From Synechococcus sp. UW140 (lineage in GTDB: Bacteria > Cyanobacteriota > Cyanobacteriia > PCC-6307 > Cyanobiaceae), in NCBI GenBank assembly GCA_945877115.1, contig CAMCQR010000011.1, positions 1 to 43,153 on the forward strand: DNA of 43,153 nucleotides, in the 5' to 3' direction. Positions 1 to 43,153 of this stretch are shown here, one piece after another. The notes below the pieces were generated by a model that was not told the DNA's origin, did no database searches, and saw only the letters and a list, made by a program, of their open reading frames with translations. Position 1 is the first letter of the stretch, and every line of letters starts with the position of its first letter. The position numbers were made by a program, and so were the translations under genes.

Positions 1-3000
1 TCGGAATCGAGCAGGTCGTGCTCGCGGTTGTCCTGGTTGTGGAGCACCACCTGCACCGTGGCGAGGCGCTGCTCCAATCCCTGGCGATCGCCGGCGGCCT
101 CAAGGCCCCCCTCACTGCCCGCCTCGCTGTCGTAGCGCCAGCTGCTCCAGGCCAGAAACGCTTCGCCCAGATCGGCGCGGGTTTCCCAGTGGCCGCTGTC
201 GATCAGGCCCTGCAGGCCCGCCCCGTAGGCCCCTGGCGCCGATCCGAAAACCCGGGCGGCCTGGCCCTCGCGCCTGGCGGCGGCGGCCAGGGGATTATCA
301 GCCTCCTCCTCGTTGAGCTGGGCCACCATCCGGCAGGCCGTATTCACCCAACGCACCAGCTGGGGGAAAGCGTCCCGAAACAGACCGGAGATGCGCAAGG
401 TCACGTCGACCCGGGGGCGCCCCAACAGGGAGAGCGGAATCACCTCCAGGTCCACCAGACGGCGGGTGGGCCCATCCCACACCGGCCGCACCCCCATCAG
501 GGCCAGGGCCTGAGCGATGTCTTCGCCCCCATTGCGCATCGTGGCCGTGCCCCACACCGACAACACCAGCACCCGTAGGTCTTCGCCCTCCTCCTGGCGG
601 TGCAGTTCAAGCAATAACTCGGCGCTGCGGCGACCCAGATCCCAGGCCGCTTCCGTGGGCAGACCACGGAGGTCAACGCTATAGAAATTCCGACCCGTGG
701 GCAGGACATCGGGGCGACCGCGGGTGGGGGCACCGGAGGGGCCGGCGGCGATGCGTCCCCCCCCCAGGGCATGCAAAAAGGCATGGCGCTCGGCATCGGC
801 GCAGGCCAGCAAGCGCGGCAGCAATTGCCCACGCAAGTGCTGCAGGGTCCGCTCGCTGCAGGGACCAGGAGCCAAGGGCACCGGGGCCTGGAGGGAAACC
901 GGTCCTGAAGCCTCCGCCGTCCGCCCCTGGGGCGCCAACGCATGGCGCACCAGGGCCAGGGCCCAGGCCTCCAGCCAGGCCACCACATCGCCGACACAGC
1001 GCCCAGACCCCTCTGGGGGCTCACCAGAGAGGTACGGGGAGGCCAAGGCCAGCCGGGCCCAGCGGTCCGCGTCGGCCGGGTCCAGCCGTTGCTCTTCCGG
1101 ATCGCTCCAGGGGTCGAGATCCAGCCCCAGATCCTGGGCCAGGGCCTGGGTCAGGCCTAGGGTCCCGGCCTGGGGAGCCCTCGCCAGACAAAGCAGCAGT
1201 TCCGCCAGGCGTTCCTCGTCCGGTAGGCAGCCGTAAACATGCAATCCCAAGCGAATCTGGGCCTCCTTGAGTTCGCAGAGATACCCATCCGCCGCCGCTA
1301 ACCGCCCTTCCAGCCCGTCCTCCGACCCCAGGGGCAACTCCATGCCTTCAAGCCGTTCGGCCAGCAGGCTGCGCAGCAGGCCGGCACGCTCGCCCCCCAA
1401 CTGGGTCGCCTCCCAGTATTCATCCAGCAGGGCCTCCAGCTCCTGGAGGTCCCCATGCAGGCCGGCCCGGCCCAGGGGCGGGGTGAGATGGTCGAGGATC
1501 ACCGCCTGGGCGCGACGTTTGGCCTGGCTGCCCTCGCCGGGATCGTTGACGATGAAGGGATAGAGATGGGGCATCGGGCCCAGGGCCCATTCCGGGAAGC
1601 AGGCCCCAGAGAGCCCCACGCCCTTGCCCGGCAGCCATTCGAGGTTGCCATGCTTGCCCACATGCACCACCACTTGGCTGCCGTGGCTCTGCCGCATCCA
1701 GAGGTAGTGGGCCAGGTAGGCGTGGGTGGGGGGCAGATCGGGGCTGTGATAACAGAGGCTCGGATCGCGGTCGTAGCCCCGTTCCGGCTGGATCAACACC
1801 ACCACCGATCCGCAGGCGATCCCCCTGATCGGGAAGGCGGGGCCGCTGGGCCGTTGTTCCAGGTCCCGATCGTTCTGGGGAGGTCCCCAGACGGCCTCCA
1901 GCATCTGGCGGCCGACCTCGGGCAGGGCCAAGTACCAGCTCTCGTAGGTCGCCAGGGGGAGATGGTCGAGGGCCGGCCTGTGGTCGCTTTCCGGATCGTT
2001 GCTGCGGCCGGTCAGCAGCCTTTGCATCAGGGCCGCCCCATCGGCGGGCACCGCCTGGGGATCCCCCAGGTCGTAGCCGGCCTCGGCCAGCCAGCCCAAC
2101 ATCAGGGCGGTACTGGCCGGGGTATCGAGGCCAACCCCATTGGCCAGGCGCCCATTGCGGTTGGGATAGTTTGCCAGTACCAGGGCCAACCGGCGCTGCG
2201 CTACCGGGGTCTGGCGTAGTTGCACCCAGGCGCGGGTGAGTTGGGCGATCCAGGCCAGCCGTTCGTCATCGGGGCAAAGCCGTTGCAAGGCCGTCACCAA
2301 CCGGGTGCTGGTGCCGGCCGTTTCTTTGAACGCCCCCACCCGGGTGATGATGCGGCCATCCAGTTCGGGCAAGGCCACCTGCAGGCTCAGGTCCAGGGGG
2401 CCCAGGCCGATGCTGCTGTCCTGCCAGCTCTGCCGGGGCCGGGTGCTGGAGAGCACCTGCAGCACCGGCACCCCCAAGCGCTCCCACAGGGGCGCCCCCA
2501 ACCCCGCCTCTTCAAAACGCACCGAAGCAAAGCCCGTGGCGCAGAGCACCGCCTGGACCCCTTCCCGGCCGAACCAATCCGCCACCCCCTGCTGCACGGC
2601 CGGTTCCCGCAGGCTGCTGACCCAGAGCGCCCGGGGTGCCAGCCCCTCCTGGCGCAGGGCGGCCAGGGTGGCCTGCATCAAGGCCAGGTCACCCGCCTGC
2701 AACAGGGACCGATAAAGCACCACCCCCACCCGCGGCCCGTCCTCCTGCTGCCAATCGTGGCGCTCCGGGTCGTTGCTCGGAATGACATGGGGCACCTCCG
2801 GCTCGTCTCCGGCCAACAGGGCGTTCCAGCAGGACAACACCTGGCGCAGATTCGCCGGGCCCCCCTCGCGCCAACAGACGCCCAGGGCCAGGGCCAGGGG
2901 CAACGGCAGGGTACCGAGGGCCGCCAGCTCCTGCTCCTGTTCAGCCGTGCCCGCCATAACGAGGAGATGGCGGCGACCGCCCCGGCCCGGCTTGGCGGCC

Positions 3001-3314
3001 CAGCGTTGCAGACGTTCGAGGCCATAGCTCCAGTGACCCCGGCCGCCCAGCAGCCTCACGGCCACGAGCTGGGTGCTAGCAAGACTGCGGCCGACGTAGT
3101 AGTCGATGGCGGCCGGGTGGCTGAGGGCCGCCAGGGGCAGGGCCCGCATCTCCCCATCGAGCCGCTCGGGTTCGGCGGTCAGCAGGCCATCCAGAGCCGC
3201 CAGGTCCGTGGCGGCACTGCTCAGAAAGACCACGGGGGCCGGGGGTTGTTCGATCAATCCCCCCTGGTCGGGAGAGTCGGAGAGGTCCCCAGGGACGGCG
3301 GCAAGGCGATGCAT
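1..3314 (-). CDS. cobN: Cobaltochelatase subunit CobN (3' end outside window)
   Basis: CobN is the large subunit that, with ATP-hydrolysing partners, inserts cobalt into the corrin ring (hydrogenobyrinate a,c-diamide) during cobalamin synthesis; cyanobacterial CobN homologues are close relatives of the magnesium chelatase subunit ChlH. The minus-strand frame is open without a stop from the ATG at 3314 to the left edge, about 1104 codons. The family signature HVGKHGNLEWLPGKG is readable near residues 550-565, and the frame leaves the window in NREHDLLDSD, a conserved C-terminal stretch. CobN is usually about 1250 residues, so roughly 150 are missing to the left. Many antisense frames are open across this gene because of its GC-rich codon use; they are shadows. 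It is divergent from ilvE with 53 bases between start codons. No cobalamin riboswitch fits in that gap. Confidence 0.95.
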   Translation of the reverse strand, partial: MHRLAAVPGDLSDSPDQGGLIEQPPAPVVFLSSAATDLAALDGLLTAEPERLDGEMRALPLAALSHPAAIDYYVGRSLASTQLVAVRLLGGRGHWSYGLERLQRWAAKPGRGGRRHLLVMAGTAEQEQELAALGTLPLPLALALGVCWREGGPANLRQVLSCWNALLAGDEPEVPHVIPSNDPERHDWQQEDGPRVGVVLYRSLLQAGDLALMQATLAALRQEGLAPRALWVSSLREPAVQQGVADWFGREGVQAVLCATGFASVRFEEAGLGAPLWERLGVPVLQVLSSTRPRQSWQDSSIGLGPLDLSLQVALPELDGRIITRVGAFKETAGTSTRLVTALQRLCPDDERLAWIAQLTRAWVQLRQTPVAQRRLALVLANYPNRNGRLANGVGLDTPASTALMLGWLAEAGYDLGDPQAVPADGAALMQRLLTGRSNDPESDHRPALDHLPLATYESWYLALPEVGRQMLEAVWGPPQNDRDLEQRPSGPAFPIRGIACGSVVVLIQPERGYDRDPSLCYHSPDLPPTHAYLAHYLWMRQSHGSQVVVHVGKHGNLEWLPGKGVGLSGACFPEWALGPMPHLYPFIVNDPGEGSQAKRRAQAVILDHLTPPLGRAGLHGDLQELEALLDEYWEATQLGGERAGLLRSLLAERLEGMELPLGSEDGLEGRLAAADGYLCELKEAQIRLGLHVYGCLPDEERLAELLLCLARAPQAGTLGLTQALAQDLGLDLDPWSDPEEQRLDPADADRWARLALASPYLSGEPPEGSGRCVGDVVAWLEAWALALVRHALAPQGRTAEASGPVSLQAPVPLAPGPCSERTLQHLRGQLLPRLLACADAERHAFLHALGGGRIAAGPSGAPTRGRPDVLPTGRNFYSVDLRGLPTEAAWDLGRRSAELLLELHRQEEGEDLRVLVLSVWGTATMRNGGEDIAQALALMGVRPVWDGPTRRLVDLEVIPLSLLGRPRVDVTLRISGLFRDAFPQLVRWVNTACRMVAQLNEEEADNPLAAAARREGQAARVFGSAPGAYGAGLQGLIDSGHWETRADLGEAFLAWSSWRYDSEAGSEGGLEAAGDRQGLEQRLATVQVVLHNQDNREHDLLDS
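84..91. repeat. HIP1 octamer GCGATCGC (one of at least four)
   Basis: The palindrome GCGATCGC, known as HIP1 and highly over-represented in many cyanobacterial genomes, is seen here inside cobN. Further copies are at 28270-28277 (metG), 31659-31666 and 31800-31807 (around the psb32 start). It supports cyanobacterial origin. I saw none in the island right of the tRNA, but did not count exhaustively. Confidence 0.7.
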
Positions 3315-3367
3315 GGCCCCATCCTGCAGTGCGCGATGAGAAGATCGAGCGATCGTCCTTCCGTTCC

Positions 3368-4285
3368 ATGTATCAGTTCCTCCCCTATGCCTGGTTCGGC
3401 GGCACCTGCGTTCCCTTCGAGCAAGCCACGATTTCGGTGGCCACCCACGCGCTTCATTACGGCACCGGGGCCTTCGGCGGCATGCGCGGACTGCCGAATC
3501 CAAGCGATCCTGGCGAAGTGCTGCTGTTTCGCGCCGACCGCCATGCCCGCCGTCTCAGCCAGAGCGCCAAGCTGCTGCTGACCGAACTGAGCGAGGAAAC
3601 GGTCCATGGGGCAATTGACGCGTTCCTGAAGGCAAATAAACCGACGAAACCCTTCTACCTACGTCCCTTCGTTTACACCAGCTGCCTCGGCATTTCGCCC
3701 CGACTCCATGACGTCGAGACCGATTTTCTGATCTACGGAATCGAAATGGGCAATTTTCTCTCCCCCGACGGAGTCACTTGCCGCATCAGTAGTTGGTGCC
3801 GTCAGGAGGATCGCTCCCTGCCTCTGCGCGGCAAGATCAGTGGGGCCTACATCACCAGCTCGCTGGCCAAGACAGAAGCGGTCAAAAGCGGCTTCGAGGA
3901 GGCCCTGCTGCTCAACAGCCGGGGCAAGGTGAGCGAAGCCAGTGGCATGAATCTCTTTTTGGTCCGCGATGGGGTTCTGATCACGCCGGGGGTGGATCAG
4001 GACATCCTGGAGGGAATCACCCGGGCCAGCATCCTCGAGCTGGCCAAGGCCATGGGCATTCCGGTCCAGGAACGGGCCGTGGATAAAACAGAACTATTCA
4101 TTGCTGATGAGGTCTTTCTGACCGGTACCGCGGCCCGCATCACGCCTGTTCGCCAGCTGGAAACCACCGTCTTGCCCTCCCAACGTCCGATTATGGATCG
4201 GTTGCGGGATCGGATGACAGCAATCACAGAAGGCCGGGATCCCGAGTATGACCACTGGGTCACCAGGATTCGTGTCCAGGATTAA
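3368..4285 (+). CDS. ilvE: Branched-chain amino acid aminotransferase (class IV)
   Basis: This PLP enzyme catalyses the last step of leucine, isoleucine and valine synthesis by moving an amino group from glutamate to the branched 2-oxo acid. The 305-residue product starts [12 protein letters not shown] and has the class IV pattern: [12 protein letters not shown] near residues 30-40, the PLP lysine in GKISGAY (K156), SEASGMNLF, and GTAARITPV near the C-terminus. I chose the ATG at 3368 because homologues begin with this peptide; an upstream in-frame GTG at 3329 would add 13 unconserved residues. The stop codon shares one base with the metH start (TAATG), so the two are probably translationally coupled. 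The assignment to ilvE rather than a D-amino-acid transaminase rests on length and N-terminal similarity. Confidence 0.9.
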
Positions 4286-7200
4286 TGGCTGCCACTCCCC
4301 CAACGACCCTTACCGCCCGTCGCATCGGTTTCCTGGAGAGGCTCCATGGGCCGGAGCACCCCGTACTGGTGTTCGATGGGGCCACGGGCACCTCCCTGCA
4401 GCAAATGGATCTAGACGCCGATGATTTCGGCGGTGCGGCCCTGGAGGGTTGCAATGAAATTCTGGTGCAGACCCGACCGGATGCGGTGCAAGCGGTGCAT
4501 CGGCTATTTCTAGAGGCCGGTTGTGATGTCATCGAGACCGATACCTTTGGGGCCGCCTCGATTGTGCTAGCTGAATATGGCCTTGAGGATCAGGCCTTTT
4601 CGCTCAACAAGCGAGCTGCCGAACTGGCCCGGGAAATGGCTGATCTTTACAGCACTCCCCAGAAGCCCCGCTTCGTGGCCGGTTCCATGGGCCCCACCAC
4701 CAAGCTGCCGACGCTCGGTCATATCGACTTTGACACGATGAAGGCCTCCTTTCGCGAGCAAGCGGAGGGTCTGCTCGCCGGAGATGTGGATCTCTTGATT
4801 GTGGAAACCTGTCAGGATGTCCTGCAGATCAAGGCGGCCTTGATCGGTATCGAAGAGGCCTTCAAGGCTGCGGGCCAACGCCTGCCGATGATGGTGTCGG
4901 TGACGATGGAAACCACCGGCACGATGCTAGTCGGATCGGATATCGCTGCCGTGGTGGCGATTCTGGAGCCCTTTGCCATTGATGTTCTCGGACTCAATTG
5001 CGCCACCGGTCCTGAGCAGATGAAGGAGCACGTGCGCTATCTGAGTCAGCACAGCCCCTTTGTGGTCAGTTGCATCCCCAATGCCGGCCTGCCGGAAAAT
5101 ATCGGTGGCGTTGCACACTACCGGCTGACGCCGACGGAAATGAAGATGCAAATGCTTCATTTCGTTGAAGATTTAGGGGTGCAGGTGGTCGGTGGCTGCT
5201 GCGGAACCACACCGGCCCACATCGCGGCCCTCTCGGAATTGTCCAGTACCCTCACTCCCGCCCCGCGCCGGGTGCGTAAGCCTGAACATCGCCAGGAAAG
5301 ACCCCATCTTGACTATGAACCGGCGGCGGCCTCCATCTATGGCGTTACCCCCTATTTCCAGGACAACTCGTTTCTGATCATCGGCGAGCGCCTCAACGCC
5401 AGCGGGTCGAAGAAAGTGCGCGATCTGTTGAATGAGGAAGACTGGGATGGACTCGTTGGCGTCGCCCGCAGCCAGGTCAAAGAGAACGCCCATATTCTGG
5501 ATGTCAACGTCGATTATGTAGGCCGCGATGGTGAAAAAGATATGCACAATCTCGTTAGTCGTCTTGTCACCAACGTCAATCTGCCCCTGATGCTCGATTC
5601 CACCGAGTGGCAGAAGATGGAAGCGGGTCTCAAGGTGGCTGGCGGTAAATGTATTTTGAATTCAACCAATTATGAAGATGGCGATGAACGCTTCTTCAAG
5701 GTTCTTGAACTGGCCCGTGACTACGGGGCCGCCGTTGTCGTCGGCACCATTGATGAAGAAGGTATGGCCCGCACGGCCGAGCGCAAATTCGCTATTGCCC
5801 AACGGGCCTATCGTGATGCGCTGGAATATGGCATTCCCGCCCATGAAATCTTCTACGATCCGCTGGCCCTACCCATCTCCACCGGGATTGAAGAGGATCG
5901 TTTGAACGCTGCGGCCACGATCGAGGCCATTCGGCAAATTCACCAACAATTGCCAGGGGTGCATGTGCTCCTGGGGGTAAGCAATGTCAGTTTTGGCCTG
6001 TCTGCGGCGGCCAGGATTGTCTTGAATTCAGTCTTTCTCCACGATTGCTGTCAAGCGGGCATGGATGCGGCCATTGTCAGCCCTGCCAAGATCCTTCCCC
6101 TGGTCAAAATCAATGCCGAACAACAGCAGCTCTGCCGCGATCTGATTTATGACCGCCGTCGCTTCGATGACGGTGACACCAGCATCTGCACCTATGACCC
6201 GCTGACCGAACTCACGACGATGTTTGAGGGGGTCAGTGCCAAGGAGGCCCGCGCTTCAGGACCCTCCTTGGCGGATCTGCCGGTGGAGGAACGCCTCAAG
6301 CAACACATCATCGATGGCGAGCGCATTGGGCTGGAAAGCTCCTTGAACGAAGCGCTCGCCAGCCATCCACCCCTGCAGATCATCAACACGTTTTTACTGG
6401 ATGGCATGAAGGTGGTCGGCGAACTGTTCGGTTCCGGTCAGATGCAATTGCCCTTCGTGTTGCAGAGCGCCGAAACCATGAAATCGGCCGTGGCCTTCCT
6501 GGAGCCCCACATGGAAAAAACAGAGGGGCAATCCAATAGCAAGGGCAAATTTTTGATCGCCACGGTCAAAGGGGATGTCCATGATATTGGTAAAAATCTT
6601 GTGGACATTATTCTCACTAATAATGGCTATGAAGTCATCAACCTTGGTATCAAACAAAGCGTCGATGCCATTGTTGAAGCCCAGCAGAAACATCAGGCCG
6701 ATTGCATTGCCATGAGCGGCTTGCTTGTCAAATCAACGGCCTTCATGAAGGACAACCTGGAAACCTTTAATCAAGTCGGCATCTACGTGCCCGTGATCCT
6801 TGGCGGTGCAGCACTGACCCCCCGTTTTGTCCATGGGGATTGCCGGTCGGTCTATCGCGGCCAGGTGATCTACGGCCGCGATGCCTTTGCCGATCTTCGT
6901 TTCATGGATGCCCTGATGGGCGCCAAAGAGGCGGGACGCTGGGAAGACCAACAGGGCTTTCTTGACGGTGCCCCCCCTGGTTTCGCCCTTGAAGCCAGTC
7001 AGGATGGCACTCCGGGCGATTTGCCTGACACTTCCGAGGCGGAACCCCAGGGGGAGGGCACCCCACTGGCGGCGACTGATCCCAGCACGTCTGAGGGGAG
7101 CGATAGCGATGGGCGCTCGGAGGTGGTGCCTGAGGAGCCAGCGCTTACACCCCCGTTCTGGGGCTCCCAGGTGTTACTAGAGGACTCGATCCCCCTGGAT

Positions 7201-7989
7201 GAGGTTTTCACCTACCTCGATCGCAGCGCCCTCTTCGCTGGGCAATGGCAACTGCGCAAGGCCCAAAACCAAAGCCGCCCGGATTACGAGGCGATGCTGG
7301 CTGAAAAGGCCGAGCCGGTTCTTAGCCACTGGATCGAGCGCATTCAAGAGGAGGCTTTGCTCACTCCCCGCTTGGTTTACGGATACTTCCCCTGCGGTCG
7401 CCAGGGCAATGCGGTGGTGGTGTACGACCCCAGCGCCATGGCCCCAGGAGCCACGCCGGCCGAAGCCGGACCGGAGCTGGGCCGTTTCCTATTGCCGCGC
7501 CAACGGGGGGGGAACCGTTATTGCATCGCCGATTTCTACCGCGACCTGGCCCCCGGCGACGCCGGCAACCTGACGCCAATGGATGTGTTGCCCATGCAGG
7601 CCGTCACCATGGGGGAAAGGGCCACGGCCTTCGCCCAGCAGCTCTTCGCGGCGGATCAATACAGCGACTATCTGTACTTCCACGGCCTGGCGGTGCAAAT
7701 GGCCGAAGCGCTTGCCGAGTGGATCCATGCCCGCATGCGCCGGGAGTTGGGCTTTGCCGCCTCGGAGCCCTCGGCCCTGAGAGATGTCCTGGCCCAGCGT
7801 TACCGGGGCAGCCGCTACTCCTTCGGCTATCCCGCCTGTCCCAACGTGGCGGATTCCAGGCAACAACTTGCCTGGCTGGGGGCCGACCGGATCGGTCTTT
7901 CTATGGATGAAAGCGACCAACTGGAACCGGAACAGAGCACCACGGCCTTGGTGGCCCTCCACAGCCGTGCGCGGTACTTCAGCGCCTAA
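4285..7989 (+). CDS. metH: Cobalamin-dependent methionine synthase
   Basis: MetH transfers a methyl group from 5-methyltetrahydrofolate through cobalamin to homocysteine, giving methionine. The 1234-residue product has the full modular order. The homocysteine domain (about 10-325) carries zinc ligands C239, C305 and C306 in GLNCATGP and GGCCGTTP. A pterin-binding domain (about 355-620) starts at [13 protein letters not shown]. The B12 cap (about 650-745) is followed by the B12-binding domain with the lower axial ligand H766 in GDVHDIGKN. The reactivation domain (about 975-1225) contains [11 protein letters not shown] for S-adenosylmethionine binding. An acidic, Pro/Ser/Gly/Thr-rich linker of about 60 residues (near 895-955) separates the last two. 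It overlaps ilvE by one base and is separated from cobN only by ilvE, which puts a B12 consumer near a B12 producer. Confidence 0.97.
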
Positions 7990-8007
7990 AAACCAAGTAC
8001 CACGGCC

Positions 8008-8316
8008 ATGGCAGGCTTTGGACGCTCTTCCGCACCCAATCCCATGGCCCTCGCCGGTCCCGGCGGCATCGATGCCGCCATTGCCTTAGGTCAGGACCTC
8101 GATGGAACCCCCCTGGCCCCAGCCATGCTGGCGCTTTACCAGGAGGTGATGGAGCTTGAGAACGGCCGCGCCCGCAGTGGTGTCACCAAATCGATGCGCA
8201 ATCGCATCGTGCGCACGGGAGCCAAGCACTTGGATCAAGCCACCCTGGACGCCCGCCTGCGCGATGCGGGCTGGGAGGGCCTCAAGGACAAGGAAATCGC
8301 TTTTTTCTACGGCTAG
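8008..8316 (+). CDS. DUF4090 family protein
   Basis: This small soluble protein of unknown function resembles the cyanobacterial DUF4090 family, recognised from the stretches LDGTPLAPAMLALYQEVMEL, SMRNRIVRTGAKHLDQATL and the C-terminal KEIAFFYG. The first ATG is at 8008 (102 residues). A second in-frame ATG at 8044 (MALAGPGGIDAAI, 90 residues) fits the usual family length better and may be the true start; neither has a clear ribosome-binding site. It lies 18 bases after metH on the same strand, so it may be co-transcribed, and it converges on the minus-strand gene that ends 16 bases away. No membrane segment or signal peptide is visible. Confidence 0.75.
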   Translation: MAGFGRSSAPNPMALAGPGGIDAAIALGQDLDGTPLAPAMLALYQEVMELENGRARSGVTKSMRNRIVRTGAKHLDQATLDARLRDAGWEGLKDKEIAFFYG

Positions 8317-8331
8317 GGCCCTTGCTGGACC

Positions 8332-8559
8332 TCATTTGCACAGTTCCTCCAGGGTGTCAATGACGTCCTGCTGGAAATCCTCCAGAGCGTCCGAGTCGCC
8401 CAGATCGATGCCCTCGCCGGCAGCGTTCTGGGTGAGCTCCTGAAAATGGAAGGCGCCTTCGCCATGGGCAAGAAATTCCATGGCGGAAGGCTCACCACTT
8501 TCCTTGTAGGCGTCGCAGAGGGCCAGGAAGGCCGCATCCTCGGTGAAGTCCCAAGTCAT
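8332..8559 (-). CDS. Small acidic conserved-looking protein, unknown function
   Basis: I do not recognise this family. The 75-residue product (start MTWDFTEDAAFLAL, end DVIDTLEELCK) is strongly acidic, has no signal peptide or membrane segment, and appears largely helical. An in-frame TTG at 8631, directly preceded by GGGAGG on the minus strand, would add 24 residues; the ATG at 8559 has no clear ribosome-binding site but begins at the point where the peptide looks protein-like. The start is therefore unsettled. The gene is convergent with the DUF4090 gene and divergent from the DUF2237 gene. Confidence 0.55.
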   Translation of the reverse strand: MTWDFTEDAAFLALCDAYKESGEPSAMEFLAHGEGAFHFQELTQNAAGEGIDLGDSDALEDFQQDVIDTLEELCK

Positions 8560-8693
8560 GGAGGGGTCGGTGCTCAGCGGAAGTATGCAGCCGTAGATGA
8601 CCTTTAACGCCTCCCCCCGCCATTCCGTCAACCTCCCTGACCCGGTTTGTGTGTTGATCCTTCAGACTGTGGATCGTTGTTGGCCGCCTTTCC

Positions 8694-9080
8694 GTGTCCC
8701 CATCCCCCTCTCCCGCAGCGGCTGGAGAGCTCAATGTCATCGGTGAGGCCTTGGAGATCTGCGGTTGTGAACCCATGACCGGCTGGTTCCGGGACGGCAG
8801 CTGTCGCACCAATCCTGCCGATGTGGGTCTCCACACGGTTTGTTGCGTCGTCAATGAAGCCTTTCTGGCTTACACCAAAGCCCAGGGCAATGACCTCAGT
8901 GCACCGGCCCCGGCCCATGGCTTCCCAGGGCTGAAGCCCGGTGATCACTGGTGCGTCTGCGCCAGTCGCTGGCTGGAGGCCTACGAGGACGGCATGGCGC
9001 CGCCTGTGAAATTGGCAGCTTGTGAGCAATCCACCCTGCTGCTGGTTCCCCTGGAACTGCTGCAGGCCCACTCCGCCTGA
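8694..9080 (+). CDS. DUF2237 family protein
   Basis: The 128-residue product matches the DUF2237 family, small cysteine-rich proteins of unknown function found across bacteria. The recognisable core is NVIGEALEICGCEPMTGWFR, then HTVCCVVNEAFLAYTKAQGN, then FPGLKPGDHWCVCASRW. Conserved cysteines in CGC, the first C of TVCC, and CVC could bind metal or form disulfides, but this is inference. The start is a GTG at 8694; the conserved part begins about 12 residues later, so a few N-terminal residues are uncertain. It is followed after 83 bases by gpsA on the same strand. Confidence 0.8.
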   Translation: MSPSPSPAAAGELNVIGEALEICGCEPMTGWFRDGSCRTNPADVGLHTVCCVVNEAFLAYTKAQGNDLSAPAPAHGFPGLKPGDHWCVCASRWLEAYEDGMAPPVKLAACEQSTLLLVPLELLQAHSA

Positions 9081-9163
9081 GGGGCCCCTGGCCCCCAGAC
9101 GAGAACGGCCAGGTGGCCAGAGGGGCGCAGCATGGCCGATGATGGGAAAGGTCCGGCATTCGC

Positions 9164-10093
9164 ATGGGTCTGCGCATCACCCTGTTGGGCAAAGGGGCTT
9201 GGGGAAGCACCCTCGGCCGGCTCTGGAGCCTCCAGGGCCATGGGGTGACGGCCTGGTCGCGCCGGGATGGGCCGTTGACGCCCATAGTTCTGGACAACAG
9301 CGAGTTAGTGGTTTCAGCGGTATCGATGGCGGGGGTGGAGCCGCTGGCCCAGGCCCTCGTAGGCCATTGGCCCCCAGGGATGCCGATGTTGACCTGCAGC
9401 AAGGGCATCGACTTGGAGCGTCTCTGTAGCGCCAGCCAGCTCTGGCAACGCCACCATCCCCAAATCCCCATGGCCGTTCTCAGCGGTCCCAACCTGGCCG
9501 AAGAGTTGGATCGGGGTTTGCCGGCCGCCAGCGTGGTCGCCAGTCACGATGCAGCCTTAGCAGCACACCTGCAGACGGCCCTGCTGGCCCCCAATCTGCG
9601 CCTCTATACCAACTCCGATCCCATCGGCACGGAGGTGGCAGGCGCCATGAAAAACGTCATGGCCGTGGCGGCCGGCATCAGCGATGGGCTCGGACTGGGC
9701 GCCAATGCCAAGGCGTCCCTACTGTGCCGCGGCCTGGCGGAGATGGGGGTGGTTCTGAAGGCCTTGGGGGGCCAGGGGCCCACCCTTTACGGGCTGGCGG
9801 GACTGGGGGACCTCCTGGCCACCGCCAACAGCCCGTTAAGCCGCAATTACCGCTTTGGCAACCATCTGGCCACTGGGGCCACCGAAGCGATGGCCCTGGC
9901 CGCCATCGGCGCCACCGTTGAAGCGCCCACCACGGCCCGGGCCGTGGTGGCCCTGGCGGATCGCCAGGGTTGGTCGGTGCCAATCTGCCGCCAGGTGGTC
10001 GACCTGCTGGAGGGTCGGGTGGATCCCCGCGAGGCCGTTCGGGCCCTGATGGAGCGAGATCTGCGGCCCGAAGCGGACGAACGGTGCCGATGA
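9164..10093 (+). CDS. gpsA: Glycerol-3-phosphate dehydrogenase [NAD(P)+]
   Basis: GpsA reduces dihydroxyacetone phosphate to sn-glycerol 3-phosphate, the backbone for membrane glycerolipids. The 309-residue protein has an N-terminal Rossmann motif (LLGKGAWGSTLG, residues 7-18), CSKGID with K80, LSGPNLAEEL near 106-115, and AMKNVMAVAAGI with K163; the two lysines match the catalytic pair of the family. NAKASLLCRGLAEM and GLAGLGDLLATA follow in the usual order. Length is slightly below the typical 330. The stop overlaps the start of the phzF-like gene by four bases (ATGA), so this gene probably leads an operon of four genes. Confidence 0.95.
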   Translation: MGLRITLLGKGAWGSTLGRLWSLQGHGVTAWSRRDGPLTPIVLDNSELVVSAVSMAGVEPLAQALVGHWPPGMPMLTCSKGIDLERLCSASQLWQRHHPQIPMAVLSGPNLAEELDRGLPAASVVASHDAALAAHLQTALLAPNLRLYTNSDPIGTEVAGAMKNVMAVAAGISDGLGLGANAKASLLCRGLAEMGVVLKALGGQGPTLYGLAGLGDLLATANSPLSRNYRFGNHLATGATEAMALAAIGATVEAPTTARAVVALADRQGWSVPICRQVVDLLEGRVDPREAVRALMERDLRPEADERCR

Positions 10094-11070
10094 TCCAACC
10101 CACCTTCGCCGGGATTGCCGCCAATGCTGGCCCGGGGCTGCGGGCGGTGCTGATCGAGGCCTTCGGCGATGGACCCTGCTGCGGTAACGGCGCCACTGTG
10201 GTGCGACTGGAATCGCCGGCCCGGGCCCCGTGGATGGGCACGATCGCCGCCAGCCTGCGCCAGTCGGAAACGGCCTTTGTGCTGCCGGTTCCAGGAACCC
10301 GAACCTGGTTGCTGCGCTGGTTCACCCCCACGACAGAAGTGCGCCTTTGTGGCCACGCCACCCTTGGGGCCCTGTTGGCCCTCGCCCACTGGGGAGACCT
10401 CCAATCCGGGGAGGCCCTGCACTTCCGGACCCGCAGCGGCACCCTGCCGGTGCGCCTGCTGGAGCCGGGGCTGGGTCAGCTGGATTTACCAACGGGGGAG
10501 CTGGTTCCAACCACCGTGCCGGAGGGCCTGGGCCGGCTGTTGCAGCAGCGACTGGGGTATGGCCCAGAGGCTTACTGGAGCTCGCCCCTCGGCTACAGGG
10601 TCGTCCTGGTGGCTGCCGAGGCGCCCCTGGCCGCCATGGCCTCCCTGGCCCAGGAGCTCCAGGGACCGGACCGGGCCGGGCTGGTGCTGATGCAGCCGAC
10701 AGCCGGCCATGGGGGTCCCCAGGTGGCAGGGGAACCGGCGGATTACCAGCTGCGCTTTTTTGCACCAGGCCTGGGCATCAACGAAGATCCGGTCACCGGT
10801 TCGGCCCACGCCCTGGTAGCCCCCTATTGGCAAAAGCGGCTGCAACGATCCCGTGTGATCGGCTGGCAATGCTCTGACCGTCCTGGGGGCATGGTGTGTG
10901 AGGGCGCTCCATCAGGCATGATCCGCCTGACAGGTACGGGACATCTGCTTTGGGATGGCACCTTGAACGCCTCAGTGCCCCCCTGGCCCGAGGCATCAAA
11001 CTGTACGGGCGACGATGGCGAGGTCTGCTGGCAGCACTGGCTCGCCATCGATTCAGACCCCATCCCCTGA
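10090..11070 (+). CDS. PhzF-family isomerase/epimerase-like protein
   Basis: The product belongs to the PhzF family (diaminopimelate-epimerase fold), named after the phenazine enzyme; most members have no known substrate. Seen in the sequence: GNGATVV near residues 32-38, RQSETAFVLP with the putative catalytic acid E60, RLCGHATLG (85-93) and GLGINEDPVTGSAHALVAPYW near the C-terminus. These are the two lobes expected for the fold. The start ATG at 10090 is fixed by the ATGA overlap with gpsA; longer in-frame extensions run through gpsA. The protein is 326 residues, longer than many homologues: the final 25-30 residues after LLWDGTL look unconserved and lie just ahead of the spoIID-like start. 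Confidence 0.88.
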   Translation: MIQPTFAGIAANAGPGLRAVLIEAFGDGPCCGNGATVVRLESPARAPWMGTIAASLRQSETAFVLPVPGTRTWLLRWFTPTTEVRLCGHATLGALLALAHWGDLQSGEALHFRTRSGTLPVRLLEPGLGQLDLPTGELVPTTVPEGLGRLLQQRLGYGPEAYWSSPLGYRVVLVAAEAPLAAMASLAQELQGPDRAGLVLMQPTAGHGGPQVAGEPADYQLRFFAPGLGINEDPVTGSAHALVAPYWQKRLQRSRVIGWQCSDRPGGMVCEGAPSGMIRLTGTGHLLWDGTLNASVPPWPEASNCTGDDGEVCWQHWLAIDSDPIP

Positions 11071-12137
11071 TGCTCACAGCCCCCCTCGCCACCGTGGCGG
11101 TAGGCGCTGGATTCTGGGCCCAGACCTTGCTCAAACCAGGGGGCACCCCAGCCGACCGGGACGTGCTCGAAGCCCTGATCGCCCAACCGAGTCGGACCAC
11201 CGCCACCAGCCGGGCCGGTGCCTTCAACATCACCTCGCCCGCGGCTAGCGCCGCCGCGGCAGGCTTGCCCCCAATCCTGCCGTCGCCGGCCCCGGCTACC
11301 GGCACCAAGCCTTCCGGGACCCAGGCCGTGGGCAGCGAGGCCAAGGCGGCCGAGATGGTGGGCCGGCTGCGATCGGCCAGGATTGCCAAAGGCTCCAGGT
11401 CCCTCCAGGTTCCCCAAGGCGGCCCTGAGTTGGCCCTAGAGATCCGGGTGGCCCTGCTCAAGCTCTCGGCCCGCCCCAGGCTCTCTGCGGAGGGTCCCTG
11501 GCAGATACGGGACCGGGCCGGCCACCTGCTCGCCCAGGGGGGTGGCGGCGACACCCCTGACCTGGAGGGCCTGATGGCCAGCAATGCCGAGTTGTGGATG
11601 CGCAGTACGGCTGACGGCGCCTTGCAGGCCGATGGGCGGGCCTATGGGGGCCTGTTGCGGGTCCTGCGGGCCGCCGATGGTTTCCAGGTCATTAACCACC
11701 TCTCGCTTGAGTCCTACATCGGTTCGGTGGTGGGGGGCGAAATGCCCAGCAGCTGGAACATGGAGGCCCTCAAGGCCCAGGCCGTGGCCGCCCGTTCCTA
11801 TGCCATGGCCCACATGGCCCGTCCGGCCGATCAGCAGTGGCATCTAGGGGACACCACCCGCTGGCAGAACTACGAAGGCCTCAGCAGTGTCAGTGGCCGC
11901 ACCCGGGAAGCCACCACCAGTACCGCAGGCGTCATCCTGAGCTACCAGGGGGGGATTGTCGAAAGTCTCTACGCCGCCACCCAGCAAATCGTCGACGAAG
12001 CCCATGGGCAGCTGGGGGCCAGCATGAGCCAGACCGGGGCCCAGGAACTGGCGCAAAAGGGCCTTCGCTTCAATGAGATCCTGGGGCGCTACTACCAGGG
12101 GGCATCCCTGGCCCGGTTGCAAGCTGGTGCGGGCTGA
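11070..12137 (+). CDS. SpoIID/LytB-domain protein (probable peptidoglycan lytic enzyme)
   Basis: The 355-residue product has a hydrophobic N-terminus (MLTAPLATVAVGAGFWAQTL) that could be a signal peptide or anchor, a low-complexity Ala/Pro-rich stretch (40-95), and a C-terminal SpoIID domain from about residue 195. The domain shows HLSLESYIGSVVGGEMPSSW with E224 in the position of the SpoIID catalytic glutamate, followed by LKAQAVAARSYA. In sporulating bacteria SpoIID cleaves glycan strands lacking stem peptides; in cyanobacteria the role is probably cell-wall remodelling. The start is uncertain: ATG at 11070 shares one base with the phzF stop, but the frame is open upstream to a TTG at 10950, which would add an Arg-rich leader. 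Confidence 0.85.
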   Translation: MLTAPLATVAVGAGFWAQTLLKPGGTPADRDVLEALIAQPSRTTATSRAGAFNITSPAASAAAAGLPPILPSPAPATGTKPSGTQAVGSEAKAAEMVGRLRSARIAKGSRSLQVPQGGPELALEIRVALLKLSARPRLSAEGPWQIRDRAGHLLAQGGGGDTPDLEGLMASNAELWMRSTADGALQADGRAYGGLLRVLRAADGFQVINHLSLESYIGSVVGGEMPSSWNMEALKAQAVAARSYAMAHMARPADQQWHLGDTTRWQNYEGLSSVSGRTREATTSTAGVILSYQGGIVESLYAATQQIVDEAHGQLGASMSQTGAQELAQKGLRFNEILGRYYQGASLARLQAGAG

Positions 12138-12957
12138 ACGTTACTGGCGCCGGGCCTCCCAGGTCTCCCAGGAGGCCTTGGATCGCGGTGCCCTGGTTCC
12201 CTTGGCCACCGAGGAAATCCTCGATCCCCGCCTAGCTCCCTTCCGTCTGCGCACCCTGCATGGCTTGCCGCCCCGCCACCTGAGGGAGAGCGGACCACGC
12301 CCCAATCCCTTTTTGCCCTGGGAACCGCTGCTGCAGGTTGACCAACTGGAGGGCGGCCATGTGGTGTTGCTCAACAAATATCCGGTCCAGTCCTGTCACC
12401 TGCTGCTGATTACCGGGGAATGGCAACCGCAGCAAGGCTGGCTGGAGGGGTCGGACTGGCGGGCGGTGGCGAGGGTCGCCGCCGACACCGGTGGACTCTG
12501 GTTCTTCAACAGTTCGGCCCTGGCCGGTGCCAGCCAACCCCACCGGCACCTACAACTACTGCCCCGCCAAGGGGACGAACCCAGCTGTCCCCTGGCCGAA
12601 TCGATCACCCAGCAGCTGCGGCAGGAACATCCCCCCTGGCCGTGGGCCTATCGCATCAGTCCCCGCCTGGACCCGCTGGGTTGTACGGACCTGGCCGAAA
12701 TCTATGCCTGCCATTGCCGCGACCTGGGACTGGGGGAGCCGGGGCTCCAGGACCAACCCCTGCATCCGTACAACCTCATTTTTGATGACACCTGGTTCCT
12801 CACCGTGCGCCGACTCCGGGAGCACTGTGCGGGTTTCAGCGTCAATGGGCTCGGGTTTGCCGGCTATCTGCTCGGCACCCATCGCTCGGACCTGAACTGG
12901 CTGCAGCAGAAGGGTCCTTGGGCCCTACTGGAGGCGGTGGCGGCCCCAGCCGGCTGA
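12127..12957 (+). CDS. Ap4A phosphorylase / ATP adenylyltransferase-type protein
   Basis: The product resembles diadenosine tetraphosphate phosphorylases (HIT superfamily, ATP adenylyltransferase type), which split Ap4A with phosphate into ATP and ADP. The diagnostic stretch is ALAGASQPHRHLQLLP, giving H139, H141 and Q143 of the HxHxQ site. Before it come NPFLPWEPLLQV and HVVLLNKYPVQSCHLLLI, and the C-terminal part has HPYNLIFDDTWF, all in the usual order. I chose GTG 12127 (276 residues), which overlaps the spoIID stop by 11 bases; the frame is open further upstream. It closes the gpsA-phzF-spoIID chain and is followed by a hairpin. Confidence 0.85.
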   Translation: MRAERYWRRASQVSQEALDRGALVPLATEEILDPRLAPFRLRTLHGLPPRHLRESGPRPNPFLPWEPLLQVDQLEGGHVVLLNKYPVQSCHLLLITGEWQPQQGWLEGSDWRAVARVAADTGGLWFFNSSALAGASQPHRHLQLLPRQGDEPSCPLAESITQQLRQEHPPWPWAYRISPRLDPLGCTDLAEIYACHCRDLGLGEPGLQDQPLHPYNLIFDDTWFLTVRRLREHCAGFSVNGLGFAGYLLGTHRSDLNWLQQKGPWALLEAVAAPAG

Positions 12958-12959
12958 GC

Positions 12960-12994
12960 CTGCCAACCGGTTTCCGTAATTTCACGGTTGGCAG
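12960..12994 (+). terminator. Perfect 10-bp hairpin after the Ap4A phosphorylase gene
   Basis: CTGCCAACCG (12960-12969) is exactly complementary to CGGTTGGCAG (12985-12994) with a 15-base loop. It starts three bases after the stop codon. No T-run follows, so it may be a 3'-end stabilising structure or a weak terminator rather than a classic intrinsic terminator. Confidence 0.45.
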
Positions 12995-13135
12995 CGGCGC
13001 CCAAATCGAGCTTGCTGGAAAGGCGGGCAGTTCTTGATGGAACGGATCTGGTCCAGGCTTCTTCGCTTGGAATCAGGTGCTTCCAAACCCAAGCTGGCCG
13101 GCTTATTTCAACACTTTATTCTCATTTTTATCGTC

Positions 13136-13951
13136 ATGATCAGGGCCCATTCCCCCCAGCCCCGTCGCTCGCTTTCCCTGGCGACACCCCAGCTGCAACA
13201 GCGTAATCGTCGCGTTGAAGTCCACAGCCAACTGGTGCGACCCCTGGCAATTCATTATGCCCGACTCAGCCGGGAATCCAGTGAAGATCTCCAGCAAGCG
13301 GGCATGCTCGGCTTAATTCGCGCTGCTGAGCTCTATAGCCACGAACGCAAGACACCTTTTGAGGCTTTCGCACGCCCCCATATCCGCGGCGCCATTCTTC
13401 ATTACCTGCGTGATGTCTCTCCCCTGGTGCGCCTACCCCGCCGTCAGGCCGAACTTCAGGATCGGATCCTGCAGTGGCAACGGCAGCAAGGGCCCGGTCT
13501 CAGTCGTCCCGACATGTTGGACACCATGCAAAGGGAGCTGGGACTTAGCCCCGGCCAGTTGCATCTGCTGCAACGCAACTGGGCCATGAATCGCCCCGCC
13601 AGCCTCGACCCGGAAATGCTCGAGGATCTGGCCAGCGAGGAAGAAACCGGCCTGCCTGGGACCAGCACGGCGCCCATGCCCCTAGGGGCGATGCTCGCCG
13701 TGCTCGACCCCAAGCAGCAACTGATCGTGCGCCGGGTGGTCCTCGAAGGCTGGAGTTATCGCAAGCTCGCCGCTGACCTCGGCCTCAGCCCCATGACCGT
13801 GCAACGGCAGTTACACAAGGGGCTGGAACGCCTGCGGCAGCACCTCGATGGCGTTACTGGGGAGCTTCCCTGGACTCCACCCAAACCGAACCGCTCCCAG
13901 GGCCGTCAGCGCCTGGGGCCGGACGCCGCATCTGTTCTTCAAGCGTGTTGA
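13136..13951 (+). CDS. Group 3 (alternative) sigma-70 family factor, SigF-like
   Basis: The 271-residue protein is a short sigma-70 family factor that would direct RNA polymerase to alternative promoters. Region 2 (about 35-95) reads LVRPLAIHYAR, then DLQQAGMLGLIRAAELY, then TPFEAFARPHIRGAILHYLRD. Region 4 (about 195-245) contains LDPKQQLIVRRVVLEG and a helix-turn-helix, SYRKLAADLGLSPMTVQRQL. The spacing resembles the SigF/SigB-type group 3 factors of cyanobacteria. I chose ATG 13136 (MIRAHSPQPRR); in-frame codons upstream to 13034 would add a hydrophobic segment unlike a sigma factor. The C-terminal 30 residues (Pro/Arg/Gly-rich) lie over an antisense small reading frame. No anti-sigma factor gene is adjacent. 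Confidence 0.87.
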   Translation: MIRAHSPQPRRSLSLATPQLQQRNRRVEVHSQLVRPLAIHYARLSRESSEDLQQAGMLGLIRAAELYSHERKTPFEAFARPHIRGAILHYLRDVSPLVRLPRRQAELQDRILQWQRQQGPGLSRPDMLDTMQRELGLSPGQLHLLQRNWAMNRPASLDPEMLEDLASEEETGLPGTSTAPMPLGAMLAVLDPKQQLIVRRVVLEGWSYRKLAADLGLSPMTVQRQLHKGLERLRQHLDGVTGELPWTPPKPNRSQGRQRLGPDAASVLQAC

Positions 13952-14087
13952 TGGAGGCATTGAGCCCGGCCAGCTGACGTTCGAGGCCATCGCGCCAGAG
14001 GGTCAGCAGGCGCAGTTTGCGCTCCTGGTGGCCGCGCCAGGAGGCGTCACCAGGCTCGCAGGGAATGCAGAATCCGAAGGGGAACAA
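13854..14087 (-). CDS. Possible small Cys-motif/coiled-coil protein, antisense to sigma 3' end
   Basis: This 77-codon minus-strand frame encodes FPFGFCIPCEPGD followed by a charged amphipathic helix (ERKLRLLTLWRDGLERQLAG and beyond) with heptad-like leucines. Its first two thirds read like a real small protein with a CxxC motif; the last third overlaps the sigma factor gene by 98 bases and is low-complexity. The only start is a TTG at 14087, because an in-frame stop lies about 11 codons upstream. I do not recognise a family. The plus-strand frame opposite is not convincing. Confidence 0.4.
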   Translation of the reverse strand: MFPFGFCIPCEPGDASWRGHQERKLRLLTLWRDGLERQLAGLNASINTLEEQMRRPAPGADGPGSGSVWVESREAPQ

Positions 14088-14294
14088 GGGAGGCGTTGCA
14101 GGGGTGCAACGTTTCTAGCGGGATTGATGGGGCGCCGGCCAAGGACGCCCCAACGGCCAGCGCCGGGTTACCGCCGCTTCCCCTCAGTAGCGGGAACCGG
14201 CATGATTGAATCCGATGCTCAAGCTGGATGACCTGCGCCAGCGCCATGAACAGTGGGCTCCAGTGGGGCCAGTGCTGAGGCCCCCTGAGTCACC

Positions 14295-15422
14295 GTGACC
14301 GAATCTAATAAGGGAGCCAAGCGGCGTTTCAACCTGGAGCTCACGCTCGAACGCCTGTCCCAGATCGATGCCCTCAAAAAAGAATGGGGCCTGCGTAATC
14401 GCGGTGATGTGCTCGAACGGCTGCTCGAGACCCTCTTCGCCGCTGACCCCGCCGAAGCGGAGGCCGTCCAGCTCGACATCCTCGGCGCCACAAACGGCAG
14501 CGCCGAGGTCAGCCCAGTCAGTTCCGATCCCTTCGACGACCAGTCGGCCCTCGTGCTGGTGGGACCTGGCATCGAGCCGCAAGCACCCGCCACGGACATC
14601 ATCCTGCATCCGTCCCGGGGCCTGGGCCCTAGGGCTGCCCCAGGGTCTGGAGGCGAAGCCCCAGCTTCGGGAACGAACCCGACCCCTGGGCCCCCAAGCG
14701 CCAACGGCGAGGCTCGTCCTGGTGGTATCGACCTGCCTGGATTCGTGCGCCGCCGCAGCGACGAACTGCGCCACAGCCTCAGGTCCGATCCACCCGCACC
14801 CGGCCACCATTCCGTTCTTCCCCCCCTGCCCCTTGGGGACCAGGTAATTGAGGCGGCCCAACAGGCAGCCCTGCAGCAATGGCAAGATCTTTATGGCCAC
14901 CCCGCCAACGCGGCGGTCCTGGAAGCGGCAATGGTGTGGCTGGCCCAGGATATTTGGCCCCAGGCCGAGGTTTGCGAGGGTCGCCGTTTCACCTGGTCTG
15001 CCGCCTGCACCCTGATGGGCCAGTTGGTGCCCGAATGGGGAGCCAGCTCCCCGAGTTTCGAGCGGGTGATGGTGACGGCGGGGGTCCTCGAAGACCCCTA
15101 CAGCGCCGCCACCCTGCCCCTGCGCATACCCACCCTGATCCACCGTTTTGTGCATCGCTTCCGACGGCGCCGGCGCGGCACGTCCTTCCAGACCCTGGAG
15201 CACACCATGACCCTGCAGGGGGCCCTGAAGCTGCTGCAACTGCCGACGGGCCCGGGTCATCGGCTCACCCTGGCCCAGATTCGCGAGGCCTATCGGGACA
15301 TGGCTCTGCAACACCATCCCGATTCCGGCGGCTCCCTGGAGGAAATGCGCCGGGTCAACGAGGCCTACCAACTCCTGAAGGAGCTGTATCGCCAACCCGA
15401 GCCGCGCGAATCGCAATCTTGA
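14295..15422 (+). CDS. J-domain (DnaJ-like) protein with C-terminal J domain
   Basis: The 375-residue product ends in a J domain: LTLAQIREAYRDMALQHHPD, then GGSLEEMRRVNEAYQLLKEL, with the HPD tripeptide at residues 341-343. J domains stimulate the ATPase of Hsp70 (DnaK). Unlike classic DnaJ there is no G/F region or zinc finger. The first 50 residues (KRRFNLELTLERLSQIDALK and RNRGDVLERLLETLF) look like a basic strand plus two helices, similar in outline to ribbon-helix-helix proteins. A long Pro/Gly/Ser-rich stretch (about 75-150) follows, then a helical domain (about 180-310) ending in an Arg-rich run. The start is GTG 14295. The large antisense frame on the other strand is a shadow. Confidence 0.82.
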   Translation: MTESNKGAKRRFNLELTLERLSQIDALKKEWGLRNRGDVLERLLETLFAADPAEAEAVQLDILGATNGSAEVSPVSSDPFDDQSALVLVGPGIEPQAPATDIILHPSRGLGPRAAPGSGGEAPASGTNPTPGPPSANGEARPGGIDLPGFVRRRSDELRHSLRSDPPAPGHHSVLPPLPLGDQVIEAAQQAALQQWQDLYGHPANAAVLEAAMVWLAQDIWPQAEVCEGRRFTWSAACTLMGQLVPEWGASSPSFERVMVTAGVLEDPYSAATLPLRIPTLIHRFVHRFRRRRRGTSFQTLEHTMTLQGALKLLQLPTGPGHRLTLAQIREAYRDMALQHHPDSGGSLEEMRRVNEAYQLLKELYRQPEPRESQS

Positions 15423-15529
15423 GTCTCAATATTCTCAGGCAAGTCTCGCTATGTGTCTAATGCTCGGACTCATCTGAGACGCAAGCGTCTAGTCTAAGAC
15501 CTAAAGCAAGTCTCTGGCTGAGGCATTTT

Positions 15530-15558
15530 GAGACCAGTGGGAAATCTCCACTGGTCTC
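15530..15558 (+). terminator. Perfect 11-bp hairpin downstream of J-domain gene
   Basis: GAGACCAGTGG (15530-15540) pairs exactly with CCACTGGTCTC (15548-15558) around a 7-base loop. It lies about 110 bases after the J-domain gene stop. There is no long T-run, so it is either a weak terminator or part of the GAGAC/GTCTC repeat set of this region. Confidence 0.5.
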
Positions 15559-15940
15559 GCCCATCTCAACCAGCCGATGCCGAGCCCCATCAGGCGCCAA
15601 ACCCATGAACCCCAATTCTCATTTGAATTGACTGGGACTCGGTATTGGTCTAGCAATGAGTCTTATTCGTTTCTTACTAGACAAAATACTTTGCTCCAAT
15701 TGCTGCATTTCCGGTTGCACCAATGCGAAGGACCCCGCGGCTTGATCCAATAGAAAAAGCAGCCATTTCGCGTTCGATGCCGCCTTCCATGGCGTCCCGT
15801 TGGGACCCATAGCTGATCTCCGGGGGCAGAATCGCTGCCTTGGTCTTCGGATCCCCTGGTGGCCAGCACCGGGCGCCGTCCCGCACCGACCCGGCTACCC
15901 CATGGCAGGGGGCGCCGGTCCGAATGCTTCAGGTCAAGCC

Positions 15941-15960
15941 AATTGGACAAAATTGGACAA
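15941..15960. repeat. Two tandem copies of a 10-base unit
   Basis: AATTGGACAA occurs twice head to tail with no mismatch. Function unknown. Confidence 0.8.
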
Positions 15961-16048
15961 AGAGACTCCCAAAACCCTTGCAACAGATAAGGAATGACAG
16001 CCGCGTACCTGCTTTAAACACAGATACGCAACCCTGAACGCTGATTTT

Positions 16049-16080
16049 CTGGGTCCCTGGATCCCTGGGTCCCTGGGTCC
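16049..16080. repeat. Four tandem copies of an 8-base unit
   Basis: The unit CTGGGTCC is repeated four times; the second copy has one change (CTGGATCC). It lies in the gene-free stretch upstream of nothing obvious and could vary in copy number between strains. Confidence 0.85.
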
Positions 16081-16137
16081 AGCCCCGACCGTTCGCCCTT
16101 TGCCGCAGACCAGGAAATGTCGCAGTCATCTCGGATG

Positions 16138-16154
16138 AGACTTGAATTGAGTCT
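16138..16154. promoter_or_regulatory. Inverted repeat AGACT-N7-AGTCT
   Basis: AGACT (16138-16142) and AGTCT (16150-16154) form an inverted repeat around TGAATTG. A related GTCTCAA follows at about 16172. It could be a regulator site within the GTCTC cluster; no gene start is close by, so function is speculative. Confidence 0.25.
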
Positions 16155-16399
16155 TAAACCACGTCTCAACTTGGAATTATGATCCATTCGTGCGACCGAA
16201 GCCGAATGGCGGTCCCAACCGAATCGGCTCGACCGAGAACGTGACCATGGGATGCATGGGATGGGCGTGGGCAGCGAGGGAGCTTGAAACTTTTGAATCA
16301 AGTATCCCAACTGAGACTCGTTTATAGTCCTAAAATAAGATCCAGATGAGATAAACAAACAGCTCCGGTTCGCTTGGCTCGACTCCTGAGGCCAAGCAC

Positions 16400-16425
16400 A
16401 AAAAAAGACCCCGCAAAGGGGCCTG
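16400..16425 (-). terminator. Intrinsic terminator of apcD
   Basis: Read on the minus strand, GGCCCC-TTTGC-GGGGTC is followed directly by a run of seven T. This is a classic intrinsic terminator about 30 bases after the apcD stop codon. Confidence 0.85.
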
Positions 16426-16452
16426 AAAAATAAAAGCACTGGAACTGGCCGC

Positions 16453-16947
16453 TCAGGTCGTGGTTTGCATGCCCTGGATCAGATAGTCGAAATAGGGGCC
16501 GGCCATGGCGGCTTCGTCATTGGACATCAGGGCCAGGGAGGCCTCCTTGAGGGTGCGCATCGCTTCCACCATGCCGGGCATCGGCACGCCGAGGCTGTTG
16601 TACATCTCACGGGCACCGACCAGCCCAATCTGCTGGATCATCTCGGTGCTACCGGCCAGGACGCCATAGGTGACCAGGCGTAGATACCAGCTGTAGTCGC
16701 GTAAACACTGGCCCCGTTGCTTCTGACCAAAGGCATTGCCGCCAGGGGCCACGTATTCCGGCTTGCGCGTGAACAGTTGCTTGGCCGCTTCGTCCACAAT
16801 CTTTTTTTCGTTGGCGTTCAGCAGTCGCACCACATCCAGGCGCCGGCCCCCTCCGCTGAGGTAGTCGACCATCGAGCGCAGCTCGCCGCCCGTGGGGTAG
16901 CGGAGCTGATCATCCGCCTGCAGGATCAGATCGCGTACGACGCTCAT
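16453..16947 (-). CDS. apcD: Allophycocyanin alpha-B subunit (ApcD)
   Basis: ApcD is a minor allophycocyanin subunit in the phycobilisome core that acts as a terminal energy emitter toward the photosystems. The 164-residue protein begins MSVVRDLILQADDQLRYP and has the biliprotein signature GQCLRDYSWYLRLVTYGVLA, with C81 as the phycocyanobilin attachment site, plus NEKKIVDEAAKQLF and GVPMPGMVEAM. The N-terminal and C-terminal sequences fit ApcD better than ApcA or ApcF. The ATG at 16947 matches homologues; another in-frame ATG at 16965 would add six residues. It stands alone on the minus strand with its own terminator, apart from the core apc operon, as is common for apcD. Confidence 0.95.
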   Translation of the reverse strand: MSVVRDLILQADDQLRYPTGGELRSMVDYLSGGGRRLDVVRLLNANEKKIVDEAAKQLFTRKPEYVAPGGNAFGQKQRGQCLRDYSWYLRLVTYGVLAGSTEMIQQIGLVGAREMYNSLGVPMPGMVEAMRTLKEASLALMSNDEAAMAGPYFDYLIQGMQTTT

Positions 16948-17289
16948 CGCAAAACCATGCACCAATCCATCCTATCCAGTTGAAAGGACCAACGGCCCAG
17001 CCTCGCCATCAGGTGTAACGCCCCTTTGCACTGCCCGCTTCGACAAGGGCTAATGGGCCAGGCCCGGCCCTGGCCGCGGCGTGGATCCTGGGGCGGCCTG
17101 CGCGGTGCCGGCCTTGCCTCCCGAGGACCTGCGAGCCGGAGCCTCTGACGCTGCCCAGTCGACATCAGCCTTCTAGGGGCGCTGAGTCGTTGCTGGGCGA
17201 TGGGGCGCCCCGCATCAACCCCAGCGCTCACCAGAAAACGTCCTTGGAACCGGACATTGGAATCGGGGCCGGACCACTGCTCCAACCAG
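16948..17289. other. Intergenic region upstream of apcD
   Basis: This 342-base stretch separates apcD from the beta-helix gene on the same strand and should contain the apcD promoter; I could not fix a -35/-10 pair. A GC-rich hairpin, GGCCAGG/CCTGGCC at 17056-17075 with a six-base loop, may be a terminator-like element between the two genes. A minus-strand open frame across it has no recognisable content. Confidence 0.5.
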
Positions 17290-19239
17290 CTAAATTTTCT
17301 TCAAACCCAGGGTGTTGCCAACTCCAACATTGCGTTTGAAAATGTTTCTTAGCCATCCACCGTAAAAAACTTCGAAGCCATAACGGCTGTTGAAACTGGC
17401 TGTGTTGCCAACGATGCGGTTGCCCCGACCCCCAAGAACTGACAGGCCGCTCCCCAAATTGCGATCAAGTCGACTGTTGATCAACGTGACGCCGTTTGCG
17501 CGGTCAAGGGTGATGCCGGCCCCACCATTGCCGCTGAACTTATTGATTAGCTTTAAATCTTTGCTACCAATTACGATGCCACTTGTATTGGGACCCACGT
17601 AGAGACCTCCCAATTTGTTGCCATATAACTTGGTGCCGCTGGCGGACAAACCAACGTAAGTGTTGTTGATTAGGACATTCATTGCCTTGTCTGTTATTCT
17701 AATTCCATAAAGACTGTTATTCGATATTGTGTTCTGCGGCACAATGGAGGTTTGGTTTCCAGCGATAGTAATGTTGCTGGCGCTGCCATCAATAAGGATG
17801 CCGTTCAGACCATTTGCCCATGAAAGCGTTGGGCCGCCACTCGTATAAGAGGGTAGGCCGGAGATGCCCAAGCCAACAAAATTAGGAGAAATTGTAACCC
17901 CCTTTGCACGGCCAGTGACATGAATACCGTTGCCAAGATTAGCCGAGAAAAGGTTCGTTTGAATTGTATTATTTCCACCTGTTGCACTGATCAAAATACC
18001 ATCCTTTCCGTTGGGGGCAGGAGCGAAAAAAGCACTGCTACCACCAAAAGTGTTAACGGTTTTAAAACCAGACACCGAATCTTTGACCTCGATCCCATTG
18101 CCCTTGTTGCCTGCGTTGACATTACCTAAGGGGATGATACCGCCATATTGAATGTTGCTTGAATTTCCCTCGATGAGGGCACCGTTGCCGCCATTGGCCA
18201 CGATGGTTGCATTGTCGGCACCAAGTCCCAAGAAATTGGCATGAACTGTGATGGCATCGCTATCGGTCACTCTCAACCCGTTACCGCCGTTGCCGCTGAC
18301 CACGTTGTAAAACACAAACGGTTGTAAATCTACGTAGGTGCCCAGCAGTCCATTGTGATCGCTCGCAAGGATCGATACACCATCGCCCATGTTGGCAATC
18401 GGCGCAATGCCTTCGCTATTGGTGCCGATGAAATTGCCGCTCAGGATATTGAAGCGGGACCGATTTTTGATCAAAACCCCATTGAGACCATTGCCTGAGA
18501 TCAGGTTGCCTTGGGGAGGTCGCACAATGATGGGCGTTATTGTGCCCTTATCTCCCGTGGGGTTGTTACCTCCTTCGGTACTATTCCCACCGAGAATATT
18601 CATGCTGGCTCCATCACCCAGCAGCACCCCGTTTAAACCATTACCAAGGCCCGTGATGCCATTAGCGCTGGTACCGATGCGATTATTGGCAATCTTGTTA
18701 TTGTCGGCGCCATGAATCTGAATGCCATTGCCCCGGTTAGCGCTGATCACGTTGGACACCTGCTGCGCCAAGGGGATGCCGGTTAGGGGATCAAGGGTGC
18801 CGATCAGGTTGTTGCCAGAATCTTGATCAATGAAGATGCCGTTACCGCGGTTGGCGATGCCGGTAACCCCATCAAGAGCCACACCGATATAATTATTCTG
18901 CACGGTGACCCCCCCAGCCTTCAAGGTCACGCCGTCGCCAGCAGCATCTCCCAGGGAAAAACCCTTCAGGCTGGATAATCCAGCCCCCCCCTTGAAGATC
19001 AACCCTCCATTGTTGTTGAAATCAATGCCGATCTGCGGCGATCCGGTACTGCTGGTGATGCCGTTCAGAGACACCCGGTCAGTAATCGTGGGCAGGGCGC
19101 TAGCCAGGGAGACCGTGCCACCGGCAAGGTTAGAAGCGAACCAAATATTGTCAGAACCAACAACAAAGTTGGCTCCCTCCAACGCTGATCGCAGGCTGCC
19201 TAGCCCTGAATCTGCAAGCGTGGAGACGATAAAATCCAT
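17290..19239 (-). CDS. Right-handed parallel beta-helix repeat protein
   Basis: The 649-residue product opens with FIVSTLADSGLGSLRSALEG, a motif common at the N-terminus of large beta-helix surface proteins, and then repeats short strands of the type NxISGNGxNGxxI throughout (for example VISANRGNGIQIHG, LISGNGLNGVLI, VVSGNGGNGLRV, TISNNSLYGIRI). This is the pattern of parallel beta-helix folds, as in pectate lyases and adhesins. No catalytic site can be assigned. There is no classical signal peptide, so if exported it would need a type I or similar route; no RTX nonapeptides are evident. Composition is rich in Asn, Gly, Ile and poorer in GC than neighbours, suggesting transfer or a different constraint. 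ATG 19239 is used. Confidence 0.8.
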   Translation of the reverse strand: MDFIVSTLADSGLGSLRSALEGANFVVGSDNIWFASNLAGGTVSLASALPTITDRVSLNGITSSTGSPQIGIDFNNNGGLIFKGGAGLSSLKGFSLGDAAGDGVTLKAGGVTVQNNYIGVALDGVTGIANRGNGIFIDQDSGNNLIGTLDPLTGIPLAQQVSNVISANRGNGIQIHGADNNKIANNRIGTSANGITGLGNGLNGVLLGDGASMNILGGNSTEGGNNPTGDKGTITPIIVRPPQGNLISGNGLNGVLIKNRSRFNILSGNFIGTNSEGIAPIANMGDGVSILASDHNGLLGTYVDLQPFVFYNVVSGNGGNGLRVTDSDAITVHANFLGLGADNATIVANGGNGALIEGNSSNIQYGGIIPLGNVNAGNKGNGIEVKDSVSGFKTVNTFGGSSAFFAPAPNGKDGILISATGGNNTIQTNLFSANLGNGIHVTGRAKGVTISPNFVGLGISGLPSYTSGGPTLSWANGLNGILIDGSASNITIAGNQTSIVPQNTISNNSLYGIRITDKAMNVLINNTYVGLSASGTKLYGNKLGGLYVGPNTSGIVIGSKDLKLINKFSGNGGAGITLDRANGVTLINSRLDRNLGSGLSVLGGRGNRIVGNTASFNSRYGFEVFYGGWLRNIFKRNVGVGNTLGLKKI

Positions 19240-19326
19240 CTTACAAAATGACGCATACTTATAACAGTACCATTAAACCTCCCTTAATTGTTTCACCTAC
19301 CGGGGCGCTTGGATCCCGTTGGGCAG

Positions 19327-19357
19327 CTAAGAGACACTGTTAAACACAGTGGCTTAG
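19327..19357 (+). promoter_or_regulatory. Two-part hairpin in the rlmD leader
   Basis: CTAAG/CTTAG (19327-19331 and 19353-19357) encloses a second stem CACTGT/ACAGTG (19335-19340 and 19346-19351). It ends 12 bases before the rlmD start codon, where the ribosome-binding site would be expected, so it may affect translation or act as a terminator of upstream transcription. Confidence 0.35.
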
Positions 19358-19364
19358 ACGGTCT

Positions 19365-19380
19365 GGCCTGTGAGCAGGCC
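19365..19380 (+). promoter_or_regulatory. Hairpin holding the rlmD start codon
   Basis: GGCCTG (19365-19370) pairs with CAGGCC (19375-19380) around TGAG. The GTG start at 19370-19372 spans the last stem base and the loop, so the start would be partly masked in folded mRNA. Whether this is used is unknown, and the true start could be elsewhere. Confidence 0.3.
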
Positions 19381-20842
19381 ATGGCAGGCGGCCGCTCCGG
19401 GCTCACCGCTGCAACGCTTCCTCCCGGCTGAAGCGCTGCTCCGCTTGGAACAGCTGCAACCCCAAACCGATAGGGTCGGACGATTGCACTTCCCGCCGGT
19501 GGCGCCCCCCGAGCCCGTTGCGCTCACCATCACCGATCTGGACCGGCATGGCCAGGGCCTGGGTCGTCTTGATGGCGAAGTCATTGTCGTCGCCGGGGGA
19601 CTGCCCGGCGACAAATTGTTGGTGCGCCTGGGCGGACGGGCCAAGGGCCTGCGGCAGGGTCAGTTGGAGCGGCTGATCACCGCCTCGCCCGGACGGCGCC
19701 GGCCCCCTTGCATCCTGGCGGACCATTGCGGCGGCTGCAGCCTGCAGCCTTTCGATGACGAACACCAGCAGCAATGGAAACAGGCCAGCGTCGCCGCCGC
19801 CCTGCAGCGCCTGGGGGGGCTGACGCCACCCTTGCGGCCGCTGTTGGCCGCCCCGGCCGGTCTGGGCTACCGCAACCGTGCCGTGATTCCGCTGGAGCGG
19901 ACCGCCGACGGCCACCTGCGGGCGGGGTACTACCGACGCGGATCCCATCGCATCGTCAACCTCAACCATTGTCCAGTCCTGGATCCCCGTCTCGATCGTC
20001 TGATCGCCCCGCTTAAAAGCGACCTGGAAGCCAGTGATTGGCTGATCGATCGCCACGGCGGCGGCGGACTGCGGCATCTGGCTCTGCGCCTGGGTGTCAA
20101 CACCGGTGAGGTGCTGTTGACCCTGATTTCGGCCGACGCCGACCTGCCGGGCCTCGGGGCCTACGCCGAGGCCTGGATGGGGAGGTGGCCCGAGCTGGTG
20201 GGGGTGAGTCTCAACCTGCAGCCCCAGCCCACCAACCTGCTCATGGGTCCGGAAACCCGCTGCATTGCCGGCCGCTCCTGGTTGGAAGAGCGCTTTGGCG
20301 GTTTGAGCTATCAAATTGGCGCCGATACTTTTTTCCAGGTCCATACCCAACAGACCGAACGGGTTCTGCCCCTGCTGCAGGAGGCCCTGGGGCCCGCAAC
20401 GGGCCGACTGGTTGATGCCTACTGCGGCATCGGCACCTTCTCCCTGCCCCTGGCCCAGGCCGGCTGGTCTGCCCATGGGATTGAACAGCACCCCGCTGCC
20501 GTCGCCCTGGCCCGGCGCAATGCCGAAGCCAATGGACTTGCAGCCAGGGCCAGCTTTGAGGAGGGTCTGGTGGGCGAGAAACTGGCCGAACGCCTCGCCG
20601 GTGCCCAGGCCCTGCTGCTGGATCCGCCCCGCAAGGGGCTGGATCGCAGGGACATCGGGGCGATTTTGGCCGACCCACCCCCACGGCTGGCCTATCTCAG
20701 CTGTGATGCGGCCACCCTGGCCCGGGATCTCGCCAGCCTGGCCGGAGCCGATGGGCCTTACCAGCTGGACTGGCTCCAACCCATCGATTTTTTCCCCAAT
20801 ACCAGCCACGTGGAAGTGCTGGCGGCCCTGCGGCGCCCTTGA
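19370..20842 (+). CDS. rlmD: 23S rRNA (uracil-C5)-methyltransferase, RlmD/RumA type
   Basis: The enzyme methylates uracil C5 in RNA using S-adenosylmethionine; family members act on 23S rRNA (U1939 or U747) or tRNA. The 490-residue product has a TRAM domain (about 48-105, ITDLDRHGQGLGRLDG), an Fe-S cluster set C114, C120, C123 and C201, a methyltransferase motif VDAYCGIGTFSLPLAQAG, DPPRKGLD, and the nucleophile C445 in YLSCDAATLARDL. RlmD is the best guess; TrmA/RlmC activity cannot be excluded from sequence alone. The start GTG 19370 gives a plausible but unconserved leader of about 45 residues, and the start region folds into hairpins. The gene converges on pheT with a 32-base gap. Confidence 0.9.
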   Translation: MSRPWQAAAPGSPLQRFLPAEALLRLEQLQPQTDRVGRLHFPPVAPPEPVALTITDLDRHGQGLGRLDGEVIVVAGGLPGDKLLVRLGGRAKGLRQGQLERLITASPGRRRPPCILADHCGGCSLQPFDDEHQQQWKQASVAAALQRLGGLTPPLRPLLAAPAGLGYRNRAVIPLERTADGHLRAGYYRRGSHRIVNLNHCPVLDPRLDRLIAPLKSDLEASDWLIDRHGGGGLRHLALRLGVNTGEVLLTLISADADLPGLGAYAEAWMGRWPELVGVSLNLQPQPTNLLMGPETRCIAGRSWLEERFGGLSYQIGADTFFQVHTQQTERVLPLLQEALGPATGRLVDAYCGIGTFSLPLAQAGWSAHGIEQHPAAVALARRNAEANGLAARASFEEGLVGEKLAERLAGAQALLLDPPRKGLDRRDIGAILADPPPRLAYLSCDAATLARDLASLAGADGPYQLDWLQPIDFFPNTSHVEVLAALRRP

Positions 20843-20874
20843 GCCAGGGCCCCTTCTGGAGGGGGCTGGTCGCC

Positions 20875-23361
20875 TCAGCGGCGCAACCTGGCCTCAAAAC
20901 GGGATTCGAGGCTGGTCACAACCTTCTGATGGGCTGCATCGACTTCCCCATCCGTGAGCGTGCGGTCGGGGGCCCGATAACGCAAGCGAAAGGCCTGGCT
21001 GCAGCATCCCTCTTCCACCTGGGCCCCTTCGTAGCGGTCCAAAAGCTCGGCTTGCTCCAGCAGGGGTTTGCCCGCCTTCCGGATGGCGGCCAATAACTCG
21101 GCGGCCGTCACGGAACGGGGCACCACCAAGGCCAGATCCCGTTCACTGGGAGGGACGGTGGCAAAGGGGGCAAAACTGGGCTGCCAGCGGCGGGGGCGGA
21201 TGGCAGCGGCCAGCAATGGGGCCAGGGGCAGCTCGAAGAGGTAAGTCTCATCGGGCAGGTCCAGTTCACGGGCCTGGGCAGGATGCAGCTGGCCGAACCA
21301 GCCCAGCGGGCGGCCCTCAAAGATCAACTGGGCGCTGCGGCCTGGGTGCAGCAGGTCGGCGGGGGCTGCCCCCTGGTCCAGCGCCGGTCGATCCTCCAGG
21401 CCCAGACCCAGGCTCTGCAATCCGGCCTGGAGCAGACCCCGGGCTTCGAAATAACCCGGCGGCCGTGGTTTGCCACTGCTGCTCCAGCGCTCACTGCGCC
21501 GTTCGCCGCAGACAATGCCGCCGAGCAGCAGGCGTTCTTCGATGGTGGCCGGGTCGACAGCGGCGGCATCCTGGCCGGGGGCCGCCAGATAGACCCGCCC
21601 AATCTCGAAAGCCCAGAAATCAGGGCGAAAGGCCTGACGGTTGCGGCGGGCCGCCTGCAGCATTTCCTCGTAGAGGTTGTCGCGCAGGTGACCGGTGTCG
21701 GCCAGCAAGGGATTGGCCAGGGGAATGCGACCCGGCGCCGCCCTCACCAGCGAAAGCGTGCTGAGCTCCTGCAGCCCAGCGGCGCAGAGGGCCCGGCGCA
21801 GGCGACGTTCGGCCTGTTGGGAGGGATCAAGGCCCCCGGGGACCAGGGGATCGGGCAGGTGGACGTCAAATTGGTCGTACCCCACCAGGCGCGCCACCTC
21901 TTCGATCAGGTCCACCTCGCGCTTGAGATCGAGGGCCCGCTGGGCCGGCACCGTCACGGACCAACCGTCATCGTCGGCCTCCAGCTGGCAGCCCAGGGCT
22001 TTAAGGGTGGCCTCGATGCGGCTGTCCTCGAGGTCCTGGGGTTCGCCCTCAACCAGCACGGGCCCCAACAGGTTGTGCAAGGCATCGCGATTCAGAACCA
22101 CCGGGGGCCTCGGGGCCTCGGGGCGACCGTGGCACCAGCGACCTTCCACCTGGGCTCCCGCCAGCTCCTGCAGCAGGGCCACCGCCCGATCGGCCGCGGT
22201 AAGGGTGTTTTCGCGGGGCAGGCCCTTTTCAAAACGACTGCTGGCCTCACTGCGCAAGCCGACACTGCGGGACGAGCGCCGGACGGCCTCGGACGCAAAG
22301 ACGGCCGCCTCAAGCCAGATGCTGGTGGTGTCCGCGGTCACCGCCTCAGTCGCGCCCCCCATCACCCCAGCCAGGGCAATGGGTTGGTCGCCATAGGTGA
22401 CCACAAGCGCCTCGGGACCAAGGGGGCGGTTCTCGCCATCCAGGGTGAGCAGCTTTTCGCCGTCGCGACCCTGGCGCAGCCCCAGCTGGGCCGGATCCGC
22501 CGGGCCAGCAGCTAGATGCGCCAGGGCCTCCCGGTCAAAAGCATGGAGGGGTTGGCCGGTTTCCAGCATCACCAGATTGGTGATGTCCACCACGTTGTTG
22601 ATCGGCCGCAGGCCGGCCCGCTCCAGCCGCTGTTGCAGCCAGGACGGCGAGGCTTCCACCTTGACATCCTTAAGGGCCGTAACACTAAAAAGTCCCCCGG
22701 CCTCCATGGCGGCGGCGTTGTTAACGCTGACGGCCAGGGGGCTGGCGGCCACTGCCGCGGCCCTGGGGGGCAGGGTGGTGTGGCCGCCGCTGAGGGCCGC
22801 CACCTCCCGGGCGATGCCCTGCATTGAAAGTCCGTCGGGCCGGTTGGCGGTGATCGCCAATTCGAGCACCTGATCATCAAGGCCCAGGGCCGGACCCAGG
22901 GGCGCTCCGATCGGCGGCAGGACCGGCAGCAGGTCCTCGAGGATGGCGATGCCCTCCGAGCTTTGGGCCAGGCCCAGCTCCTGGAGGGAACAGATCATGC
23001 CGGCACTGGCCACGCCCCTCAGTTCGGCCGCCTTGATGGTGAGTCCGACCGCCGGCAGATGGGTGCCGACGGGGGCAATGGCGACGTGGATGCCGCTGCG
23101 CACGTTGGCGGCCCCACAGACGATCTGCAGCGGTTGGTCGGCGCCGATATGGACTTGGCAAACATTGAGTTTGCGGGCGTCGGCATGGGGCTCGCAGGCC
23201 TGAACCAACCCGACCACCACTCCGGCACTGGCGGCCGCGAGATCCTCAATCGCCTCGACTTCGAATCCGGCGATCGAAAGGCGTTCGGCCAGCTGTTCCG
23301 GCTCCAGCACGGCTCCATCACTGGCGACTAACTCCCGGAGCCACTGGAGCGAAACTTTCAT
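20875..23361 (-). CDS. pheT: Phenylalanine-tRNA ligase beta subunit
   Basis: PheT forms the alpha2-beta2 enzyme with PheS that charges tRNA-Phe, and carries the editing site. The 828-residue product starts MKVSLQWLRELV. The N-terminal tRNA-binding domain (about 40-150) shows VCQVHIGADQPLQIVCGAAN. The B3/B4 editing region (about 210-380) contains NNVVDITNLVMLETGQPLHAFD, and the B5 domain follows near 400-480. The C-terminal FDX-ACB domain ends RYRAPDRTLTDGEVDAAH. I chose the ATG at 23361; an in-frame TTG four codons upstream is unlikely. pheS is not adjacent, which is common in cyanobacteria. It is divergent from rpmG with 136 bases between starts. Confidence 0.96.
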   Translation of the reverse strand: MKVSLQWLRELVASDGAVLEPEQLAERLSIAGFEVEAIEDLAAASAGVVVGLVQACEPHADARKLNVCQVHIGADQPLQIVCGAANVRSGIHVAIAPVGTHLPAVGLTIKAAELRGVASAGMICSLQELGLAQSSEGIAILEDLLPVLPPIGAPLGPALGLDDQVLELAITANRPDGLSMQGIAREVAALSGGHTTLPPRAAAVAASPLAVSVNNAAAMEAGGLFSVTALKDVKVEASPSWLQQRLERAGLRPINNVVDITNLVMLETGQPLHAFDREALAHLAAGPADPAQLGLRQGRDGEKLLTLDGENRPLGPEALVVTYGDQPIALAGVMGGATEAVTADTTSIWLEAAVFASEAVRRSSRSVGLRSEASSRFEKGLPRENTLTAADRAVALLQELAGAQVEGRWCHGRPEAPRPPVVLNRDALHNLLGPVLVEGEPQDLEDSRIEATLKALGCQLEADDDGWSVTVPAQRALDLKREVDLIEEVARLVGYDQFDVHLPDPLVPGGLDPSQQAERRLRRALCAAGLQELSTLSLVRAAPGRIPLANPLLADTGHLRDNLYEEMLQAARRNRQAFRPDFWAFEIGRVYLAAPGQDAAAVDPATIEERLLLGGIVCGERRSERWSSSGKPRPPGYFEARGLLQAGLQSLGLGLEDRPALDQGAAPADLLHPGRSAQLIFEGRPLGWFGQLHPAQARELDLPDETYLFELPLAPLLAAAIRPRRWQPSFAPFATVPPSERDLALVVPRSVTAAELLAAIRKAGKPLLEQAELLDRYEGAQVEEGCCSQAFRLRYRAPDRTLTDGEVDAAHQKVVTSLESRFEARLRR

Positions 23362-23497
23362 CCCTAGGTTCAATCAATCCTGTTGATCCTAGGCAGGGTG
23401 GGCTCAACGACTGGGACCTCACCCAGGAGTGGGACCCCGGCAAGGTAATCTTTTTCATTGTCATTTCGCTTCGCTACAGCGGCGCAACGTCCTTCCC

Positions 23498-23692
23498 ATG
23501 GCCAAAAACAAGGGCGTCCGGCTCGTGATCACTCTTGAGTGCACCGAATGCCGGTCCAACCCCGCCAAGCGTTCTCCTGGCGTGTCCCGTTACACGACCA
23601 TGAAGAACCGACGCAACACCACCGAACGGCTTGAACTGAAGAAGTTCTGCAAGCACTGCAATTCCTCCACCGTTCATAAGGAGATCAAGTAG
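23498..23692 (+). CDS. rpmG: Large ribosomal subunit protein bL33
   Basis: The 64-residue product begins [20 protein letters not shown] and is a small 50S protein. Cysteines C15, C18, C51 and C54 form the zinc ribbon of the C+ type of L33. I chose the ATG at 23498, which matches the family N-terminus; an upstream in-frame start would add 23 unrelated residues. It is followed by rpsR after 69 bases, the usual cyanobacterial rpmG-rpsR pair. Confidence 0.97.
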
Positions 23693-23761
23693 GCCTCGGC
23701 CCTTGCTGATCTTCTTTTGATTGCAGTCTTCCATCCCTTCTGACGTCCCGACCTGTTCCCC

Positions 23762-23983
23762 ATGTCCAGTTCTTTTTTCAAGAAACGCCTCTCACCCATC
23801 AAGCCGGGTGATCCAATCGACTACAAGGATGTCGATCTGCTCAAGAAGTTCATCACCGAGCGCGGCAAAATCCTGCCCCGTCGTCTCACGGGTCTCACCG
23901 CCAAGCAGCAACGCGATCTGACCAACGCCGTTAAACGGGCCCGGATCGTCGCCCTGCTTCCGTTTGTGAATCCAGAAGGCTGA
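23762..23983 (+). CDS. rpsR: Small ribosomal subunit protein bS18
   Basis: This 73-residue protein ([17 protein letters not shown], then [20 protein letters not shown] and a C-terminal [11 protein letters not shown]) is S18, which binds the 30S platform together with S6. The family core is complete. Its stop is followed one base later by the TTG start of the RNB exoribonuclease, suggesting one transcription unit with rpmG. Confidence 0.97.
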
Positions 23984-23984
23984 G

Positions 23985-26108
23985 TTGCCCCCTTCCCCCA
24001 GCGATGCCCGTGGGCCCTCTCCCCAGGTCGGAGACCTGGTGGGGGTCGCTGGCGACAGTCCCCAGCTGGCCATCGTCCACGGTGTTCGTGGCGGCCGTCT
24101 GGAACTGAAAATCGGTTTTCAGGGCCGCACCAATCACCTTCCCCTACGGGAGGTCCAGCTAATCCAGCCCTTGGCGGGTCGTGATCCAGGCTCCTTGCGG
24201 CTGGACCAATCCCCTTGGAACCTCAGTGCCGAAGTCCTGGCGGCAGCCCTGCCCCCCAGCCGGGATCTCGCCACGGCCTGGTTATTAATGGCCCAGCCCG
24301 ATACCGCGGCTAGCGGCAAAAGCGATTCTGCGGATGGGGCCAAGGCAACGTCAGGTGTGGACCTGGGGGACTTTGTCGATCTCTTCGGCGATTCCGCTGA
24401 CCCGACCCAGCGGGCTGCCGCCTGGCTATGGCTTGAAGGCGACCAGACCCTCTTTCGCCAGCGTCATGGACGCATCGAGGCCCGCAACCTCCAGGACCTG
24501 CGCCAATTGCGGCGCGAACGGCACCTGCGCCGGTTGGTCGAAAACCAGCGTTTGGTCTGGCAAAACCGCCTGATGGCGCGCCAACCCCTGGACCCCGACA
24601 GTCTGTCCAACGTCCAGAAAGCCGATCTGGATCGCTTGCGCCAATGGGCCGCCGGCGAGTGCTCCGAACCCCTCCCTGAAGCCCTGCTGCGGCTGCTGCA
24701 GGCCTGCCGCTGCCGCGCTGAAAGCGGCGACATTCGCCACCTGCTGGTGGATCTCGGCCAGTGGCCCCGCCACCATCTACCGGCCCTGGAGGCCACCACC
24801 TGGCAACTGGGTTTTAGCCCCGAATTACTCGCCGAAGCCGATCGACTGGTGGCCGCCGCCGCCAGCCCCATGGCCAGTGACGTCGACCGGCTGGACCTGA
24901 CCCACCAGCGCCTGCTCACCATCGACGACGAGGACACCCAGGACATCGACGATGGTCTGGCACTCGAATGGCGCCAGGACCAATCCCCACGCCTCTGGAT
25001 TCACATCGCCGATCCGGGTCGCCTGGTCCAGGCCGGCAGTCCCCTTGATCTGGAAGCACGCCGGCGAGCCTCCAGCCTTTATCTGGCCCGGGGCTCCCTG
25101 CCGATGTTCCCGCCCCAACTGGCCCACGGACCCATGAGCCTGCGCCAGGGCCCCGTGGCCCCCGGGCCCGGGGGCCAGCGCAGCGCCGCCTGGAGTCTCT
25201 GGGTCGATCTGGATCAAACCGGGGCCGTGGTGGCCGATGGCCTCGAGCGCACCTGGGTGCAAACCGCCTTGCGGCTGTCCTACGGGGATGCCGATGAACT
25301 GATCGACCTGGCGCCGCCCCAGGAGCGGGACCTGCTCTGCATGCAGACCCTGCTGGATCAGCGGCGCCAGTGGCGCGAACAGCGGGGCGCCCTCAACCTG
25401 GAGGATCCCGAGGGGCGCATCCGCTGCCGCGGCGACGAAGCCCTGCTGGAGATCACCGAGCCCTCACCCTCGCGCCAAATGGTGGCGGAGGCGATGATCC
25501 TGGCGGGTGCCCTGGTGGCCGAGCGGGGCCAACGCCTCGGCCTAGCCTTGCCCTTTCGCACCCAGATCCCGGCAGAACTCCCCGACGACCAGCAATTGCA
25601 AAGCCTGCCCCCGGGCCCCGTCCGCCACAGCGCCATCAAGAGGGGCCTCAGTCGCGGCCAGCTGGGCGTCACCCCTGGACCCCATTTCTCCCTCGCCCTG
25701 GACGCCTACGTGCAGGCCACCTCACCGATTCGCCGCTATGGCGATCTCGTGACCCAACGCCAGTTCGAGGCCCTGCGCCAGGGCACCGCCCCCCTGGATG
25801 AGGCCGGTCTCGCCAACCTCCTGGGCGAACTGGAGACCCCCCTGCGACAGGTGCAACAGATCTCCCGCGAAGACCAGCGCCACTGGCAGCAGGTCTGGTT
25901 TGAGCAGCATCCCCAGGGCCAGTGGCCCGCCCTGTTTCTGCGCTGGCTACGCCAGGACCTGCGCCTTGGCCTGGTCTGGGCGGAAGACCTGGCAATGACG
26001 CTGGCGGCGGAATGCCCGCCCGACAGTCAACCGGCGGATGCCCTGTTACTGCGGGTCCAGCAGGTGGATGCCCTACGGGACGAGCTCAAACTCCAGGCTG
26101 TCGCCTGA
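23985..26108 (+). CDS. RNB-domain exoribonuclease (RNase II/R family)
   Basis: The enzyme degrades RNA 3' to 5' hydrolytically. The 707-residue product has an N-terminal beta-rich region (VGDLVGVAGDSPQLAIVHGV), a helical middle section, and the RNB catalytic domain from about residue 300. Its active-site run TIDDEDTQDIDDGLAL provides D314, D320, D322 and D323, which bind the two metal ions. HSAIKRGLSRGQLG and YVQATSPIRRYGDLV follow, the latter being the conserved RNB C-terminal motif. A complete S1 domain is not obvious at the C-terminus. The start is a TTG at 23985, one base after rpsR; no better start lies before the conserved region. Cyanobacteria carry one or two such enzymes; the exact paralogue is not assigned. 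Confidence 0.9.
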   Translation: MPPSPSDARGPSPQVGDLVGVAGDSPQLAIVHGVRGGRLELKIGFQGRTNHLPLREVQLIQPLAGRDPGSLRLDQSPWNLSAEVLAAALPPSRDLATAWLLMAQPDTAASGKSDSADGAKATSGVDLGDFVDLFGDSADPTQRAAAWLWLEGDQTLFRQRHGRIEARNLQDLRQLRRERHLRRLVENQRLVWQNRLMARQPLDPDSLSNVQKADLDRLRQWAAGECSEPLPEALLRLLQACRCRAESGDIRHLLVDLGQWPRHHLPALEATTWQLGFSPELLAEADRLVAAAASPMASDVDRLDLTHQRLLTIDDEDTQDIDDGLALEWRQDQSPRLWIHIADPGRLVQAGSPLDLEARRRASSLYLARGSLPMFPPQLAHGPMSLRQGPVAPGPGGQRSAAWSLWVDLDQTGAVVADGLERTWVQTALRLSYGDADELIDLAPPQERDLLCMQTLLDQRRQWREQRGALNLEDPEGRIRCRGDEALLEITEPSPSRQMVAEAMILAGALVAERGQRLGLALPFRTQIPAELPDDQQLQSLPPGPVRHSAIKRGLSRGQLGVTPGPHFSLALDAYVQATSPIRRYGDLVTQRQFEALRQGTAPLDEAGLANLLGELETPLRQVQQISREDQRHWQQVWFEQHPQGQWPALFLRWLRQDLRLGLVWAEDLAMTLAAECPPDSQPADALLLRVQQVDALRDELKLQAVA

Positions 26109-26137
26109 CCCTGTAGCCCCTGCTGGAGGGTTTCGGT

Positions 26138-28024
26138 TCAGGGACTAGCCAAGCGGGACACCCGCAGCCAGGGCCCCCAGGGGTTGGCGCAGCCGATCAG
26201 GGCCACAGGCCGGGGCCGCTCCTGGGCCAGCAGCCAGGCATGCAGGGCGGGCTCCAGGGTGATCAGGGGCCAAACCTGGGAACCCTGCGCCGCAGACGGC
26301 CGATCCGCCAGAACCAGGCTGAAGCCCCCCTGATCATCGGGTCGCAATTCCCCCTGCCAGAGGCGCTCCCCAGGTTCGCAGGGGGTCACGCTGGCCGGTC
26401 CCGCCCCGCCGCTGCCCGCCACACCGCCCGTCAGAACGCCCTCCGGGCTAAGGACGGCAGGATCCGCTAAAACCTGCCGTTGGCGTTGGGCCCACTCGGG
26501 GTGATGCCAGGGGGTATCCCAGAGCGGAAAGGGACCGGCCGGGGCCTGGGGATCCTCGATCAGGCCCCTCTGAATGTCGGCCACCGGAACGGCGGCTGGC
26601 GGCTGGCCGCGCCGCACCGCCAGGGCCGCCGCCAGCCCCGCCGCCTGACCCACGTTGAGCACCAGGGGTTGCAGCCGGGTGGCGCCATTGGCCATGTGGC
26701 TGACACTGATGGCCTTGTCGGCCGCCATCAGATTGCTGACGCCGGCGCTGACCAGGGCCCCGTAGGGAATCGTGAAAGGGGTACCGCTCCAGCGACCACC
26801 CCAGCGACAGCTCTTGGGGGCCAAGAGCCAGTCGGGACCCGGGTAATGGTGGTCATTGGCGTAATTCCCCACGGCAATGGCGCTGCTGCCTCCCCCGGGC
26901 AACAACGGCAAGGGGGCCCGGCAGGCACCCGCCCCCAGCGGCAGCAACTGCTGCTCCACCACCACCTCCAACCCCACCAACCGCCGTCCTTCCCGCCAGT
27001 AGGGCATCAGGGCCAGACTCTGGTTCCCCTCCAGCTCGCCAACGGCCGCCGCCGAGGCATCGGGAAACACTGGCGCCGCCTCCAGGCGGCCACCGCTGGC
27101 CAGCGCCAGGGCCTGGGCGAAGGCCCCACTGTGGGCCCGCATCTGGGCCGCCAGTTCCGCCTCTCCGGCATCAGCTGGGAAGGCCGCCGCCGGCCTCCCA
27201 CTGGCCAAAGCCCGCTGGAGGCCCCCATGCCAATCGTTGCCATGCAGGGGCCAATTCAGCATCACCAGCCCCCCGGGGAGGCGTCCATAGGTGAGGGTGC
27301 GCTCCAGCCCAAACGCTGTGCATGAGCCCGCAAAAGGTCCCTGGGGCAGGGGAGGGTCCAGGGGAACCTCTGGCGCTGCCTCATCGCGCAGTTGGCCCAG
27401 CCACACCCAGGTGGGGGACTGGATGGGTTGGTCCTGGAAAAAAGGCTCGCTGTCCAAGCGGGCCTGCTCTGGGGCACTGGGTTCCAGCCACTGTTCCCGG
27501 GGCTCCCAGCCCAACCGGAACGGGGCCCCGGCCAGGGCGATCAGCTCTCCCCGGTCACTGCCATCGATGACCACCTGGGCGCCGATGTCCAGGATGGCGT
27601 GTTGCCCCCCTGCTCGGCCCTGGGGCCGTTCCAGCCGCAGCGCCATGATGCGCCCCCCGGTGCGCCGCACCTCCAGCAGGCGGCAACCTGGCCACCACTG
27701 CAGCCGGGGTTCGGCCCGCAGCCAGCGGCGCAGGATCGCCTCGGCCGTGGCGGGGCGATAGCCAAAACAACTGACCCAATTCTGATCAAGTCCCAGGGGT
27801 TCGGCCCGGGCCAGTTCCCGCAACAGGGCCCCCCAGAGACCGGTTTGCCAGGGACTCAGTTCGTTGCCATCGGGGGCGCAGACCCCCGCCGCACTGACCA
27901 TGCCCCCCACCCAGCTTCCCGGGGTGAGCAGCAGGGTGGTGGCGCCGGATCGGGCCGCTTGGAGGGCGGCGGCCATGCCGCCCGTGCCACCGCCCCAGAC
28001 CAGCACCTCCACCGAATCGGTCAT
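26138..28024 (-). CDS. FAD-dependent oxidoreductase
   Basis: The 628-residue product starts MTDSVEVLVWGGGTGGMAAA, a dinucleotide-binding motif for FAD (GGGTGG at residues 11-16), followed by TLLLTPGSWVGGMVSAAGVC. Later VVIDGSDRGELIALAGAPFR and LMAADKAISVSHMANGATRL match the FAD-oxidoreductase family (PF12831-like) often found in environmental bacteria. The substrate is unknown. No signal peptide is clear; the start ATG at 28024 directly precedes the FAD motif as expected. It converges on the RNB gene (29 bases between stops) and is divergent from metG with 161 bases between starts. Confidence 0.85.
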   Translation of the reverse strand: MTDSVEVLVWGGGTGGMAAALQAARSGATTLLLTPGSWVGGMVSAAGVCAPDGNELSPWQTGLWGALLRELARAEPLGLDQNWVSCFGYRPATAEAILRRWLRAEPRLQWWPGCRLLEVRRTGGRIMALRLERPQGRAGGQHAILDIGAQVVIDGSDRGELIALAGAPFRLGWEPREQWLEPSAPEQARLDSEPFFQDQPIQSPTWVWLGQLRDEAAPEVPLDPPLPQGPFAGSCTAFGLERTLTYGRLPGGLVMLNWPLHGNDWHGGLQRALASGRPAAAFPADAGEAELAAQMRAHSGAFAQALALASGGRLEAAPVFPDASAAAVGELEGNQSLALMPYWREGRRLVGLEVVVEQQLLPLGAGACRAPLPLLPGGGSSAIAVGNYANDHHYPGPDWLLAPKSCRWGGRWSGTPFTIPYGALVSAGVSNLMAADKAISVSHMANGATRLQPLVLNVGQAAGLAAALAVRRGQPPAAVPVADIQRGLIEDPQAPAGPFPLWDTPWHHPEWAQRQRQVLADPAVLSPEGVLTGGVAGSGGAGPASVTPCEPGERLWQGELRPDDQGGFSLVLADRPSAAQGSQVWPLITLEPALHAWLLAQERPRPVALIGCANPWGPWLRVSRLASP

Positions 28025-28185
28025 GGGTGGTCTGCGGGCGCCTGGCCTGATCCTGGTGCGTCGGGCGGCCCCTGTCCAGGGGCCTGCCAGGCCCGCTCGG
28101 TAAGATTGCTTTCGGGTCAGGGTCTTGCCGTTGGCCCAGAAGCCCGTCAGGCCGGTCGGGATCCCCCACGTCTTGCGACGCCCTG

Positions 28186-29748
28186 ATGCCCTTCACCCTG
28201 ACCACACCCCTCTATTACGTCAACGATCGCCCCCATCTGGGCAGCACTTACACCACCGTCGCCTGCGATGCGATCGCCCGCTACCAGAGGCTGCAGGGCC
28301 AAAAGGTGGAGTTCATTACCGGCTGCGATGAACACGGGCAGAAAATCCAGCGCACCGCCGAAGCGGCGGGGGTGACCCCCCAAGCCCACTGCGACGCCGT
28401 CTCGGCCCGGTTCCGGCAACTCTGGCAAAGCTGGCAGATCAGCAACAACCATTTCATCCGTACCACCGATCCCCGCCATCGGGCCATCGTCGAGCAGTTC
28501 TTTGCCCGGGTCGAGGCCAACGGCGATGTGCGGGAAGGCCGCCAGCAGGGTTGGTATTGCGTCGCCTGCGAGGAATACAAGGACGATCCGGCCGCCGCCA
28601 TCGAGCCGAGCTGTGCTGTGCACCAGCGGCCCCTGGAATGGCGCGACGAAATGAATCTGTTCTTTCGCCTTTCCCGCTATCAAGAAGACATCGAACGCCT
28701 GGTGGCCAGCCCAGGCTTTGTGGCGCCGGCCTCGCGGCAGCGGGAGGTCCAGAATTTTGTGGCCGGAGGTCTGAAGGATTTTTCGATTTCCCGGCTGGAT
28801 GTGCCCTGGGGGATTCCCGTACCCGGCCATGCAGGGCATACTTTTTATGTGTGGTTTGACGCCCTGCTGGGTTATCTCTCTGCCCTGCTCGAAAGCGATG
28901 ACCCGCCCGATTTAGAACTGGCTGTCTCCCGCGGCTGGCCCGCCGATCTCCACGTGATTGGCAAAGACATCCTGCGCTTCCATGCGGTCTTTTGGCCGGC
29001 GATGTTGCTGTCGGCGGGGCTGGAGTTGCCGAAACGGGTCTTCGGCCATGGCTTCCTGACCCGCGAGGGCCAGAAGATGGGTAAATCCCTGGGCAATGTG
29101 CTCGATCCAGAGGTATTGCTCGAGCGCTGTGGAGCCGATGCGGTGCGCTGGTATCTCCTGCGGGATATTCCCTTCGGCGAAGACGGCGATTTCCAACAGC
29201 AACGCTTCAGCGATCTGGTCAACAACGATCTCGCCAACACCATCGGCAACCTGCTGAATCGCACCACCTCCATGGCCCGCAAGTGGTTTGACGGGGGCGT
29301 TCCGCCCGCCGGCGCCGCCCTGGAGTCGAGCCATCCCCTGGCCGTCGCCGCCTTGGCCGCCGCCGATCCGTTCGATGCCGCCATGGGGGCCCTGGAGTTT
29401 CGCGGCGCGGCCGAATCCCTGCTGCGGCTGGCCGAAACCGCCAACGGCTATCTCAACACCCAGGCCCCCTGGAAACAGATGAAACAACCGGGCCAGGAGG
29501 CGGCCGTTGGGTCTGACCTTTATGCGGTGCTGGAGGTGAGCCGCTGGTTGGCGGTGTTGTTGGCCCCCCTGGTGCCCGACCTTTCGGCCCGCATGCTCAG
29601 CCAGCTCGGCCAACCGGCCCTGGAGAGTGGGGCCAGCGCCAGCCTCACCTGGCACCCAGTCCGCCAATGGGGCCTGCTGCGTCCGGGTGATCCACTCCCT
29701 GAACCTGTGCCGGTGATGCAGCGCCTGGAGCTGGATTCCCCCCTGTGA
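28186..29748 (+). CDS. metG: Methionine-tRNA ligase
   Basis: MetG charges tRNA-Met, including the initiator. The 520-residue product shows the class I signatures: PLYYVNDRPHLGSTY with HLGS (17-20) as the HIGH motif, FITGCDEHGQKIQ, a short zinc-knuckle-like insert GWYCVACEEYKDD, and KMGKSLGN as the KMSKS motif. GADAVRWYLLRDIPFGEDGD and an anticodon-binding helical domain follow. It is the shorter MetG form, without the C-terminal tRNA-binding appendage. A four-base overlap (GTGA) links it to lptC. Confidence 0.96.
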   Translation: MPFTLTTPLYYVNDRPHLGSTYTTVACDAIARYQRLQGQKVEFITGCDEHGQKIQRTAEAAGVTPQAHCDAVSARFRQLWQSWQISNNHFIRTTDPRHRAIVEQFFARVEANGDVREGRQQGWYCVACEEYKDDPAAAIEPSCAVHQRPLEWRDEMNLFFRLSRYQEDIERLVASPGFVAPASRQREVQNFVAGGLKDFSISRLDVPWGIPVPGHAGHTFYVWFDALLGYLSALLESDDPPDLELAVSRGWPADLHVIGKDILRFHAVFWPAMLLSAGLELPKRVFGHGFLTREGQKMGKSLGNVLDPEVLLERCGADAVRWYLLRDIPFGEDGDFQQQRFSDLVNNDLANTIGNLLNRTTSMARKWFDGGVPPAGAALESSHPLAVAALAAADPFDAAMGALEFRGAAESLLRLAETANGYLNTQAPWKQMKQPGQEAAVGSDLYAVLEVSRWLAVLLAPLVPDLSARMLSQLGQPALESGASASLTWHPVRQWGLLRPGDPLPEPVPVMQRLELDSPL

Positions 29749-30959
29749 GCACCGCTTGCCGCGGCTGTGGGCCCTGGCTGCTGTTGGTCCTAGGGCTGGT
29801 GCCCCTGGGCTGCAGCCGCCCACCAACCACCTTTGACGATGCCTCACCACCGTTTGTGTTTCGCGCCCTCAATCTGAAACAACAAAATGAGCGCGGCCAA
29901 CCCACCTGGGAATTGACCAGCCCAGAGGCCCGTTACGACATCATGCGCCGGGTCGCCCAGGCCCGATCCCCCCAGGGTGTCATCTACGTCGCCGGCAAAC
30001 CCCTCTATCGGCTCCAAGCCGCCAGCGGCACCGTGATCAATGACGGTGAAGTGATTCTGTTGGAGGGGGGCATCCGGGTCGAACGCCATGGCCAACAACC
30101 GGTCTTGATTACGGCGCGCCGGGCCCGCTGGATTCCAAGCCAGAAGCTCCTGCGCATCGATCGCGCCCCCGTGGCTAGAGACGGCTTGCATCGCCTCACC
30201 GCCCAACGGGCACGCTTCCTCTTCGATCGCGACCGACTGGAACTCGAGGGGGCTCCGCAACTCGAGCGCTGGGGCCAACCCAGCGATCCCTTCAACATCA
30301 AACAGCGGGGCAAGCCCGAAGTGGTGGCCCTTCCCCAGCGGCTCACCTGGCAACCGGGGGATGGGGCCCTGGAGGCCGAGGGTCCGTTGCGGATCACGCG
30401 CGTGCCCCCCGGCCGTCCGCCCCGGGCCTTACCCCAGACCCTCACCGCCGCCAGCCTGAAGGGCAACACCCGTGAGCAGCGGTACCAGCTCCAGGCCCCA
30501 GTTCAGATACGCGATCCCCTCGACAAGTTCGATTTCGACGCCCAAAATCTGCAGCTGGATGGGGCGGCCCAAACCCTCAGCAGCGACCAGGCCTTCAGCG
30601 GCCACTGGAAGGATTGGACGGTTGGCGGAAAAAGCCTCGTGATCGATGCCCGCCAGACCACGGCCACCATCCCCCTGGACTGCCGCCTGCAGCGGAGTGG
30701 CGAGTCCCTGGGCGCCAGGCTCTGCCGCTGGAATTGGAAGGACGAAACCCTTTTCGCCGAGGGCGATGTGGACTATCAGCGGACCGCCCAGAAGCAACGC
30801 ACCCGGGCCGGTCAACTCTCGGGTCGCCTGGGCCCTGGGGGCGAGCTCAATCTGGCCACACCCGGCGGTCGGGTGATCAGCGCGTTTCAGGTGCCTCAGC
30901 GGCAGCGCCCCCTGCCCCCCGCACCTCCGCGGCCCAGGCCGGAACCCCTGCGTCTATAA
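29745..30959 (+). CDS. lptC: LptC-like lipoprotein (LPS export)
   Basis: LptC helps pass lipopolysaccharide from the inner-membrane ABC transporter LptBFG to the periplasmic bridge. The 404-residue product begins with a lipoprotein signal: hydrophobic LLLVLGLVPLGC with the lipobox cysteine at C23. The mature part has the beta-strand-rich LptC/OstA pattern, including WELTSPEARYDI, EVILLEGGIRVERHG and LIDARQTTA-type repeats in the C-terminal half. It is twice the size of E. coli LptC, as is typical of cyanobacterial versions with extended beta-jellyroll. The Pro-rich tail overlaps the convergent ccb gene by 83 bases. Confidence 0.82.
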   Translation: MSTACRGCGPWLLLVLGLVPLGCSRPPTTFDDASPPFVFRALNLKQQNERGQPTWELTSPEARYDIMRRVAQARSPQGVIYVAGKPLYRLQAASGTVINDGEVILLEGGIRVERHGQQPVLITARRARWIPSQKLLRIDRAPVARDGLHRLTAQRARFLFDRDRLELEGAPQLERWGQPSDPFNIKQRGKPEVVALPQRLTWQPGDGALEAEGPLRITRVPPGRPPRALPQTLTAASLKGNTREQRYQLQAPVQIRDPLDKFDFDAQNLQLDGAAQTLSSDQAFSGHWKDWTVGGKSLVIDARQTTATIPLDCRLQRSGESLGARLCRWNWKDETLFAEGDVDYQRTAQKQRTRAGQLSGRLGPGGELNLATPGGRVISAFQVPQRQRPLPPAPPRPRPEPLRL

Positions 30960-31560
30960 GTTTTTCAGCCCACCCCCCGATCCATAGCAGATCGGCCTGA
31001 CTGAAGCAACGGGCTGACCAGCCTCCCAGGACCAACACGGCCTCCTGGCCCACCGGCTGCACCACCACCGACGGCAGATCCGCCAACAGCGGTTCAAATT
31101 CGACCCGTCCGGGATACAGGTTGAGATCTACCAGGGAGATGGCCTTTTGTCGCTCCAGACTCTGCTGACAGATCGGCCCGAGACAGAACGGGGTGTCCGC
31201 CAACAGACCCCGGCGCAGCAGGCTGTGGCTGCCGGCCTGGAGCAGCACCACGGCGGCGGGGGTGGCGGTCAACAGCATGCGGCTGCCCCAGGCCAACTCA
31301 CGGCGCAAGGGCTCGGGCAGGTCAGCGGCCAGGTCCAGTCCTTCGCGGCCCTCCAGCTCGGCCCTGGAGGCTTGGATAGGCTGGATGCGCTGCCACAACG
31401 CGGCGACCAACATCAACACCACCGCCAGCAGGCTGGCCAGGACGGCGGCGCGCTCCAGCGGGGGATCAATGCGGGGAGCCGACACCTGGTTGAGAACGAC
31501 CAGGCCCAGGGAGACCAGGCCGATCGCCAGCAGCAGGCGGGAGGCCAAAGGGGTGGCCAT
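30877..31560 (-). CDS. Cofactor assembly of complex C subunit B (CCB2/CCB4 family)
   Basis: The family is related to CCB2 and CCB4 of plants and algae, which attach heme c-i to cytochrome b6 in the b6f complex. The 227-residue product has two N-terminal hydrophobic segments (LLLAIGLVSLGLVVLNQV and VLASLLAVVLMLVAALW), separated by a short loop, then a soluble domain. That domain contains RRELAWGSRMLLTATPA and VVVQPVGQEAVLVLGGWSAR, ending near WIGGWAEKLIDAG. I used ATG 31560; an in-frame GTG at 31572 would add four residues. Its 3' end overlaps lptC by 83 bases in convergent orientation. Confidence 0.8.
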   Translation of the reverse strand: MATPLASRLLLAIGLVSLGLVVLNQVSAPRIDPPLERAAVLASLLAVVLMLVAALWQRIQPIQASRAELEGREGLDLAADLPEPLRRELAWGSRMLLTATPAAVVLLQAGSHSLLRRGLLADTPFCLGPICQQSLERQKAISLVDLNLYPGRVEFEPLLADLPSVVVQPVGQEAVLVLGGWSARCFSQADLLWIGGWAEKLIDAGVPAWAAEVRGAGGAAAEAPETR

Positions 31561-31700
31561 GGGGCGCTTCACAGCAATGCCAACAATGGCCGATCCGTCC
31601 CCCTGGCACCGACAGCTGGGAGACCTTGGCGGTCTGCGTCAGACTGGAGAACATCCGTGCGATCGCCTTGATCCTCGAACGCGCCCCTTGGCCCCTTCCC

Positions 31701-32399
31701 ATGGCCCCTCTGTTTCGCCACCAGGCCCAGATTGGCGCCTGGGGTTGGCTGACTTCTCTCGTGATCTCAGTGTTGCTGCTGTTCGGAGCTGTCGCGCCGG
31801 CGATCGCCCTGGGCGTGGGCGACCTGCCAGCGCTGCCACCGACAAGCCATGTGCTCGATCGGGCCCAGGTGTTGAGTCGGGCGGCCAGCGGCGAGATCGA
31901 AAAGGCCTTGGCGGCCCTGGAGGCCGATCACCTGGATGCCCAACTGATCACGATCGAACGGCTCGACTACGGCCTCAGCCTCGATCAGTTGGGCCAGCAA
32001 TTACTTCGGAAGTGGCACGACGCCGCGCCGGATCAACCGCGCCTGCTGGTGCTGCTTGACACCCAAACCCGGGCGGCCTCCATTGTTGCCGACCCGAGTG
32101 TCGAGCGCCAACTCACCCCCGATCTGTTGCGCAGTACCGCCCGGACCACGATGGCCTTGCCCCTGCGCAGCGGCGAGCGCTACCGACAGGCCACCCTGGA
32201 TGGACTAGTGCGACTTTCAACCGTATTGGCCGGCGGGGAAGATCCGGGCGAGCCGGTGGAAGAAACAGTGGTTGCACCGGCCAGCACGATTCCGAGCCAG
32301 GAGGAAACGGCCAAGAGCAATGCTTTCACCTGGATCGTCGCCTTGCTGGCCGTGGGCACGATTGTGCCCATGCTGACCTGGTGGATCTTTTCCCGTTGA
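31701..32399 (+). CDS. psb32: TPM-domain protein, Psb32-like (photosystem II repair)
   Basis: The 232-residue product resembles Psb32/TLP18.3, a thylakoid-lumen protein linked to photosystem II repair. It has a signal-like hydrophobic segment (WLTSLVISVLLLFGAVAPAIA), a TPM domain from about 40 to 165 (HVLDRAQVLSRAASGEIEKA, then AQLITIERLDYGLSLDQLGQ, then QPRLLVLLDTQTRAASIVA), and a C-terminal membrane helix (TWIVALLAVGTIVPMLTWWI). The arrangement, signal, TPM and C-terminal anchor, fits the family. ATG 31701 is chosen; upstream codons to 31626 add no conserved sequence. It is followed 16 bases later by pxcA. Confidence 0.8.
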   Translation: MAPLFRHQAQIGAWGWLTSLVISVLLLFGAVAPAIALGVGDLPALPPTSHVLDRAQVLSRAASGEIEKALAALEADHLDAQLITIERLDYGLSLDQLGQQLLRKWHDAAPDQPRLLVLLDTQTRAASIVADPSVERQLTPDLLRSTARTTMALPLRSGERYRQATLDGLVRLSTVLAGGEDPGEPVEETVVAPASTIPSQEETAKSNAFTWIVALLAVGTIVPMLTWWIFSR

Positions 32400-32415
32400 G
32401 TCCTCTCTGAACACC

Positions 32416-33591
32416 ATGGGTCTCAGCAATTGGATGGGCTCTTTTGCCAAGGGCAACGGTGACAGCACCACGACCGCCAACAGCAGCACCATCCGGATCA
32501 ACCACGACCTGGAGCGGGCCTATGAGGCGGCCCTGATGATTCAAAGCATCGAACTGGAGCATTACAACGATCGTCCGGTGCGACCCGAGTTGGAACTACG
32601 CCTGCCCAAGGGGATTCAGGCCCAGGTTCTGCGGAGTTTTCGCGCGGCTTTGCAGGTCTGCCTTGAATCGATACACCGCCTTGAGCCGATCCGGGGCCAA
32701 TTGGCCGGCCAGGAACTGCGCCAACTGCATCTCATCGAAACGGTGGTGACGCGGTATGACTCCAAGCGCCGTGTGCTGCCGAGCCTTAGCCGCAGCCCGG
32801 AACTCTTGCCCCGCAGTCTGCTGGGCGCCGTTGATCAAGTGCGCCGCCAGCTGGACCCTGAGGCGGAAGCCAATGTGCTGGCTGGTTTCAGGCGGCGACG
32901 GGACTCCACCTTGGTGGCCCTGCGCATCCTGCTGCTGCTGATCCTGGTGCCCCTATTGATCACCCAGCTGAGTCGCACCTTTGTGGTTTCGCCGCTGGTG
33001 GATCGATTTGCCCCGCACCACAATTTTCTTGGTTATGCCAAGCCCCACCTCGAAGAAAAGGCCGTCGAAGAACTACGGGTTTACCAGGCGGAGCTGGAAT
33101 TTGATGCCCTCCTCAACAAAAAAGCCCTTCCCACCAGGGAAGAGCTGCAGGAAAAACTGGGCGAACGGGCCCAGGTACTCAAACAGGAAGCCGATGAAGG
33201 CAGTACCCATGCGATAAAGAATGTACTTTCCGACTTGTTTGGCCTGATGAGTTTTGTCCTAGTTTGCCTAATTGGCCAACGGGATATTCAAGTCCTAAAG
33301 GGTTTTATCGATGAGCTGGTCTACGGATTGAGTGACAGCGCTAAAGCCTTTGCGATTATTTTATTTACGGATGTCTTCGTCGGCTTCCACAGTCCCGAAG
33401 GTTGGACTGTGCTTTTAGATGGGGTGGCCCACCACCTGGGTCTACCCGCCAAGCAGAATTTCATCATGTTGTTCATCGCCACCTTCCCTGTGGTGTTAGC
33501 AACAATCTTCAAATACTGGATCTTCCGCTACCTCAATCGCGTTTCGCCTTCTTCTGTGGCCACCCTGCGCAACATGAATGGAGGCGGTTGA
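32416..33591 (+). CDS. pxcA: Proton extrusion protein PxcA (CemA family)
   Basis: PxcA is required for light-induced proton extrusion in cyanobacteria and is homologous to chloroplast CemA (YCF10). The 391-residue product has a soluble helical N-terminal part (about 1-160), then four membrane segments in the order LVALRILLLLILVPLLITQL, FGLMSFVLVCLI, AFAIILFTDVFVGF and FIMLFIATFPVVLATIF. The conserved FHSPEGWTVLLDGVAHHLGL lies between the last two, and NRVSPSSVATLRNMN closes the protein. All are family hallmarks. Its 3' end overlaps cobU by 14 bases. Confidence 0.93.
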   Translation: MGLSNWMGSFAKGNGDSTTTANSSTIRINHDLERAYEAALMIQSIELEHYNDRPVRPELELRLPKGIQAQVLRSFRAALQVCLESIHRLEPIRGQLAGQELRQLHLIETVVTRYDSKRRVLPSLSRSPELLPRSLLGAVDQVRRQLDPEAEANVLAGFRRRRDSTLVALRILLLLILVPLLITQLSRTFVVSPLVDRFAPHHNFLGYAKPHLEEKAVEELRVYQAELEFDALLNKKALPTREELQEKLGERAQVLKQEADEGSTHAIKNVLSDLFGLMSFVLVCLIGQRDIQVLKGFIDELVYGLSDSAKAFAIILFTDVFVGFHSPEGWTVLLDGVAHHLGLPAKQNFIMLFIATFPVVLATIFKYWIFRYLNRVSPSSVATLRNMNGGG

Positions 33592-34174
33592 ATTGGGCCC
33601 GCCCCTGGCCAGCCCCCCCCGGGCCCATCGCACGATGGTCAGTGGTCCCGCCGGCAGCGGCAAAAGCCGCTGGGCCGAGCTGCTGGCCGAAGGCAGCGGC
33701 CTCACAGTGGTGTACCTGGCCACGGGCCCCCAGCGGCCCGACGATGCCGACTGGCAACAACGGCTGGAGCGGCACCGCCGGCGCCGTCCGACCACCTGGC
33801 ACTGCCGCGAGGTAGCCGGTGACCTGGGCCCGGCCCTCGGCCAGTTGGGGCCCGGGCAATTGGGCCTGGTGGATTCCCTAGGCACCTGGGTGGCTGCCCA
33901 TCTCGAAACGGGAGATGGGGATTGGCGTCAGCGTTGCCAAGAGCTCAGGGAAGCCCTGCATGACTCAGCCAGCCCCGTGATCCTGGTCTGTGAGGAGACG
34001 GCCTGGGGAGTGGTGCCCCCCACTGCCCTGGGGTTGCGGTTTCGCGAGCGGCTGGCGGATTTGCAGAGGCATTTGGCCGCCGACTGTGACCAGGCCTGGC
34101 TGGTGTTGCAAGGACGGGCCATTGATCTGCATGCCCATAGCCTTGCCGTCCCCCCTGATCCCAGGGACGCCTGA
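33578..34174 (+). CDS. cobU: Adenosylcobinamide kinase / guanylyltransferase
   Basis: CobU (CobP) phosphorylates adenosylcobinamide and transfers GMP to it, a late step in cobalamin assembly. The 198-residue product has the P-loop GPAGSGKS (23-30), HRRRRPTTWH with H66 at the site expected for the guanylylated histidine, VDSLGTWVA and VCEETAWGVVP, followed by GLRFRERLADLQRHLA. An in-frame ATG at 33635 (MVSGPAGSGKS) is a possible later start; 33578 is used since it gives full family length. It overlaps pxcA by 14 bases and trmL by one. It is the third cobalamin-related gene in the window. Confidence 0.92.
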   Translation: MEAVELGPPLASPPRAHRTMVSGPAGSGKSRWAELLAEGSGLTVVYLATGPQRPDDADWQQRLERHRRRRPTTWHCREVAGDLGPALGQLGPGQLGLVDSLGTWVAAHLETGDGDWRQRCQELREALHDSASPVILVCEETAWGVVPPTALGLRFRERLADLQRHLAADCDQAWLVLQGRAIDLHAHSLAVPPDPRDA

Positions 34175-34674
34175 TGCCGCGCGTGGTCCTATGGCAACCC
34201 CAAATTCCGCCTAACACAGGCAACGTGGCGCGCACCTGTGCCGCCACCGGCAGCGAACTGCATCTGATTGAACCCCTTGGCTTTGAGATCAACGACAGGC
34301 AACTGCGCCGTGCCGGCCTGGATTACTGGCCGTGGGTCCAATTGCACCGCCATGGGGATACAACAACGTTTCTGGAAATCTGCCGGCAGCAGGGGGGGCG
34401 GCTGGTGGCCCTAAGCAGCCATGCGGCCAGCACCTATACGGATTTTGCCTTCTGCGCCGATGACTGGTTGCTGTTTGGCCAGGAAACCAATGGACTGCCG
34501 GCCCCGTTGCTTGCCCAGGCTGATGCAGCACTGACGATTCCGATGGCCCAGAAAGCCCAACCAGGGCAGGGGGGAGTCCGCAGCCTGAACCTCTCCGTGG
34601 CGGTGGCGGTGGTTCTGTTTGAGTCCCTAAGGCAAATGCAAGTCAGAGAGGGGAAAGAAGGGTTAGAAGAATGA
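34174..34674 (+). CDS. trmL: tRNA (cytidine/uridine-34)-2'-O-methyltransferase TrmL
   Basis: TrmL is a SPOUT-family enzyme that 2'-O-methylates the wobble base of tRNA-Leu species. The 166-residue product contains QPQIPPNTGNVARTCAATGS, LHLIEPLGFEINDRQLRRAG, FGQETNGLPAPLL and GVRSLNLSVAVAVVLFE, which build the trefoil-knot SAM site. Relative to most TrmL proteins the stretch IPMAQKAQPGQGGVRSLN is a few residues longer between IPM and RSLN. The start shares one base with the cobU stop. It appears to be the last gene of the psb32-pxcA-cobU-trmL run. Confidence 0.93.
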   Translation: MPRVVLWQPQIPPNTGNVARTCAATGSELHLIEPLGFEINDRQLRRAGLDYWPWVQLHRHGDTTTFLEICRQQGGRLVALSSHAASTYTDFAFCADDWLLFGQETNGLPAPLLAQADAALTIPMAQKAQPGQGGVRSLNLSVAVAVVLFESLRQMQVREGKEGLEE

Positions 34675-34783
34675 GTGCAAGCAGGACATAAAAACCTGTT
34701 TCGGCAACCCTAAAGCATACCTTCTTTTAATTATCTACCACACTCCTGTCGAATTGTCAAGCTGATCGTATTTCCTGTCTGCG

Positions 34784-34812
34784 TTGACCTATGGAGGTCC
34801 ATACGCTAAGGT
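34784..34812 (+). promoter_or_regulatory. Candidate promoter with palindromic spacer
   Basis: TTGACC (34784-34789) and TAAGGT (34807-34812) are 17 bases apart and lie about 60 bases ahead of the M23 peptidase start. Inside the spacer is the palindrome TATGGA-GG-TCCATA (34790-34803). A symmetrical element between -35 and -10 is the layout of MerR-type operators; no MerR gene is visible here. The -10 match is weak. Confidence 0.35.
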
Positions 34813-34870
34813 CTGGCGGACTTGTGGATCATGGCTTCTCTAACAGGTCTTGTTCATTGAATTGGTTTGC

Positions 34871-35848
34871 ATGAAGTCTGTCCAAATTTGGCCTCTGTTG
34901 TTCTGTGGTTCGGCGATCGTCTCTCCTTTCTTGACCGCCATAGCCCGCGATTCCGTATTAAGCGATACCCAGCAAACCCTGATCCGCGCCTTGACGGCAC
35001 CAGCCCCCGGTGAAGACGAAGATGGTGATGGCCCAGGCTCTGCCACCGCTCCCCAGGCCCCCACAGCCAGCCAGGAGGATTCCCGTTCAGGTGCCACTCC
35101 CTTTCCAGGCGAGGCGACCCAGGTCCAAACCGCTTCTGCTGAGAGTCTCAACTGGCAACCCCTCTACCCGCCTCCAGCAAGCGCACCGGCAGCCACCCGG
35201 AACAGCAGGGGCCTGGTGCGTTCGGGTGACACCCTGCTCAGTGTGGCCCAGCGGTACGGCATGACCGTCAGCGATCTGGTGCGGCTGAATCCCGGGGTCG
35301 ATAGCGCCAGCTTGACTCCAGGCGTTCAGCTGAAGGTGGCCCAAACGGCGCCCATGCGAGCCCACATGTTGCTGGCCCTCAAGCCCAGCGAGAGTGGCGG
35401 TCTGGGCTGGCCCGAATTGCCATCCTTCCCCCAGGTCCCGTCAGCACCGATGCCGGGCGCCGCAACAGGCGACTACATCTGGCCGACCCAAGGGGTGTTC
35501 AGCTCTGGATACGGCTGGCGTTGGGGGCGGATGCACAAGGGCATCGACATCGCTAACAGCACCGGCACAGCCATCGTGGCGGTGAAAGAGGGGCGAGTCA
35601 CCTTTGCCGGCTGGCACGATGGCGGTTACGGCTATCTGGTGGAGATCAGACACGCCGATGGCGCCATCACCCGCTATGGCCACAACAGCCGCCTGCTGGT
35701 CAGCCAAGGGCAGGAGGTGCGCCAAGGCGAAATGATCAGCCAGATGGGCAGCAGCGGCCACAGCACGGGTCCCCACCTCCATTTTGAGATCATTGCCCCG
35801 GGCATGGGCGCCATGAACCCCCTCAGCTTCCTGCCTCCGCGGGCCTGA
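34871..35848 (+). CDS. Secreted LysM and M23-family metallopeptidase
   Basis: This is a probable cell-wall endopeptidase or divisome/amidase activator of the LytM/NlpD type. The 325-residue product has a signal peptide (MKSVQIWPLLFCGSAIVSPF), an acidic Pro/Ala/Ser linker (43-112), a LysM domain binding glycan (about 113-158: LVRSGDTLLSVAQRYGMTVS), and a C-terminal M23 domain (about 205-325). The M23 zinc ligands appear complete: H222 and D226 in MHKGIDIA, and H304 in GPHLHFEI, with H271 and H302 as catalytic partners. I chose ATG 34871, which begins the signal peptide; TTG 34850 is in frame. It stands alone before the tRNA gene. Confidence 0.92.
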   Translation: MKSVQIWPLLFCGSAIVSPFLTAIARDSVLSDTQQTLIRALTAPAPGEDEDGDGPGSATAPQAPTASQEDSRSGATPFPGEATQVQTASAESLNWQPLYPPPASAPAATRNSRGLVRSGDTLLSVAQRYGMTVSDLVRLNPGVDSASLTPGVQLKVAQTAPMRAHMLLALKPSESGGLGWPELPSFPQVPSAPMPGAATGDYIWPTQGVFSSGYGWRWGRMHKGIDIANSTGTAIVAVKEGRVTFAGWHDGGYGYLVEIRHADGAITRYGHNSRLLVSQGQEVRQGEMISQMGSSGHSTGPHLHFEIIAPGMGAMNPLSFLPPRA

Positions 35849-35898
35849 GCGATGCCCGTCCCTGAAGGGGACCATCCTCTACAATTAAAGAGTGCCAA

Positions 35899-35972
35899 GG
35901 CTCGGTAGCTCAGCTGGTTAGAGCGTGGGATTCATAACCCCAAGGTCGGGAGTTCAAGTCTCCCTCGAGCCA
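35899..35972 (+). tRNA. trnM-CAT: tRNA-Met (CAT anticodon, elongator type)
   Basis: A 74-base cloverleaf can be drawn: acceptor GGCTCGG with TCGAGCC (one G-T pair) and discriminator A, D-arm GCTCAGCTGGTTAGAGC, anticodon loop TTCATAA, and T-arm GGGAG-TTCAAGT-CTCCC. The anticodon stem TGGGA/CCCCA has an A-C mismatch next to the loop. The first pair G1-C72 excludes a typical initiator. CCA is not encoded. A TACAAT sequence at 35880-35885 may be its -10 element. The gene marks the border between core chromosome and the accessory island, and its 3' end overlaps the end of a decayed toxin frame. Confidence 0.93.
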
Positions 35973-36199
35973 TCAAATCCTTGCCCATTGGCGCCAAGGT
36001 GGAGTAGCTGGCTATCCACACTCAGCAGCAGCATTGGTTCCACCCGGCTCTGGCAATCCAGCAGGCGATCAAAGGGCACCTGACTCACGAACACCTCCGC
36101 CTCCGGCGCCTGCACCCGCTCCACCACTGGCTGCGGCAGCCGTGGATCGCCGTTCAGCCACCACAGAACCAGATGGGTATCGAGCAGCAGCCGCGTCAC
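35954..36199 (-). pseudogene. Internally deleted PIN-domain toxin (VapC-type)
   Basis: PIN toxins are small RNases with four acidic residues. This 81-codon frame starts LLLDTHLVLWWLNGDPRLP, a good PIN N-terminus with the first aspartate, and jumps from VFVS straight to PFDRLLDCQS and LLLSVDSQL, the C-terminal PIN segment. About 50 residues, including the central acidic site, are missing compared with the usual 125-130 residue toxin, and the aspartate of the usual DPFDRLL is lost. The frame then reads on into the 3' end of the tRNA-Met gene by 19 bases, so its own stop was probably lost too. The GTG start overlaps the antitoxin stop by four bases, the normal module layout. Confidence 0.75.
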
Positions 36200-36471
36200 T
36201 GCAGCGCCTCAAACAGCCCATCCAGGGGCGCATCGAAATCTTCACTTAGCTGGATCAGGCCGCGCATCGCCCCAGGCGCCGCCACCGGCCGGGGCGGAGC
36301 CTGCCAGGCCACCAGCCGCGCAATCGGCACCCCTGAGCGGGCGATCACCACCTCCTGGCCCTGCTCCACCTCCTGCAGCAGCTGGGAGAGATGGGTCTTG
36401 GCCTGGTGCACGTTCACCAGGCGCTGGTCGGCCAGGGGCCGATTCGTCAGGGGCTCCTTCCTGGCGGCCAT
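36196..36471 (-). CDS. Phd/YefM-type antitoxin of the decayed PIN module
   Basis: Antitoxins of this type bind DNA through an N-terminal Phd fold and neutralise the toxin through the C-terminal tail. The product shows VNVHQAKTHLSQLLQEVEQG and EVVIARSGVPIARLVAW, the standard Phd core, then a tail ending DFDAPLDGLFEALQ. The core looks intact. Start is either ATG 36471 (91 residues) or ATG 36483 (95 residues). A 15-base palindrome lies just upstream. The toxin partner on its 3' side is disrupted. Confidence 0.8.
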   Translation of the reverse strand: MAARKEPLTNRPLADQRLVNVHQAKTHLSQLLQEVEQGQEVVIARSGVPIARLVAWQAPPRPVAAPGAMRGLIQLSEDFDAPLDGLFEALQ

Positions 36472-36485
36472 GGGACAGCGCATTG

Positions 36486-36500
36486 AACTAAGCCTTAGTT
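36486..36500 (-). promoter_or_regulatory. 15-base palindrome upstream of antitoxin gene
   Basis: AACTAAG-C-CTTAGTT is a perfect inverted repeat placed 2-14 bases ahead of the possible antitoxin starts. Toxin-antitoxin operons are commonly autoregulated through such palindromes, so this is a candidate operator; that role is inferred from position only. Confidence 0.5.
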
Positions 36501-36514
36501 AAGTCTGCCCCGCA

Positions 36515-36757
36515 ATGCCATGGCCGGGCGGCGCTGCCTGCTTCAACACAGGGGGCAGCTACTCCTATGCCCATGGCGGCATCAGCCTGCAGGAGTGCCT
36601 CACCCCCGTGTTGGTGGTCTCAGGCGGAGCAAGCAATGCGGCCCACTGCGGCAATTACCGAGATCAGCTGGAAGGTGCAGCGGTGGTGGCGGTGCTGTTG
36701 AGCCCTGATGGCCGGGTGATTGCCCAACGCCGCACGGTTGTGGGAGGCGAATCGTGA
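36515..36757 (+). pseudogene. 3' remnant of a pglZ (BREX) gene
   Basis: PglZ is an alkaline-phosphatase-superfamily protein found in all BREX systems. Here only a C-terminal piece is left: CFNTGGSYSYAHGGISLQEC and LTPVLVVSGG match the conserved HGG-LQE-PV end of the PglZ domain. Then, after NYRDQ, LEGAAVVAVLLSPDGRVIAQ and RRTVVGGES match the extreme C-terminal extension of longer PglZ proteins. The sequence between them is shortened, so there is also an internal deletion. The 80-codon frame has an ATG at 36515 but no sign of being a functional gene. It points in the same direction as, but lies left of, brxA-brxB-brxC. Its stop lies just ahead of the next antitoxin gene. Confidence 0.65.
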
Positions 36758-36801
36758 ACAGCCAAATCCGGCCTAGTGTGGTCGCATCGGCGGAGTCAGA
36801 C

Positions 36802-37095
36802 ATGGCAGATGTGGTCGCAAGTCAGGTGTCGGTGCGGGATCTCAAAACCCATCTCTCCGAATGGCTGGCCCGTGCCCAGTCCGGTGAGGTGGTGGAAGTC
36901 ACCTCCCATCGCAAACCCATCGCCCGCATCACCGCTGTGAAGCCAGCGGACTCAGAGATCAGCAGCCCGCTGCAAAAAGCGATTGATGCGGGCCTGATCA
37001 GCTGGAACGGTGAGAAGCCCAACTTGCCCCCACCGGTGAAGTTGCGTGGGCAAGGCAAGTTACTTAGCGACATCGTGATTGAGGATCGGGGTTGA
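36802..37095 (+). CDS. Phd-type antitoxin following the pglZ remnant
   Basis: The product has the Phd antitoxin core SVRDLKTHLSEWLARAQSGE, then VVEVTSHRKPIARITAV, and a longer C-terminal tail ending GKLLSDIVIEDRG that would contact the toxin. I chose ATG 36802 (97 residues), preceded by GGAG at a proper distance; a GTG at 36754, overlapping the pglZ remnant stop, would give 113 residues. The antitoxin looks intact. A PIN-type toxin gene starts four bases after its stop but is broken. Confidence 0.82.
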   Translation: MADVVASQVSVRDLKTHLSEWLARAQSGEVVEVTSHRKPIARITAVKPADSEISSPLQKAIDAGLISWNGEKPNLPPPVKLRGQGKLLSDIVIEDRG

Positions 37096-37099
37096 GCTG

Positions 37100-37509
37100 G
37101 TGATCCTCTTTTGTGACACCAGCGCCCTGATGAAGTTGCTGGTCGACGAAGCCCAATCAGATCAGATGCGGCAGATCAGCACCACTGTTGATGCCATCGG
37201 GGTCTGCCGGATCAGCTGGGCTGAAACGATCGCAGCCCTGGCGCGGACCGAGCAGCGCCACCACCGGCCTTTGAGCCAGGGCCGTCTATTGCGCGGAAAG
37301 CAAGGTGGGCCGGGCGAGCATGGACTTAGCCTTGGAGAAGCTTTGAAAATCCTGCAAATAGGGCACGATTTTCAAGACTTTTCCTTGAAGAGGAGAAATC
37401 CCTCCTGGCACCGCCACGGAGCTGATTGTTGAGCTGGTGCGCCTGGCTTGCACAGCTCATTGGGCTGGACTTTGTCGATAGCGGGGGCAGTGGCGGCAAG
37501 CGGCTGTAA
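37100..37509 (+). pseudogene. Frameshifted PIN-domain toxin (VapC-type)
   Basis: From GTG 37100 the frame reads ILFCDTSALMKLLVDEAQSD and RISWAETIAALARTEQRH, a clear PIN N-terminal half with the first aspartate and the conserved glutamate. After about residue 60 homology is lost and the frame ends at 37432. Pieces of the missing half appear in other frames: TELIVELVRLA near 37416-37448 and AQLIGLDFV near 37452-37480, followed by a stop at 37507. At least two frame changes and a deletion are needed to explain this, so the toxin is inactive. Its antitoxin is intact. Confidence 0.7.
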
Positions 37510-37832
37510 ACCGGCTGGCCAGCAGCTCAGCTTGATCGGTGCTGTCCCCAGGCAGCCACCTGGTGCCTGGGGGCAAGGGCGTGGGGTCGTTGGCCATTTT
37601 CCCTGATTGCCGAGCAAAGCAAACCTGCGGTGCAGAAGTACTGGAGCTCCTCTTGCAGCCCCGCCACCAGTGCCAGCCGCTCGCACTCTGCCGCCAAGGG
37701 CCTTGCAGTTGTCCTTCACTTGCAGCAATCGACTGAGCGCAAGCATTGCATAAATGGTCTTTTATTAAAATTGGTTACTGGTATGCGGATATCACGAAAG
37801 CGTATTATACTGACAGCAGTTGGAGCTTCGAC
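37510..37832. other. Decayed stretch, possible minus-strand gene fragment
   Basis: No intact gene is seen. On the minus strand, joining two frames near 37690-37700 gives a coiled-coil-like peptide (LLQVKDNCKAL then LAAECERLALVAGLQEELQY), which suggests a frameshifted remnant of an unidentified gene. The right end turns AT-rich and contains TATTAT at about 37803, a possible -10 element for the SGNH hydrolase. Confidence 0.35.
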
Positions 37833-39563
37833 ATGCGAGCTTTTTCATGTTTGCCTGGCATTGCATTAGCAGTCACGCTTGCAACAATTGACATTCCACA
37901 AGCTTTGGCCGGGGAAATCCAGTGGAGTATTGAAAACAACTTTAGACTATTAAAAGATGCCCAAGACCAAGATTGGTTAAAATCATTATCATTAAATAGT
38001 GAGAACCCCGAAACATCCACGGTTACACTAAGAGACCTCAAGGGGCATTGGTCAGAAGTGCCTAGAACATTTTATGATGATGCCAGTGGTCTCTATGAAA
38101 AAGATTACATTAATCCAACGCAATGGATAATCAAAGTTTCATCATCAACAGCCCCTTTTGGCTCTATGTGTGAATGGAAGATTATGGATAAAAAAATTAA
38201 TGGGCCATGTCATGATTTTGTGATTCCTCTTAAGTTTGGAAGCAGCCCAGTCACCGTATCTGCCATTACGCCAATTGGTATTGAAGATAAAAGCATTGTT
38301 CAAGCTAAAGATGTTCTATTTTTAGCCATTGGCGATTCGTATGCTTCGGGAGAGGGCCAGCCAGACGTAATCAGAGATGGGAATCTCAGAAACGCTTCTT
38401 GGTGGGGTAGAAAATGCCATCGTTCACTGTACTCATGGCCAGTACTTACAGCGGCTAGATTTGCTCAAAATCACCCACACAATTCAGTTACGGTAGTAAG
38501 TCGCGCTTGTTCTGGTGCTTTAATAGATCAATTAACTAATACTAATGATGATGGCGGCCCTGGCGAATCGTCGCGAAAAGTTAATAATGAGGTTATGCTA
38601 GCGCCTCAACTTACACAAGTAAAAAGAGATTTATGCCTAGGCAAATGGATTAATGGTGAATGCCTAGGGGCATTGCGAGAGCCTGATTATATTCTGCTTT
38701 CAATAGGCGGGAATGATGCTAAATTTGGCACAATGGTGGTAGACGGGTTAATCCATAAAGTAAACAAAGGAATCGAGCTTGATGAAAAATATGTTCAAGA
38801 TGCGTCTAATACCGTCGATAAACTTACCCAAAAATATCCGGAATTAGCCAGCAAAATTAACATGGCATACCCAAATTCATCTGTAATTATGGCTCTTTAT
38901 CCTGATCCTCTTCATTGGCGACCAAATATATTTTGTGGACGAGGTACAAATGGTGGTTTAATCAAAGATGATGATGACATATCTCCAATTGATTTTACCA
39001 TGAATGGCGCCGAAGAATTATTGGCAAAAATAACCAAAAAGCGAATTACTAATCAAGAAGTAACTGCTTTGCATGATGATTTTTATACACGCTTTGTGGG
39101 TAGAATACCTCTTACCATCAATCCCGATGATAATTCGTCAGTAGTTGAATTTAAAAACAATAGGAATTACGATTATCGAGGATTACTCTCTATTGGCAAG
39201 GATCTTGAAAAGCGATATCCTAAAAACTGGCGCCTTGTTGTTACAAATTCTGAATACAAGACTGGTACAAATCCCTTTGAATCCGAAGGAGAAAAGCGTG
39301 ACACAGATCAACCACCTTGCTATCGCCCAAAAGGATATTGCGTACCTGGAAATACCGTAACTGGAAGATGGTTTAATACCATTACTGATTCAATTGATCG
39401 CATTGGCAATGTTTACGGTGCGATGCATCCAAACATCTATGGTCAGCTCTATTATGTCTCCAAGGTTTATCCAGCTTTGCCTAAAGTTAAAACCCACCAA
39501 TTTGCCTGGGGCCTTGATCCTAATAATAAATTAGATCCTGGCATGAGTTGCAAGGTAAAGTAA
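37833..39563 (+). CDS. Secreted SGNH/GDSL-family hydrolase, AT-rich (foreign)
   Basis: SGNH hydrolases are esterases or lipases that act on lipids, polysaccharide esters and similar substrates. The 576-residue product has a signal peptide (MRAFSCLPGIALAVTLATID, cleavage near QALA-GE), an N-terminal domain of about 130 residues without recognised motif, then block I LAIGDSYASGEG with the nucleophile S169, block III SIGGNDAKFG (GGND at 292-295), and block V AMHPN with H532. The aspartate three residues before this histidine in many family members is not seen (G529). Codon use is strongly AT-rich, unlike every other gene here, so recent acquisition from a low-GC source is likely. I chose ATG 37833 because it begins the signal peptide; an in-frame TTG lies at 37746. 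Confidence 0.82.
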   Translation: MRAFSCLPGIALAVTLATIDIPQALAGEIQWSIENNFRLLKDAQDQDWLKSLSLNSENPETSTVTLRDLKGHWSEVPRTFYDDASGLYEKDYINPTQWIIKVSSSTAPFGSMCEWKIMDKKINGPCHDFVIPLKFGSSPVTVSAITPIGIEDKSIVQAKDVLFLAIGDSYASGEGQPDVIRDGNLRNASWWGRKCHRSLYSWPVLTAARFAQNHPHNSVTVVSRACSGALIDQLTNTNDDGGPGESSRKVNNEVMLAPQLTQVKRDLCLGKWINGECLGALREPDYILLSIGGNDAKFGTMVVDGLIHKVNKGIELDEKYVQDASNTVDKLTQKYPELASKINMAYPNSSVIMALYPDPLHWRPNIFCGRGTNGGLIKDDDDISPIDFTMNGAEELLAKITKKRITNQEVTALHDDFYTRFVGRIPLTINPDDNSSVVEFKNNRNYDYRGLLSIGKDLEKRYPKNWRLVVTNSEYKTGTNPFESEGEKRDTDQPPCYRPKGYCVPGNTVTGRWFNTITDSIDRIGNVYGAMHPNIYGQLYYVSKVYPALPKVKTHQFAWGLDPNNKLDPGMSCKVK

Positions 39564-40148
39564 TAGTCTTGATTAACCAAGTAACTGCTTGAATCCTATC
39601 GCAAGCTGGTGTTCGCCCTCGCTATCGAGGCCTCAGGGCCGTACCGGCTTTGCGGTGACAGTGCGCTTCCAGCCCATCAGTACCACCTGCAATTGATGAA
39701 CCTCTTTCGACGCACCCCTGTGATTGCAGCGTTGAGCCTAAGAATCAATGCTGGGCACGAAACCTCTGACGGCCTTCTTTACTCGTGCCTCTTGAATGTG
39801 CCTCTTGATGGCGCTTGAGCATCAACTCCGTTTGGTCATGGGTAAACCGGACGAGGCGTCGGGCGCCGCTTTTGTTGGGTAAACCGCGATGCACCCAGAA
39901 ACTGGCGTAGATGGAAGACCTGTACGAGGGGGCGTAAACTGAATCCGTCAATGTGGTGAACAGCGAGGGTCAGATTTATGCAGGTGATGCATAAATCTGA
40001 CTGGAGACTGGTTACGTTCCCATGCCAGTTGGCAGCTGGGTATGCCAAGCGCCAGACTGCCGCAAGAACGCAGCCGAGCCGCATGCGCAGACAACCGCAG
40101 TGCGGCCGCCACAAGGGCCCTCCCAGGGCAGCCCTTACTCTCACCTGC
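39564..40148. other. Gene-free stretch upstream of brxA
   Basis: No convincing gene is found. Small frames on both strands (39609-39818 plus, 39745-39951 minus) lack recognisable domains and may be decayed remnants. GTGCCTCTTGA appears twice, near 39784 and 39797. A long perfect inverted repeat at 39969-40001 is listed separately. The promoter of the brx operon should lie here. Confidence 0.5.
39969..40001. promoter_or_regulatory. Perfect 14-5-14 inverted repeat upstream of brxA
   Basis: GTCAGATTTATGCA (39969-39982) is exactly complementary to TGCATAAATCTGAC (39988-40001) around the loop GGTGA. It is AT-rich, not followed by a T-run, and lies about 150 bases before the brxA start. It could be an operator, an RNA hairpin in the brx leader, or the trace of a small mobile element. 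Confidence 0.6.
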
Positions 40149-40961
40149 ATGCCCGCCCGCCGCTCCAGTCCAAAGCCCCCAAAGGCCGCAGACGCCAAGG
40201 GTGACCTGACGGCGCTGGGCTTCCGGTTGGCCGAGAGCGGCCCGCATACCAGCAAGACCCTGATGCTTCAAGAGCTGGAGGCCCTGCTGACGGCGGTCCA
40301 TCCTGATGCCCCAGCCAAGGCCTACCGGGTCGCGATCGTGGAGGAGAATGTGCTGGGCAAGCGCACCCTCTCCACCCGCAAGGAAACCGCCTCCCGGCTC
40401 ACCGCCTTGCACGGCCTCGATCCCAGCAAGCCCCTGTTCCGGGTGCTGCGGCGGCTCTGGGCCGTGGATCCGGCAGCGCACCCCCAGTTGGCCCTGCTGA
40501 ACGGCCTGGCCCGCGACCCGCTGCTGATGGCCACCACGGGGAAGGTGATGGTGATGGCCCAGGGGGAGCTGCTGCAGCGATCCGAGATGGTGGCTGCAGT
40601 CCAGGGCTTCACCAACGACCGCCTCAGCCCCAAGGTGCTCGATGCAGTGGCGCGCAACACCGCCAGCAGCTGGACCCAGAGCGGACACCTCAAGGGCAAG
40701 GTCAAGAAACTGCGGCAGCCCCTCAAGCCCCAACCTGTGGCCTTGGCACTGGCACTGTGGATGGGCTACGCCAGCGGCAAGCGCGGCAAGGCTCTGCTCA
40801 ACACCCCCTGGGCGACAGCGCTTGACAGTTCCAGCTCGAGCTTGCTGGAGCTGGCGGAACAAGCCAAGCGCCTGGGCCTGCTCAAGCTGTCTCACGGCGC
40901 TGGGGTTGTCTCGATCGACCCGAGTGGCCTTGATCCTCACCAGAGGGGTGAGCAGCCATGA
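40149..40961 (+). CDS. brxA: BrxA-like BREX protein
   Basis: BrxA is a small DNA-binding, NusB-fold-like protein (DUF1819) encoded first in type 1 BREX operons. The 270-residue product shows the expected helical pattern, SKTLMLQELEALLTAVHPDA, then YRVAIVEENVLGKRTLSTRK, which resembles the conserved ENVL-KRS stretch of BrxA, then LLNGLARDPLLMATTGKVMV. The match is by pattern and by position directly before brxB and brxC. It is longer than the usual 200 residues. ATG 40149 (MPARRSSPKPPK) is the best start; the frame is open further upstream with low-quality sequence. The stop overlaps the brxB start by four bases (ATGA). Confidence 0.65.
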   Translation: MPARRSSPKPPKAADAKGDLTALGFRLAESGPHTSKTLMLQELEALLTAVHPDAPAKAYRVAIVEENVLGKRTLSTRKETASRLTALHGLDPSKPLFRVLRRLWAVDPAAHPQLALLNGLARDPLLMATTGKVMVMAQGELLQRSEMVAAVQGFTNDRLSPKVLDAVARNTASSWTQSGHLKGKVKKLRQPLKPQPVALALALWMGYASGKRGKALLNTPWATALDSSSSSLLELAEQAKRLGLLKLSHGAGVVSIDPSGLDPHQRGEQP

Positions 40962-41515
40962 GCCGGATCGATGAGCTCGCCAAGCGCTACGCCGATCACA
41001 TCGCTGTGCCCTGGCAGCAGGGCCTGCCGGCAGCCAACCGGGTGGTGATGCTCGTTTACGAGAAGGAGCTGGAGCGGCACCTGCGGGCCAAGTTGCTGGA
41101 ATTCGAGCAGGCCACCAAGACTGCAGGCCATGGCTGGCAGCTCGTCGATCTCACCACGGCCTTTGCGGAGTGGATGGGCGGCATGAAGTACCGCGAGGAG
41201 TACTTCGAGCGGCCGGATGACATCCGCCTCAAGCTGGATTCCAGCTTCCTGCGGCACGTGTCAGATCTGATCAAGGCCCAACTCAGCCAGGCCACCGACA
41301 ACGACGTGGTGGCGCTGCTGGGGGCCGGGAGCCTGTTTGGATTCCTGCGGCTCTCGGATGTGATCAAAGAGGTGGAGCAGAAGGTCCAGGGGCGCCTGGT
41401 CGTCTTCTTCCCCGGCCAGAAGGACGGCAACAACTACCGGCTGCTCGATGCCCGAGACGGCTGGAACTACATGGCGGTGGGCATCACCCGCCATCCCACA
41501 GGAGCGGTGGCATGA
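40958..41515 (+). CDS. brxB: BrxB-like BREX protein (DUF1788)
   Basis: BrxB is a small conserved BREX component of unknown mechanism. The 185-residue product starts MSRIDELAKRYADHIAVPWQ and has RVVMLVYEKELERHLRAKLL, then DVVALLGAGSLFGFLRLSDV, then GRLVVFFPGQKDGNNYRLLD, which correspond to the DUF1788 core (a hydrophobic strand ending in G-G, and an FxPG motif). It has no membrane segment. It overlaps both neighbours by four bases, consistent with a tightly coupled brxA-brxB-brxC operon. Confidence 0.78.
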   Translation: MSRIDELAKRYADHIAVPWQQGLPAANRVVMLVYEKELERHLRAKLLEFEQATKTAGHGWQLVDLTTAFAEWMGGMKYREEYFERPDDIRLKLDSSFLRHVSDLIKAQLSQATDNDVVALLGAGSLFGFLRLSDVIKEVEQKVQGRLVVFFPGQKDGNNYRLLDARDGWNYMAVGITRHPTGAVA

Positions 41516-43153
41516 GCCAACAGATCTTTCAGACCCTGCAGCGCGACCCGCGCACAAGCCCGCTGGCCAATAACGGCCAGGCACGGATCACCACGCTCGA
41601 CGACGACAACGCTCGCCGTGAGCTGGAGGGCGAACTGAGCACCTTCGTGTGTGACGGCCAGTACGGCCAGGCCATGGAGCGAATCCTGCAGAGCTACCTG
41701 TCCCAGCAGGGGCAGGCACGCCAGAACGCTGCCTGGGTGTCGGGGTTCTTTGGCAGCGGCAAGTCGCACCTGCAGAAGATGCTCGGCCACCTGTGGGCCA
41801 ACACCGAGGTGAGCCCCGGCAAGCGAGCCCGGGATCTGGTGCTGGAGCTCCCCGATGGGGTGAAGGCCCACTTCCGTGAGCTCGACACCCTTGCCGCCAG
41901 AAGTGGCAAACCGCTGATGGCCGCCAGCGGCGCCATGCCCTCGGGCGCCAAGGACGCCGTGCGCAAAACCGTCCTGGCGATCCTGCTCAAGGCGGTGGGC
42001 ATGCCCGAGAAGGTGCCCCAGGCGCGCTTCTGCTTCTGGCTGCGGGAGAAGGGTTACCTCGATGCGGTGCGCTCCGCAGTGGAAGCAGAAGGCAGCCGCT
42101 GGCTGGAAGAGCTCGACGAGCTCTACGTGAGCCCGCTGATCGCTGGCGCCGTGCTGGAGCAAGACCCGGACTATGCCGCCGGCAACCGTGAAGCGCGAGA
42201 CGTGATCCGCCAGCAATACCCCAACAGCGACAGCGACATCACCACCGCCGAGTTCGTGCAGCTGGCTCGCAAGGCGCTGGCGCCCGATGGCGGCGAGCTG
42301 CCCCACACGATGCTCGTGCTCGATGAGGTGCAGCAATACATCGGTGACTCCAACGACCGGGCCACCGACTTTGTGGAAGTTGCCGAGGCTGTTCAGGCTG
42401 AACTCGACAGCCGGGTGATGTTGGTGGCGTCTGGCCAGTCAGCCCTGTCGTCGGAAACCCCGCAGCTGCAAAAGCTCAAGGACCGCTTCCGCGTCACGGT
42501 GCAGCTGTCGGACACCGACGTGGAAACGGTGATCCGCAAGGTGATCCTGCAGAAACGTGCCGATGCACAGGCCGATGTGCAGCAGGTGCTGGAGGCCAAC
42601 GCCGGTGAGGTCTCCAAGCAGCTGGAAGGCAGCCTGATCAAGGAGCGATCAGAAGATCGCCAGGTGGCGGTGGCCGACTACCCGCTGCTACCCACGCGTC
42701 GGCGCTTCTGGGAGGAATGCTTCCGCAGCGTGGATGTGGCCGGCACCAACAGCCAGCTGCGCTCCCAGCTGCGGATCATCTTTGACGCCGTCAAGGACAT
42801 CGCCGAAGAAGACCTGGGCCGGGTGATCACCGGCGATGTGTTGTTCCAGGCGATGGGCCCAGACCTGGTGAACTCGGGCGTGCTGCTCAACGAGCTCAAC
42901 AACCGCATCGCCGGCCTCGATGACGGCAGTGAAGAAGGCAAGCTCAAGCAAAGCCTGTGCGGGCTGGCCTTCCTGATCAGCCGGCTGCCGCGTGAGCAGG
43001 GCGCCGACAAAGGGATTCGCGCCACGGCCCGCACCCTGGCCGATCTGATGGTGCCAGACCTGCGCAAGGACAGCGGCCCCCTGCGAAATCAAATCGCCGG
43101 CTTGCTGGAGGCGATGGCAGAAGACGGCACCTTGATGAAGGTGGGCGATCAGC
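41512..43153 (+). CDS. brxC: BREX P-loop ATPase BrxC (3' end outside window)
   Basis: BrxC (PglY-like) is a large AAA-type ATPase essential for BREX phage defence. The 547 codons present begin MSQQIFQTLQRDP. Walker A is VSGFFGSGKSHLQKML (GFFGSGKS at 78-85). Walker B is TMLVLDEVQQYIG with D271 and E272, followed by VMLVASGQSALSS as a sensor-like strand. The full protein is normally about 1200 residues, so more than half lies to the right, with pglX, pglZ and brxL expected beyond if the system is type 1. The ATG overlaps the brxB stop (ATGA). GC content is like the core genome and unlike the SGNH hydrolase. Confidence 0.9.
   Translation, partial: MSQQIFQTLQRDPRTSPLANNGQARITTLDDDNARRELEGELSTFVCDGQYGQAMERILQSYLSQQGQARQNAAWVSGFFGSGKSHLQKMLGHLWANTEVSPGKRARDLVLELPDGVKAHFRELDTLAARSGKPLMAASGAMPSGAKDAVRKTVLAILLKAVGMPEKVPQARFCFWLREKGYLDAVRSAVEAEGSRWLEELDELYVSPLIAGAVLEQDPDYAAGNREARDVIRQQYPNSDSDITTAEFVQLARKALAPDGGELPHTMLVLDEVQQYIGDSNDRATDFVEVAEAVQAELDSRVMLVASGQSALSSETPQLQKLKDRFRVTVQLSDTDVETVIRKVILQKRADAQADVQQVLEANAGEVSKQLEGSLIKERSEDRQVAVADYPLLPTRRRFWEECFRSVDVAGTNSQLRSQLRIIFDAVKDIAEEDLGRVITGDVLFQAMGPDLVNSGVLLNELNNRIAGLDDGSEEGKLKQSLCGLAFLISRLPREQGADKGIRATARTLADLMVPDLRKDSGPLRNQIAGLLEAMAEDGTLMKVGDQ

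Follow-up and report, generated by a model that had tools for sequence, protein, structure and literature searches.

What are the three overlapping genes at the right-hand end of this DNA from Synechococcus sp. UW140, and what controls them? We call the whole stretch of 43,153 nucleotides that was analysed the window. Our best explanation, of which we are fairly confident, is that the genes make up the front part of a BREX operon of type 1, that a palindrome ahead of them is probably the site of a LysR-type regulator, and that the site would belong to a shared defence regulon. The features are collected in Table 1.

Table 1. Features at the right-hand end of the window and the basis for each.
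Feature	Coordinates	Strand	Basis
tRNA-Met (CAT)	35899..35972	+	ARAGORN
Second PIN-like gene, internal deletion relative to the 130-aa C108 copy	35954..36199	-	label by eye; no Pfam match
Second phd antitoxin gene	36196..36483	-	Pfam PhdYeFM_antitox 1.1e-7
Relic: 3' end of pglZ, same BREX clade, internal deletion	36524..36757	+	tblastn 45% over 128 positions, E 9e-20
phd antitoxin gene, intact, 113 aa	36754..37095	+	Pfam PhdYeFM_antitox 3.9e-7
PIN-like toxin gene, 5' third only	37079..37245	+	Pfam PIN 2.4e-4, just below cut-off
GDSL-like hydrolase, outside BREX	37746..39563	+	Pfam Lipase_GDSL 4.4e-5
Candidate operator, palindrome TATGC-N7-GCATA, 17 bases	39977..39993		172 bp before brxA start
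Conserved operon leader	40042..40148	+	alignment; blastn similarity to four relatives begins at 40042-40046
brxA, 270 aa	40149..40961	+	PADLOC PDLC02450 BrxA 3.2e-83; predicted fold matches BrxA
brxB, 185 aa	40958..41515	+	PADLOC PDLC02469 BrxB 2.4e-72; Pfam BrxB 2.1e-10, over cut-off
brxC, first 547 codons, open at contig end	41512..43153	+	PADLOC PDLC02489 BrxC 3e-212

The initial annotation read the three genes as brxA-brxB-brxC, and PADLOC matches far beyond chance bear this out. The open reading frames overlap, all lie on the plus strand and are adjacent in type 1 BREX order, and the brxC fragment covers positions 7-538 of the 1146 in its PADLOC model. BrxA had been said to match known relatives only loosely; this is true of Pfam, where the score falls below the cut-off (E 0.0054), but not of PADLOC. 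A sequence-profile search of the PDB with BrxA gave no match. The structural comparison proposed at the outset did find the BrxA fold: with an AlphaFold model (pLDDT 87.8), Foldseek ranks the solved BrxA 7zge_A first (E 8.2e-4, probability 1.00, 19% identity, TM 0.53/0.69). What had been taken for a right edge is not a biological edge: contig C11 is 43153 bp long and simply runs out inside brxC. Judged by its gene families and their order, 40149-43153 holds the opening half of a BREX operon of type 1, one with nothing unusual about it within a branch already known.

The type 1 assignment itself is also supported, by the BrxA fold, an annotated Runella relative and the 10 of 27 related loci whose sequence extends past brxC to a BrxL match, in type 1 order. 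The suggestion of a divergent cyanobacterial branch is not. The same branch occurs in Clostridia, Planctomycetota, Gemmatimonadota, Acidobacteria and others with BrxC identities of 46-65%, has members on Deinococcus, Runella and other plasmids, and has PADLOC models of its own. The Runella plasmid relative is annotated as BREX-1 'PglZ type B' with brxL, so the operon probably falls in that branch of BREX-1, a label that comes from a single annotated relative whose BrxC is 36% identical. The PglZ proteins of close relatives match PADLOC PDLC02566.

In close relatives the operon continues. In all five cyanobacterial copies that reach far enough (L025, L026, L027, L030, L073) brxC is followed by pglX, and pglZ is present in four of them and brxL in three. 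The window copy resembles the type 1 arrangement (brxA-brxB-brxC-pglX-pglZ-brxL) in gene order, gene families and BrxA fold, and differs in being cut by the contig end. The cyanobacterial relatives differ from it by carrying inserts: the PADLOC candidate PDC-M28A-B-C between pglX and pglZ, and either a phd-PIN pair or an ATPase with a protein of about 200 aa between pglZ and brxL. PIN endoRNases have been noted before as occasional BREX auxiliaries, in the part of the source used here (PMC12839542). By analogy with studied type 1 systems, methylation by PglX would mark the host DNA, and BrxA, BrxB, the ATPase BrxC, PglZ and BrxL would help to stop unmarked phage DNA from replicating. These roles are presumed from family membership, the second half lying beyond the contig.

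The operon could nonetheless be incomplete, because a search of the rest of the 95%-complete assembly for the PglX and PglZ of this clade found, apart from the window's own PglZ relic, only a PglX-like piece of 30 residues on contig C108. Joining C11 to contig C79 (SLFN/AlbA-like - pglZ - Fic - brxL) was rejected: the PglZ there fits the clade model poorly, at E 7e-13 where full-length clade members reach 1e-242 or better, and the BrxL shares 35% identity with that of the clade. Contigs C130 (brxABC) and C139 (pglX-pglZ-brxL) both belong to another BREX branch. One might argue that brxABC are the leftovers of a dying or already truncated system that has lost its functional second half, much like the scar next to it. 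The failure to find pglX and pglZ speaks for this, as do the pglZ-phd-PIN scar 3 kb upstream and the weak relic of a PglX C-terminus on C108, which lies beside a copy of the minus-strand phd/PIN-like pair. We nevertheless think it unlikely. The brxA, brxB and brxC frames are all open and 88-97% identical to those of picocyanobacterial relatives, BrxC being 95-97% identical across the window's part in six picocyanobacterial loci. The contig stops in the middle of a gene whose frame is unbroken. Finally, pglX varies much more between copies (51-72% identity) than brxC (85-97%), and such variability would tend to break contigs in what is presumably a metagenome bin.

The DNA upstream has its own history. 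The tRNA-Met that had been placed ahead of the operon is confirmed by ARAGORN, and the 'foreign gene' is, by Pfam, the GDSL-like hydrolase, which is no part of BREX. The toxin-antitoxin relics reported there are real insofar as two phd genes lie beside partly deleted PIN-like genes, but one of the two is better described as the scar of an older BREX copy. As type II Phd/PIN systems both are incomplete, with both phd genes open and both PIN-like genes partly deleted. In the region 36524-37245 the end of pglZ is 86-96% identical at the DNA level to cyanobacterial copies, in two pieces (blastn), and the intact phd that follows is 93% identical (tblastn) to the phd that lies between pglZ and brxL in L075. 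A relative carries the same phd-PIN pair intact at that position. The 580 bp from 36666 to 37245 have 92-94% DNA identity with L073/L075, and similarity to intact PIN copies ends at 37245. By these matches an earlier BREX left the region behind as a scar, made up of a pglZ end, an intact phd and a cut PIN. Since the operon adjoins what remains of a previous copy from its own clade, the spot downstream of tRNA-Met has housed BREX at least twice. The minus-strand pair has its relative on C108, where the phd is 88% identical (tblastn) and the pair aligns by blastn in two pieces, 36008-36076 with 1767-1835 and 36070-36419 with 1990-2340.

We turn to the control of the operon, since what could matter at this locus is the promoter and not BREX itself. 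The palindrome TATGC-N7-GCATA is found exactly, 172-173 bp before brxA, in all five leaders examined from the window's clade. In a second BREX clade it is exact in 8 of 13 leaders, has one mismatch in 2 and is absent from 3. Among 11 stretches from other BREX branches it is exact in 1 and has one mismatch in 2, one of these lying 1.2 kb from brxA; the remaining 8 lack it or have two mismatches, and some of these stretches may miss the leader.

The site is not confined to BREX. Across 42 genomes of the genus we count 102 sites with the N7 spacer, against 9 with an N6 spacer (the spacing control) and 2 for the reversed N7 control, leaving aside the non-cyanobacterial site in L042. Sites are carried by 30 of the genomes and 12 have none. 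Elsewhere the genes behind N7 sites include HsdM, Hma, DISARM, Druantia, Cas3, DUF499 and AbiE, where the defence labels describe the first gene and not the whole system and 23 of the 45 defence-linked sites were assigned by BLAST cluster. PADLOC matched genes downstream of N7 sites in four batches at 8/10, 3/10, 1/2 and 9/10. At six of the nine N6 sites it found no match among 8 genes, and likewise none among the 24 genes from positions 1-36000 of the window. A cluster of ResIII helicase-like genes behind six sites (cluster 5) was left out of the defence count because PADLOC gave no match for L178 or L153. The spacer begins with R and ends with Y at all 45 defence-linked sites, positions that lie outside the search pattern, although orthologous sites are not independent. 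Because the same site precedes many unrelated defence systems in the genus, one regulator family may control many antiphage systems together.

A palindrome with two arms and a variable 7-bp middle could also be read as a recombinase core site at which defence cassettes insert, in which case it would not be an operator at all. The core of a tyrosine recombinase does resemble short inverted arms around a 7-bp spacer, and the DNA similarity between BREX copies fades near the palindrome, that of the window ending at 40042-40046; the stretch that extends furthest, shared by two relatives, continues for about 40 bp past it. This reading is in our opinion very improbable. Insertion should leave pairs of sites with matching spacers, and as an att site the palindrome was rejected for want of them: the contig with a complete BREX (G044:C132) has a single site, at 1204, with no second one, and the six sites in the window's own genome share no spacer. 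The constant R and Y at the spacer ends also argue against it, as does the presence of the palindrome in the promoters of some LysR genes. A repeat of the tRNA might mark an island border, but neither the remainder of the window nor the ten loci searched in the same genome contain an exact match to it of 14 bases or longer. We believe the palindrome is better understood as an operator.

Which protein would bind it? The boxes of LysR-type regulators have the form T-N11-A. The TGC-N7-GCA dyad fits that form and is found near the promoters of targets and of some regulator genes. Among genes upstream of brxA, Pfam found no WYL regulator in window 37746-39563, the window relics, the Mrr of L026 or the 161-aa gene of L027. 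Within the candidate family Pfam recognizes LysR_substrate in four members and HTH_1 in one, and the family profile matches NtcB in 8h3v (E 9.5e-7); a search of PDB sequences with a single LysR protein gave no match. Strong members, defined by E below 1e-40 (a cut chosen after seeing the list), occur in 24 of the 30 genomes with sites and in 0 of the 12 without (Fisher p 1.7e-6, kinship ignored). At E 0.001 weak matches also appear in 3 of the 12 site-free genomes (G002, G005, G016). Of 24 strong LysR loci, only 3 have an exact site and 2 more a site with one mismatch. We conclude, as a prediction from sequence, that the palindrome at 39977-39993 most likely binds a LysR-type regulator that acts in trans. 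The candidate is the LysR-type protein encoded on contig C48 (17120-17986) of the same genome, which would act here and whose own promoter has the same site, as do those of some other stand-alone LysR genes. We observe the gene identities, the gene order in relatives, the scar, the site with its spacing and enrichment, and its co-occurrence with the LysR family; LysR binding, a direction of control (activation or repression) and BREX activity at this locus are what we infer.

It is also possible that the operator is real but belongs to another regulator, with LysR merely travelling alongside in some lineages, or that each site answers to a separate local regulator, so that no coordinated regulon exists. 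We regard this as rather doubtful. The co-occurrence of site and LysR takes no account of phylogeny, and six genomes with sites have no strong LysR member (G001, G003, G015, G021, G024, G026), although in G001 and G015 a LysR-like gene directly adjoins a site. Local control is likely at the nine defence-linked sites where an iterated HMM search detects a putative LysR-like gene directly upstream (L087, L092, L093, L100, L156, L157, L167, L176, L187). However, the 11 BREX loci in the site set would need a factor in trans, since the search saw nothing LysR-like next to their sites, and stand-alone LysR genes such as that on C48 carry the site themselves. Our broadest claim combines both modes, and we would give it an even chance: a LysR family of Cyanobium-like picocyanobacteria may run a genus-wide defence regulon through TATGCR-N5-YGCATA, acting in trans at some loci and by way of local copies at others. 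It would take in BREX (types 1 and 6), type I R-M, DISARM, Hma/DUF499, Druantia, a Cas3-bearing CRISPR locus, AbiE and perhaps surface proteins, and new systems would join it by carrying the operator in their leader.

Parts of this arrangement have precedents. According to the portions of the source used here, BrxR is a WYL-domain regulator that acts on an inverted repeat before brxA and belongs to a family found with many defence systems (PMC9122601). The likeness is plain, but the gene for BrxR lies within the very island under its control, whereas the candidate here is of LysR type and mostly encoded elsewhere; the word LysR has 0 occurrences in the text of that paper. RptR, as the consulted part of its description has it, represses a type I R-M island through a TAGCTA site in direct repeats (PMC12255303). 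It too combines a small palindromic operator with a regulator and site conserved beside type I R-M in many genomes, but it is a small repressor tied to type I R-M, while here one 17-bp site precedes many unrelated systems. Gac/Rsm, in the excerpt available to us, controls many defences in Pseudomonas (PMC11888443). There, too, one regulatory system coordinates several unrelated defences in trans, but by post-transcriptional RNA binding and not, as predicted for these picocyanobacteria, at a DNA operator. NtcB and other cyanobacterial LysR-type regulators share the profile match and the T-N11-A box with the candidate family, which differs in being divergent in sequence and in having many of its sites before defence genes. 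Among the literature matches listed, with subscription journals largely outside them, no title or abstract opening mentions a defence regulon under LysR control or with a shared operator.

How bacteria coordinate the switching of many unrelated antiphage systems, on as well as off, is an open question. If our reading is right, one short operator before the first genes of at least 8 system types, labelled from those first genes alone, together with a candidate regulator that tracks it across genomes, would make joint control directly testable. The operator would then also be a sequence handle for finding new defence genes. Against the regulon, 53 of 105 sites examined have no assignment to defence or LysR genes, some of them lying inside coding sequence; they accompany RTX/crystallin-like, Wzz-like, acyltransferase, integrase-like and uncharacterized genes. 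Some of the unassigned genes linked to sites would be candidates for new defence genes.

Three genes fill the final 3 kb of the window, and each overlaps the next by four bases. PADLOC, a collection of defence-gene models, bears out the order brxA-brxB-brxC that the initial annotation had read from the sequence. We believe this system is almost certainly type 1 BREX, with a BREX function predicted from membership in these families.

BREX genes at the right end of the window and the models that recognise them
Gene	Position	Strand	Match
brxA	40149-40961	+	PADLOC BrxA, 3.2e-83
brxB	40958-41515	+	PADLOC BrxB, 2.4e-72; recognised by Pfam
brxC, first 547 codons	41512-43153	+	PADLOC BrxC, 3e-212

The initial annotation called the match of the first product to BrxA a loose one, which is fair for general models because its Pfam BrxA match is below the cut-off. 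Structure agrees with the assignment: the predicted fold (built on 14 sequences, mean pLDDT 87.8) finds BrxA 7zge_A as its best match among solved structures (E 8.2e-4, probability 1.00, 19% identity).

The suggestion that this might be a divergent cyanobacterial branch does not hold. A scan with the 547 residues of BrxC against one genome per species (84,980 species) gave 27 loci, six of them picocyanobacterial (95-97% identical) and 21 (46-65%) from Clostridia, Planctomycetota, Gemmatimonadota, Acidobacteria and others. Eight plasmid records also match BrxC. On a Runella plasmid, PglZ carries the annotation 'BREX-1 system phosphatase PglZ type B' and a 'hypothetical protein' stands in the place of brxA; the stretch on the Deinococcus NW-56 plasmid has brxC, a helicase and an N-6 methylase, with no annotated pglZ. 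With relatives spread this widely, the branch of type 1 BREX is cosmopolitan and not cyanobacterial. A BrxL match lies downstream of brxC in 10 of the 27 loci, a count to be read knowing that most other loci end earlier and that quick gene calls gave no order for three (L038, L039, L040); pglX and pglZ, matched or gene-sized, lie between, sometimes with cargo. The three picocyanobacterial PglX proteins tested match PADLOC model PDLC02528, and the PglZ proteins tested (one whole, one part) match PDLC02566. Identity among five picocyanobacterial copies is 51-72% for PglX and 85-97% for BrxC, a difference that fits exchange of the specificity protein. In two cyanobacterial copies (L027 9695-13019 and L074) pglX and pglZ are separated by the PADLOC candidate system PDC-M28A-B-C.

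The window and contig C11 are one and the same, and brxC ends where the contig ends. Its remainder was not found in the genome's own assembly (2.71 Mb, 185 contigs, 95% complete). The same assembly gave only a weak match of 30 residues, on C108, to the pglX of this clade, and no pglZ of the clade except a relic inside the window. It does hold further BREX pieces: brxABC on C130, pglX-pglZ-brxL on C139, and on C79 (24-7727 of locus L008) another BREX end with an SLFN/AlbA-like protein, pglZ, a Fic protein and brxL. These belong to other branches; the BrxC proteins of C130 and the window share 25% identity. The end on C79 adjoins chromosomal genes, for example mazG-like and carbonic-anhydrase-like ones as named from reading the frames.

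The pglZ relic is part of the stretch 36524-37245, where the end of pglZ (with a deletion) is followed by a whole phd gene and the first third of a PIN-like gene. This phd is 93% identical to that of L075, and the DNA is 92-94% identical over 36666-37245 to that of L073 and L075. We take the stretch to be what an earlier BREX copy left behind, a scar that shares the strand of the present brxA and lies 3 kb before it. The intact arrangement is seen in L075, which comes from the same genome as the Synechococcus UW140 MAG locus L025, as overlapping genes pglZ, phd, PIN-like and brxL. The window is not alone in carrying such a scar, since another genome (G044:C6, L071 1601-2298) has a broken pglZ of the same clade. 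For a second pair, on the minus strand at 35954-36483, C108 holds a longer relative next to the weak PglX relic. The toxin-antitoxin relics noticed initially are real: each of the two pairs in the window has an intact antitoxin gene and a truncated toxin gene. L073 reads pglZ, an ATPase-like gene (424 aa), a 200-aa protein, a second pglZ 3' end, phd, PIN-like and brxL. Throughout these loci and the window, the PIN and ATPase labels come from a near-cut-off Pfam match to 37079, from similarity and from reading by eye. L072 has 424-aa and 219-aa proteins of the same two families in that place, without phd-PIN. The pglZ 3' end thus occurs twice in L073 (1068-1556 and 3602-5941), with the ATPase-like and 200-aa genes between the copies, and, judging from this locus, cargo seems to be taken up between pglZ and brxL along with a duplicated pglZ end.

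A palindrome, TATGC-N7-GCATA, lies at 39977-39993, 172-173 bp before brxA, and is found in all five leaders of this clade that were compared (the window, L026, L027, L028 and L029). A conserved stretch begins in all five at about 40042; the DNA further upstream is unrelated, except that L028 and L029 share about 40 bp more. The N7 site also stands before brxA of the second BREX clade, on C130. Among 13 leaders of that clade it is exact in eight, has one mismatch in two and is missing from three; 11 stretches from other BREX branches gave one exact site and two with one mismatch. The 42 genomes of the genus hold 102 sites, in 30 of the genomes, against nine with a six-base spacer (in eight genomes) and two of the reversed pattern. 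The genome studied here has six: before both brxA genes (C11, C130), an HsdM-like gene (C53) and a LysR gene (C48), and, with no class assigned, on C87 and C114.

What follows the sites was compared at 105 distinct cyanobacterial sites from these 42 genomes and four more reached through loci; they are part of the listed sites, with near-identical contexts merged and L042 left out (106 before). Defence genes follow 45, LysR genes follow seven, and 53 fall outside both classes. The 45 comprise 11 SNF2 helicases (Hma/DISARM type), 11 HsdM, 11 BrxA, three DUF499/HmaC, two HsdR-like, two DruE, two AbiEi, and one each of BrxE, an Avs-like protein and Cas3. Labels (22 by direct PADLOC or Pfam match, 23 by BLAST clusters) name the first downstream gene, not the whole system, and the SNF2 helicases match several models. 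PADLOC recognised 8/10 genes taken in locus order (passing over three loci where no downstream gene was evident), then, in batches we picked from clusters, 3/10 (unlabelled ones), 1/2 and 9/10 (mostly expected ones). In the controls it recognised 0/8 genes at six of the nine six-base-spacer sites and 0/24 in window positions 1-36000. The first spacer base is a purine and the last a pyrimidine in 45/45 defence sites and in 87% of the 53 others, although this was not a search criterion. We believe the site is probably a transcription-factor operator. Not every N7 site is a promoter site, because a variant (spacer GGAATCT or GGGATCT; L129, L133, L140, L198) sits in several genomes within an open frame of about 566 codons.

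The candidate regulator is a divergent LysR-type family encoded beside some sites. Pfam finds LysR_substrate in four members and HTH_1 in one of these, and no match in the member adjoining the site of L107; the family profile matches NtcB in 8h3v (E 9.5e-7). The core TGC-N7-GCA has the T-N11-A form of LysR sites. Strong members, defined by a cut of E below 1e-40 that was chosen once the list had been seen, are present in 24/30 genomes with sites versus 0/12 without (Fisher 1.7e-6; 1.9e-6 in genomes at least 90% complete), and weak matches in 3/12 without. Self-control is not universal, because only three of the 24 strong loci have an exact site and two a one-mismatch site. Nine of the defence-linked sites have a more distant LysR-like gene directly upstream, found by iterated profile alone, which makes local control probable in some cases. 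None of the 11 BREX loci scanned has a LysR-like gene beside the site, so a regulator of BREX must act in trans, if at all. Three second-clade leaders lack the site; of their genomes, G001 has no stand-alone LysR member except a broken one and G015 has no strong member, but G023 does have one. We put the chance at about even that a LysR-type regulator coordinates many of these systems. It would bind the site; the sign of control and the trigger we likewise infer, while the site and its distribution are observed.

Control of defence islands has been described for WYL proteins (PMC9122601) and RptR (PMC12255303), and post-transcriptional co-control of defences in Pseudomonas (PMC11888443); BREX diversity is treated in PMC12839542. 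The word LysR is absent from the main text of PMC9122601 and PMC12839542. A shared DNA operator for such defence systems in cyanobacteria appears in no title or abstract start among the matches listed, which largely leave subscription journals outside.

Some site-linked genes are of other kinds. One cluster, formed by six such genes at as many loci (L163, L177, L114, L174, L088, L171), includes RTX-like (L163) and crystallin-like (L088) proteins, and elsewhere there are Wzz-like (L146) and acyltransferase/SGNH (L188) genes, so it is possible that surface functions come under the same site. The site on C114 is followed (L172 2237-4866) by small genes and by an ATPase of 367 aa that by eye resembles RecF/OLD, possibly an unnamed defence locus.
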